Source: Patiria pectinifera (taxonomy: Eukaryota > Echinodermata > Asteroidea > Valvatida > Asterinidae). Taken from it: a stretch of 64,000 bases of DNA. Made by a program: the position numbers and the translations under genes. Of this stretch, positions 1 through 64,000 are shown one piece after another. Below the pieces are notes generated by a model. It was not told the DNA's origin. It saw only the letters and a program-made list of their open reading frames with translations, and made no database searches. The DNA lies in contig CM057129.1 in the NCBI GenBank assembly GCA_029964075.1, positions 13,383,430 through 13,447,429 on the forward strand, written 5' to 3'. Numbering within the stretch: the stretch's first letter is position 1; each line of letters opens with the position of its first letter.

Positions 1-545
1 AAAGCGACATAGACATGAATTTTACACTGGAACACTTGTTGTGAACATGTCCATTCCTCTGAAATGTATGAAAACTGTGATACTTCCATTTTTGGTAATT
101 TTGTTTTGAAAAGTGCAATTAACAAAAACTGTTTAAAGCTTTTCTTGACAACTGAGGGCGCTGTTGCTGTGATGCCATAAGGCACAGGCTCTTCGGGTTC
201 AGCGTTTTCTGTTCAAATTGTGCACCAGAAAATTTGCTGAAAACATTTGTGCATATATGTTGCTCAATGAATTACTGCCATGCACTTGAACAACAACGAA
301 TCACCACAGAAATTCACCACAGCAAAAAATCAAAAATTCTAGTAACTTTTGGTGCTGAAGCAGCTGTAACACTTAAGTTTCATACCTCTAGTGACATCAC
401 AGTTTTGGTCATGAATATGGAAATTCGCAATTGGCATAATAACCAAAAATGACACACTTGAAATATGCAACATAAAGATTGAAAAAAAAAAGAAGAACAA
501 TGTGACACCAAGGCGCATTTTCAAGGAGTGCATTAAAACAAATTA
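1..545 (+). repeat. Dispersed repeat family R, copy 1 (may start left of the window)
   Basis: It matches 20465-20995 in order: TTTTACACTG, TCCATTCCTCTGAAA, GGGCGCTGTTGCTGTGATG, GAAAACATT.GTGCATA, AACTTTTGGTGCTG-like, TCATGAATATGGAAATT, and CAAGGAGTGCATTAAAACAA at the right end. It is non-coding. No TIRs or TSD were resolved. The overlapping 72- and 64-codon open frames are chance. Confidence 0.75.
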
Positions 546-1444
546 ATTTCATGGGCCCTCTAAACACTCGACTGAAGGATCAAATTGGATCATAACGATA
601 TGGCTATTGTAAAATATGCCACAAATAGCTTATAGTCAATAAATAATCTACGATATAACCACTCTTCCACACTTGTATCCTAAAAACTGCCGACTCTTTT
701 CCTGTCAAAATGCGGTTACTGAATTTACAATCCTTCATCGAAACCTATGGTACAAAGAGAGACATGGGTTGGATTGTATGAGTTGCACTTTTATCGTGAA
801 AATTGGAAATAAAATCAGGCCCGGAGTTATGTAGTCGGTTTTTTTTATTTGGTAATAATTTTGATATCCTTGGGTCATCTTGTGACGCTCTTTCAAGACC
901 GCACGTTCCACTGCGTCCTTGCAAGGGTTCGCAACAATAAAAACATCACATGCATCCCTTCCGCCCGTTACCATGGTTACCAAGGGCTGCTTCAGATGAC
1001 GTCACGGAGCAAGGAAAGGAGTAGCCAGTTTTCCCCCTTAAAAGAGTTCCGCTCAAATACAACCCTTCATTCGAGAGGTCTTTACTTCTGCTAATACTTC
1101 CCACACCCATCCCCCCGCGAAATGACCTCTTAACGAACTCGTTCCGCCATTTTGAAATGCTTCCTGGATTTCGGTCCATTTCGGCTCTTCAAAACACTTG
1201 TGGAGTGTTTTCCTTTAGTATTTGACTCGAACTATGTAAAGCATTGATCGGATGTACGGTGCATTCAAAGCCGAGTGTTTCCCTCATGGAGCGGGGCATG
1301 GGTAATTACAAACAAAATATCAAAGGAGTCAGAAGAAAGAGGGAAAAATGGAAGTCTAGGGATATAAATTACATGGACTTCCACTGTTTTCAAAGTAATG
1401 TGGTTTTTAGGTACGGGATAGCAGTTCAACAAAATAATCACCAA

Positions 1445-1640
1445 GTCTCTCCGTCAGTCCGTTAGTAAGTTAGTTAGTTAGTAACAAACGTTGACATTGT
1501 CTATTGCTCCTACATATTTTGACCGATTTCCACCAAACTTTGTCAAAAGTATCAAAAGCCCAGCCCTAACATGTCAGATGACCAAACTGGGGTCAAAGGT
1601 CATCGCGGGGTCGCTGGGGTCATAAACCTGATTTTTTTTA
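1445..1640 (+). repeat. Probable ancient repeat with TTAGTTAG run and GGTCA words
   Basis: A GTTAGTTAGTTAGTAAC run is followed by TTTGACCGATTTCCACCAAA, then GGGGTCAAAGGTCATCG and further GGGGTC words. The wording has the look of an old dispersed repeat. No second copy was found in this window, so the call is weak. Confidence 0.35.
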
Positions 1641-3129
1641 AAACTCAAAACACTACTCCTTCCAGAAGTTACATGGCACAGTCACGTGACTCGTGCATGA
1701 ACACGAATTCGTTGGCACGTAGCCTTCTGGGATATTTCCGATCAAGCTTGTTTTATCTATAGGCATTATCGCCGGCTCCGAGTAAAACATGTGAAAATCC
1801 TGTCTGTCTGACCGCTGTTTCAGATTTGATGAAAACCAAACACAATTAGGAAAATATCAAATGCAATGTTTAATCTCTAAACAATGTTTCGTCGGTGTGT
1901 ACTCTTAAGATGTCTTCTTTTCAAAGGTCTTCATTTACATTCTCCATTTATATGGTAATGCTGGAGGGTTTACTCCGGCAAAGCATTCTCGAAACTCGGC
2001 GCCATGATGAATCGAATACAGCTTGAAAACCTGATGAGATTGATACGGTAAAAGTATACATTTTTTTATGCAAAAAAAACAAAAATATATTTGTCTTCGG
2101 ACAGAGGTAATCAAACACTTGTTATCCCGTCGGGAGCGGTAGGGCAGACAATGACTTGTGCACTTAGAGATGACGACGACGACGACGCACAAACGCTCTG
2201 CGGTGCGGGATGAATAATAACACCTAAGCTTCATGCCGAAAAGGATATTAAAAAAGACACAGACTGATAATCACGTCTACCGGACAATGTTACTTATTCC
2301 CCTGGGGTGTTCCCGCCGAATATCACCAATGCGTCTGGTCTTACATTTGTAACACGGCACAAACCCCCTCCGGCACATCTACGGAAGCTTCTCCATATAT
2401 CGATTCTGGATAGAAAACGAAAATCTGCCGGCGGGGGGAAGATTCTGTCAGCTTTTTCCTCTTTGTTTCAACTCTGGCAATGCCAATAATTTGGTTGGAA
2501 GCGAGAAACAAAGACAATGATTTAAAGATGCATATGTGAAGTTGTGTTGCCATGGGCTGATGGGTTTATGGGATTGATTTTTAAGACGCCACCTTGAAAT
2601 CTAACGCTGAATATAATACAGCCAATCTTGACTCCCAAAATAATAACCACGTAGGATTTAGAAAATGACAGCCACAAAAACGTAACCGATGTATATTTTT
2701 AAAGTTTCTCTTTTTGAAATTATTAAGTTTGTTACAGTCTAACGTTAACAACAGCATCCCTACCTATAGACCTTGAAACACTGACGATGTAAAAAAAAAA
2801 AGACCCTGTCCAAAACAACCAGGAGACGACTTATAAGTCAGTGGTTGATCGTCGGTGACACTTGTGGTCACAATGACCTACATTCGTTGACCGTTAAACT
2901 CTCAAACTATCGGGGGGAAAACACTGAAAACGGGTACCAAAGAGACGAATTTCGGTGAAGATTTTTAAAAGCCTTGCGCGTGCTTCCATTTCACAGTTCT
3001 CCAAAATTTAAGAGAGTCACTGGTAAGAGAGTCGGTTGAAAAAATAACATGTTTGCAAGTTTATGGCTAGGTGCACGTACTAACCGGCCTTTGAGCTGTG
3101 TTTTTTCCCTAAGAAAGTTGGGATGGAAT

Positions 3130-3264
3130 GACTTGAGACATAATGACGGCATGCTTTATTTACATGTGCGCTTTCCTATGGGAGCCATGGGGATGAGAGC
3201 CGCCAAGCGCCAATAGGTAAGCGCACAAGTAAACAAAGCGTGAGTCATTATGTCTTAGGTCTAT
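3130..3264. mobile_element. CRE-palindrome foldback MITE, degenerate copy
   Basis: The left arm GAGACATAATGACGGCATG pairs with the right arm GAGTCATTATGTCTTAGG. Both arms continue with TTTACATGTGCGCTTTCCTA-like sequence. The closely matching element at 42033-42172 shows the intact form. It is about 130 bp. Confidence 0.8.
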
Positions 3265-5405
3265 CGGACCAAAAGTTGCCCTATTTTGCAATAGAGTGTA
3301 GGGATCATTTTGTTGTTTTTCAACATGGCGATGGGCTTGAGGATAACTTTTAGGGGTGATCACCTATAACGGGGAAAATCATCCATGCGTTATTGCTTAA
3401 CCCCCATAGGCCTAAACTTGAGAGTGAAAGAGGTTCATCATCCAGTACCGAGGTTAAATCAAGCTTTAGTTTTATGTATGTCTTGAACGACTGTGAGAGT
3501 TGTATTTTCCCCGATTACCTAAAGTGGGGGTATGTATCATGCGCGTCTATGAGAGTTCATGTACTGTCTGCACCCTTTGGATGTGATGAATAAGCTGCCA
3601 CCAAGCGTTGGCAAAGGCCTCCATTCCTTGGCCAATGTTCAAGTCAAGTTTTGGTCGTTGGTCACATCTATTCGTCACGCGCGTGCAGCCAGGCCCAAAG
3701 TGCGATTGCACAGCTGACACCGTGAATTCTGGAGTATTCTCGCAATGCCCCACCGCCCATATAAAACGATAAGTGCAGCCGGGCGCATGCCGGCTCGGCC
3801 CGGCCTGGACCGTCACAAAAGGCGCGAAAAAAATCGCGCCAAATTTTTTTGCAAAGCCATCGATCGTCTGCGGCCGGGGAGAACGACACTTGGTTTGCTA
3901 TCACGAACGATTTGAGAACTAGTAACGGGAACAGATTAATCTTCGATGGGAAAATTAACGAATATCATTTTCCCAGACCATTTCTACTTTCTGAATAATT
4001 TCTTAACATAGGCCTACTGGTGTATTGAAATGAGTTTTTAGCGCCGGAAATGTACTAGCAAATATAAGTGTCTTCAATAAAACTGTTGATCACAAATTAC
4101 TTTTTCGAGCATTTTTTTTTGTTGAGATTCGAGTGAAAATTTGTATTATACAGGTTAGAGTCGACGGACGTCTGGGCGCTTTTATATAGCCGTTCCTAGA
4201 AGCAAAAATGTCAATGTTCTTCGCGCTGTGCTTTCTTCTATAGCTGCCAGTCAAGCACTTATGGCTGTCAATCACATTTACTTTGAAAACAAAAATGAAA
4301 ACTGGGAGGTGATGTTTTCGCGCAGGTGATACTTCCATAGAGAGAAAAAACCAACCGCCGGAGGGGACATGAAGTGTGAAGAAGAGTCTCTGTTTGAATG
4401 GGACTTCGTCAAGACTGAGTATGCGTGAACACACTCCAACATGTCAAGCACATTTTGTTCTTTTGGTGTTGTTTTCCCCCGCTTTTCCCCCCTCTTTCAG
4501 AATTCGCGCCCTCCGGCGCCGGAAGGTTGATAATGATAAAACTAGACGAGCACCGACGACCCGGAGAATGGAATGGCTCTCCATCAAAGATGCAAGCGCC
4601 CGTGTATAGGAAAATGTCTTGAGTCGGTCTGACACGGGATACGTGTACGCTCGGGGGCAAACTGGGGAAAATTAATGCATCTCCGGTGCCGGTGTACAGG
4701 TGAAGATGATCTGACCGTGTGTGCAGTGTGGCACTCTCGCGTCATGTAGCCAGGCTAGGCATAATATCGGACGACCGAGGCAGCAAGCTACAGGTCACGT
4801 CCAAGCGGATAAGGCCAGTGTGCATTCACATTGTCGATGTTGATCCCACGCACATGGCAACAAGAAATCGAAAGGTCAAGGAACTTGCTGTATCCCATGC
4901 GAGCTAGACTCCACAGAGTCAAAGGCGGCCAGGGTGTGACGTCACCCTACCACTTAGGCCACCCATGCACCGGCCGCGAGAAATATCAGCGAAAAGGAGA
5001 TGTTTTCTTCGGTTCAATAATGGATTCAATCCGCAGAGGGTTGTATCAAAACATATGCCTACTGAGAGGACACGGTAATATTGTATGGGAATATCTCTCA
5101 TGTTTGTTACATGTATAAACGGATAATGCTGGATGTGGTAAAGAAGAAACTATAAAAACATCGTCACTGGCGCAAGTTGCTATGGCGTTGTACATAAAAC
5201 GTGACTTGCATGGAATCTGGACCTTTAACATGTATAATAGCGCGTGCGCAGAAGCACTTTCAAAAATCACATCTAAATCAAAATTAACCAGTTTCCTTTC
5301 TTTTTTCCTAAATCCCTATCCTCATTATTCATTTTATTCGCTACAATGGAATCTCCTCCTTCTTCTTTTAGTTGTTTTGTTTGACATTTTCAAAACAAAA
5401 TTCAT

Positions 5406-5534
5406 AGTTGAACAAAGAAACTGACTGGAAGGTGGTTTGAAACAGCGACCTTCGGATTACCATGCCGGCGCCGGAACTGCAATCTCGAGGTCGCAGGTTC
5501 AAAACCCGCTTCAATCAATTCCTTTTGTTCAACT
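5406..5534. mobile_element. tRNA-like foldback element, copy 1
   Basis: A 129-bp inverted repeat runs from AGTTGAACAAAG to CTTTTGTTCAACT. Inside each arm lies a tRNA B-box-like stretch: AGGTCGCAGGTTCAAAACCC on the plus strand at right, and the diverged GGTTTGAAACAGCGACCTT at left. The loop contains GGCGCCGG. The same architecture recurs at 21740-21845, so this is a family and not a chance hairpin. Confidence 0.75.
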
Positions 5535-6782
5535 TTAGAATAACTATAATTCTGATGCACCTAATTATTTTCCCTTTATGGTATATTTGAAGATTTCAAT
5601 ACAAGCTAGATTTTTTTTTGTCTGCGAATATCGATAAAGTTATTTACGGGACTCCTTAATACGTAATGGCCTACATGCAGAGAAACATATAGGAAATTGA
5701 AAAGTGGCACCTTCGAGACAAAACGCTTGAAAGTGTATTTCATTGTTTGTCATGCCCAATCCTCGCCGTCACAGGACAGGTAGGCCTGCCGAATACATTT
5801 CCCACGTGCCTAGAACGCGCCTGGTAAATAGCAGTCATTAGTACCGCCATCACTGTCAGTTGCAATGAACGTCTCAAGCCCAGTGAAAAAGGCCAGCCAT
5901 CGCCAGCGCCGACAACTCATTAGCCAGAAACAAAATTAATATGATGATACTGTCTCCTCTCTGCCGTGCCCAGGGCAGTAATTAGCCGCCTGATCCCAAA
6001 TACGCCGCAACCTCGTCCCCTGAAGCCAAACACACACGCACAAACACTACTCATCCGGATGGGCGGCTATGGCTATCCTCAGATTGATTGGGAACGGTCG
6101 TGTCTCACGTCGAGTGACATTAGCGCGGGCACTGAGCCGGGGTAGAGTCGCTCGCAGAAGGCGCGGGAAAATTTTATTTTCTGGGAGTCCTGTCGCACAT
6201 AATTTGAAGTCTTACCAGTTGCCGTGCATGTCCACTTTGTAAAGAAATAAAAGATGAAGGGGGAAGTATTTCTTGAAATAAACTGCGCTATAGTACTGTA
6301 GTAAATTGACAATGGGCATAGGGGCGTTAAGATGCACGATGTGTCATGAAATTGTAACGCAAATATTCCGCACCAATTGCCCTGAAACATAATGAATCGC
6401 AGCAATGCGCCGTAGATGCTGTTGTTGGGTGTGCGGCAGCCTATTACAAAAACGGATAGCTAAGACATGAGACAGACTGCTGATGGGCTGTTGGAACTTT
6501 GTTTTTCTCAATATTATTCTTTAATCTTGGTTCCATCTCCCCCAAAATGTCACCAGGGATAATGTTAAGAATATCGGGAGGCCATCACAACAAAGACACG
6601 TCATTAAAATACATGGTTTTTTTATCACTATTTGCACAGTACACAGGAGAGACTCCAACAATTACAACTTGATACTTGCTTTTTAAAATGAAGACAAATA
6701 CGAATGTATGAGATGCATCATTTTCTGAGTGTTATTTCCTCTCATGTAATTTACCCAGCATGCAGCGCCTATAGTTTATGCA

Positions 6783-7160
6783 TTAGGCCAAAAAAAAGTC
6801 TCCGGTTTCTGGTATGGAGCTTGCCCAAAAAGTGGTGCGGCGACGCGGCTTTTCTTTTCTTTTTTACCTGGGTTTTTTTTTTTGCTTCAATTGTCGGCTG
6901 ATGACTGCAAATGGTGCCCGACTAAACTTAGTGCAAATAGTACGGGAGACAAGAGAGGCCACATAAAGCTTATTCTCGATCATAACCCCATCTAAAAACT
7001 CGTTAAAATTGTGCAGCAGCAGGATTCCAGTCAAACCAGTGAGTTTGGCGGTTTTGAGACATCATCTTTCATTGAAAAAAAAAAAATTCATTTTGCCGAC
7101 GCGCATGGCTACGGCGACGCGCGTGCATACCAGAAACCAGAGACTTTTTTTTGGCCTTAA
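6783..7160. mobile_element. GGCC-A(8) foldback MITE flanked by TTA, copy 1
   Basis: The left end TTAGGCCAAAAAAAAGTCTC and GGTTTCTGGTA pair with the right end TACCAGAAACC and GAGACTTTTTTTTGGCCTTA. CGACGCG blocks flank the interior. TTA borders both ends. The TTA duplication would suit a PIF/Harbinger-type transposase (inference). Confidence 0.8.
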
Positions 7161-7204
7161 AGGTACATATATCATTTGCCTTTGTGCTTATTTTTTTTTT
7201 TCGT

Positions 7205-7350
7205 TTGAAGCAAAACAAATGTTCAAAATCTTAACAAGGATGCATAACAACTAACCTGTTGAATTTCAGCTCAGTGGATACTCTACATTTTGAGAAAACA
7301 GAAATGCACAACAAACGTATGCACAATTTTGGGGGTCTGGTATCAACGCT
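7205..7350 (+). repeat. Dispersed repeat family S, copy 1
   Basis: AAGGATGCATAACAACTAAC, CTGTTGAATTTCAGCTCAG and CTCTACATTTTGAGAAAACA parallel a segment at 35135-35280. It follows directly after the foldback element ending at 7160. Confidence 0.6.
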
Positions 7351-8375
7351 TACGTTGCTAACTCACGCGAAAAGAATGTGAGAAAAAAATATTTTTCGCA
7401 TTTCAGGCGAAACAATTTCAGCCGAAATACGTTTCCGAGCAATTACAAATGTGGATCCGTGCCAATAAAGGTGCAATCTCATGATAAATATCTCTTGATC
7501 TATACACGGTCCCAGTAACAACTCCACCAGCTCATTGTAATTGTTTTTCCTGATTTAGTCATTTTTTTTCTTACATACGCGGCTTAAATAGTATACAGAC
7601 GCAAGTTAAGTGGGGAAATCTATACCAAACATTAGCTGTTTAGGAAATTAGTTAAAGGGGCTTGAAATCCCCGAAGATTTCGTGTTTTCGATTCTTTACT
7701 TATGCTATTTAAAAGATCTAGTTGAAAGGAAACTAACCTAGTGTTTAACCGTTCCTGGGAAAAGACGAAGGAAACCCTATTGTTTACATCGGACACGACG
7801 GTGTACGCATACGTATTTCCTGTCGTTTTCATTTAATGTACGATTCACGTTGTGTGCGTCACATAAATTACATACAGCACCAATACACAAAAGTAGTTGC
7901 TTACACGTCCGCAGAAGATGAAGCCTAATGTAAAGTAAATGCATTGTTAATTAGAAGAAGGTCAAAAGGGAGTTTTTCTTTGCGTTTTTTTTCTCTTTAT
8001 GAAAAAAAACCCACAAAGGATCTGCCGCCTCTTCACAGCTTTGGGTAAACTGTACCACAAGACTGGCATGCAAAAACACCCCCACATTTTATGTCTCCGA
8101 TTCTGTAAACATCAATTCATTTTCTTCGTCTTGGCATTCACGAAGCTCCGTCTAGCGGCGCCGGCTTGCGATGCCCCGGGAAGACAGAGAGGACATTACC
8201 AAGAAACGGAAACAATAAACCTTTAATTCTGTTTTTGCTGAGGCGGGATGAACAAACAAACAAAAAACCTGCGTGAGTGCACTTTCTGAACAAAGCAAGA
8301 ATACTGAGGATTTTGGTGTTGGATTAAACTCCTGAATACTGTGTTCGAGCGACAAATTTTGCTAATCGCGTCCAC

Positions 8376-8433
8376 ATTAGGGCGACACACTTATTAGGGC
8401 GACACACTTATTGGGGCGACAAATTGGTGTCGC
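8376..8433 (+). repeat. Short tandem repeat of GGGCGACACACTTATT
   Basis: TTAGGGCGACACACTTA occurs twice and a third partial GGGGCGACAAATT follows. The complement GTCGCCC appears at 8429 and near 8597, hinting at a degenerate foldback. Confidence 0.65.
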
Positions 8434-8839
8434 CCTTTTGTTAAAACGACCCTTAGAAGAAGGAATTTTATTGTCGCAAACCGTCTAGATCGGTTCCTCG
8501 TGGTCCAAAACATACCTATACCGAAATTCGTGGAGGCAGGATAAGGTAAACTTGGGTTAGGTGACATTTTAGGTTTGTGCACAAGTCTATGGGAAAGTCG
8601 CCCTATTATGGCATTTTTTTTTTTAGATTATTAGGTCCAGGTTCGATTCGAACTGATTGTCAATTGACAAAGACAAACTATTATCATGAGTTTCAATCCT
8701 TACTTCAACCTGCTCCAAACGTTAAGGAAACGAAGTGTTATGCTGTATACACTGTTGTTCAATGACGGGATATGGAAAGAATTTCACATGTGACTTGTTT
8801 CATGCAAATACCATGGCTCTGAACAGTACGAAAATAACG

Positions 8840-9180
8840 GGGCACCCCTTTTTCGGTTGCAATGTTTTCAAAAGAGCTTTTCTGGCACTACTGTTGATGG
8901 CTAGGCCTATAGTTTTACTGACCCTGGAAGGCGCTGTTGCTGTGATGTCCCTTTTTGGATCTCATTTTGCATTTAGAAATTCCAATACAATTTATGAAAG
9001 TTAATACAGTTTACTGTAATAAATGCGTATATTATTGGTTCACTGACTTGCTTTCCACGTACTCAAACATTAAAAAGATAATGATATCACAACTGCCCCA
9101 AAACAGAGAATTCACCAAAGATATAAATTTAAAAACAAAATCATCTTGGGGCATGTGTTCTCAATGAAGCATCACTGATA
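8840..9180 (+). repeat. Dispersed repeat family R, partial copy 3
   Basis: It contains CCCCTTTTTCGGTTGCAATG, AAGGCGCTGTTGCTGTGATG and ATTCACCAAAG in the family order, but similarity is patchy. It may be a rearranged or recombined copy. Confidence 0.45.
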
Positions 9181-10879
9181 CTCAAACAATTACGTAAAAT
9201 ATCAGCACTGCTTACTTATGAAAGTTCGAAATTCCACTTACCGAAAATAAATAAGATCACTAGAAATGGCAAAAAAAACACACAAAGACTGGAAATGGTA
9301 ATGGATTCAACGATGCATTCTAGAGATTCGCGTATCACAATTGTATTGCAAAATTCTATTGCCTATATAGAGCCCTCTGGATTCTACCAACAGTGCGATG
9401 AACTCTACCAGCATGAAAAGGAAAAGTAAAAAAAAAGAGTTGCATTCGGCATATTCTGTCTGCTGTATTCTCATTAAAGCACCATGAAGTCTTAATGACA
9501 AGAAACTTTATGCATTTACTGATGTGCGTGAAATTTAATGACGCACGCATCAGATTTGCGCAAGGCCGTACTGAATACATTTAATTCTCATTGAATGAAC
9601 ATTTCCATTAGAAGATGAAATTGATAATACAAAAAAGCAACGAAATCAAAGGTGCAGCCTTTGAAAGATTTTATGTCATGTACATGTATTACCATGAATG
9701 CATTTGTGTCTATGGCATAAGCAGCACTACTGATTACTATATTGCATGCTCAATATCCTCGTGACGAAAATATTACGGGTGCTTATGGCCAAAGCAAATG
9801 CCGAGTTCGGCCTATGCATTTTATCATTCGCTTTTGTCAAATCTGTCCAACGGACAATAACAAAATTTCAAGATGGCCGCATCCATACTACGGGCATAGA
9901 ACAGGCATTATCACGTATACGGGCGTGAGGTTCCACAAATGTTACTCCCATTTAAAGTGTAATAAGTATCAGCGATTTAGATCTCTTCACATAATTATCA
10001 TCATTTAAAAATGACATGAGCATAGATCAAAACGCTGCCTATTGACATTCATTAATATCGGTCTAGAATAAAACACCTCGGTCATATTCTTCACATCAGA
10101 CTGCAGCTTTGTAGGCTGGAAACCCGACCTCATGCCATACCTGTGTTCGAGTGAGACATATCGAGGCTGCGTTCAGGCAGCAGCATCGCCTTCACCCGGT
10201 GCTGGATGTGATATCATTTCCGCGGTATCACGGTCAGCCAGATGTTGTATTGTATTCTGTTGGACGGTCATGAAAGCATTCTTTTGGAGGGGGGGGGGGG
10301 GTTGACGTGAATTGAGCGACGGATAACGTCATACGTCGCGATCCACTGATAGAATCTATCACCAGAAGCAACTCGTTTTACACGGCGTCTGCATCACAGG
10401 CACAGATCAGGGCTAAAAAAAATCGTTCGGTCTACCCCACATAAATTATAGTAGGCTAAGATTTGTAGTAATACCCATGCACGAACTAGACAAATCAAGA
10501 AATAAGGTGGACAAAAAAGCTAGTTCCCCCTTGTCTCGATACAACAGGAAAAACAGAGAGCTGGGACTAAATCACCACTCATTCAAAATACGCCAGATAT
10601 TCATTCCCAAAGTAAATTCGCGCAAATATCCAAGGGCGTATGCGAAACTCCGTTCAATCTCGGGTGACCCGCGAACATTGTTCTCGGGTTGCCGACTAAC
10701 ATCCAAGCGCGTGTGGACTGGGCGAAAACCAAAATGGCAGCCGACATATTAAAACGCCGAATGAAAAATTAAAATTTATGATCTTACCAAACCAAATGTT
10801 AATACCGGAACAGCTATTAGAGAAGACAGTATTCCTGCCCTAGTTTGATGCGAATCTATATAGGGGAGTCTGTACTTAC

Positions 10880-11007
10880 TTATGGATGGCGCTGAGGAAT
10901 TTCCGTTGGTGTTTTCGTATTCGTCTAGAGCTAACGTTTTTCACCAGTTTGGTGTATTTGTAGATAAGCCACGTCTCCCGAAGAACGTTTGCAGCGGCGT
11001 TCTTTAA
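10880..11007 (-). CDS. KCNN: SK (KCNN) potassium channel, calmodulin-binding-domain exon
   Basis: This 128-bp exon encodes most of the calmodulin-binding domain that gates the channel. After the acceptor AACTGCAG it reads [19 protein letters not shown], then [19 protein letters not shown] and SAIH, 42 codons plus two bases. The RETWLIYK and RKHQRKFL motifs are diagnostic for SK channels; vertebrate proteins have IDHAKV where VSSRRI is seen here, so that linker is divergent. The donor CATAA|GTAAGTAC at 10879-10874 is consensus and leaves phase 2. An earlier GTTAGC at 10935 could cut after KLVKN but would drop the conserved KHQRKF helix, so the longer form is preferred. The following exon (family motif LRxVKMxQRKL and the coiled coil) was not found to the left; it is either missed or outside the window. 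Confidence 0.94.
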
Positions 11008-13438
11008 CTGCAGTTTGCACGAAAGAAAAAGAGACAGTTAACACGTTTTCAAGAAGTACAAATTCGAAAAAGATTGGATAAAATGAACAAGAGCATGGGT
11101 TTAAACTCACGCTTTGTGTTTTGATGTGATGTGTATTAAGTCCACTGAACAAAATTGGATCGAACGGGGAGTTCATCTTGTCATGTACCAAAAACATGGT
11201 TCAATATCAACACTTTTTAATGTTCCTTTTTCCATTGGTTTGAAAACCAACTCGTCACATTAATATTCTCGGACATTAAATGTTCCTAGAAACTCAATAT
11301 AACGTATGAAAACACTATAACAGTGGCGGGTATATGGGGTGGGGGTTAGGGGTCCACCTAAAAACCAAAAAAAAATCATGCAGAAAAAAATAGCATATGC
11401 CTGCTCCCCCCTCCCTCCCCCCAGACAGCTACTGCCCCTTGAGCCAAGCCTGGATCCGCCACTAAGTAAAGCTAAGGTATGGTGTAAGAATGTTGTTCAT
11501 GAAGGGATTTTTGGACTAAAAAACCGGTCCGTTTCAATGACGCAGAGAGACCTCAATGACACGTGCAGAATGTAGTCACATCCCTTGTTCCCATTTCCCC
11601 CCTCCGCAAATTAAACCTCCTCCATCTTTGATGAGGAAAAGACAGATTTGGCGCGCCATGAATCGCGCGTCTCTTCCTCGTTCCCAGGGGTAGGATCGAT
11701 GGATTCAGGTGCAACCAGTTGATCGAGTTACGGCTCGCTACGCGGATCGCAGGGCCCCGGATATCGATCCCAGGCTCCACCTGGTTATCTCGTCATTTAT
11801 GGTGGACTCTTTTTTAATCCCTTCGCCCTCTCATCTGACGCCATATCCATTTCTCCTGCAGATTAGGTAATGGGAGACCTGTCGTCATCGTCCTTGATGT
11901 TTGTGGCTGTGGTCACGAACCCTGAAGCAATAGCACAGATCACAACGCCTGGGTACAGCGGCGCCAACCTATTATTTCATTATTTTGGTGTCTGTTTTAT
12001 GACCTTATAGCCTATTTTTCTTCCCTACAAATTAAGTAATAAAATGAAGTCGAAATACGCCCCGTATTCCAACCTACAGACCATGTGACGTCATGCTAAC
12101 AGGCGACAGACAGGCAACCCGAACATTGAAGCATCTCTTGCATTTTAAAGGGTGTACTGCAAATAATGGTGCATGTAAACCCGCCATTTTCGCCAATTTA
12201 CAACCGGAACTTACTGCAAATGTTAAAACGATCTTCAAGGTTACAGATTTTTCTTGAGAATACCGTTTGTTTAATTAAGATTGCTTTTGTAAATCCAGAG
12301 ATATGTTTGAATAACCGCAAAGCCAAAACAAAACCCATTCTGTGCCACTTTTAGGAAGCGAGTGCTTCAAAGATCAGACAATGCCACTGCCAGTATGGCT
12401 CTTTTGATAAGATTATCCCTATGGGTAAAAGACAAACATTCCATTCACACGACAATATATGGTTTTGTTATAATGTTGAAACAATTTAATAGTACAGACA
12501 GGTTCACTTCTTTAAAACTTCAATGAAAGAGTTCAATTAACTATAAATAAATATTGCACACTCTGCTTAAAAATGGTAAAATCACAAACAGTAAAGTGAT
12601 TTGGTTTTAGACTAGGACTATACTGATTTTAACTGCTTCACAGAAAGTGGCACAAAATAATTGTATTGGCTTTGCCGTTATTCAAACATATCTCTGGATT
12701 TACATAAGCTTTTACAAAAGCAAAAATTTATCTCAATGAAAAAAAATGGTATTCTCTAGCTAAATCTAGTTTATGTTAACACGATTGCACCAATCGCATT
12801 TTAAGAGACACGCATGCAGTGCATGGGAGAGCAGTTTGCTGAGAGTTGACATCACGTGACCACAATATCCAATTTGTAAAAAATAAATAAAGTAACACGG
12901 TCCATTCTTGACATTAAAACACTGTGACTTAATAAGGACTGGTTAATGGCTTTCGCTACGTCATGGGGGCGGCAAACGCTGTACGATCATTCGGAAAATC
13001 CTAAGCACACCAAACACTCATCGGGTGTGTACAAGGCTGATAATTTATGAGACAATCATCTCATTCTTTGCGCAAGGTGCTTAGTCTTTCCAGACATGAT
13101 TAATGGCAAATTGTCATGAACATAAATCGAAAGACAGGTGTTTTTTTTGTAAGTTCAACCAGCCCTTCGTAATATAACCTACTTTACACGAAGGACTATT
13201 AAACAAAATTTGAGGTGAAAGCACTGTTTTGAAGGTAAAGCCAGCGGCAAAAAAATACCGATAAACACATAATGCGTCTAGACACAATGCGATGGACCAA
13301 TACAATCATCCCATTCAAACAGAGTAAACACTACGGCTGTTGCATGAGGAAGCAAAATCTTGCTGTGAATTGGAAATTCGGTACAATACCGACACTTTTT
13401 TTTTCTCTTGTCTGAATAAGATTCCATAAGCCACTTAC
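11008..13438 (-). other. Intron between SK S6/CaM exon and CaM-binding exon (about 2.4 kb)
   Basis: The intron is phase 0, GTAAGT to CTGCAG. About 500 bp of it is a long inverted repeat (12256-12757). A pyrimidine-rich stretch of C-rich sequence lies at about 11400-11450. No coding feature is visible in the remainder. Confidence 0.85.
12256..12757. repeat. Long inverted repeat inside an SK intron
   Basis: The left arm at 12256-12356 and the right arm at 12641-12757 are complementary: TAAATCCAGAGATATGTTTG, AATAACCGCAAAGCC and TGTGCCACTTT on the left have clear counterparts on the right. The roughly 285-bp loop is AT-rich. It is probably a foldback element or two copies inserted head to head; no termini or TSD were identified. 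Confidence 0.8.
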
Positions 13439-13549
13439 CCTTTTTGTCAACTGTGTGTCCATCATAAAATTATGTACATGCTTCTCAGCTCGGCTGAGTT
13501 CTAATTTTGTCGCCAGAACGGCAACTACAAGCGCCGTGCAACCAGCACC
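13439..13549 (-). CDS. KCNN: SK (KCNN) potassium channel, S6/calmodulin-binding exon
   Basis: The exon is 111 bp (37 codons), phase 0 at both ends. It reads [18 protein letters not shown] (second half of S6 and start of the post-S6 helix), [19 protein letters not shown] (start of the constitutive calmodulin-binding domain). The [14 protein letters not shown] block is nearly invariant among SK channels. The acceptor is TTCTTCCAG|GGT and the donor AAAAGG|GTAAGT, both close to consensus. It joins directly to the pore exon (GIM|GAGC) and to the next exon ([12 protein letters not shown]). Most family members have a basic residue where Thr is seen in VLATKLEL (usually ARKLEL). Confidence 0.97.
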
Positions 13550-13751
13550 CTGGAAGAAAACCAAAAAAGGAAGAAGTTAAAAGCAAGGTTACATTCTCGT
13601 TGAATGTTACTAAAAACCTTAAACCTGTCAAACTTTAATTGTTGGCTTTCTATAAGCATTTACACTGTATTAATATTGTGCATAAAAGTGGGAAACCGTG
13701 AATATTTTAATCACGAAACTGGGTTATTGCATAGGTAACAATAACCTAAAG

Positions 13752-13845
13752 TCTGTCATGAGCCGAACCAATTTATACTCCTGGGTGGAGAGAGGCAAGA
13801 GGGGTGAAGTGGCTTGCCCAAGGACACACCATAGGTCCTAGGTAC
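13752..13845 (-). mobile_element. SINE core fragment
   Basis: The minus strand reads GTGTGTCCTTGGGCAAGCCA, CTTGCCTCTCTCCACCCAGG and AGTATAAATTGG, paralleling the core of the SINE at 51060-51295. No tRNA-like head is visible, so the copy is truncated. Confidence 0.6.
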
Positions 13846-15413
13846 ACTACCATAAATTTTGATTATATGCAACACGAAAAACACTAAGATAATAACAAAT
13901 GATTTGAAATTGAACCTCAAACCGCTATAGACCATTATCATGTTGCAGCCTTTTGATTTTTTCCCATTTAAATCAATGTAACCAAAGCGAGTCTGGAGGG
14001 AAAAATAGTCTGGTTCCTTTTTGCAAGAAAAACATTATCATTCAGTACTGTTATGGGATACAGGGAACATGACTGAAATAATGGCAGCATGATTTAGGTC
14101 TACTGTTTATAACTTGATACCAATTTTCCTTTTAAGAGTTATCGACGGTGTATGTGCGGAAGAAAGAAAATATTGCATTATGTGAACGTAAGCACATGTG
14201 GCTACTTCCCTTGATATCGTCCATCGAGAATCAGTGTTCAACAACTAATCACAGTGTATATGTCAAAAAAAACAAGACGTGAATAATTTTCTTGGTGTCT
14301 TTTCCAACTGGCCGATATCATCCTGTAGAATTTATGTTGATAACAAAGTACTTGAAATTCAGTGGGGATGATATTTTTGTCCCTGGCTATTAACCAAAAT
14401 GAAATACAAGCTAAGATGCCAACATTGATGTGACCGTCACTCGGGCGTTCGCGGTAACTGACAGTTTTTTTTTCACTATTTTTTTCTCAAGATGTTTATA
14501 CCTAGTTTCATGAGTGATATTATACAATAAGTTCATCCCGACCCATAAATTCAAGAGTGGCTAGACACGTATATAGGTACCCGTCAGCCCCCCGGGGGAC
14601 ACAGGACTACTAAGTGGCCCATTTTGCATGTCAAAAAAAAATCAAAAAGTAAATTTAGGAAAGAAAAAAAAGAAAACACCTCGCGGGGGAAATTACTGCA
14701 AGTGCGATTCGGTTTCCACTTCTTGACGGCGGAACCGCATGCATCCTGAAGGGCGAGCGGGTGGGGGGGGGGGGCTGGCTTTCTTAAAAAACATTTCAGC
14801 GAGGACTATCGGTTTGACGTCACAAACGGTTGGAGGGCACCGGAACGCCCGCTAGACAGCATGTATAATTGGTTGTGTACTTGGTGAATATAGCTTCACC
14901 GCGCTGCATATGGGCTCGACACCATGAATAATTTTAGGTCGATTAGTTTTCGAAATCAATAAACGCAATTATGAGAGAGGTAAAAGCCGGTATACCGATG
15001 GGGATACGGATGGGTACACTGATGAGTTTGGGTTAGGGGTGAGACAGTCATGTTAAAGGGGGGGGGTGCTCGTTATATACAAAGGTGGTTTCTCGGAAAG
15101 AAGTCTTGTTTTTGTTAAGTGCGAAAGATCAATGCTCACTTTACGAATTGCAATACATGTGTAGTCTACGGCCTTTTGTGGATACCATTTCTGCCAAGCA
15201 TGTAGAGATTAATGTGACATGACCACGAGACCCGTGCCTCGTCAATATGGCGACAACTTGGTGACGTCACACGGTAACACCTCAAAAATGATCGACAACG
15301 ACATGAAAAAGCTACATGCGGGCAGGCAGACGAGAGAGGGCGCACCCTATGAGCCATCAAAGGACGCCAGTATCACATAAGTATCACATGGGGAAAATTA
15401 GGGTCTTACGCAA

Positions 15414-15450
15414 AGACTTCTGAATTTACCACGTGCAAATTCAGAAGTCT
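15414..15450. repeat. Perfect 14-bp-arm hairpin with CACGTG in the loop
   Basis: AGACTTCTGAATTT and AAATTCAGAAGTCT are exact complements separated by ACCACGTGC. The loop holds a palindromic E-box core. The role is unknown. Confidence 0.85.
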
Positions 15451-15904
15451 GGTGCGGTCGTGCGACGACCCCACAATAATCAATAACCAAAAAGTTGGCA
15501 AGTCCTTTTGCGTGGATTATTATGCATCGCCGTTGATGTACCTGGCCCACCTTCAACTTGCTCCTTTCCAAAATATATTCACCCATCGCGATTTCTTCGA
15601 AAATCTGTGTAGATTATTTCATCTTGCATGTATGCCGCCATGTTCTAATTACATTATCTATACCCAGGCAAGGTGGCAATGATATTCTCTTTCACATTTT
15701 AAGGCAATTCCCCTTGAATCGGATCCGACTATCGGTTTCATTTGCCGATCCTCTCTCGCCTGGATTTCTCTATTACCGAGGCACGGTGTAACACGGAGGC
15801 CCGTAGCATGCATATGTAGCAAATTTGAAAAAAGAAATATGCCTGCAGAAATAGGCCAATTGCCCCTAGGAATACCCAGGCCATGCATGGAGTAGTACTG
15901 CCAA

Positions 15905-15952
15905 GCGGTGCGAACTCACCGTTCTTCTAGGCGGTGCGAACTAACCGTTCTT
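15905..15952 (+). repeat. Two-copy short tandem repeat
   Basis: GCGGTGCGAACTCACCGTTC is followed by GCGGTGCGAACTAACCGTTC after a few bases. Confidence 0.8.
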
Positions 15953-17069
15953 AAAGTGTGAAATGTCTGCAGCATAAAGACTCATCCGTGAGGCATTTTA
16001 ATTGGAGGAAGGGAGTTTCCCTGTATTTCTCTAGTGTGGGGGTCTCCTTTTTGCAAATGCATATGCTCTGCACGGCATTTTTTGGCTATTCCTTGATTTT
16101 TGGTCTGAGTAGAGCGGCGCAAGGGTCCGCTCTGCGACAGAGGAGTTTAAATGAATGTCAGATACCAGAACTCGCTTGGGGCAGCCTACGATCGAGGAAA
16201 CGCAATCTCCACTTAACTCTGCATAACCTCGAACTAAATTGTCCCGGTTGCGGCTAATAATTAAGGGTTTCCTTCAAATATATGTCCCCGATTCCAACGG
16301 AGACGCGACGATACCAAAGTCGGAAGGCATTTTATCAGCGGGCCCCACAACCCGTGAGAATCAAATGCCATTCACAGAGTCAAAAATAATAAGAGAGTCT
16401 GCTTATTCGGCCGTGCTATCTTTCGGCACCTAATAATTCAATTGTGCACAGTAATTTACCGGTATAAGATAAACCAAGGCGATCGCAGCTGGTACCCGGC
16501 AAGTGCACACCAGCAATGTTGATGCAGCTGGCACCCCGACGACTGACAACTAATTCCTTTCAGTTCACGGGTACGTATGACGTCATCATATCTCATTCCA
16601 AAGCGCACTTTGGTTCTTTGTTCGATTCGAAGACGGAAAAAAAAACATACTGTAGACGGCTCACATTCAGCGGCGGAAGTAATTTTTTTTTGCAGAGACA
16701 TCGCCGTGAAACCCTAGACGAGCTGCAGTGATATATTGTACTTGAAAGGATTGTATGAGGAGGTTTTTAGTTTCTGTTTTCGTATCAGCTGTGCATCCAC
16801 ATCTTATCTTAGCTCACTAATAGCTTTTCGATTTAATATGATAAGGCTACAATGTCTTAAGGTTGCATGAAGTTAAAACAAACAAAAAATACATGTATGT
16901 CTAAATACGACCATCATACTCAACGTTTATTGAATGTGATTTCAAGTCGTTTCAGTTCAGAAAGATGGATTTTTTTTCTTTCGGATGTCTTTCAGTCGCA
17001 TGACGAAATACAAAGTTCTTATTCCAAACATCGCGAAGATGCATTTATTTATTTGTTTTCTTGTTTGTT

Positions 17070-17322
17070 TCTAATATTTTACCTAGATAGCCCCTTCAGT
17101 GGAATCCTATGGTCCTCCATGGGGCCCAGTAAAGAGAAGACAACGTGAAGAAATGACAGTTTTAGAGGTGGGAAGAAAACCCCAGAAGAATATTCCGACG
17201 AAAACCCCCCGAAATCAGGCCGGGACTGAAAACCCAATCCACACAATTGGCAAGGACAGGAATCGAACCTAGGTCACAGCGGTGGAAGGCGAGGAAGTCA
17301 CACTACGCCAACCTGACACCCC
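17070..17322 (-). mobile_element. tRNA-derived SINE (about 250 bp)
   Basis: On the minus strand the head reads GGTTGGCGTAGTGTGACTTC (A-box-like), then TAGGTTCGATTCCTGTCC (B box), spaced as in a tRNA. A body follows with GGGTTTTCAGTCCCGGCCTG and TTCTTCTGGGGTTTTCTTCC, and a 3' end with GGGGCTATCTAGGTAAAAT leading into AAACAAACAAG. The pol III-type head plus body and A-rich tail identify a SINE. I cannot name its family. Confidence 0.75.
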
Positions 17323-17384
17323 ATTGCGTCGTTTTTGCTGGTCCCAGAGAGCCAGTCTAGTACCATATTTGTACTTGTCTCGCT

Positions 17385-17425
17385 TACTGACTGACTGCTT
17401 GACTGACTGACGTACCGACTGACTC
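17385..17425 (+). repeat. ACTG tetranucleotide microsatellite
   Basis: ACTGACTGACTGCTTGACTG and GACTGACG-type units run with a few interruptions. Confidence 0.8.
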
Positions 17426-19319
17426 CCCGTCACTTGTGACCCGGGTAGTGTTATCGTATATGATTACCCCGTAATGCCAATGAAATAATTTTCAGTGAAT
17501 AGGCAATTTGAATCAGTTGGGTAGAATTTTGTGCTCTCTGAAACCAGCTTAATTAGGCTTGCCTTGTGTTGTTTTCCTTTAGTATGTACTGAGATTAAAT
17601 AGTATGTTATGATCATGTACATGTTCACATATCGTGGTTTACAGATACTCAAGGACTAAAGTCAGACTTCCATGTTTCGTGTACTAATCACAATGTCATG
17701 TTCTGCTGCGAATCATGTTCTCCTGGTTTCAACCACGCCATCTGTTGACGACACCACGCAAGGCAATGCAAGGCTCCCCACAGTCAAAACGTGCAGTAGT
17801 GATAAATCCTCCTCTCGAAATAACTTATACAGCGAATACAACAACAAAAAACTTAAGTGAAAGTGACAGTTCAACTTTTAGTCTTATCAGATGTAACAAA
17901 TACACCAAAAGAAACGAGGAATTTATTCGATAATCTCCCAGAACGGAAAAGTCTTTTGTCAATTTACATTCAAAGAGTAATAACGACCTCAGAGGAGCAG
18001 CAAGCGAAATTCATGCAAATAATCGAAATGAATCGGTCCACTTTTCTTTTTGGAAATGACTGTTAAAGCAGATGCATTACTGATGAGGAAAAATGCAAAT
18101 GACAAACTCCTGAGGGCAATAACCTGAAACGATATCCAGAAATAACAACTCTGCCCGCATATTTTTCTGAAATAAAGCTGTTTGGCTTAACTTGTTATGC
18201 GGGTTTCTCTTTTAACTTAAATCTACCCCTGTTATTTCAACATCCAACTGAACCCAGATTATACGACATATAACCAAGGTCATACCATATTTTTTTTGGC
18301 CACGGACACAATTTTGTTTATCAATGTTGGGAATTTGTCCTCAACCGGATGCACCGAAAAAAATCAATGTTCAAGAATTCTGGCCGCTGCACAGGTAAAC
18401 AGCTAAATTAATTATCGTTCTTAATTAAATAGCATTGCGTCGAAAGTGTAGCAAGGTTAAGTGACAGCTGTCAATAAAAAGAGGGGAGCTGGGATACCAG
18501 ACCAAAGATGGCGTCCTCTGCAATTTTCGTTTACGTTTTATCCTTATGTTAGAATTTTGTTCAGATTACAATCATCATTTGCAACTAAGAGTTGTAACTT
18601 GGTCAGCACGAGGCATTTATCATTTTATTTGGTTTCCAAAATAGTTAAGTCTGAAATTCTGTTGCAAAAAAAAAAACTGGTCATAGAAAGAATTTTCTTA
18701 GGGCAGGTTAGATACATCTCGCGAACGAATATGAATAAGGTTGAACACAGCTCAATGCTACATCTTGCTCAAACTTCGCATGTGTCGCGTGTTTCCCCCT
18801 CTTTGCTGTGGGGCGCGAGAGCAAAGATTGGACTAGATTTGACAGGCTTGAACCAGATTGGACCAACATCCTTAAGTTACAACGCCTATATGCACTTCCT
18901 CTACCCGATACCTCTCATCCACTCATAACGATTTAGGTAGATTTTTTTTCTAGGTAGAAACAAAACCTTTGACAGGATGGAGCAGGACAGAATTAGATTG
19001 AACTAAAATTGCACCGGCTTCTAAATTACTGTTTAACCTGGACAAACTGATGTGGCTCATACTATTTTGGTATACTTTGTCCACGTTGGCCTACGAGCAA
19101 AAGACAAGGGAAGAAAAGATGGGGATTCGAGGAGTCAGAACTAGATTGAACTGGAATGGACCGGCTTATTACTGCAAAGTAACCTCAAATCAGGCGCATC
19201 CATATGTATTTGATGTTTGACCTTTTCTTCCAATTCGTAGTACATTAGTGCCCTGTCTTTTTTACCCGGCCATTTGCAGGGATGCGGATTAGACTCGTTT
19301 GAACTGGACTGAACTGGCT

Positions 19320-19660
19320 TGGACCGGCTACTTACCATTATACTTGTACAAACACCCTTACATTACAAGAGGCATTCAAGAGGCAGCCTCAGAAAGGAAT
19401 ACTACTGGAGAACATTGGAGATGGAAACTCCTGGCTTTTGGTGTGATTTATGTAAGACTTGTTCGAACCGGATTTGACCGGCTACTTACCATTATACTTG
19501 TATAAACAACCCTTTACATTACAAGAGGCAGTCAAGAGGCAGCCCTAGAGCCTTTGAGAACATTGGAGACGGAAACTCCTGGTTTTTGGTGTGATTTTTG
19601 GTGTGATAAGACTGGTTCGAACTCGACTGGACTGGATTGGACCGGCTACTTACCATTATA
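19320..19660 (-). repeat. Tandem triplication of the SK pore-exon splice-donor region
   Basis: On the minus strand the word tataatggtaagtagccgg occurs three times with plus-strand donor positions at 19648-19653 (the real exon end), 19484-19489 and 19330-19335, giving units of about 164 and 154 bp. Each unit continues with GTCCARTCCAGTT-like sequence, a conserved CCAGGAGTTTCC block and CTGCCTCTTG repeats. The repeated block includes the last bases of the exon (TATAATG, codons Ile-Met), so the duplication copied the exon/intron boundary. More degenerate relatives (gaactggactgg-like and accggctta) occur at about 19110-19180, 18965-19020 and 18830-18870. The two downstream GTAAGT donors are perfect decoys. 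Confidence 0.85.
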
Positions 19661-19789
19661 CCTGTAATAACCGAAACTCCCCGCCCACAGTAAGTATTTG
19701 GTACCATGTCCCCGTAGCCAATAGAAAGGAATGTAATAGACACGATCCACATCGCGTTAAGAATCTCCCCGTTATCTTCATCGTGATAT
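19654..19789 (-). CDS. KCNN: SK (KCNN) potassium channel, pore exon
   Basis: This 136-bp exon supplies the pore helix, selectivity filter and first half of S6. One base completes the Arg codon split with the upstream exon, then the frame reads YHDEDNGEI, the pore helix [11 protein letters not shown], the K+ selectivity filter SIGYGDM, the outer vestibule VPNTYCGRG and S6 start VSVITGIM. The Asn after GDMVP matches vertebrate SK2/SK3 rather than the His of SK1; that position influences apamin sensitivity in the vertebrate proteins, but sensitivity here is only inference. The acceptor is CCCCCCACAG|A and the donor is ATAATG|GTAAGT. The intron immediately downstream contains two further copies of this exon-end/donor sequence (see the tandem repeat at 19320-19660). 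Failure to splice at 19653 would read VSSRSNPVQ and reach a stop at about 19519. Confidence 0.97.
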
Positions 19790-20464
19790 CTGTGGGGGGA
19801 AAAAAGAAAAGATAAAAAATGAAGTAAAAGACACAAATTACTAAAGGTTAACAAGATTCTGCATTCAAGAAATATCAACTACGGCCGCTAGGCAGAATGC
19901 AATTTGACAAAGATAAGGGGCCCCAAGCAATCTGACTGCAATTAAACATGACTGGGCTTTGCACATGGGCAACTCCTCGGCACTTCCAATCGATAGCTGA
20001 TAAGCGAACCAGACAACTGGAAACAAAGCAGAATGCATAATGAAGAAGCAAAATAATACATATTACGATTGCAAGAATGCACACTGTGCAGTCGATTCCC
20101 GAGGTTCAATGATCTACGCATGTTTTTCATCCTTCAATTAATGTGACATGCATGTATAATCCTCAGAAATTTTAAACGAAATCGACTGATGAAAAGAAAA
20201 ACGACATTCAAAAATGAATACAATAGTTGCAGGCGTATATGAGTTACAAGATTGTTACCAAAGTGAGAATTATAAACAGGAGAGTAAATCTGCGCCCTAT
20301 ACATTATATCATCTCATATTCGAATCAGTGCAAAGAATCAATAAGGGAAGAAGAATTTTGAATGGATGTTCCCGCGAACATGAAATTTAACATGCATAAA
20401 AAACAAGTACGTTACACTTCTATAGGCCTACCAAAAACCAATTTACGACCCGGTATTGGATCCA

Positions 20465-20995
20465 TGAAATTAATTTTACACTGAGGCAAATTCGCAGCAA
20501 ATATCCATTCCTCTGAAAATGTATAAAAACTATGAGACATCCCTTTTTGGTGAAAATGTTTGGAAAGTTAAACATTTTTTTAACACATTTATAAACGTTT
20601 CATGCTTTTCCTGACAACTGGGGGCGGTGTTGCTGTGATGTCACTTTAGAAACTCACTTTTCAGATTAGTTTTGTTCTCTTCAAATTATATACCCCAAAT
20701 TCTTATTGAAAACATTCGTGCATAAAGTTTTCTCATTGTCGTACGCTCATATACTGATACAACAATGAACCACTGAAAGCAGAAAATAAAAATAACCACA
20801 TCAAACTCCTACAATCCGGTGACTTTTTTATGCTGGAGCAGGTGTGAAACTGAAGTTTCTGCCTTGCAGTTTTGCTCATGAATATGGAAATTTGTATTAG
20901 CATAAAAACCAAAAACGCCCTTAAAGTGGCAATGTGTAAATTAAAATATAGTTAAATGGAAAACAAAGGTACATTTCAAGGATTGCATTAAAACA
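20465..20995 (+). repeat. Dispersed repeat family R, copy 2
   Basis: This is a direct-orientation relative of 1-545 with many substitutions and small indels. Landmarks are AATTTTACACTGAGGC, ATCCATTCCTCTGAAAATG, GCGGTGTTGCTGTGATGTCA, GCTCATGAATATGGAAATTT and CAAGGATTGCATTAAAACAA. It lies in an SK intron. Confidence 0.75.
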
Positions 20996-21739
20996 ATACA
21001 ATAACATGCCCCCTGAAATGTTTTTGTCCACACCAATGTCAGTCACTACATTTTCCTGGCAAAGTAAAGGCAAGCTTTCAGACTAAATGTGGTTAGGTAT
21101 ACCTATGCAGCGACTCATACCGTGGACATCATTTGAACAAATTCTGGGTAAAATTAAAGACAACTGCAGTTATAAAGTTAACACCATTAGTGTTTTTATG
21201 GTATTTGTGGAGGCTATAGTATCTCTGAAAGTCTCCACTACACCAAAAATGTACCTAGCGTAATTTCACCATAACACAACGTAATAATATTTAGTGTCAA
21301 CAAGGAATGAACAGTGATTGACTTCCCTATATTTCCGCAAACCCATTAAGTGTTTGCACTAATGCATTCACGTGGATGAATGGCAGAGTTGCAATCAATT
21401 AAACCATGGGAGTTTTAAAGAAAACAGTTACGGGCAATTAATAGAAATCGATTTTCTCTGCTCGGCCCTATACGGGCGTAAATGAGAAGTTAACAGCGTG
21501 AACGTTAGAGATATTAACGGACACGGGAAATGTGCACGTGCCAAAAGGACGAATTAAGATACATTTAAAAACAGACTTGCACTGGCCCAAAGAGTTCTTA
21601 TTAATTAAATGACCTCCTAACCTATCACTATAATGGTACCATTTGAATACATGGATATTTTAACGATTTTAGCAGAACGGAAGTTTTAAGTAAATAACCT
21701 CAAAGGGAAACTGGCTTGGTGCGTGCACAGTAACTATCC

Positions 21740-21845
21740 AGTTGAACAAAAACATCGACTGGAGCGGGATTGAACCTGCGACCTACAGTATGGTAATCCG
21801 AAGGTCGCAGGTTCATTCCCGCTACAGTCAATCTCTTTGTTAACT
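21740..21845. mobile_element. tRNA-like foldback element, copy 2
   Basis: A 106-bp inverted repeat with ends AGTTGAACAAAAA and CTTTGTTAACTT. The inner arms GCGGGATTGAACCTGCGACC and AGGTCGCAGGTTCATTCCCG are nearly perfect complements, each resembling a tRNA T-arm/B box. GGTAATCCGA in the loop is also tRNA-like. It shares termini and arms with 5406-5534. Confidence 0.78.
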
Positions 21846-22670
21846 TGAATATTGAGAATAGAATACGTCTCTATATATCGTCCCAACGAGAAGAACATAC
21901 TCATGACTTTACTGATACCATTCAATACAAGACTATTTCGGTGAGCGGTTTGCTATATTTCAATACAGTCAAGGATATCGTGAGTGGTACATGAGTCATG
22001 TACCGCGTCGATGCGAAGAATATTGTGACGACACTGGTTAGTTTCAAAGGAAAAAAGTTCGTCAAGTGATCGCACTATACTCCAATAGTACCACAGATAC
22101 CATGCGTCGTGTCTCAACGTTATACCATCACAGCTGTATCGCAGAGGTATATTTGGCACCAGGAATGTATAATGAACCCCGCATTTGTAATTGTCTTTAA
22201 TACAATTTTGTACAAAAACAAAATCGCTTTACAGATATTATTTAAATTATGAGTTGCAATTTATGGCATGACATTAAATGATGATTATCTCTGATGCTCC
22301 GCATCATTTTCTAATTTTCACCCTTCTAACTTTACATATTAAGAAGTGTACCTGTTATTTAGAAATACATTTTCAATTTAATCTTGCTATTTTTTTTAAA
22401 GTTAATGGAACGGTCATATCCGCCTAATCAAAGAATGCTGACATCACAAATGAGTATCAATGCACCTGCTGGGATTCAATTATAGCCTAAATACCCTACA
22501 AGCGTTTACGAGTTCCGAGGATCAACCATTCATCAACAAAAGGTCTCGCAATGTGAAGGGATGGGGTTAGGCTTAGGCTTTTTAACCCCCTTCATCATGC
22601 AATATCCCTGCTGGTGAGGTGCGGTACGTTGCAATAAATAACTATTATGATTGGTAAAATTGCAGTCTTA

Positions 22671-22691
22671 TTTTTTTTTTTTTTTTTTTTT
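22671..22691 (+). repeat. T(21) homopolymer
   Basis: An uninterrupted run of 21 T residues. G runs of 13 and 12 at 10289-10301 and 14763-14774 are comparable low-complexity sites. Confidence 0.9.
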
Positions 22692-24800
22692 GCTTCTCAG
22701 TAATAGTACAATGGAATTGAATTCAACCTGCATTTGAAAAAAAAAATATTTCTAATGTCATCAGAAATTGCTGGACCGTTTATAAGGACTCTCCCTTCCC
22801 AATTTCTTGTATTTTCCTACAAAGAACTATGGCTGACACAGACGGAGCGTGAAACAATACCCCATAGCCTGGGGGTACTTACTTACTTGGTTGGTTTCCT
22901 CCTGAAACATCCGCTAGGGATCTTGACTAGGAGGTCAAGGGGTGTTTCGAAAGCCGTTTTTGTTCGGTCCGAACCGTCGTTTAAACACTGGCACCAACTT
23001 CTTCTCTTCTTGAAAATGATAGCATAGGCCTACCAAGCGCGATTATTTCGCAGGTTCCTATGGCACTATTATTTACTTCCCATCAAGTAGGCCGTTTCAT
23101 AATATTTTGGCAAGTTTGTTTTAAACATGTGCAAATGGTGTACATCACCTTTAAGCTGAATGTCTCAAAATTATGTTCAAGTGCACTAAAGTAGCCCATA
23201 GTTCAAATACTTGAGGGACACTTTAACCACGAAGGGACACAGTTTTTTTGTAAAAAAAAGGAAAAGACCAACCCCTCACACCAGGCTGGGTAAAACTGAA
23301 ATTGGTTCTATTTTACAGGATGAGAGCTAAAACACAAGCAATATTAAGGCACGTTTTGAGCACTACACCCAATTGCATTAAAGACATTTACACATAAAGC
23401 CAATCCGTAGAAGAACTTTAACACAACATCCTTCATAGTTCATTAGTCATTCAAATGAGCATTTCGTATATTATGATACTGTAAAGAATTCAGTATGCAC
23501 AACCATGACGCTTTAGTAAGAATGGCATTACTAGCGTTGAAAAATAATGATTTCGGGCGGTTATTTCAACTTGTTTGGTGACGGTCTCCCAGGATATAAC
23601 ACGTACACTTTTTGTCATAAGCGGATATTAAAATTAAAAAAAAAAAAGTTGTAGCGATAAATCTGGAACAGAGATGAAACTGGCACATGGCAAAAAAATC
23701 GGAAAATACGTCGAACAAAAGTGCGTGTCCGAAATCTGGGCCGCGATCCACGACAACGGAAGTTCACACAAAAATATGTTTTTCCCTCGGTGTAATTAAA
23801 GTTCTATTTCGCAAAAGAAAAAAAAGGGGGGGGGGACTGCATGGGAGAGTTGGAATGACCTGAATTCAACAAGAGGATTAGGCCAATACACAGCCTGAAA
23901 TGCACTGCGCTGACAGCCTCACACTCCGCTTATATATCAATACGCGTGCGGGACGTGCGCGGCGTCACGAAACACGGGTACTCGACCCCCGGATGAATTC
24001 CTCGAAAAAAGTACTGTCGTGTCCTGCAGGGCTCCGTACACCTTGCTTCTTTCTCAGGGGTGGCAATTTCACGGTGTTTTGTCCCGTACCCACATACAGG
24101 CTCGACTATCAGGCTCCCTGTACACCATTGTGGGTCTACACGCGGCGGCTTCCACCCCAGGGGGAGGAATATCCGGGGCAGTGTAATCGAACTTATACAC
24201 AGAGTGTTTCTACGCCGACAGACATGAATACATGCAAGGGGTCGGGTTCGCATTGTCCGTGTCGCCCATTCGTAATTTGACAGGCGTCGATAATTCTCTG
24301 AATGCGGTTGGTTATCAATGAGATTGAAAAAAAAAGTAGACAATGATCCAACTTCGTATCTCAATTTTCACGAGTAGGCCTATTTCAAGGAAACAAAATT
24401 TAAGGGCAACTAAAGCAGTTGAGCTTCAACGCATGATGTAATTCTTTCAAAAGCCTACGTCAAATTCAAATAATTTGATATTGGACTACAAGTAAAAAGA
24501 TATTTACCGTGTGTCGATCGGGGGGGGGGCATTTATCTGAACATGTAAAAAGCAAAATCACAACTGTTCCTGTTATTATATGTATCTAGTTTCCTAAAAT
24601 AAAGGGGGGAAAACATTTGAGATGATTTATTGCTCAAGTTCTAAAATCCAATACTATTCTTTCAAGTTTTGACACAATCATCTGGAGAAGTTTCCCAAGC
24701 AACGGCTTGGTCAGTGCGGCGGATAGGTAATCATAGCTTGTGTGGTCTAGTGAGGTCATACGAAACTCGCTATCCCCAATGCGTGTTTACTGCACGGATA

Positions 24801-25265
24801 TACAGGGCGAGTAAAAAAAACCACGAAACCCAAATATCGGGACCATTGTTTTAGTGAAGTTCTGAATGTAGCACTTTCAAAATCTAGGATATCAAAGTTC
24901 AATTCATAAGCTTTCTTTTAGTACAAGAATCATTCAAATCACTTATGTACTTTTCAAGTTACGGACTTTTTAACACAAGCATCGTTTTGAAGTTCTGTCC
25001 ACGGATCACAAAAAGGTAAGTGTTCTTTCAGCAAAACGATAACAAATCACATATGGATGTGTGTGAATTGTTTCCGTTTTGCTGATAGATCGCACACCTT
25101 TTGTGTGATCCGTGGACAGAACTTGAAAAGTACACGGGTGATTTGAATGATTCTTTTACTAAAAGAAAGCTTATGAATTGAGCTTATATATGCTAGAATT
25201 CGAAAATGCTACATGCAGAACTTCACTAAAACATTTGGGTTTCGTGTTTTTTGACTCACCCTGTA
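24801..25265. mobile_element. CAGGGTG-type foldback MITE, copy 1
   Basis: The element is about 465 bp, starts TACAGGGCGAGTAAAA and ends GACTCACCCTGTA, with TA on both sides. It folds almost end to end: left-arm blocks GAAACCCAAAT, GTGAAGTTCTG, CATAAGCTTTCTTTTAG and TGTCCACGGATCACA recur as reverse complements on the right. There is no ORF of note. TA target site and short CAGGGTG terminus suggest mobilisation by a Tc1/mariner-type transposase (inference). The same family as 54955-55249. Confidence 0.85.
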
Positions 25266-26384
25266 TTGCGCGCTACGCGTCAGTGTAAAAGGCATATTAA
25301 ATCGTGGATTTTCACCCTATTTTCAGATGTTATTTAATCATGTATGATTTGATTGAAAGATGATGAAATGCTGAACAATATAAGCAGCATTTGTCTGTGT
25401 TTCAAGTCAGGATCAGCCACAGACACGAGGCTTTCATATAGCTGCCATTTCGGATTACTGCTTTGTTCTGATAACTAGGCAATGCGTACACATACACGAT
25501 GCAAAACAACGGAATGGTTGATAACGGTAACGGATGGCCAAATGTATTCGTACACGTATCCATTCGGTTGCGAAATCTCTTTATTTTCACGACGAAACTT
25601 GATACTTGATAAACAAGCAAAGCTAAGTTGAAAAAACAAATTGTTATCGACCTCTGGTGGCATTTCGACACAGCGCTACAGTGTTCCACTTACCAAAAGA
25701 ACAGGTGCTACTAGATTGAACGTATCGAGCATTCGCACATAATTACTCAGTTTATGGAGACAAATATTTGTTTTGCTGGCATTATGCAAATGAGTTTATT
25801 GAGTTTTCACGTTCACCCGCAGAATAACTCACGCTTAACCCTACATTAAGTTTCTTATTAAACCGATCGATAACAACTGACACGTTTTTCACACATCTGC
25901 ACATGGCACTATCAGAAAGTTCTTTTGAGATAATGATATTCAAATCTATTCAATGTTGGTGGGCTTTTTGGTTTTTAGCCACCAACGACCTGAACATTGT
26001 CGATCGACGCTGTTACTAGCGGACGCCCCATGGGACGGACAAATGAAGTTTCGTCGTGGAAAGCTGGGATTTCTCGATCGATCCAGTTGAAACATTATCG
26101 GTTCACCTGATACGAGAAACCGTGCTCGAATACAGAATCGCTTTCTGGTCGACTGAAGAGCGCCGACTATTCGGATATCATATACGGAATTTATTGGAAG
26201 GGAAGGGACTATTATTGTCAATTGTGAAGCTTTTTTTTACGACCGCAATCTCTAGTTTTTAATGCTTTTGTTTTTGAGCAACTAAGGGAAATGTACGACG
26301 TGGGGTACAATCTGAGCATCTCAGAAAGATGCATGACCAGACATCGCAAACGGGCACCTTGACTATAGTCTATTGAAGCAAATG

Positions 26385-26416
26385 TTCGAGTTGGAGTAAA
26401 GTTACTCCAATTCGAA
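26385..26416. repeat. Short inverted repeat next to a foldback element
   Basis: TTCGAGTTGGAGTAA and TTACTCCAATTCGAA pair at 14 of 15 positions with a two-base spacer. It lies about 50 bp left of the MITE at 26466. Confidence 0.7.
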
Positions 26417-26465
26417 AATTCAAATCTAAATTTGAAAAATTATAATGTAATTTAAAACTTGTCAC

Positions 26466-26918
26466 TATAGGGTGACCCCAAAAACTTTGCGCAGGCAGAT
26501 ATCGTTAAATTTCTCAAAAAGTACCTAACATGAGTATTTAATTTTGACTGAGCATCTTAATAATACTCGTGTATAATCAATGAAAATGTCATGGAAACCC
26601 ATTCATGCAAACCAGAGCTGTAACAGATTACAGGAGGATGTGTGATTTTCAACCATTAAATCGTTACCGGAACTCTGCAATGGGTCTTTTCATTAACTGT
26701 GTACATTTGTAAATTACAGTGGAACGGGTGAAAAACAAATTGCCATTTACAATCTGTTGTATCTGTGGTTTGCATGAATGGATTTTCATCAAATATTTGC
26801 TGAGATTATACACCAGAGTACAATCAATATACTCCATAAACATGAAATCCTGACGTTGGATACTTTTTGAGAAATTTAAAGATGTCTGCTTGCACAACTT
26901 TTTGGGTATCACCCTGTA
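26466..26918. mobile_element. CAGGGTG-type foldback MITE, second family
   Basis: The left end TATAGGGTGACCCCAAAAA and the right end GGGTATCACCCTGTA are inverted copies. Arms include CGTTAAATTTCTCAAAAAGT on the left and its complement ACTTTTTGAGAAATTTAAAG on the right, extending roughly 200 bp each. TA flanks both ends. It is non-coding. Confidence 0.85.
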
Positions 26919-29307
26919 TTGACACTAATGTCGAATTCATGTCTTTTTGAGCATCAAAATGGCGTCGTTTCGAATGTCGTTTAAAACAAAAATCTTTTCT
27001 AAAGGTAAAAGTTTTGTTGGTTGGACATGAATCCTGGTTGAAGGAAAACGAGACAAGATTTGGGGATTGACAAATTCAAATTAAAGGTAAAACATCTGAT
27101 GATAAGAACCACTTTGATTGGTAAATATATGAAGCGTTATACTAACATGTCACCATATCCCAATCTGAAGTTTACGTCCCTCAAGGCATTATAACAAAAT
27201 GTTACCAAAACCTAATATTGAATTGACATCGCACCGACGCATTGAAATAGCATATTTCTAAAAGCCTATATTGAATTGACACCTACCCGTTGCAAAATAA
27301 GTTTAATGAACAGGTCTCAATTTTCCTGTAATTTAGCATTTCAAAGCATTTTTGGGACAGGGAATTCGAACCCAACATTTTTAATAGAGTTACATTGCCG
27401 TATCTGTGCGTATATCACCGGCCGTACATGCTTCTATAATTTCCCGCCAAATTTAATTTAGAACATCGACATTTTCTGCCTCGAAGGTATATACCGTGCG
27501 TTTTACAACACCTAATTTGTCATTCTGGATCAGAAATAACACGAGCACGTTAGGTAATACCTAAGCAGACACAACCACGAGTTCCACTTATTCTGTGCAA
27601 GTATACGTGTTTAACTGCATGGTTTTAACTGTAACATTCAAGTTTTTCGTGTGGTTCACAAAACGATTGGTTGAATTTAGTTTAAACAGTGCGGCGACAT
27701 TTCCGATTTTGGTTAGCAATTTTTCAGATTTGGCTAGGCGAGAAACGTTCGCTTCAACATTTGCGCGAAGCAATAGAATATTGGGCACAGCATGACTATG
27801 CCTATCTTTATTTCGAAACTGATTGAGTTTAGAGGTTTTTCGCTGATGAAATAGTTACTGCCTATATACGGAACATGGCCCAGGCGAGGTTGTGTGTACG
27901 GTTTGTATTCTGTGGTGAAATCAATAAGCAGAGCCGACGTTAAGTAAACATATTCGCATGTACTGAGCGACACCGACCGGGCAATTTGACTTTCAATACC
28001 GTCCAATTACAGGCACATCTGACCCGGTCTCTCCGACAGAGACCGAGCCTGGCAAACTATACGCTCCCGGGCCGCGGCAAGGCAGAAAGGAGTACGCTTC
28101 CCTCCCTCGTATATCCCTGTAGCCGGTGATGAGTTACATTACGACTTAACCTGATTACAGCCGCATCATCCCTTGCCCGGGTTTCCCGGGACAGTTCCTC
28201 GAACCCCAAAACGTAATCCTCTACTAGTTGATACAATTTGGTCTGATTGGCGAAATGTAATAGCATTATGCGTCATTCGCCTTACAATCTAGAAAAAAAG
28301 TCAGCTCGGATAGTGAACTGCACTTGCATAGAGAAAGGAGGGCAGGGATATGAATAACAGATCCCAGATTGGACTCGAGTTACTTGTTGGAATAAGAGAA
28401 CGAGAATGTGAATTCATTGACACAAGAAGGGGGCTATTATACAGCGTGTTTGTACATGAAATTCGATCAAGAGGGTGGCATTTTGGGGGGTTTTTTTGAC
28501 GAGGATATTTGTGGCTATAAAGGCACCTCAGTTGGCATGAATCCTTATTTTGCACGCTCTCTGTGGTACAGCAGTATAGGGGAGGGGGGCTTTCGGTTGA
28601 CATTTCGAGCGTCCTTCGCGATGCGTCTACACTTGAGGGGTTTAGTTACACAATGTTCACACCGTGTGCTATGGCATTTCCTAAACGCTGAGTTGGCAAA
28701 CGCACAGCGAATAATTGTGCTCACGTCCGCAGACTGGGGCTGGTTTGCATGGATTACGAAAGTAGATGCACACAGGCTTATAACAAACTGAGGCTTCGCC
28801 CAAGGAAAAACGCCATGTGAAAAACCGTGAAGAGTATACTACCGATGGTTTACATTTTTAACACATTGTAAACGCGTTTTGCAACAGCATATACACATTT
28901 GAACTCGTTTACGGGAAGAGACGCCATTATTATAGTAAAAGGTCGAATTCATTATTCAGATATCAAACAGCCGGATTTTGGAGCTGACTTTGGCTGAAAT
29001 TTGACTTCCAGAAAAACAATTCTAAACATTCCGTTTACATTGTAAACGCCCCGTTTAACGATGCTATATGAACACTAAACATTCTATGCCAGTTCTAAAC
29101 GCTTTATATCTTCCAAACTTCATTAGCAGGGTGACCAGTAAACGTTTGGGCTGTTCAAACGTTTCGTGCAGTTTAACCGCCCTTCTTCAGGTAAAAACAT
29201 CTTTATGCTCAATACTTAACGAGTCAGAGTATATTTCCAAATTGAATATCACCAGAATGATCGGATCGAAGAGGTTGACCTTTTTTTACCGGCAAGACAA
29301 AAGAAAT

Positions 29308-29345
29308 TAAACAAACAAATAAACAAACAAACGAACAAAACAAAC
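29308..29345 (+). repeat. AAAC-type microsatellite
   Basis: AAACAAACAAATAAACAAAC and AAACGAACAAAAC units form an imperfect (AAAC)n run. Confidence 0.85.
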
Positions 29346-30971
29346 CAGCCTTTTTTTGCATTTGGGGCTTTTAAACATCTGTGGTATATCAAAAAATGTC
29401 CAATGCTTATATTCTTATTATATATTTTATACGCATGCCAAAATTTCACACAAATTATGCCACCTGCGTTACAATCTCCCAATGCTGCAGGAAAGGTGGA
29501 TTCCTCGTCTGCGTCTGTGTATGAAGTGTGCGGAGACGGGACAAATTAAATTTGCTCCTTTCAAGATTCCTGCCAGGGAACCTTGTGCTGAATCAATTTC
29601 ATGTAAAAGTAATTTGAAAACCAGATTATTTTCAAGACGCAAGGTCAGTGGTGGCGTAAGGAACAGGATTCGCCAGCTGCGAAAACCATCTTCCTGCTGT
29701 TTTTTTTTCTTCTTCTTCTTTTTTTATCATTACCATCCTCTCGGGAAAAAACAAACCTGTCATCCATTCAATTTTGTTCTACTCTTGCTTCTGATATTTA
29801 ATAATTAAAGCCGTCTTACTGGTCCAGCGGTCAATAATAGGCAGGAAAATTTCCCCTGGGAAGTACAAGGAAAGTTGCAGCTTTTTGTCAGTGATGCAGG
29901 CACGGCTAGAAGAAAAAAATTAATTCCGAATGCACTCTACGAAAATTGCAGATGGAGTTCCCGCCCTTTTCAAAATTCTGGATGCGGAATTGGAATGCGC
30001 GGGAAAATGGACTACCCAATTAATCGCGCTGGTTTACTGTACATCCACTCAGTGATGAAGTGCACGGAGGTTGATTGCTTGATGCGTGGACATAATTGAG
30101 CAGGGTACCAGCGTGTTTATTGGGACATCTCATGGAGCGCGTGAGATCAGACAATGTATGCAACTAGGTAAAGTGAATTAGAACAGACAGGCCCGCAACT
30201 GCCACAGCAAATGCTCCAGTCAAATTCAACCCTGTTTTTCCCCCACCTCTTATAGTCGGTCAAAGAGTCATCGGGCTGAACTTCCCAAAACTCGCTTTGT
30301 ATGGATTGCGTGGGCGTCTCCTGTCCAGGGGAATGATTGACTTCAATCGGAACGAAATCAACCGGAATCCAGCTCATTTTATGCACATTTCTTATCCTCC
30401 TTTTTGCTTGTTGAAATGCCATATAACTGCAATGTATAAAACTTTAGATGAGTGTTATCGCATGACCTTTTCACGTTACACGCAATTATACGTTCCTGTG
30501 TTTCTGTGCCTTGCAATTTCAACCTAAGCACTGGTTACTCCGGCGTGGACTCCGATTATTCGCAAGGTGAATTTCAACCTTTCTCTTAGAAATGGTCACA
30601 CGAATTGACCCGCACAAGGTCGAAGATTTTTCCAATAGTTTCTGCTATTTTCAAAAGCATTGATAATCTATGCATGATTTGATGATTTGCACACGGCCTT
30701 GATTCGTTCATACGTGCGTTTATTTTTTACCCTACTTTAAAAAAAAAAAAAGAAGGATATTCTTACGTGGGTTAAAAAAAACTTATCCAGTGTATGTTAT
30801 TCCCCGATTCCACAGACAGACTGTTGTTATTTGTATAGTCCTATGTCTTAAACAACACCCTCTTTTGTCATGGGTTGTTAATATTCCACGATATTAACTT
30901 GGGATATTATTTCGAATGACTGTATACCAGCGCAGATCTTGTGCAGCCTTCATATTCAAAACAGTGACACC

Positions 30972-31056
30972 GATACCGGCTAAACAATGACTTCACCCGC
31001 GTCCGCACTCACCATACCAGCTAAACAATGACTTCATCCGCGTCCGCAACTCATGG
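30972..31056 (+). repeat. Two-copy tandem duplication (about 41 bp)
   Basis: ATACCGGCTAAACAATGACT starting at 30973 is repeated as ATACCAGCTAAACAATGACT at 31014. Both continue TTCAYCCGCGTCCGCA. Confidence 0.85.
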
Positions 31057-31964
31057 ATATTAAAATGGCCAAGGCAGGTAGGACCTACATACATAATCTC
31101 TTCGCCTGCAAATCGAGACCTTTCAATGGGTGACGTCACAGTAGATGTTCAACCCAGGCAGGTGTATTACTGATGGCGGTATCAGGTTGAAACAGCCGTA
31201 GGGGCTGGAAGGAAACACCACGGATAATAGCTCGAACTATTTCCCATGAGGTCTAGGCAGCGCAGAGAATTTGGCCTCATCCATTTTTAAGCACCCAGCA
31301 CCCCCTCCTTCTTTTCCGTATATCTGCGCAAGCGGAACACGTCAGTGAGAACGTGATCATGTGGAGCTACTATACGAGAAAGAGACAACACAGGGACACA
31401 TTATTTTCTTTTCCCGAAGGATTTTCCCATGGTTGCGCAGCTATCTGAAAGCAGGAGCGCGCCCAACTATAAAAAAAAAGTATATTAGCCGCACGCTTGA
31501 AGGGCACATTTTGGTAAAGCCAAGTTGGAAGTGGGGTAACTTGCTCAAGATGGATAAAGCCGGAAAGGAGCCGCTTGAGGGCGCTCCTGTTACCTTGTTC
31601 CCGTCTATCTAAATGATTGTAGTCAATGCATACACATGTTTTGATATTGTTCCGGTCATATTTTAACCGTTTAGGTTTGTGACGATTCTATTAGTGATCA
31701 GGAAACCGTCGCAAAACAATGCCCTGCCGCACAAGCAACTACTAAGAATCGACACTTTAGTAATTCACTCCCTTCTGAGCATTTTCGCGGCTTTTTTCCG
31801 GGTCATTTAAAGAGCATGCTTGTACAGGATACCTTTTGAAGGTCATCAGGAAGATTCATCGAAATGTTAATTGTATCCAATGAATAAATATCTAAACACT
31901 GTGCCTGCCGCTGGAGGGCGCCACATCCCCTTTCCAAAAATATCAAGATGGCGGCCGGACGTAC

Positions 31965-32383
31965 CTTTCGCACACGTGAAGAATCCAACTGGCTATAATC
32001 CATAACGTGACAGTGAAGACCAAGAGCACTGTTCCGGGACATATTGTCATGAGAGTCTTCAGCACGAACCGCGTGTTGAAGTTGATCCGGTTGAGGGCGC
32101 CTATGCTCCGGGAGGAGGCGTCCGTAAAGAGTTTGCTGTGCAACAGCATGACCCGGCAAATCAGGTAGAGTCTGAGGAACATGGGGATTGACAAGAGGAT
32201 GTCCACGTCGGCATGGGCTGTCCTGGGGTCGTGGGTGTACGCAAACTCGGCCACCCATTTGAAAAAGTAGTTGCCCGGCACCGGGTGGATGACACACACA
32301 AAGAGTTCACAGGTGATGAGGGAGATCCGGGACCACGTCATCGCTATCCGCCATTCGTCAGCACAGTTGTCCACCAAGAAAAG
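31965..32383 (-). CDS. KCNN: SK (KCNN) potassium channel, exon encoding end of S2 to S5 (internal exon, partial gene)
   Basis: This exon encodes part of the membrane domain of a small-conductance calcium-activated K+ channel, a tetrameric plasma-membrane channel that hyperpolarises excitable cells when calmodulin binds calcium. The frame reads 139 codons plus two bases. Visible blocks: LFLVDN at residues 1-6 (end of S2 and loop), S3 at about 19-34 followed by [24 protein letters not shown] around S4 (58-74), [19 protein letters not shown] (80-98) in the S4-S5 linker, and [10 protein letters not shown] in S5 (114-123). These strings are hallmarks of SK rather than IK (KCNN4) channels. The acceptor is CCCGTAG before codon CTT and the donor is GAAAG|GTACGT, leaving phase 2. 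The preceding exon, expected to end in a REIQ-like motif, was not found between 32384 and 64000. Family assignment is secure; the subtype cannot be fixed. Confidence 0.96.
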
Positions 32384-33408
32384 CTACGGGAACAAAAAAT
32401 ATATAAAACAAGTTATTTCTTGCTCTTACGTTTTCAAAATGGCCGACAAATGAAAATAGTGATTAAAAGAAGCTCTGTTTATATCTTAAATCCCCATAAT
32501 TTTATGATGTCAACTGGAAAAGAGATTTGTTGAAAGAGGGTCCGTTGTGAAATAAAATTGATGGCCAAGAAAGATATCGCACTGACTTTGGAAATTGGAA
32601 CGGCACCTAGATGAGGATGAAAAAAAAACGTAGTGAAAGAGGCTGCGATCCGAAAATAACATGGCGAGAATAGAATGGTCACAGATCAATGTGGCAAGCA
32701 ACGCTCAGGGTGAACAAACTCCTTAATAATTCAGCCAGGCACCTCCTTGACTAGACACGAGGCTTGTGTATGGTTATGCAAACATTCTCGCACTCCGGCA
32801 GATTCCCGCTGAATTCCTTGTCACTCCGGCTAAGACAACAACACTCGGGGTCTAAAAACGATCGACAACCGCCTGCGAATGCAAATTCCCGCGGATAGGA
32901 AGACGCCATGATGGCTTTTTCTTCATTGCGTTAAACACGGTGGAATAAACGGTCGCGAGCGAGAAAGCCAGCGCTAGGAAAACAAGTCATTAGCGATAAT
33001 TGGGTGCCTGTTATCTGTCCATTTTGGAATTATTGTCGATTGGTATTTACGGAAGGGAATTATTCAATTGGTGACGAATTGAGTGCCCCAGCGTGCACGG
33101 TAGCTAGCTACCACTACACAGTGAAGATCTGAGAACACATCAAGCCCTGAGCTATTTTAAAGAGTACAGTTGGACTCGAACGTATACCATCGTATTTACA
33201 TTCAAACACACCTCGAAAGTTCTTAGTTTAAAAATTGAATACCTCCCAGCAAACATTTAAATTAATTCAATTAATTCGAAAATGTTGATGTGATACCCAG
33301 GCAATTCAGCCACATTTTCTAAATATTCAACGTTTCTATTCCTTTCCTCAGACGTTTTTTTCCCTTCTAACTTTTCAGTGACAGCCTACCAAGGTGCATT
33401 TATACAAA

Positions 33409-33845
33409 TAAGGATGTGAGTTTGCTTTTAATTTTGTAGACATTTAGCAAACATTTTGAGAACCGTTTAAACGTTTAAATGTTTAGCCATTTCACAAAGG
33501 CTGACGTCTGCCATATTGTCTGCAGACCGGCGTGATTGACATGATAAATCCACAATGATTGACATAATAAATAGCGGGCAGTCACTGAAGACAAACGAAA
33601 ACTGAACTACGTATATGCCGAATGTAATCAAGCATTGCCGTGCTTCTACGGTTTTGTAAATTATTAAAGTATGTTTGAAAACATCGTTAATTATTTATGC
33701 TTTGTATGTTTAACTCAAAGGAAGATCGCGTGAACGTTAGTCCCTTTTTTATAATTCGGGTTTCGTTTAAACGTTTTGGATAATTTGTACACGGATTTAC
33801 ACTGGTTTGGTTTAAACGTTTAAACGTGTAAACGTCACATCCTTA
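33409..33845. mobile_element. GTTTAAACG-rich foldback element
   Basis: The left end TAAGGATGTGAGTTTGC and the right end AAACGTCACATCCTTA are inverted. GTTTAAACGTTTAAA occurs near 33465 and again near 33810. The element is about 437 bp with no ORF. Short GTTTAC/GTAAACG words of similar type also occur around 28850-29060. Confidence 0.65.
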
Positions 33846-34465
33846 CTTAAAACTCGGTACCATTCCCACGTTGGTATTGTACTGGAAGTTTTTAAACTTG
33901 GTTTCGTTAGAGTCTGGTTTCATCACTGGCTTTAGAATCTTTCAGAATCCTTTAATGTCCCGTCGATTGAAAAACTCTGAACTTGTGCCCATAATACAGC
34001 ATTTAAGATTCATTTGGCATACAAACAGACCTATTTATTCAGATGGAGTTCCCTTATAGCCGGGGCCAGAAATAACTTGTAGTCAAAGCCGAAACGAGGG
34101 CCCGGTTTCGAAAACCCCACATCTGTAAAATACAAGCATCCAAGCAAAGCTTGCTCCTCATATTTGATACCGCGATGATTCACTGCTATGACGTCAGACA
34201 GCGAGACAAACATAGCCGCACTGCCAAATCATAATGTGCGCGCTGGAAGATATATGTATGTCGTCACCATTGGCAAGACGCATTAGCCTGCACAAAAGAT
34301 AGGACTACCATAATCATCACCATTACGGTCACACAGTAATGTTGAACATACTTTACCAGACGCTAATAGTATAGGCCTCCGGCAACACGACCCGATACAT
34401 CCACGCACTATGATACCGCACGAGACTGCACGCCTGTTTTTGTCTTCTTCTTTTTTGGTTCAAGA

Positions 34466-35127
34466 TACATGGTGGTTCAAAAAAAAAGGACACCCACATT
34501 TGACAGCAATTTTCACCTACTTAATGAACTTATTTTGAATATTTTTTTCACATAGTAGTAAAGTATAGGCCTTTAACCATGCATGGTGAAAAAAGCTTAG
34601 TAAAAGTCGCAAAAATAGTGATATTATGCTAATTTGAATACAAGTCACCAAAATCAGCCTTGTCCACGGGTTATTCTATGTAAATTGGACGTTTTCGTAG
34701 TTCATAAAAATTAAAAAACCTTCCCACCAAAATATATTTTGCCCTGGTAACTTTTATTGAAGCTGTCCAATTATTCATGTCAGTGTTAAGATCATCTACT
34801 CAATGAGCTGTCGGCTTAAGTTCATTGTTGCATAACATTACATAACATAACAATCAAATGTCATGCCCTTTCAAATAAAGCTCCGATAGCTGAGCTCAGT
34901 CAAGCGAAGGGAATGTATACCTCCGTGGACAAACAGGTTTCGCACATGAAATGTTCAAATTAGCATAGCTCAACGACAAAATGTGCAAATGCAACGATTT
35001 TTTCGTCACATTTGCCTAAAGGCCAGTACTTTAATAGCTACTAATCGACAGCTAAAAATAATTTTTTAAAAATAGGTGAAAATTGCTGTAAACTGTGGGT
35101 GTCCTTTTTTTTTTTAACCACCCTGTA
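34466..35127. mobile_element. CAGGGTG-type foldback MITE, third family
   Basis: The left end ATGGTGGTTCAAAAAAAAA is followed by GGACACCCACATTTGACAG; the right end is the inverse, GGGTGTCC then a T-run and AACCACCCTGTA. CAATTTTCACCTA and its complement TAGGTGAAAATTG extend the arms. It is 662 bp, non-coding and flanked by TA. Arm similarity decays towards the centre. Confidence 0.8.
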
Positions 35128-35134
35128 CATAAAG

Positions 35135-35280
35135 CGAAAAAATTGCTCAAAATATGAAGTAAGGTGCATAATTACTAACCTGTTTAACTTTTAACTTAAT
35201 CACTACTATACATTTTGAGAAACAGAGAAAACATGAGCAGATCTTTTGGGGGCTCATAACTGGATACCGGTGTCTCCGGG
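35135..35280 (+). repeat. Dispersed repeat family S, copy 2
   Basis: AAGGTGCATAATTACTAACC, CTGTTTAACTTTTAACTTA and CTATACATTTTGAGAAACAG match the copy at 7205-7350, followed in both by TTTTGGGGG. It lies just right of the foldback ending at 35127. Confidence 0.6.
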
Positions 35281-37079
35281 AAACTCTACACTAATTGTCC
35301 TTCAGGCCTTTCAGTCTCACATGCACCATTTTTTGTTCTATAAAAAAGTAAATACAATATTTAGATGTAATGACTGATGAAATGAATCGGCCCAATGTTA
35401 ATGATCTAGAGACCTGCATTTTTCATGAGCAGTGCAGTCTGAAGTAACATGAACCCATTTGGCTTATTTGATGGTCGCTAACATAGTACATGCATTAGTA
35501 ATGGAGATGCACAATACAATGTACAGTGTATATTGAAATGTAATGCATGTACTTGTTTAATGAAAGGGCTCTGTGACACGTAGCTCACTATAGCCATAAT
35601 GTCAATCTCCTCAAATAGTTCAAGAAAAATTCGAACGTCAAAATTTTCCCGAAAGAAAAAGATATTACACTTTGGAAGTGAACATTATTGACCTGTGTAG
35701 TCGATATTCATAGACCACATTTTGAGACACTTGATATGCTCTCTCTGTTTTTATATACATGTAGATATATTTCCAATAGTATTTTTGGATTTAATATTTC
35801 ATTGATACAGCAACCCCGAGGAGGGTGTTTTGCCTTCTTTGATGACAACTGCTTTTAATAATTGTCTATTTTTGGAAGAGATAGCTTAATAGTAAAGAAA
35901 TTTGATTTGCGACCTTTTGGGGCCTTCATTATTTCACCATGGATGGGCAATCGTCGAATCAAAGGCTTCTTAGAAAAAAAAATAAGAGACAAACAACTCT
36001 CGTAAATTACAAAACTCAAATGATAAAATAAAAAGCCGTCATCTTTTTTTTTTAAAGATGAGTATTCAAGCATATTTAATTTCAAGTAAAATGTGAAATA
36101 TTGCACTGAAGCCTGCAGCTATGTACAAAACTGGAGGGCATACTGGATAAATATAAACACTATTTGATTTAAAAAAAAAAAACAATTAAATTTAAAAAAA
36201 AAGCAAGCCATATTGTTTGAGGTTTGTCTTTTTTTGATTTGCTTTCGCGTGTTCAAAGGTGTCCTGACCTTCTCTTTATTATGTAGTGGATACAATCAGC
36301 ACGCTTCGGTTTGTCCATTTTACAGGAAATAATGAAGTCTTCACGACAGGAACACGTCCAGAGTCGATTTGATATGAATTACAACTCGTCATCGCGCACA
36401 CCAATGCATCAATTTTCCAAAATGCTGTTTGCCCTTTTTTATTTCAAAATAAACAAAATTGTTAAATTATAATATCTTGTGAGCTGTGTGAATTTAGTGG
36501 ATACAAAACACTCGTTTAGCTAAGGTTAACCTGAAGTATTAATACATTGTGATATATTATTCGTAACAAGCATCTTAAAAATGTTAAAACAAAAATATGA
36601 TTTTCGCACAATAATATATTTTTAAATACAAATATAACGAACAAACAAGCAAACAAAACATCCATAAAGTTTAATTTGTGTTTCGATCTTTCTCGAAAAA
36701 GTATACTTTTTAACACGATTAGGTTTCTACAGCTAATACAGGGACAACGGTTCACATGGTGTTCTTATTGTGACGGTTTTTGACACAAACGATCAACAAC
36801 AAAACCTAGAACAGAGAGTTGTGCTTTGTGGTGAAGAATTTTTTTTTATCTTCTTACTTTTCACATGAGAACGCCTTTAATCAAAACAGACGTAAACAAT
36901 TGCCGTCCTCAGATCTTAGTCAGGAAGCAATTGAACTCTTGCCTCTGGGTTGAGTCCAAGATTTTAAAGATCCAATACGCCTCTTGCCAAATCGCCGGAT
37001 TATCCAAGCACCAATGAGTTCCGATTGGAATCAAACTTCACTCGGCGAATCTCAGCTTACGAGGGGGGAAAACCAAGCG

Positions 37080-37215
37080 AGTCCCAGGGTCGCCACGTTA
37101 TTAAAACCGCTCGGCGCATATCGCGCCGGCCGGCCCCTGTGACGTCATCGCAGGCCTCGACGTCACCGGCGTTAATGTCACAAAGTGCGCGCGTCTAGGG
37201 GCCCCGTTGCGAGCG
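37080..37215. promoter_or_regulatory. CpG-rich block with CRE-like motifs
   Basis: The block contains CGCGCCGGCCGGCCCC, then TGACGTCATCG, GACGTCACCGG and GTGCGCGCG. It is GC-rich against an AT-rich background. It could be a promoter or enhancer, but no associated exon was recognised. Confidence 0.3.
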
Positions 37216-39438
37216 TGTGGTACATGTCTTTCATCGATGCACTTCCCATAGGATTGGCATTCTACAGGCATCTCAACACTAATTACGCCAAAGTTATTGC
37301 CCCGTGCGTTTCCCGTTCAACATTTTGCTTTATAAGACTGGGGCAATATTGTTCTATGCACTTCCCTTAGCACGTATGCGCTACTATCCATTGTAAATAA
37401 TAGTTCACAACTAGCATTTGATACATTTCCCCTGTGTTGCACTTTTCTTAATTAGCAATTTCACGCATGCTCAGTTCTGCGCGATGGGCAAGAATGGGAC
37501 TTTTGCAGCAACCAAACGTAAAATGCAGTAGGACCTTCACTCATGACTTTGGCTAGCTTGATTAGAAGTTCCTATCATTTGTTGTCAATTTGTTTCAAAC
37601 TTTGCTAAAAATAATCTGTGTTTAGTCATGAATTTAAATTTCCCGCCACGTAAATTGAAAAAAAAATGCACCATTTTGTTTTCACAACTTGTTCGATGAC
37701 TCCGCAGCCCATAATGCGCCCTCTATCGGCAGGATTACGCCTTGGTGTCTAGTCCCCGCCTCTCAACTGTGTCCTACCATCAGACGCCATGCATAAGCCG
37801 ATAACAGTGAGGCAATTATTAGTGCGCCTATGAACGCATCCAGATGATTAGCTGTATGCGAAATTAATGGCTACCTTCGACCGTAACGCAGCATTATCAC
37901 GCAAGCCTTCCTTCGGTAGACAACTCAGGGAGCCGGAGACAGCGACATGACAGATATAACCAGCGGGCGAGATGAGATAATTTCACCCACAACTCCTCCG
38001 CGATAGCCCTCAGTGGTCTACTCTATTCCCGGAAATCCGTGTAAATGCATTATATCGCCATGGTCTTCAACAATGCTTCACGTATCATCGCTAAGTAATT
38101 GGTTAATTTACTATAGGGTTTACTCAGAAAAGCTCAGGTTGACACCCATCTTTAAGTTCTTCGTCCCGAATTACATTGTACCAACAGGGATGTTATGTAC
38201 AATCTATGTTACGATAGGTAATCGATATGCACATCTAGATATTATTTTACTAGATAGTTAAAAGCCGATGCTTCAAAGAGAAAGTAAGTTGTGCTCATTC
38301 CGGAACTCTTCAGATGATAATCCGAGATGTTGTCGCAACAGAGAACATAATGCGGTTTCTTTCAATCACAATGATGTACATTATCAAGTATCATAGTTAA
38401 AGGATAAATAGACACCATTTTTTTGACAAACAGTTAAAAATGAAACTATCAAAATATCATGACATATCCTACTGGACTGTATGCCGCCATTTTCGAGAAA
38501 AAAAATTACCATCATTTTCTTGCGATGGTTAGGACAAAACCATCGAGCTTTTCAATAGAAACATTGGGGAAAACGGTTTACAGTTTTCTCAAAAAATGTA
38601 TATCTACTGAGCTGAAATTTCGAAAAGTAAGTTTTTTCTTAAAAACCTGCTTCGCATTTAATGTATCGTTGTTCCTTGAATCGGCAAAAGCACACTTGAT
38701 GGTGTCAATAACCTTTAAAGTAGAACCGTAAGCACCGAAATGATTTAAAAGCCTGCATCTGCTGCATAGGTTAATATTTTCATGAAGATTTGAAATAAAT
38801 TGACAGTAATAATCACACCAGGAGCATGCAACTCCAACGCAGAAATTACTTTCTGCGGTACACAGCGTGCGCAGTTTTGGCGTCTTCCCGCCCGCCAGTC
38901 TTGTAATAACACACACCGGCCCCTGCTTCTGAAATTCTCCACATTCGGACGCCGACAACAGCCGGGTCTAATAATAGCACACGGTTGAGAATGACGTCAT
39001 CGAGCGAGGGAACCCCGCCAGGGGGTTAGAAGAGAGAGAAAAAAATACTGGGTATGACACAATGATTTGCGCGAGAAAAAAAATATCCACAGCCTTATTT
39101 TTCACTGGTGGCTCGGACCGTGTAACTTAAAGCAGATCGCAAGGAGTTTTAGCGTTTCAATTTGTATATTCGCCTTCACTGACATTCTTGGTCATAAATC
39201 ATACATTTTTGTGCCAAGGCACAGGGTTTTAACTTCTACTGGTATTTGCAATGTTACAGAATCGTATCAGAGACATGTGACATGGATTTCGTTTGAGGAA
39301 GTCCCATGTAATTTATTCACTTGGACTTGAACTCCATAAATCTTCATTCCCGCTCAACTTCAAGCGCTGCATGCACAAAACGAATATTATACACATGAAC
39401 CTATAAGCTCCCTTTCAATCATTTTTGGTCGTGCATAT

Positions 39439-39862
39439 TGTAGCGGGATCCTAAAGGGCTCTTGTCCGCCAAATCCGGCCAAACGCAAGAAAAGGGGACA
39501 GACAGACGGGATTTCTTACTCTGAAGGAAGATCTCGTTTATTTCGCCAAGCGGACTCTGCGGGCAACTTGCCACACCGCTACCAGAACTGCAACTGATCA
39601 ATTCCCAGCATAGACGTACACACAATCTGAACAAATGTATACAAATGTAGCAACTTTACCCAACCCTGGAATCCAGCCAAGTTCTTCCCGCGCAATTGAA
39701 CAAAAGAACCCCACTTAGCCAACCTATTTGTAGAGCCTATTTCCGGAGCGCGCGCCAGCCAGACCCAAAACCAGGTCAGGTGCGCGCCGCCGGAGCCCCT
39801 CCGCCGGAGCACTAGTGCTAAAAAGCAATGACAACAAATGTGTGCATAGACTGTCCGTTACA
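39439..39862 (-). repeat. 3' LTR of the non-autonomous retroelement
   Basis: The repeat is 424 bp and identical as read to 41576-41999. On the minus strand it starts TGTAACGG and ends CGCTACA. The first 130 bases (minus strand) are GC-rich with GCGCGC blocks. It directly follows the polypurine tract, which makes it the 3' LTR. Confidence 0.93.
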
Positions 39863-39877
39863 CTACCCCCTCCTTAA
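39863..39877 (-). other. Polypurine tract of the retroelement
   Basis: The minus strand reads TAAGGAGGGGGTAG immediately before the 3' LTR start TGTAACGG. Position and purine content match a plus-strand priming site and fix the element orientation. Confidence 0.8.
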
Positions 39878-39954
39878 ATTGGGCCTATTCTCCTGAATAG
39901 GGGCACATATACAACACATTTTACATGAACTTTTTCTTTCTTTAACCCAACACT

Positions 39955-40225
39955 GGGTGTCCTCAAAGGATGTGGAGCAACGTTGATCTGGTCCCCAAAA
40001 TGGTTACTAAGATCAAACATTAATCCAGCAATCCATGATGACAACCTCTTCAACAGGGGAACATTTTAGAAACAACATGAGAAATCAAACACTTTACTTT
40101 GTTTATCAATGGGTGTCCTCAATGGAAGTTGATCAGCGTTGATTCTAGCCCCCAGACTGGTGCACAGAATCAAACAATGATACAACAAACCGTGACGACT
40201 AGCCTACCTTACAACAATTTCAACA
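39955..40225 (-). repeat. Diverged tandem duplication in the retroelement 3' untranslated region
   Basis: GGGTGTCCTCAA occurs at 39955 and 40111 (offset 156). The sequence after each copy aligns imperfectly: GTTGATC/GTTGATT, then CCCC, AGATCAAACA/GAATCAAACA and ATGATGACAACC/CGTGACGAC. It lies between ORF and 3' LTR and has no coding potential I recognise. Confidence 0.6.
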
Positions 40226-40292
40226 CATTCTTTTACAGTTTTTTTTTCCTTGTTCACTTTACTTGGAAACTGTCCTTTATGTCCTCACTTTT

Positions 40293-41525
40293 TCACAAAA
40301 CAATGTCCATCCAAGAGAGAACTTCTCTCCAGTCTCTGTCCTTGTTGCACTTCACAAGCTTCAGTGTCTTCAGCCGAGTACACAGGTCACATCGCTGTAC
40401 TCCTGCCGCCTGGTCGTTGACTCCCCAACCTTGCTTTGGTCCCGTTTTCTTCCGTGGTGTCTGTCCACGCACTGTTGTCTTCTCCGGCAGCCTCGTCTTC
40501 TGTGGTGCACCCCGCACCGGCGGATTCCCCATCTTCTTCGGCGGCCTCGTCTTCTGTGGTGCACCCTGCACCGGCGGATTCCCTGTCTTCTTCGGCGGCC
40601 TCATCTTCTGTGGTGCACCCTGCACCGGCGGATTCCCAGCCTTTGATGCTCCCTGCATCAACGGGTATCCTGTCTTCTGCGGTACTCCCTGTGCCTTCGG
40701 CCTCGTCTTCTTTGATGCGTCTTGCATCGCCGGATCCGCAGTCTGTTGGCTTACCGTTCTTGTCCCTGTCACGTGCACCTGCGGTCTGAAAGTCAATGTC
40801 GTTGCTTGCTCCAGCGGGGCTGCTTTCGCCGGGGGATAGTGCCGCTCCGGCTCGGTTGCCGTCACCTGAACATGAAGGTCAGTGTCTTGTGGTCGATTGT
40901 CCGTGGTCTGAGTTGCTGTCCCGGCAGTACGGCGGTCGATGAGTTCAGCGTGCTCCGGCTGATCGGCATGCACCAGCGGAGCCGTCCACAACGGTGGATC
41001 AGTGTGCATCGATGGAGATGTCCGCAACGATGGAGCTATCGATGTGCAGCTAAAGTTCTCCGCAGCAGTTGGATCAGGACTGGAAAAGTCAGTGCATCCA
41101 CGAACCTCGATCCGATGGACAGCCGCCATGCTCGCCAGTATCACGGGACGGGGCTCCACGTCAACAGCAGGGCTATCATCGCTCGCAGCGGCCTCCCTAC
41201 TCGTGGTCTCCCCATTCACGCGACAACCCGGCCTAACATCAACTTCTGCCCCCGGACCGCTGAACAGGCTTGCTCGTCGTTCATCTTCATCCTGATCCGC
41301 ACTGGTAGAATTATCGGAGCTGTACATCGCTTCCAATTCGGCGATCATTTTATTGATCTTCTGCAACACACCTAACGCTGAACCAGTTGCCTGTGGACTA
41401 CGTCTGTCCGAGGAATGGGCTGATCCACAAATCTGCCGCTCCAAGGAGTCTCCCACCTTCCGAACGTCAATGATGACATCGTTGATGGCGTCCGCGATCT
41501 CAACTGCGGCTCGGCTTTCCGTCAT
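40293..41525 (-). CDS. 410-aa ORF of the LTR retroelement, unknown function (gag-position protein)
   Basis: The ORF starts with ATG about 50 bp after the 5' LTR, where gag normally sits, and encodes 410 residues. Residues 1-70 look helical and possibly coiled-coil (VIIDVRKVGDSLERQI; VLQKINKMIAELEAM), followed by an acidic patch (DQDEDERR). The middle is Ser/Thr/Pro/Ala-rich and low complexity. Near residues 290-355 an 18-residue unit resembling KTGNPPVQGAPQKTRPPK is repeated about three times and is strongly basic. The C-terminus has RCDLCTRLKTLKLVKC, a CX2CX10C pattern that is not a standard CCHC zinc knuckle. I recognise no family. It could be a degenerate or replaced Gag that binds nucleic acid through the basic repeat; that is inference. 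An intact frame between identical LTRs suggests recent function or simply youth. Confidence 0.7.
   Translation of the reverse strand: MTESRAAVEIADAINDVIIDVRKVGDSLERQICGSAHSSDRRSPQATGSALGVLQKINKMIAELEAMYSSDNSTSADQDEDERRASLFSGPGAEVDVRPGCRVNGETTSREAAASDDSPAVDVEPRPVILASMAAVHRIEVRGCTDFSSPDPTAAENFSCTSIAPSLRTSPSMHTDPPLWTAPLVHADQPEHAELIDRRTAGTATQTTDNRPQDTDLHVQVTATEPERHYPPAKAAPLEQATTLTFRPQVHVTGTRTVSQQTADPAMQDASKKTRPKAQGVPQKTGYPLMQGASKAGNPPVQGAPQKMRPPKKTGNPPVQGAPQKTRPPKKMGNPPVRGAPQKTRLPEKTTVRGQTPRKKTGPKQGWGVNDQAAGVQRCDLCTRLKTLKLVKCNKDRDWREVLSWMDIVL
40491..40652 (-). repeat. 54-bp in-frame tandem repeat inside the retroelement ORF
   Basis: Three copies of a 54-bp unit start at 40491, 40545 and 40599 (plus-strand CCTCRTCTTCTGTGGTGCAC). 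Each encodes 18 residues around GNPPVQGAPQK on the minus strand. The period is a multiple of three, so the frame is preserved, and the opposite strand is also open across it. Confidence 0.9.
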
Positions 41526-41554
41526 TTCCAGTCATTAGTCCAAAATCCCGTCAA

Positions 41555-41573
41555 TATCCCGCCGCTGCCACCA
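41555..41573 (-). other. Candidate primer-binding site of the retroelement
   Basis: On the minus strand, TGGTGGCAGCGGCGGGAT begins two to three bases after the 5' LTR end. A TGG start complementary to a tRNA CCA end is expected there. I could not assign the tRNA by eye. Confidence 0.55.
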
Positions 41574-41575
41574 TT

Positions 41576-41999
41576 TGTAGCGGGATCCTAAAGGGCTCTT
41601 GTCCGCCAAATCCGGCCAAACGCAAGAAAAGGGGACAGACAGACGGGATTTCTTACTCTGAAGGAAGATCTCGTTTATTTCGCCAAGCGGACTCTGCGGG
41701 CAACTTGCCACACCGCTACCAGAACTGCAACTGATCAATTCCCAGCATAGACGTACACACAATCTGAACAAATGTATACAAATGTAGCAACTTTACCCAA
41801 CCCTGGAATCCAGCCAAGTTCTTCCCGCGCAATTGAACAAAAGAACCCCACTTAGCCAACCTATTTGTAGAGCCTATTTCCGGAGCGCGCGCCAGCCAGA
41901 CCCAAAACCAGGTCAGGTGCGCGCCGCCGGAGCCCCTCCGCCGGAGCACTAGTGCTAAAAAGCAATGACAACAAATGTGTGCATAGACTGTCCGTTACA
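41576..41999 (-). repeat. 5' LTR of the non-autonomous retroelement
   Basis: This is the second 424-bp copy. It lies upstream of the ORF on the minus strand, so it would carry the promoter. I did not identify a TATA box with confidence. The flanking ATAT at 42000 completes the target duplication. Confidence 0.93.
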
Positions 42000-42032
42000 A
42001 TATTATTCACTGTGCCTGTTAGATATGTTCCT

Positions 42033-42172
42033 ATAGACCTGAGACATAATGACGTCACGTTTTGTTTACATATGCGCTTTCTTATGGGAGCCAGGTGGAG
42101 ACGAGAGCCACCAAGCTCACATAAGAAAGTGCACATGTAAACAAAGCGTGACGTCATTATGTCTCACGGATT
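42033..42172. mobile_element. CRE-palindrome foldback MITE, intact copy
   Basis: The termini are ATAGACCTGAGACATAATGA and its complement ending in TCATTATGTCTC. TGACGTCACG sits in each arm, followed by TTGTTTACAT and GCGCTTTCTTATG. The arms pair for about 55 bp with a short loop near 42100. It lies about 35 bp to the right of the LTR element, but is unrelated to it in sequence. Confidence 0.85.
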
Positions 42173-44845
42173 TTTTTTGTCGCCTTGAGGTCAAATTTGA
42201 AGGCGTTTTGGCATCTTCTCTTTGCCTTTTCGTACTTTCCTTTGATAACCGGTATTCCTAGTGGTAGAGTTTATAGGCTATTTAAATGCAGTAAAGGCAC
42301 AGTATCGCACCCAATATGGCGGACAGAATACTGTAGGCAAAACTAGACTCTGTTCAAGACCTCATGTTGTCTCTCCTCGGTGCACTCTCATGCATTATTC
42401 AATCAATTCCCCGCACAGTGCGGATAAGCGTGGCGAGAAATAGAGATTGTTCATAACGGGGTGTCTGGTTTTGGGCCCGCTAACTGCGCCTCGAGTAACT
42501 GTAAACAAAAGATTTCGAGGTATTCTATTGTTTGCAACAGCAGGTCATGTTTATCAATTTCATAACCCAAAAAAAGATGGCGGAAAATTCTGCTTACAAC
42601 AACATCAAATTTATTGCAGTCTAAGTAGCTCTGTTAATGGCCAATATGATAGCGCTCATGAAATTGCAGGTGAGGGTTTTTTATTTTTTTATGACGTGTG
42701 TGGCCTACTTCAGTTCAATATTTTCCCTGAGTAGAGTCTGTCCCAAACAGGGCCCGCAACGTCAAATTCAATTTATTTTATACACACAAAACATATCCAA
42801 GGATGATATTTTTATAAAGTCAGATTTTCCTCCTCTTACACTGGGGCATTCGACAGAGCTATAAGTATTGATAGTTTGACGACTGTTTCATGAACTAATC
42901 ATAAATATTAACATCCTGGCATTTCCTGCTGAACTAAAACTCAATTCTTAGTTTTTAATAATTAATTTTCATCACAGTGGTCAAGCGATTGCAAGCTATG
43001 ATTCAAAACAGAAAACAACAGGATTTTTTTTACATGTTAAAACACATTTAAATATTACAACACATTTTGCCAAAAACATCAATGCTTTCTTCTATTTTTG
43101 TTCTGACGACAACACAAGACCATCTTATATTTAGGTTACAATGTCATTTCGTTTCGTTTCAGTTCCAGTGAAATTTGAAAAAGTCTCCATCTAAAATTCT
43201 TGACTTCACCAGACGCGGCCACGAGATGGAGTTACACTATAAGTGCATCTAGAGAAAATATATCCGTTCTTCTGAAACGTTTTAAAATTAATGAGGCACT
43301 TTTTTTTAAGCAGCTGCCACAATTGGAAAAAAATGGTGACATGGCGCCTTTAAGTACCTAGAGTAAGCAATATTTGATAGATAAGACGCAAGTCGGCATT
43401 TTGGCGAAAAAAAACTATTTAATAAAAGCTTCCTTCCAGACGAAATGAAAATATGGCCACAGGCAGTTAACACTACTTCTGCTGTTCGGATGTCTCACAT
43501 GACGAAACCTCATCTTCTTGTTCGTACATTTTTCTCAACATTCCGAAAGCTCCAGCAAGGTGGGGCATTCACGCGGCTGTTTACCTTAACCTTTTAAATG
43601 AACGCCTGTATGATACGTCGTTTATGTAACGGATATGAAGACAACTTGACCGCACGCGCACACATGTTCAGAGAAAATGTCAGGAACAGCGAGCAGCAGA
43701 CTTTTATATTAAAACTCTTCAGGCACGTTCGCAAAATGAAACATGCGCGTCTGGGTATCACGCGAAGCCGCGCGGCGCTCGCTAGGCATCGCGCGTGGGC
43801 CCCTTTCGTTGGCCACGACGGGACGCCCGCGAGCAAGGAAAATACAGGAAATTGCTACTAATTTGCAGGACACTTCAGACAGCAAATTCTATCTGGCTGC
43901 CTGCAACATCAACGCTCTCTCGCCCGGAAAGCAATTACGAGCGACCTGCACGACGAAAGAAAGGCGCGAATAGAAAACACATTCGCACTTTGACGGGGGA
44001 GCAAATCAATGTTTTCTGTTTCCATGTTCGTGCAATGTTTAATAAGAATCCCCCTATAGCTTTATGATGTCTTGAATGTCACCCTGGCATGTCTCTGTCC
44101 GACGGGGCCATCCAATCGTGCTTGATGCACGGATTTCCATCCCAGTACGCAGGTGTTCCTTAATGGGAAATCTGCTTCTATCATCCCATCATGCACAAAA
44201 AAATGAAGGTAGATGGTACACGTATAGGACAAATTGAGCAAAATCTGCAAAATACCAATCTCGGGTACGTTCAACTCTAATAGACTATCATTAATCAACA
44301 TTATCAGCTTTCAAAAAGTCAATGATTCGATTTGCAGCAAAGTCTGAAATCCTGCCAAATGGTACAGAGAAATTTAACAGTTTTTGTTCATTGAGAAAAG
44401 GTATCATAATACTAAGAGAAAAGTTGTAGGGTTCGAATTATGCTACAATGTTACAACCAAAACAAAAATCATCCCATACATGAGCTATCTCGATTCTGCA
44501 GCTCCTCCTAATTATAATTTTAATGCTCACCAAAAATTTAATTGAATATGACAGGACCACATTTTTTTCAGATCCGTAGACAATTATGATTTGACGAGCA
44601 GCGCACCGAATCTATTTATCTTTTGCTAAATCTACCTCGATTTGACATTCTGTTGCTTTCTAGTCCCGAAACATTTTTACAACGTAGGTCGTTCTGGATG
44701 ATAATCCAACTCAATGTTTGGATTATCAAACGGTCTTGATGACAGTTTAAAATGAATTGAAGATATCATTAAATTTCACAAAGTAATGATTGTACCGTAA
44801 ACGAAAAAAATACAGTGATAAAAACTCCTCATTTCAGTTCTTGTT

Positions 44846-45192
44846 ATTAGGCCAAAAAAAAAAATTCGGTCTCTGGTCAGACCAAAGTTCCGGAATTGAC
44901 GCGGCCACGAGGCTTTTTTTTCTTCTTCAAGCTTGGATTGTACAGACAAGGTGGGTACTATTTTGCTTTTTTGGTGTCCTCATGTACATTGGTGTCCTCC
45001 ATAATTTACCTTGGTGCAATTTCCCATTCCTTGGTGCTCTTTGATAAAAAAAAAATTGAGGAGGTGCGGAAATAGAGGGCGCTGTTGGAGCTACCGCGGA
45101 ACATTTTGGGGAAAAAAAAGATCGACGCGCATGCTTAAAATCGACGCGCGCGCTGACCAGAGACCGACTTATTTTTTTTTTTGGGGCCTTAA
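44846..45192. mobile_element. GGCC-A(8) foldback MITE flanked by TTA, copy 2
   Basis: The left end TTAGGCC then an A-run and CGGTCTCTGGTCAG pair with CTGACCAGAGACCG, a T-run and GGGGCCTTA. It shares the layout, the TTA flanks and the CGACGCGCG inner block with 6783-7160. The interior contains TTGGTGTCCTC and TTGGTGC repeats of unknown meaning. Confidence 0.8.
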
Positions 45193-45976
45193 TCCAAGAG
45201 TCCGGAAAATCCCACAATCCAGGGGTATTTTTGGCTGCTTTAAATTAGCCTCGGACAGAATGACAAAGTCCAACTGCAATCCATTTCCTTGCCATCATTA
45301 ATAATACTTTACTGCTGCCGTGCCCCTCTCCCTGCACTTTATTGGCGAAGTTATCAATCACACCCGCTGGCTCAATCGAACGGAAAAGACAAACCTCTAC
45401 ATCAAAACAAAAACACACAGATCTCCACATAGAGCACTGCACTGGGCAGGGTTGTTATCACATAACTATAGCGATCTAGGTCAGCCACATGACGGTAAAC
45501 AGCAAAATGGGTGATCCATTTTTTTTTGCCGTCAATACCACCCTACCGGATACAATATTGATCCAAGTTTATCTCACACCAGGTAGGAAAAAAAATAGGT
45601 GAATAATGAAAAGAATAATAGTATAAAAATATTCCTATTGGTTGGGTATTGATGTTAGGCATGCTCTCTTAGCTAATTAGAGATGTCCACGGCCGGTTCG
45701 TTTGGTACAGCTGAAGATGAGGCTACGTGTGATGAAATGCGGATGCGGATGCGATAGCGCAGAGGGGAAAACAAGCAGAGCGGCAAATAAATTAGTGGCT
45801 AGATAAAAATAACAACTTTTATAATAGGGGAGTGTGCGTTTCGAAAATGGTGCTCTGACCGTGTTCGTCAGAAGACTAAGGTGTCAATCAGCACAGGCAA
45901 TAAAACCAAAACAAAATTAATGCTGCCATCAGTAATTATGAAAATTATGACAACAATTTAAGCATTTTCTTTTACA

Positions 45977-46343
45977 TATAGGGTGTGACTAAAAAAAAAT
46001 GCAAACAAAATATAACGGCATGCCAGACGTAGAAAGTGTGACCAATATAGATAAAATAGGTATGGTTTGAAAGATACGCCTTACCACTTTAAAATGAGAC
46101 ATCAAACGTCCAAATCAGATGATGTTTGACAGAGTTATGAGTAAATTAGTCAATTTGACCTCTCTTGGTAAATTACTCATAACTCTGTCAAAAATTATCA
46201 GAGTTGGACGTTTGATGTCTCATTTTAAAGTGGAAAGGCGTCTCTTTTAAACCATACCTATAGTATCCATGTTGGATACACATTCAACGTCTGGCATTCC
46301 GTTTTTTTATATATTGTTTGCATTTTGTTAGACACATTGTATA
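45977..46343. mobile_element. CAGGGTG-type foldback MITE, fourth family
   Basis: The left end is TATAGGGTGTGACTAAAAA with ATGCAAACAAAATATAACGG. The right end is the complement with small indels, ending TAGACACATTGTATA. The inner arms are nearly identical: ATGAGACATCAAACGTCCAA and its inverse, and ACTCATAACTCTGTCAAA at the loop. It is about 367 bp and has no ORF. Confidence 0.85.
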
Positions 46344-47124
46344 GCTCTTTATATGCACATAGATATAATTAATTTACATATGCAAATAACATAGCTAAAA
46401 ACCGAAATGTATAAGACACAATTTAATAAAACACTTCTAATGAAACAAAGAGCGTCTATTAAAAGAAAAAAATAGAAAAGGGCCAGAATAGGGTGAGGAA
46501 TACCAAAAGCGTGAAATCAGAATATTGGGAGAATTATCGCAAAACAACGATCAGACCATGTGATAAAATACCAAAAGAAAATTTGCAATAGAGCCTATGC
46601 AATCATAAAACAGTGTTTAAGAAGTATGAAGAAGTTGAAGAAGCACAAACAGTAACACAAACAAGCCAATCGGGTCAACTGTATTATTAAGAGTGACTGC
46701 GAGCAACGCTCAAATAATAGGTCACACGAGTTGTTTAATGGCATATACTTCCAAGAGCAACTGGCTACAGACGAAACAAAAGCGCACTGCTAGCATTTGG
46801 GAAAGCCAGGGGGTGGCTGGCTGGTTGATGCTAAATATATCTGGCACAAATTCCTCATGTGCACGTATTTCTATAGTTGACAAGTGACGAGGTAAATGCT
46901 ACGGGTCTTTTTATTGCAGTTGAACTCGTGACATTATTGTATGGGTTCTGAATGCTGACTGCACATTTATTGCATTTCCAACTAAAAATGAGTAAAAGCT
47001 TTCCTTCCCCCCCCCCCCTTTTTTTTAGAAGTCAAAGGGACACCGGGAGTCAAACCAACAGGAAATTCATTGGAAAGGTACCAGTAAAGAATAGGACCAA
47101 AATCTTCAGACAAGTCTACCGACA

Positions 47125-47702
47125 TATTAAAATCAATGCAAATCTAAGTCTTTACATGTTGGAGAGTACGCGGAATGCGGATCTGAACCGAGGTAACCAA
47201 ATTAAACTTTATAGTTATTTTGTCATTTTCAACATATATCAACTTGAAATTTCGTCCTGTTTTTTAATCTAAAGGTAACAAATGAAACAGTCGCAGGTAT
47301 GTTTTAATGATATAATCAATGCAATTTCAGTCTACACATGGTGGAGAGTACAAGCGATGTGCACCTGAAAAGAGGTGACTGAATAATACAGTTTATGGTT
47401 ATTCTGTCATGTTCAACCTAATTATATTGAAATAGAAACATTAACTTGAAAGGGTCGTCTTTTGAACCTAAGGTTAACAAATGAAACAGTCGCAGGTAAT
47501 GCACTTCGAGTCTTTAAACTGTGGAGAGTACAACGTACATTTACAAGGAATTTGCACCTGAAAAGAGGTAACTGAATTTAAAGTTTATAGATATTTTGTC
47601 ATGTTCAACCTAATTCGTTTTGAAATTGAAACATGCATTTATTTGAAATGTTCGTCTTTCTTAACCTAAAGGTGACAAATTAAACAGCCGCAGGTATATT
47701 TT
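47125..47702 (+). repeat. 181-bp tandem array, about three copies
   Basis: GGAGAGTAC starts at 47161, 47343 and 47523, giving a period of about 181 bp. Each unit carries ACCTGAAAAGAGGTRACTG (diverged in the first), TTTTGTCATGTTCAAC-like sequence, AACCTAAGGT-like sequence and AACAGTCGCAGGTA. The copies have diverged by substitutions and small indels. No coding potential was recognised. Confidence 0.85.
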
Positions 47703-49148
47703 CTAGATCCCCCGCAAATAGTCCTTGATCTTTCTAGGATTCGACTGTATTCAGTACCTGTTGTCCAAGTTTATGAACAGTCACTGTCAGGTTTTCGTAA
47801 ACACCTTACCAACGACAATTTAGAAACAAAATATGCAGGAATTGATAAACACTGTCCTTGTAATCGTGGGTTTAAAAAGCCCCCACAAAAGCGGTGATGT
47901 TTGTCGTGCGAAGAAAAAGCCGTGGTAAACAGGGCTTGGTAAAGGCCTATTTGTCCTTGATGTAGAGCATCCGAAAGCAACAAACGGATCAAAAAGTAGA
48001 ATTGTGTGTCTGCGCAAGGAGTTGACCTTTGACACGGGCTCGAGTCACGTGATCATTCTCCCTCACACACCGACTGAGAGCTCATATGCTACGTGGGTTT
48101 GACAGTTTGGTCTAATATATGATTTGTTTCACAGAGACGGCTTTCATTTTGGCCTAAGATATACATGTACAGACTTCCGTTTACCTGCTCAAAAATTCAA
48201 ACCGAAAAAAAATGTTGAGAAAATATTTCAGATAAATCTCGACCTTTACAATTTCACCGCAGATCTATTCCCTGAAGAGTGCTTTTCGATTCCACTCACA
48301 CACAAATTATTTCCGAGTTTGTAAAGAGCAGCCTTCGACAATATAAAAAACACACAACCGTACAACCAAAAAAACAGAAAAGTCAAGGGAACAATGTAAA
48401 ATTTCTCATTAGAAACAAATACATATTTTACAGGTGGAAAACCTCATTTCGGTGCTTGGGTAAGCCTCATTTAAAGTGCAGAAAATCAATCACTCTGTCA
48501 ATCAATTATACAAAAATATGAATATCTCTTCTTTTTTGTGTGTTCATGATGAGGAGAAAAAAAGGCGCGAAAAAGGAGCAGCTCGATCATTGACACGTGT
48601 ATACACAATGCGATGACGTCAATTATTCCAGTCCGGTCAACACCTGTCCCCAGTGTCTCTAATCCGCCGTGAACTTTCAATCTTTTGTCCCTCGTCTCGG
48701 AGGGAATAAACACAAAAAAACCTTTGCCATTGACTCATCACCCACGTGGACGACACATGTGATCTGTTTCAATGTTCCCGGGGATGTGGTGTCAGTGATG
48801 ACGTCACCGGTATCGCCGGAGGTTTTAGGACAAAAACTCGCGAGCCACGGCCGCCGCCCCCGCCCTGGCCGGTCGATAATTGACCTTTTATATATACGAG
48901 AGCCGTATTTCGCACACAACTGGCGATTCTTACGATTCAGTCCTTTTTATTTTACAGTACAGGCCTTTATCAATGTGGGTTATGTCCTATTATTTTATTT
49001 CTATTTAGGCTCTATTCATGTAACAACATAAATACTTTCAATACATTACCGCTGATTATTACATGCCTAAATCGGCAAGGAATTCATTCCATAATAAATT
49101 CGGGTATAAATAGAGAATTTACCAATCTTTTGAAATAGTGTACATGTG

Positions 49149-49615
49149 CAGAGTGAATCAGAATGATCTGGACCCTAATTAAAGAAAATATTTTTAAAAC
49201 ATGTAGCAATTATCAAAACATGTGCGAATGAGATATGTTATAGGCTGGTATTTTGGCATTTGGTGAAAATTTCATGTTTATCCATTGTACCATTTTGAAG
49301 AAAAGCGCTAGCAAAGAACACACGCTAAAAAACACTCTGACCACGTTTCCATGGTTCAACAAATTGATTGAAATCGCGTACTGATGTAAAGTAGTGTAAT
49401 AACCAATAAAAATCTAGTCATGGTGACTGACTCACTTGACGTTATTGACGCATTTAAAAAAAAAGGCAAACACAATTCCGTGTGCAGACTGGGAAATGAG
49501 CCACTTCAATGAAAATGGCATAACTCCTCACCACAGCCACTATTTTTTTTCTCAATACTCTATTTGCCACCAAAAACTTTGTGAACTTGGGTACAAATCA
49601 TTCTGACTCACCCTG
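49149..49615. mobile_element. CAGGGTG-type MITE, fifth family
   Basis: Terminal inverted repeats are CAGAGTGAATCAGAATGAT on the left and ATCATTCTGACTCACCCTG on the right. TA follows the right end at 49616. The interior pairs less well than in the other elements. It is about 467 bp and non-coding. Confidence 0.7.
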
Positions 49616-50854
49616 TAGTACATGTACTGGATAAGTGCGGATATTTCATCTTGAGTTAAATCAAGCATTTGAAACACAAATTAGTTATTCATTCAACATT
49701 CAGCACAGAGTATAGCAGTGGCAATCAACAACGAATTTACCATGATGATTGTTATTGAATAAATGCTGAACTACGAGGGAACATACACAAATGATCAGGC
49801 ATCCTACGGAACCGTGACCGGCCGCCATTTTAAATTACCAAGGAAACCCAACCCATGTCACATTCCCCGTGGTTGCAATATCGAAAACGGTTCAAAATGT
49901 CAAACAGCACTTGTATCAGTCTAGAAAAGAAAGCTGTTGTATACGGGCACTTCTTTTCACTACAGCGCAAGTGCTCATATACGGCGTCCTTAAAGTCAAC
50001 AACGAGGCTTCTTACAATACTACGCACGGTGCGGACCTGACAGTAGATAAGTACACTGTAATTAATTCGTGCTTTTCCAAATCATCATCCATCTTCCATC
50101 AGTATCCCCCTATCTATCTCCCGAGTCGATGATGAGCACACACACGCGGCTCGGACTCTCGTCAAACCCATCCCGCTAATTCTCCCCCTCATATACTTTC
50201 TCTTATGTCAACAGCGATACTGTCGAAGCAGAGGGGAAGGGACAGCCTTTTGCCTGATGGATTCTAGTACCGGCCCGCACCGAAGTCTGATAGATTCCCC
50301 GGCTGATGATGATAAAGAACTGACGGTCCGAAGTTCAAGTGAGTTCATCAGACACCATGCCATCAAGCTCAACAAACCTCGAAAAGCGAACCTTCTAACC
50401 GCCTTTAAAGATCGTGACTTTAAAGATAAAACGACCAATGACAAGATGTGCCATTTTACGTATAAAACTGACCAAATTTCCATTTAACAAAATAATCTCT
50501 GTTGTCGAGTTGTCTAATAAGGGAGTTAACATTCTACCATTTAAGGAAACCATAAATTATTATGGAATGAGACTTAGTTTCCAAGAGTGCGCCCTCACAC
50601 TTGATAAAAAAATATATAGATATTCAAAGTGGTGCATGTATAAATAAATTTGTGGTTTTTATATTTAATATTATTGTATTCATTATACAGACACTGCCAG
50701 CACATTTTCAAGGAGTAAACACATGTTCCCCAATCCCTAGGACGTTTCGCTGTCAATCTAGGCATTAAACATTTGCAAGAGCTTATCAAACAGTTGATGG
50801 GCTTCTTTTCCTGCATGCGTGTACCTTTTAAAACATTTCAGAGGAGGAACATTT

Positions 50855-51345
50855 TCATGAGTACTTACGAGTACTTTACCACAGGCACAAGTGTGACTAG
50901 CCTACAGGTATTTTTTTCTTGCGAGTACGAGTATAAGTATGTTTTTATACGAGTACGTAAAAAAATGTACTCGCGAGTACTCATACTCGCACTCAAACGC
51001 GTTCAATTACGAGGAGTACGAGTTCAAGTACGAGTAAAAATAATAATGTGCTTTATACCAAAGGTCTCTATAAGCGCTTCACAATTACTACCCTGGTTCA
51101 TCAGGCCATTAGACCAGTATCTGCAGCAGCCCGAGATCAGCGCATTCTGGTCTGTACTTTCACAGGTGCCACTTTATATTACTGGGTGGAGGTAGGCAAT
51201 TGTAGTAACGTGTCTTGCCCATGAACACAAGCACCATGTTCCTCGTCAGGGTTCTAACCACCAAACAGCGTAACCATTGGACCACAACGCTCCACAAGTA
51301 CGATTTCGAGGACAAGTACGAAATACGATATTAGTTTACCGTCAG
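50855..51345. repeat. GAGTAC/AAGTACGA-rich degenerate repeat
   Basis: Words GAGTAC, GAGTACGAGTA and AAGTACGA occur many times at 50855-51040 and resume at 51296-51335, interrupted by the SINE at 51060-51295. Some runs are inverted (GTACTCGCGAGTAC). This looks like the subterminal repeats of a DNA transposon remnant; no transposase is visible. Confidence 0.6.
51060..51295 (-). mobile_element. tRNA-derived SINE nested in a GAGTAC-rich element
   Basis: On the minus strand the head is GTGGTCCAATGGTTACGC (A-box-like) and GGTGGTTAGAACCCTGACG (B-box-like). A core with TGGGCAAGACACGTTACTAC, AATTGCCTACCTCCACCCAG and ATAAAGTGG follows, then a 3' end GTGAAGCGCTTATAGAGACC. The core resembles the TGGGCAAG...CACCCAG segment seen in several animal SINE families (the Nin-type core is a guess). 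GAGTAC-type sequence flanks both sides, so it inserted into that repeat. Confidence 0.75.
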
Positions 51346-52959
51346 CGTGGCGAGATACCGTAGGTAGTCTGAAGACTACCTAGCAAGAAAAACATATACA
51401 TAATTATGTACGTATACCTAGGCTTACAGAAGGGGTTGTGCTGGTGTATTTACAACGTCTTTACGACGTGTCGTTACATGCCAACGTAAATCGCAGCAGG
51501 CAGCAGAGGCACACTTGCACTTTCTTAATGTGATGAGATGAATGCAATCGGACAGTCGGGAAGTATCAAGCAGTGGACAAGCCCGGGCAACGACTAAAGT
51601 CAAGAAAAATCACAAAAAACAGTGTAAGCGCAACATAACGTTAGCTTCAATGATAGAGTTGGGAAGTAAATTTCCAAGTCCAGCTTTAAACCATAACTGT
51701 TACAGTGCTTGTTTTAAAAAAAAATGACCTTCCTGAAGCGAAATCACAAAATGGCGTCCATTCCGGTAATGGCCGCATAGGGTTTTTTTTGTATTACGAA
51801 TCATCAGCACTAATGGAAGCTTCTTTCTAATAAAAAAATAATGTGCGTTGGCCTTTCGTGTAGACGATTTAAAAAAAAAAAAAAGATAATTAAGAAGCAC
51901 TCTGCAAATTCTACCGCACGCGCACGTGAAGATGAACTCGGAAACATTCTGACAGTTCAATTAATTTCGGCGGTTCTAAGCCCTCACATTCTTCCCGCTT
52001 TACAACCGGCCATCCATCGTGAAGGGCCGACCCAAACTTAATCAGTTTGGCTCGAAGGCAGAAAGTAAACAGCTTGACAAGCCAATAGTTAGCTTACCTC
52101 AAGAGAGACTGATGAAACTTGCGCACCTACTTCACTCACACATAATCTTTCATGCTGTGTGTTCTCGAGCGCCATTTTGATTTGTTTTTCTTAGCCGCTA
52201 GAGGGCGTTTAAGTACAAAGCTGGCAATTGCCTTTTGTTTTCGCATGAAATCAGCATTTTGATCACAGTTCTATCGGCTGCATTGCATGATGGGCAGATT
52301 TCTTTTCACAAATAAGAAGTTTAGAAAGAGGGTCATACCAAGGTCACAATGAACCGCTGAAGGTTTACGATAAAATACCGAAATCTTGACTTTTAGCAAT
52401 TCACCGCCATACTGACAATTCATCATCACCGGTTATCGCCGTTTAACACTGTTTTGGTGGAACATGCAACGGTTGACGGCAGCTGTTTCTGGGTCGCTCA
52501 AAAGGTGTTCTCCATTCGTGCTGATGTAATATTCATGATTTATATTCACTAGTTTTAACATCGCAACACAAGCCTATACACGAATTAAAGCCGGCTACTT
52601 TTCTACTGGACAACTGATTCATATAGGTCAACGTATAAACGGATAGATCTACATGTATCAGGAACGCAGTGTGGAATGTCAAAAGAATCGTAAGCTGATG
52701 TATAAAATAGAAATCTAAAAGAAAAAAAACTTCAAGGAAGGTTCGGCCTGAATGGCTTGTCAGATCAAGAAGGGTCAACGCAGCTGCTAAAACAACAACA
52801 ATTTGCCAGAACTTGTAGTTTTCATATTGGATTTGGGGCTCAAATCCAACATGATCATTCGCTTTTTCCAAAAAAAAAAGGAAAAACGAAAAGGGAAGCT
52901 CTAAGTTTTCTTAACCAAGCTGCAAATATTTATTTTATTTTTAATAGACCATTTGCACT

Positions 52960-53074
52960 GTAGCCATCTTTGAGAAGTGTGTGCTTTTATACAACTGGAA
53001 GAGGCATAAGTTGGCCTCTGGTGCACTCACTGTTAATGAATTATCATAACAAGACACACCTCAAAGATGGCTGC
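52960..53074. repeat. Small foldback repeat
   Basis: GTAGCCATCTTTGAGAAGTG on the left pairs with ACACCTCAAAGATGGCTGC on the right around a loop of about 65 bp. It may be a tiny MITE; no second copy was noticed. Confidence 0.55.
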
Positions 53075-54385
53075 TGAATGTAACCCATCTATATAAACCT
53101 AAGGGAAGGCACGTTCTTGCATAATGATGTGCTACTGCAAAAAAATATAGATGCACCGCACCCCTTTTTCACTCAAGGTGTTGCGCATGTCTTTATTGGT
53201 TACAGGTGCACGCTCCAAGGCAAATCAGGTGAGAAAAAAATGCGCGGCTTTTTTCACCACCCTTTGGCCGTCTGCTGCGTTTTCTTTCTTTTTTTCGTTG
53301 TTCGCACGTGACGTGACGTGCCCAGAATGAGGAATTTACAGAGAAGGGGGAAAAGATGCGTAGGTGTCCCAAGATTCGCATACAACACCTTTCAAAATTC
53401 GTACAACACCTCAGACTTTCTGGCTTTTCATAAAGGTGGCAGGGGCATTTCATGAACACACACTGAATTGAATTCACAAGGCTTCTATGTCATATCATGT
53501 AACGAGTTTGAATGAAGTTACTTGGCCATTCACTTAACGAGATACGAAATTCAACAATTGATGATGAGTATCCAATTGGACACCATTCTGCCTTTTTTTG
53601 GGAAAGGTGTAAGAAAGTCTGATTAGTTGGTGTGGCACACGAAGCAAGATGTGACACTGATCCTACGACCCTTGTTTATTTTTTAAAGCCTTCAGGTTCT
53701 CCACTTGTATCTATTTCTTTTGGGGGTGCTCACTGAATGTCTTAATTTTAATTTAAACATTGAACTATACGTTTGGATTTATCTTGTAAGGAATTCTTTC
53801 TTTTGGTGTACAAAATGCATGCGTTCCGTGCCAGGAGTTACGGAGAATAGTCTTATGTACGCTAAAACTCGAGTCACGTCTTTATTAATAACCACCGGGC
53901 CGCATGCTTGGGCCATTTGTACACCAAAAGAAAGGATTCACTACAATCTAAAGCGACACAACGGAGGGGGTGGAGGGGAGGGGGGCATGCGGGAACGCAA
54001 CCTCTCCCGTCAATTTCATTAAAAAAAATTAAAAAATAACAGAAAGAGAGGGGAAAACCGCCAAGTCTGATTTATTGTGCTCGATTAGTTGAAAGGAAGG
54101 CTTACAAAAAAGACAGTGCAAGGTTTAAAAGGCATTTTCCGGTTCAGAATTTAAACAAACCGAACTCGGCCCAAATATTAACCGCAAAATAGGTGTCTAA
54201 ATTCTCCTCCGCGATAATTTGACAAATACGGGTATACAGAAGCAAGGCAACAACAACTTCTCCGCATGAACAATTCCGGAGAAGTGTGGTGTACTTTCCG
54301 TCAACCCAACGTTTCAATAACCCTCTTTTCCCCAACCCCAACAAACGGTTTTGTCATAATGTGCAAAAACCCAATGCGATTTCAT

Positions 54386-54464
54386 CAACACAAAAGTCGG
54401 AATTATTTTGTGTCCTTGAATTTTTTCAACACAAAAGTCAGAATTATTTTGTTCTTAAATTTTT
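54386..54464 (+). repeat. Two-copy tandem duplication
   Basis: CAACACAAAAGTCGGAATTA at 54386 is repeated as CAACACAAAAGTCAGAATTA near 54427, each followed by TTTTGT and a T-rich spacer. Confidence 0.85.
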
Positions 54465-54954
54465 TTTCTGCATTCAGATGTCAGAACAGGAAACAAGCAC
54501 AGGACAAAGAACAAGTTGTCAACAGCACAACTTGATGCACAGGGGCTTCATTTGTTCGCATGAACAAAGGCTGAGCCAGCGCAACAACCCCGCACTTGTT
54601 GCTTGTCAAAAAAAAGGGTATGAATATCATAAAGCCGTCATAACAAAAAACAAAATACATGTGCATTATTCGGTCTGCGTCCGATCAGCGAAATAACCAC
54701 AGCTTCAGACACAATTCTTCTGAATCAGGTAGTATCCGGTTTTTTTTGGGGGGGGGGAAACGAGTCAGAAAGGCTAGACAAGGACTGATTCTGAATCTAA
54801 AATCAATTCGAGCTAAGTTGTGATTTTCCCCAGAGCAAGTTACAAATTTACGTAACCACTGTTAAACATGCATTACCAGTTCACGACCGCAATGTTGCAT
54901 TGTCTACTATAGCCAAAATTTTAACTAGAGTTGGTTACGCAGAACGGCAAAATC

Positions 54955-55249
54955 TACAGGGTGCGTGTAATAAAAAAAAAAGCGAAACCCAAATAGCAGG
55001 ACCAATTTGCCTGTAGCACTTTCAAAATCTAGGATATGAAAGCCCAGTCATTAAGCTTTCTTCTGGTACAGGAATCATTCAAATCACTCAAGTGCTGTCC
55101 ACGGATCACACAAAAAAATGGTGAGTGTTCATTCAGCAAAACGAAAACAAATTCACATGCATCCATATGAGAATTACGTAAAGTGCTACAGGCAAAACTT
55201 CATTCGAAAATTGGTCCTGTTATTTGGGTTTTTTTTTACACACCCTGTA
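54955..55249. mobile_element. CAGGGTG-type foldback MITE, copy 2 (same family as 24801)
   Basis: It starts TACAGGGTGCGTGTAAT and ends ACACACCCTGTA with TA duplications. It shares GAAACCCAAAT, GTAGCACTTTCAAAATCTAG, GAATCATTCAAATCACT and GTCCACGGATCACA with the element at 24801, but is only 295 bp because much of the right interior is missing. The two terminal arms still pair. Confidence 0.85.
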
Positions 55250-55816
55250 CTAATCAAATTAAAGGGCAAATGATAAAAAAAAAAATCAATTAAAACTTGG
55301 CCAAACAAACCCAATTTTGTACCTGAATAAAATAAAAAGTGCATCACAAGCCCGACCTAATTTTTATTTTTTTTATTTTTTTTTATAAAACTTCAGATTA
55401 TCCTCCATTTGGATTTTCTTCCGAGTCACTCCGTTTCAGCTCCTTTTCCCATGGGAACCAGATTGACCCACTCCGAAGGAAAAAGCCAAAAACATTGCAT
55501 TGAAATTGGCAAAACTTGACAGAATAATGAGAGTTGGGGAAATTACTTCTCCATTGCGAAGCACGGGGGAATATAGCATCCATCGTGTAGATGGGGCTAG
55601 TTGGCGCGTTAGATTTGCCACGGGACTACCCTGTTTTTGTGGATTATTCCAAGTTTCATTATGTTACCGGTGATGAGTGGATTGTCCTGGGAAAACGAAA
55701 GAAAGATGGAAAATTGCTGGGAAAATATCATTTCCTAGGAATGTGTATATAGATACTTGTAGTCGCTACAGGCTCCTGCATGTCAACAACCTGTGTTCAC
55801 GCTGTCAACAAGCCGG

Positions 55817-56127
55817 ATAGACTTTACTCACGAGTCGGCCATATTGAATTGAAAGCGAGGTAAAGTCTCCATTTTTGGAACTTGCGGGTACAAATAAAAG
55901 CAATGAAATAAAAAAATGATTACAAATTAACATCAGTTTGGTCTGATAAATAATTTCAAATGTGTGATTAAACACACCCTAATATATTTTAAGCCACATT
56001 TTCAAAAATGCTTGGAACGCAGTCCAATCATAAAACAGTCTGGTACCATCCCATTCAACAGTTTACAATTCATACAATAGATTCGGGGAACACGATGGAA
56101 AATGGCTTCCCGTGAGTAAGGTCTATT
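55817..56127. mobile_element. Foldback element of the AATAGACC family, copy 1
   Basis: The left end ATAGACTTTACTCACGAG and the right end CGTGAGTAAGGTCTATT are inverted. The right half carries GGAACGCAGTCCAATCATAA, CAGTCTGGTACCATCC and GGAACACGATGGAAAATGGC, which recur in the opposite orientation at 63822-63950 and more weakly at 56535-56645. Confidence 0.75.
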
Positions 56128-56534
56128 GAAAAATTCTACTAAAAAAGGCAACTAAATTGTGGCATTTTAGGCTAATGATTAGTTGAACAGTGATCAAAAT
56201 CTACCGATTTAATAAGAAAAAAACCTTGCCCAAAGTGCGGACACGGACAGGACTGTGACATTATTCCGTCTGATATGATATCGTTTGAAAGAAAACAGTC
56301 GATGAAGGCAGGTTTTAAGAAAGCATGCCCACTGTGCTAAAACTACCACAGGCTAGTTGTTGGGCAGCCTGCTTAGGATTTAGAGCATTTTTGTTGCGTC
56401 AACTAAAATAACGCACACAAAGCAAACGACCCAATGTATCTTTCATGCACATTTTATGCTTTGATCGAACAGTGAACAGGGAACACGTTGAGCCTAAATC
56501 TAGTAGGAATGGTTCTTAAGGGGAACTTGGATGC

Positions 56535-56645
56535 TATATGGGCCTTATTGGCCACTTCTGTCGAGTTCCCTGAATGTATTTCATTAATTGTTAACTGTTG
56601 AATTTGATGGCGCCAGACTATATATGCAGGCGCAATGCAGCCTTA
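56535..56645 (+). repeat. AATAGACC family, diverged partial copy
   Basis: GGCCTTATTGGCCACTTC, GAGTTCCCTGAATGTATTTC, TTAACTGTTGAATTTGATGG and CGCCAGACTA align in order with the copy at 63822. It lies only about 400 bp from the foldback copy at 55817, in the opposite orientation. Confidence 0.65.
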
Positions 56646-59600
56646 TTTTACCGTCATTGTTCTTTTTTTTTTAAATATGGCTTTAAACACCAGGGAATGT
56701 TTAATTACAAATGTAAAATTATTTATTGCGGCAGACTGGAATTGATTATATATTAGCTTGCTTTCCTTTCTCTTCGCAAGTTCAACAAATTCAGATTTTA
56801 CCTAACTTTCAATTCAATATGGCCGACTCGTAAAAAGGCCCATTACAATGTACAATATAAAATGTATGTATAATGCAAACATGTAAATGATTAAATGCAT
56901 TATTTTTAATGAAAATATGAGCGCTCGACATAAAAAGTCGGTTGCAAGCGATTCTTCGATAATAATGCTTCAAGGTAAAACAAACAAAAAATAAACCGCG
57001 CATTGCCATGCCAACGTTAAAATTTCCATAATTATTTTAGTAATTAAATGACAGTTCGCCCGGAAACTACCTAAACGCTACCACGCTATATCCCTATAGC
57101 CAGTGTAATGACGTCATTTGTTCTAAAAGGAAAAAAAATCGACCGCTGTTCTTGATTATAATGAAGACCTCCAGGGAATTCGGATGATACGGTTGTCATG
57201 GTTACGAGAGGTTTCCATGGCAACCGAGCCTTGCATGGAGATCAAAAATGCCAGTTAATATGAAAATGGACGGACAGACCTCTCCTTGGTTTTTTTTCTC
57301 TAGATCCTCGGAGAAATTTCCATCTTATGTAGGTATTCTGATACTTGTTTTCTGCAACAGGTGTCTTGACAAAAGACATTTTATCAGCAGTATTTTTCGT
57401 ATATTTTCAGGCTTAAAGAAACCATTACAATCACATATTTGCTTTTAAAAAATCATCTGAAGTATACTAATACAGGGTTGGCACATAATGCATTGATATA
57501 CATACATGTAAATAGAAGGGAAAAAACAGTGTTCCTTGCGAGGGAGTCTCCATAATCAGAGAAGTATTTCCAAGCTATTGGAAATGTCTCTCTTTTTAAA
57601 ATGTCCCCGATTAGAAATGATCAATTATGATTTATGATTAACACTTTTTTATACATTGCATGATGGGTAGATTTAAATTGTAAAGTAAAATAACAAAAAC
57701 TTAACTTTGCAAGTTGTCCCATGACCATTTGAAAAATTATCAGAAATAGTTTACTTACAATGGTTAGAACTATTTTGGGGAAGGGCGCGTAATTACCACT
57801 GAGGTCTATGGTAGTCTATTTACTGGCCTAGAACCTCTATGGTACACAGCTTGTCTTTGTCAGCATTTTCCTGTTAATAGTGAGTCATTGAATCGCCATT
57901 GCAGAAAAGTTCACGCTCATTCCTAAAAGGCTGTATTAATCATCAATTCTCAGTTTTACGCAAGTGTTTTTAAATACAGCTCATTACATGAATTGGCCGT
58001 GTGTCAATATTGTTTTGTCCAACACACTTGATGAGATTACGGCGGAAATTGGAAAAAAATTGAAATTCTCTTTCAGTGGGTATTGATTCTTTTTTTTGTC
58101 TTTTACGCAGGATTATTCGATATGGAAATGATGAACTGAGGTCAAGGCAGACCAGGTAATTGTTTGTTTAATTGCACAGCGAATAAAACAATGGTCTTTG
58201 AAGAATAGAGTGGTTATACCAGTCATGAAAAAAATATTATAGACTGGTAGTGACTGATTATGCATTGCGTCATCAACCACTGATAGTATTGTTCAAGTGC
58301 AGCCGCTGTAAGTTGTCTGCTTGCCCAAAATGCAGGTACTTCTCAATAAACAAGGTTTGTGAATTTACATTTGATATAAAGATTAAAACAAAACTGAAAT
58401 TGGTCTGAGTTTTGACAAGACGCGAGAGATTCAGAAGTTGAGTAGAGCATGGCAAGGGATGTCTATAGCTGTGCCATCACGTAAAACAGGAAACGCAACC
58501 ACCCAACTATCTCTTTCATGCTTTTGTCCGGTCATGTATTTTGAAACCACTCATGGGGTATAACAAAATATGCGTTTGCTTTCCCCCCACTGAAAACAAT
58601 GAAAAGCGGTTTCATGTGGAACAAAATATGCAATTTTGTAAACAAGTGTGACATGGTTAATTGAAGCTGAACAGTGCCGGAACATTGATAATCAGCGGTG
58701 TTTCAAATAATGGGAAAAGCTTGCACTTTTTTTTAATGAACAGTAAATGATACGTGATCACTTCCATTTGTTGGAGATTTTGTTCTGATGATAAAAAAAG
58801 GAAAATGTAAATGCGAAAGCAGAAAAGGAAGAAATTTAAGATGCATGACGAACGACGACAATCCCCCCACCACCAAATACAAAAGTCGCACACGCCCCTC
58901 GAAAGCACCATACTTTGGTAATGTGAAGGCCCACATCGAAAATCCACTTGTTGATAAGGCATCCAATGAATTTAGGGGTGAATGAAAAACAGGGTTTTTT
59001 AATCTAATTTCAGTTGACTTCAGTAGGGTCATTCGGCCCCTCAATGGGCGCATTCAAAAGCAAACTAAACAAAACACACGCACGCGCGCAGAAAAATAAT
59101 GATATAGATTTGGGGAACAAAATCATTATAATTGCATATTTTGCGTGGGCGCGTAATGTGGCAACAAAAACAGGTGGCCTTACGCAACACCAAATAAACA
59201 AGCCCCATAACATAGTGAGGAAAACAGGATTTAAACCTCAATAATCATGCTTTTCGTGGGTTTTTTTTCCTTAAAAAAAACCAGGATGTTGATTTTTACA
59301 AACAAATTAACTCAAAAATGCAATGTCCGGGGACCTGTGTACAGAAATATTTCTCTAAAAAAAATTAGAATATTTGGAATTTTTAACATTTTTCATAAAT
59401 GTTCACATGATGTACCAAGCGGTACATCGAGTGGAAACAGCACTATTATTGGAACCATACCTCTATTTCATAATTAAAACAAACATTACCGGTGATCAAG
59501 ACATGTGAATTGGCACTGGCATATTAAAGTGGCTTTGACACCTTATATAAATGTAACTATCGCATACACGTAGCCCACCCACATCCCTATTCAGTAGAAA

Positions 59601-59924
59601 TTAAATCAATCGTTACAATCCTCACAATCTAAAACCAATATCACCTAATTCAACTTAAGTATGAAAAGTAATTAGTAATTTATTTGGGTGTATACTCAGC
59701 AAACTGTTGTTATCAAGGAAAGACTTCCATCTTACGTATCTCAACTTCTCTACTTTATTTATCCCGTACATGCAACAGTCGTACGACAACAAGTGAACCC
59801 TGTCGCTTGCCCAAGACATTACATGTACGTACAGCGCAACAGCCTTATTAGCGCGGGGCGCGGGGTGTCAAGGGTAACGGGAAGGGATGGGCGCGCTAAA
59901 TAATGCACTAACGACTCACCTTGC

Positions 59925-60040
59925 AGGGATGATTGTCATTATTAAACTTACAGCGCAAATAGCCGTCGAGCTGAGATACACTGAGTGACAGCATCATATC
60001 AATCATATAGTTTGTCATCCATCATTGATATTAAAAATTC
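59925..60040. promoter_or_regulatory. Candidate homeodomain/TALE motif cluster
   Basis: TGATTGTCATTATT, TGAGTGACAGC (Meis/TGIF-like TGACAG), ATCATATCAATCATA and CATCATTGATATTA occur within about 110 bp. No repeat similarity was noticed. It could be a cis-regulatory element of the SK locus; this is inference from motif content. Confidence 0.25.
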
Positions 60041-60133
60041 GTGTCTATAATTATACTGACGAGGCACGCACCATATTTTAAAAGCGCATAATAAGTCAAG
60101 TGAAGTGGACGAATTAAAGGCTGAATTGAAAGG

Positions 60134-60146
60134 TGACCTCTGACCT
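60134..60146 (-). promoter_or_regulatory. Perfect DR1 nuclear-receptor-type motif
   Basis: The minus strand reads AGGTCAGAGGTCA, two consensus half-sites spaced by one base, as bound by HNF4/RXR/COUP-TF-type receptors. It lies in the region expected to be 5' of, or in an early intron of, the SK gene. A motif match alone does not show function. Confidence 0.35.
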
Positions 60147-62174
60147 GTCCTTTCTCTGCTCATGACGTGTGGTCACGCTGTGTTGATGCTGTTATAGCAA
60201 CAACTTAATCAACAGCAACCATTTTTGCCTTTGTTCGGTGTTTTTTTTCATGCCCTTTTGATTTATACAATGCTTTTAAGATCAACAACCCAAAAAGTCT
60301 ACCATTTCCACGGGTTTCGTACTGTGAAAGATATGCTTCAGAATGGCCTTTTTTGTATTTAGCTCACATTTTGACTGTTTATGTAAAATGATGTTCATTC
60401 AGTTGAGTAAGCTCCATAACGGTCGTGAAATATACATGTAGAGCGAGGCCACAAGCTAAATTTAAGGAGACATGCCAAAACGAATGTCCAAATACCGTCG
60501 GGGCGATGAATTGGAACCATTAGTATACGCAGAAGGAACTTAATGGATGAGCTTCATAATGACAACGAGGAAATTATCTTGTCTAAAAGCCTAACAACAC
60601 CGGATAATGTTTTATAGATGGAACCTGTAAGTGGTGCTGCGCCTCCATGCAACGCTCGATATGCATAATTCAATGCGTACACCGTAGTCTGACCTAAATT
60701 CCTCTAGCACTGCGCTGTGAATGTGCGGTATACCTTTGTTATACAAAGATATGCATTCAACAACTTATCAAGCTAATCGCAACCTCTATTGGGCTACACA
60801 GACGCAATAATATAAAATAATATCATGTGGACTCCAACTTCCAATAAACGTCGATAACAGACACAGCACAACGCTCGAGCACATCAAGCACGCATCGTCC
60901 GCGTAGATACATTGGCGAAAATATTATTCAAAACCAATTGATCTCGACACCTTGTGAGTGTGTATGCATGCGCTGTCAAAAATAAACACGGGTCCTGTGC
61001 TAGATGTACGGTATAGCCCCGGGTATTCCAGAGACGGGTAAAGAGATATCTCGTGAATATTTCAACTCCGGTATCAATACATAATTTGTCTATACCCACT
61101 TCGTCACGGAGAATATGCCGAGTCCATGCACATTCCGCGGTTCACTTGCTTGTTAATGGCCCCTTTAGGGCCCCTCTTAACAGCCGATAACATACGGACA
61201 AATTGCCCCCCTTATCTGCTTTGTTTTTCAACAAGTCTTTTAAGTGGTTCTCCCGAGAACCTTGTTGTTTCTACTGTAAAAAAAAGAAGCTAAATGGAAC
61301 TCAACAGGGTTAACCTCTCGTCTCGCGTGCGCGTTGGAGAACACACGCGAGATTTAGCGAGCATTGGACAGAGAACATAATCTTCGGGATATATGCGGTG
61401 CGCCTATCAGCGCGGCTTCGTATAATGAAACATTTAAAAAGTCTATATGATTAGGGATAGAAGACCAAGAAGAAGAACAAGAAGAAAATCAGAACAAAAA
61501 CAATGGCTTTTCCAGAAACTCCGGTTGTGAAGTCATTGACTTTGATGAAATCAACGCTCTTTCGTCGCTTTCATCACAATGTGTCGCCAAGATATCCCAA
61601 AAATAATGATCGTAAATGCTACAAATAGTAGGAGAACATAAATGTGTAGATGGCAATTTAGTTGCAAACCATGAGGTGAAATATCCAAACTTTAACTACA
61701 ACGGTAGCCTAGATATAAGTGACAAATACATATTAACAGCACCACCTACAGGCAGGTTGTGTCCAGCTACCTCTCTATAATCTTGCCAAGAAACTGCATT
61801 CCCCGATACCGGCTTTTTCTTGTGCAAAGTAGATGTGATATTTGGCTGGCTCACGCGTGCCAATCACGCTGTTACTAAACTTCCATATTTAATGAGTTCT
61901 GTAAGGATTGATTGCTCCATGTACTGGTCCAATTCGTAGACTCTATCGCGCTTTCACAAGTGCCAGGTCGAAATTACTTCTTCTTTTTTTCCCCTGCAAC
62001 CAGGTATAGTCAACGGAATGGTTCTCGGACTTTACTTCCCTTAAGAAAAACACCTCCATAGCCCCGATTCTGAAATAAAGGGTGACATTTATTTGACCGA
62101 AAAGTAGGATTTGAATTTTAAATGCCAATAAATGGAGAAAAATCACATGGTGGAGGAAAAGGGAACGGAAGCAA

Positions 62175-62275
62175 TGAGAGTCGAACCTTAGGATATAATT
62201 ATACAATATTATATTTATTAAATAAAAAAGGAGTATAACAGCTAGGCCACGGTGACGCTCTGATCGCCACTCCAA
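62175..62275 (-). repeat. Degenerate tRNA-like/SINE-head sequence with AT-rich insert
   Basis: On the minus strand, GTCACCGTGGCCTAGCTGTT resembles an A box and TCCTAAGGTTCGACTCTCAT a B box. About 50 bp of AT-rich sequence separates them where a D-arm/anticodon region is expected. It is too distorted for a functional tRNA. A SINE head or tRNA pseudogene is most likely. Confidence 0.4.
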
Positions 62276-63821
62276 ATTTTAATTTGTATAAAGTCATATC
62301 AATGCGCGTGACAACTTATTAAAATCACGTGATAGTTTCACGCATGCGTATTACGCCGTGCAGAAGAATTTTCGCTGCCAGGTTATAATGTCCTGCAACT
62401 GCGACATCACGTTAAGCCATGAACGCATATCCGTACGTGCTCATCACCATGGTTTCATCACCCCGATGCTCCTCCGAACAAAAACGTATACTTTCCCACA
62501 ACAACAGTTTCTTAAGTTCAGGAAAATATCACATCCTGCGCCAAATTAGCCAGTATTAACTTCCATTATCATAACGCCGCGGGACCTCGAGATAGCACGA
62601 GATCTCGCGGCCCAGCCACTTTAATTCCCCCCTGTACTCCCCTGATGGTTTAGAACAAGCTCCCGGAGTCCTGGAGTTCAGCCGTGATCGGAGCGACTCC
62701 TGTCAGCTATGTGACTACCCTGCGCCCCAGGGGCATAGAGAACCTATAGTTCAGCACGTCAACATCATCATTTTAATCATCATGGGCAACATTGTGTATG
62801 CTGGAGTTTTTGAGATCGTGCTGGCCGTGTGCAGGCGCGAAAAGAATGACAAAGAAGAAAACCATTCTTGTGGTAGACTCCCCAAATTTGACTCCAGGAG
62901 TGTGAACTAGATATTTTCTCAGATGGAGACATTTGAATAATAATCCAGTGGAAGTTTTTTTAAACCAAAACAAACATATTTCTTATCAATACGTATCAAA
63001 CAAATTGTTTTAGACATTTATGTAAATAACCCAAATAGAAGTATTTTGTTTTCTATTTTATCACTATAAATCTTTAACAAAAAGATTTAGAATTAGTAAT
63101 GTTTGGAGTCCGAGAAATACAGAAGTGAATTGATTAATTCACTCACATTGGGTTTTTTCAAATTTGGTGTGCCTTTTCTTACTGAAATCATGCAAATGGT
63201 TTCGACAATTGTTTTAAACTCAAAACAAAAAAGGGTATATAATGTTACCCTGCAATATCAGCGTCGTTATACATGTACAACTTAAGCTTTACCAAGCATA
63301 CTACACGTTGCTTTTTACTGGTAGCATATGAATCTCCCCTTAAGATGTTTTCTCTTTTTTACGTCCAGAATTGTGGCATTACTGGCTGACAAATGTTCCT
63401 AGTAGTTCCTTTTTATTCACACCACCGATGTATAAGTTGTTGTATGCAGCTATCCGGGAGGCCGAGGCGATACGTCTCAACAACGATTTCGTCACGCGCT
63501 GTGTTTTCCGCCGTTCGAATCGATGCAAAGACCCGCCGTTTTCCTGCTCAGTCTTGCAACCCAACACCTTAACGACCATTTATTACTTCCTGCGGTGTTT
63601 GGCCAGACACACATCAAGCGAACGTTTTCTGCCGATACTGTCGACTGTATTGATCCCAGAGACAATGTAATATTTCATCAGCGGACGTGATAAGCGCGCA
63701 TTCGCTCCTTAACAAAAAGCTAGTCGGGTGACGTACTCCCATTTTAGATCGAGGTCCGTTTGCGTGAATTGGACACCGGACATAATATCGTCTGAGTGGT
63801 CTTCTCAAGCTTTTCAAGTTG

Positions 63822-63950
63822 TAAATAGACCTTATTCACTAGGCAGCCATTTTCGATCGTGTTCCCTGAATCTATTTTATAGAATGTAAACTGTTGATTG
63901 GAACGGTGCCAGACTATGTTATGATTGGAGTGGATGCCAAGCCTCACTTT
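63822..63950 (+). repeat. AATAGACC family, copy 3 near the right edge
   Basis: It begins AATAGACCTTATTCACTAG and continues CCATTTTCGATCGTGTTCCC, TGTAAACTGTTGATTGGAAC and GTGCCAGACTATGTTATGAT. The order matches the reverse complement of 56127-55985. It may continue beyond the window. Confidence 0.75.
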
Positions 63951-64000
63951 CGATATTTTTTTAATGTTTGCTCAAAACATTAGGGTACGTTTAGGGCCTA

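Follow-up and report, generated by a model that had tools for sequence, protein, structure and literature searches.

Among the known kinds of LTR element reduced in coding content, LARDs possess a long noncoding internal domain of more than 4 kb, TRIMs are not known to carry a long ORF, and the ORF of TR-GAG elements has a recognisable Gag. Plant TR-GAG elements consist of two LTRs and one ORF, their movement being attributed to an autonomous partner (PMC8704663). TRIMs, described as shorter than 1000 bp (PMC6934838), are represented among animals by non-autonomous elements of bivalves (PMC6934838) and of an ant (PMC3532108); for the bivalve TRIMs, neither a partner nor a clear PBS was reportedly found. 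In the Wilma/Sabrina/WHAM Gypsy system of wheat, one element is complete, another is semi-autonomous and carries Gag and protease, and several short variants have unique, short segments of coding sequence in their place; homology between the partners is described as reduced to a few motifs (PMC9744471). In non-autonomous pararetroviruses of grasses, noncoding regulatory stretches are homogenised with the helper through region-specific recombination (PMC5491270).

The locus described here is an LTR element of 2,561 bp on the minus strand (39439-41999), with an internal region of 1,713 bp, located in a window of 64,000 nucleotides of Patiria pectinifera DNA, the window being the whole stretch that was analysed. 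Like TR-GAG, it has two LTRs and one ORF, but its 410-aa ORF shows no Pfam Gag up to E = 1 and only a weak N-terminal resemblance to Gag. Like the bivalve and ant TRIMs it is a non-autonomous animal LTR element, although its length and its 410-codon ORF set it apart from them, and its internal region is far shorter than that of a LARD. The wheat system, to which it is comparable in the make-up of the set and in the limited homology between partners, differs in that it belongs to a plant and that Sabrina elements measure 6.6-8.3 kb (PMC9744471), whereas a 2.56-kb satellite with a candidate PPT+U3 exchange tract is found here; the grass case, a parallel to such exchange, concerns a different kind of element, a pararetrovirus, in grass hosts (PMC5491270). 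The short family is new while its kind is already known, and taken singly the element is of an ordinary type. Sequence comparison makes it likely that the family consists of LTR satellites moved in trans by a Gypsy helper and that its ORF is a relaxed remnant in the Gag position.

Structure of the window element

The 5' LTR (41576-41999, minus strand; 424 bp, TGTAACGG...CGCTACA) and the 3' LTR (39439-39862, minus strand; 424 bp) are identical, with 0 of 424 positions mismatched. Comparison of the flanking DNA, GTGCATAT on one side and ATATTATT on the other, reveals a 4-bp target duplication, ATAT, with its left copy at 39435-39438 and its right copy at 42000-42003. The PBS TGGTGGCAGCGGCGGGATA (41555-41573, minus strand) follows the 5' LTR and is complementary to CCA and the 3' end of a tRNA that we take to be tRNA-Leu, and the polypurine tract (PPT) AAGGAGGGGGTAG (39863-39878, minus strand) abuts the 3' LTR at 39863. 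With two LTRs that begin with TG and end with CA, a target duplication, a PBS, and a PPT, the element has the structure of an LTR retrotransposon. A candidate polyadenylation signal, AATAAA, was read in the sequence on the minus strand at 41674-41679 in the 5' LTR and likewise at 39537-39542 in the 3' LTR. The element itself has no pol, and neither an Rfam scan nor a tRNA scan over the whole window returned a match.

The initial annotation had described a young non-autonomous element with identical 424-bp LTRs, a 4-bp target duplication, a surviving polypurine tract and PBS candidate, and no pol, and this description holds in every part: with identical LTRs and an intact structure, the window copy is supported as young, structurally intact, and non-autonomous. 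The minus-strand reading direction was absent from that annotation.

Relatives in the genome and the PPT+U3 tract

Searching the genome with the LTR gave at least 41 listed matches (354 first-look candidates, the best 40 of which were scored), among them many relatives of the window element, and the family proved to be multicopy with 4-bp target duplications. The centre of the duplication is TA in 16 of 17 cases, these having been entered by hand with L016 and L037 left out, as their flanks show no clear duplication. Among 14 copies, the PBS takes the window form in two, has T in place of the variable C in six, reads AGCTGGTGGG in five, and has another form in one. The PBS junction pattern, with up to two mismatches, matched 96 times genome-wide and its reversed control not once; a tRNA scan of 24 loci produced a single doubtful call. 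Several candidates were set aside: L037, considered as a possible helper on a 49% protein match, is another family copy with dense small indels; the copies L052, L053, and L055 are truncated and old; L059 and L060, picked because their PBS junction matches exactly, represent a different element that has decayed, and no gag-pol frame was seen in them; and L061 has the same PBS with only short matches elsewhere.

One relative, L057, bears pol, and its LTR is 82% identical to that of the window element. This Ty3/Gypsy element is 7.7 kb long and possesses Gag, protease, RT, RNase H, integrase, and two C2H2 fingers. Its matches to the models for aspartyl protease, RVT_1, RNase H, H2C2, rve, and p58_C exceed the respective cut-offs, and those to Retrotrans_gag and zf-CCHC fall slightly short. 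Searched in pieces, it displays the order PR-RT-RNase H-IN with Gypsy-type domains, and the nearest PDB match of its RT piece is Ty3 (E 1.5e-59). It has the PBS and the 4-bp duplication at the target in common with the window element, and the PPT+U3 tracts of the two are nearly identical. The 3' untranslated stretch of the window element (39863-40292, minus strand) is partly homologous to the post-pol stretch of L057 (nhmmer E 1.7e-20) and to the post-ORF stretch of L058 (E 8.1e-25), a second, short, pol-less relative with zinc-knuckle, protease, and C2H2 parts. Homologous LTR, PBS, PPT, and 3' stretch, together with 4-bp NTAN duplications (ATAT in L057, GTAT in L056, TTAT in L058), place the window element in the same lineage as L057. 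L057 is the probable helper of the short family among the helper-type relatives read, which comprise two long elements and one short one (L056, L057, L058), and a closer helper may exist.

The PPT lies in a 69-bp block (39863-39931, minus strand) that is 96-97% identical at at least 10 loci outside the family, including L056, L057, and L058, among the best 40 scored of 69 candidates. When 10 of these outside loci were each paired with the nearest PBS match on the same strand, the PBS-to-PPT distance was about 6.6-8.2 kb in five and about 2.2-2.4 kb in five. The block and the first 120 nt of U3 form a candidate exchange tract (39743-39931, minus strand) with 8 mismatches to L057 in 189 positions, whereas the remainder of the LTR has 70 in 302; the limit of 120 nt was set after the profile was seen. 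In all 13 copies compared, which include L019 and both tandem twins, the tract is 93-96% identical to L057 and the rest of the LTR 74-79%.

The PPT and the ends of U3 are functional sites of LTR elements, and the likeness to the helper might be owed solely to strong functional constraint, with no exchange; in agreement with this, the tract appears to have diverged more slowly than the rest between the two long elements L056 and L057 (2 of 175 versus 16 of 302 positions, p = 0.024). Within the short family, however, identity pooled over pairs of the 13 copies is 0.961 in the tract and 0.964 elsewhere in the LTR, and constraint as the sole cause is rather doubtful. That the tract is no less variable than the remaining LTR among short copies points to its exchange between the short family and its helper by recombination.

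Mobilisation in trans would then proceed as follows. The element would be transcribed from its LTR by host RNA polymerase, and capsid, reverse transcriptase, and integrase would be supplied by the pol-bearing Gypsy lineage of the same genome, of which L057 is the copy read. The satellite retains the signals that this machinery has to recognise: its sequence preserves the PBS, the PPT together with U3, and both ends of the LTR, and its insertions keep to 4-bp NTAN targets. Since the PPT+U3 tract has apparently been exchanged between both families, satellite RNA may be packaged together with helper RNA. A single genome holds a probable helper-satellite set: one Gypsy element that bears pol, one satellite that has protease and zinc-knuckle parts, and one whose ORF is unrecognised. 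The candidate exchange tract points to the likely helper.

The ORF and its conservation among copies

The single ORF occupies the Gag position (40293-41525, minus strand) and encodes 410 aa from its ATG, with no recognised domain. As previously reported, no CCHC motif was seen in its translation and it contains a basic Pro/Gln repeat, which was found to be encoded by three 54-bp tandem units (40476-40637, minus strand), a unit count above that of most of 19 copies. Profile searches and structure prediction, which the initial annotation had recommended, gave no match in Pfam up to E = 1 or in the PDB up to E = 5 and a mostly disordered prediction with a mean pLDDT of 35.5, below what a fold search would need, in which helices at residues 2-34 and 44-69 are predicted with low confidence.

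The ORF is open in 13 and broken in 6 of 19 full-coverage copies, a count that leaves out L019, L037, and L046 for their dense small indels, L051 for its great age, L027, L028, L047, L048, and L049 as partial, and L015b as a tandem twin. In a wider list of 29 rows, 14 have neither stop nor frameshift across the covered part. The ORF also exceeds the longest ORF of each of 1000 first-order Markov sequences simulated from the internal region (largest 366 aa). A chance origin of the frame was weighed and rejected. In gap-free columns of eight copies, the ORF frame is open in all eight, and in every copy the other five frames contain at least five stops apiece. Shared indels, poly-T aside, are multiples of three in 4 of 5 cases inside the ORF versus 1 of 9 outside (p = 0.023), on small tallies counted by hand, which is a hint of selection to keep the ORF open.

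Such openness, together with the predicted N-terminal helices, would suit a working accessory protein kept by selection, for example a diverged matrix-like Gag co-assembling with helper Gag. It would also suit the mainly silent differences between L058 and L057, with omega 0.18 in the Gag N-terminus and 0.07 in the protease, the piece over the capsid end and knuckle being saturated at silent sites and giving no omega. Between L056 and L057, compared as a control for constraint, omega is 0.10 in the Gag part and 0.69, 0.23, 0.54, and 0.79 in four pol pieces. The control is weak, since identity falls to 84% in the last piece, where the frame or the alignment is probably at fault, and since L056, with LTRs 95.8% identical, is an old copy. 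The short family itself argues against such a protein. Among the 13 open copies, a set picked for openness and hence uninformative on stops, omega is 1.06 (0.80-1.46) and changes fall equally on the three codon positions (66/66/69); in nine further, mostly older copies, differences from the window copy are spread 130/145/156. In the 19 copies, omega is 0.81 (0.52-1.25) for shared and 1.33 (0.86-2.05) for private changes, and in the gap-free columns of eight copies it did not distinguish the true frame (0.81 versus 0.76-1.05 for the others). Of the 13 open copies, 8 have lost and 5 have kept the first Cys of the C-terminal CxxC, and the low pLDDT points in the same direction. Substitutions in the ORF look neutral, with amino-acid constraint undetectable; the comparison of dN/dS between copies does not establish a dedicated functional protein, which is possible but somewhat unlikely, and no requirement for the amino-acid sequence is visible.

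Alternatively, the frame might be kept open with its sequence free, translation protecting or routing the RNA, so that stops and frameshifts are purged and amino-acid changes tolerated. Frame-keeping shared indels alongside an omega near 1 are what this would produce, but the counts are small, six copies are broken, and stops are not clearly depleted among private changes (1 observed versus 4.1 expected, P = 0.083) or shared ones (2 versus 3.2, P = 0.37), the apparent stops (two in the reconstruction from 13 copies, three in site-by-site coding) being taken mostly as two-site codon changes; purging of this kind is considered unlikely. That the satellite lineage keeps a long frame across transposition rounds despite free amino-acid drift, the frame serving RNA stability or translation-coupled packaging, would be a still less likely extension. 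With this family it can be tested cleanly whether a satellite ORF is retained for the protein, retained for the frame, or not retained.

Origin of the ORF

Within the favoured reading of a helper-dependent satellite, the ORF would most likely be a remnant or heavily diverged Gag N-terminus joined to a linker rich in Pro, and would lack both capsid and zinc knuckle. In seven shuffle tests in all, uncorrected, the N-terminus of the ORF was matched against the Gag N-terminus at 13/1000 (L057) and 8/1000 (L058), the full ORF against the L058 frame at 7/1000 and against the L057 Gag at 30/1000, and the middle part against L058 at 8/1000; a kinship of the C-terminus with the C2H2 parts of these two elements, L057 and L058, was rejected, the scores not exceeding shuffles (281/1000 and 208/1000). 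The diverged Gag proposed earlier finds weak backing in this N-terminal resemblance, yet hhalign of the ORF alignment against the Gag alignment was not significant (E 0.086) and four pieces spanning the ORF showed no similarity to the DNA of L056-L058, and for these two reasons Gag ancestry is suggested and not more.

Capture of a host gene, the other origin proposed earlier, would fit the lack of a known Gag domain in Pfam but is highly improbable, as the strong genome matches of the ORF that were examined, in a six-frame search without introns that a distant spliced gene may escape, are all copies of the short element, and many weak ones are the 54-bp repeat. The odd feature of the family is that the frame is retained without visible amino-acid constraint.

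The element and its likely helper

The LTR element at positions 39439-41999 of the window (minus strand) is genuine, young and non-autonomous; a likely helper for it was identified, and its family belongs to a kind already known. Its two 424-bp LTRs are identical and flanked by ATAT on either side, with the primer-binding site (PBS) TGGTGGCAGCGGCGGGATA located directly inside the 5' LTR and the polypurine tract (PPT) AAGGAGGGGGTAG directly before the 3' LTR, both on the minus strand. The initial annotation had proposed a young non-autonomous element on these same features, all of which were found.

The initial annotation had also suggested looking for pol-bearing relatives in the genome (an assembly of 613.5 Mb in 1020 contigs), and one such element, at locus L057, was recovered through the 3' stretch of the window element (39863-40295), its LTR being 82% identical. 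Among 69 candidates from this search, 40 of which were scored, the last 69 bp, adjoining the LTR, are 96-97% identical at at least 10 loci that hold no other reported part of the query. The PBS junction pattern has 96 matches in the genome, compared with none for a reversed control pattern; when each of the 10 loci is paired with its nearest same-strand PBS match, the PBS-PPT distance is about 6.6-8.2 kb at five and about 2.2-2.4 kb at the other five, and three of these loci (L056, L057 and L058) were read. The same PBS sequence also adjoins other, different elements of the genome, as observed among the pattern matches and at loci L059, L060 and L061.

The LTRs of L057 (L057:564-985 and 7819-8240) are 99.8% identical and accompanied by an ATAT duplication. 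Its Gag-like open stretch comprises 427 codons (407 from Met), with Retrotrans_gag and zf-CCHC matches slightly under the cut-offs, while the second long frame encodes an aspartyl protease, reverse transcriptase, RNase H, H2C2 and an integrase core, the reverse transcriptase piece being closest in the PDB to Ty3. Two C2H2 zinc-finger stretches (L057:6361-7221) lie at the C-terminal end of this Ty3/Gypsy pol frame, downstream of the integrase. L056 is also of this kind but older, and its Gag frame is split in two pieces. An element of the L057 type is the likely helper of the window family.

Mosaic identity and a putative mode of replication

Similarity between the window element and its relatives is unevenly distributed. 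By nhmmer, the 3' stretch shares homology with L057 (1.7e-20) and with the second, short pol-less relative L058 (8.1e-25), and the first ~35 bp after the LTR likewise match. Four pieces covering the ORF gave no match to L056-L058 up to E = 1. Within the PPT block and the first 120 nt of U3, 8 of 189 sites differ from L057, as against 70 of 302 in the rest of the LTR. This pattern recurs in 13/13 copies of the short family tested (p 4e-9 to 1.7e-6), values that are not independent tests, given that the copies share ancestry and that the border was set after the profile had been seen. Copies of the short family vary as much in the tract as in the rest (identity 0.961 vs 0.964), which favours exchange, through conversion or template switching, over slow evolution. 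Constraint may nevertheless account for part of the likeness, since between L056 and L057 the tract looks like the slower portion (2/175 against 16/302 differences, p = 0.024). The tract is a candidate exchange tract between the window family and the helper. Template switching requires both RNAs to be inside one particle.

L058 (C8:15733600-15742400, 1422-3290, minus strand) carries an open stretch of 675 codons which, searched in two pieces, matches aspartyl protease and C2H2 models above the cut-offs and a CCHC knuckle weakly (E 0.008, under the cut-off); in alignment, the Gag N-terminus is present and most of the capsid is missing. A genome search with 623 of its codons lists other copies, 92-96% identical, that also carry long open frames. 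The LTRs of L058 match those of L057 at 98.6-98.8% identity, whereas three coding parts have dS >1.4, with omega of 0.18 (Gag N-terminus), 0.07 (protease) and 0.12 (C2H2), and a fourth is saturated. As judged from these comparisons, L058 is a stronger mosaic relative to L057 than the window element, with near-identical LTRs and divergent coding parts.

Transcription of the window element would start from the LTR, and the candidate exchange tract suggests that its RNA may be packaged in helper particles. Reverse transcription would be primed at the observed PBS by tRNA-Leu, which we take to be the matching primer, and the Gypsy helper would then perform reverse transcription and integration, as the common PBS, PPT, LTR ends and target duplication suggest. 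The set of elements described here would work in the manner of three published systems: a wheat Gypsy system made up of a complete element, a Gag-protease element and several short ones carrying coding segments unique to them, for which host switches through LTR transfer, by conversion or template switching, are proposed (PMC9744471); defective and complete pararetroviruses, whose noncoding stretches are reported to be homogenised by recombination (PMC5491270); and a TR-GAG element, whose movement is reported (PMC8704663).

The 410-aa open reading frame

The single ORF (41525-40293, minus strand; 410 aa in translation) has a length that none of 1000 Markov sequences fitted to the internal region attains (longest ORF there, 366 aa), and its GC content exceeds the window mean of 0.406. 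Its description as an unrecognised protein holds, with no matching family in Pfam up to E = 1 and no matching sequence in the PDB up to E = 5. AlphaFold2, applied to the 13 open frames, predicts helices at 2-34, 44-69, 374-391 and 399-409, unstructured between, at a mean pLDDT of 35.5, a value too low for a fold search.

Regarding its origin, the score of the ORF N-terminus against the Gag N-terminus is reached by 13/1000 shuffles for L057 and 8/1000 for L058, that of the whole ORF against the L058 frame up to the Pro-rich linker by 7/1000 (middle part alone, 8/1000) and that against L057 Gag by 30/1000, while the C-terminus against the C2H2 parts of L057 and L058 lies within the shuffles (281 and 208 of 1000); these are seven uncorrected tests, in which low-complexity composition may inflate scores. 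The profile comparison with Gag is not significant (E 0.086), and descent from Gag is graded as no more than likely; the diverged Gag of the initial annotation is weakly favoured by the shuffles and left without backing by the profile and DNA comparisons.

Of 29 copies or fragments aligned to the window element, 19 were kept for counts, and the ORF is open in 13 and broken in six (L013, L015, L017, L031, L044 and L045), contrary to the possibility that it is broken in all other copies. The comparison of dN/dS between copies proposed at the outset gave a mutation-spectrum-corrected omega of 1.06 (95% 0.80-1.46) for the 13 open copies, in which the first, second and third codon positions changed 66, 66 and 69 times. 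Across the 19 copies, omega is 0.81 (0.52-1.25) for shared changes, present in at least two copies, and 1.33 (0.86-2.05) for private ones, a nonsignificant difference (p = 0.15). In another nine copies, most of them older, 130, 145 and 156 sites of positions 1, 2 and 3 are unlike the window element. With omega near 1 and such counts, amino-acid constraint is undetectable in all three sets, and a need for the ORF is not supported at the amino-acid level. Shared indels provide a weak sign of frame keeping: 4/5 in the ORF have a length divisible by three, the remaining one being at the stop codon, versus 1/9 outside the ORF (p = 0.023; a poly-T run excluded by hand), although the counts are small and the grouping of gap patterns into single events is the author's choice.

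Copies of the family in the genome

The LTR search lists at least 41 matches (354 first-look candidates, 40 scored), and the ORF search 102 matches out of 112 candidates, many of the weak ones due to the 54-bp repeat. Fourteen LTR pairs were measured, one tandem array (L015) contributing two. Three pairs show no difference (window, L014 and L010) and seven differ at 1-6 sites; the two L015 pairs differ at 5 and 10, L020 at 30 and L037 at 109. Mean divergence among 13 copies is about 3-5% in LTRs and internal parts alike, which indicates that most of the difference predates insertion and arose in transposing lineages. The target duplications span 4 bp, with TA central in 16 of the 17 listed (11 elements and six solo LTRs), L016 and L037 being left off because their flanks lack a clear duplication.

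Several copies are rearranged or irregular. L020:5001-7509 has TTAT on both sides despite 30/424 LTR-pair differences, which suggests conversion or recombination between copies. L015:1001-5549 is a tandem LTR-internal-LTR-internal-LTR array and L018:501-3296 carries an additional partial LTR, both likely products of unequal recombination. L054 and L049, about 58 kb apart on contig C21, cover internal positions 1-290 and 287-1249 and are apparently one copy, divided by a large insertion or by assembly. Dense small ORF indels occur in L037 (44), L019 (32) and L046 (11), with substitutions in the ORF of just 2-4% in L037 and L019, and look more like unpolished assembly than ageing. About 40 bp past the window element lies a foldback-type inverted repeat (42040-42166) with 59-nt arms that are 90% complementary, and a related stretch is located at 3130-3271.
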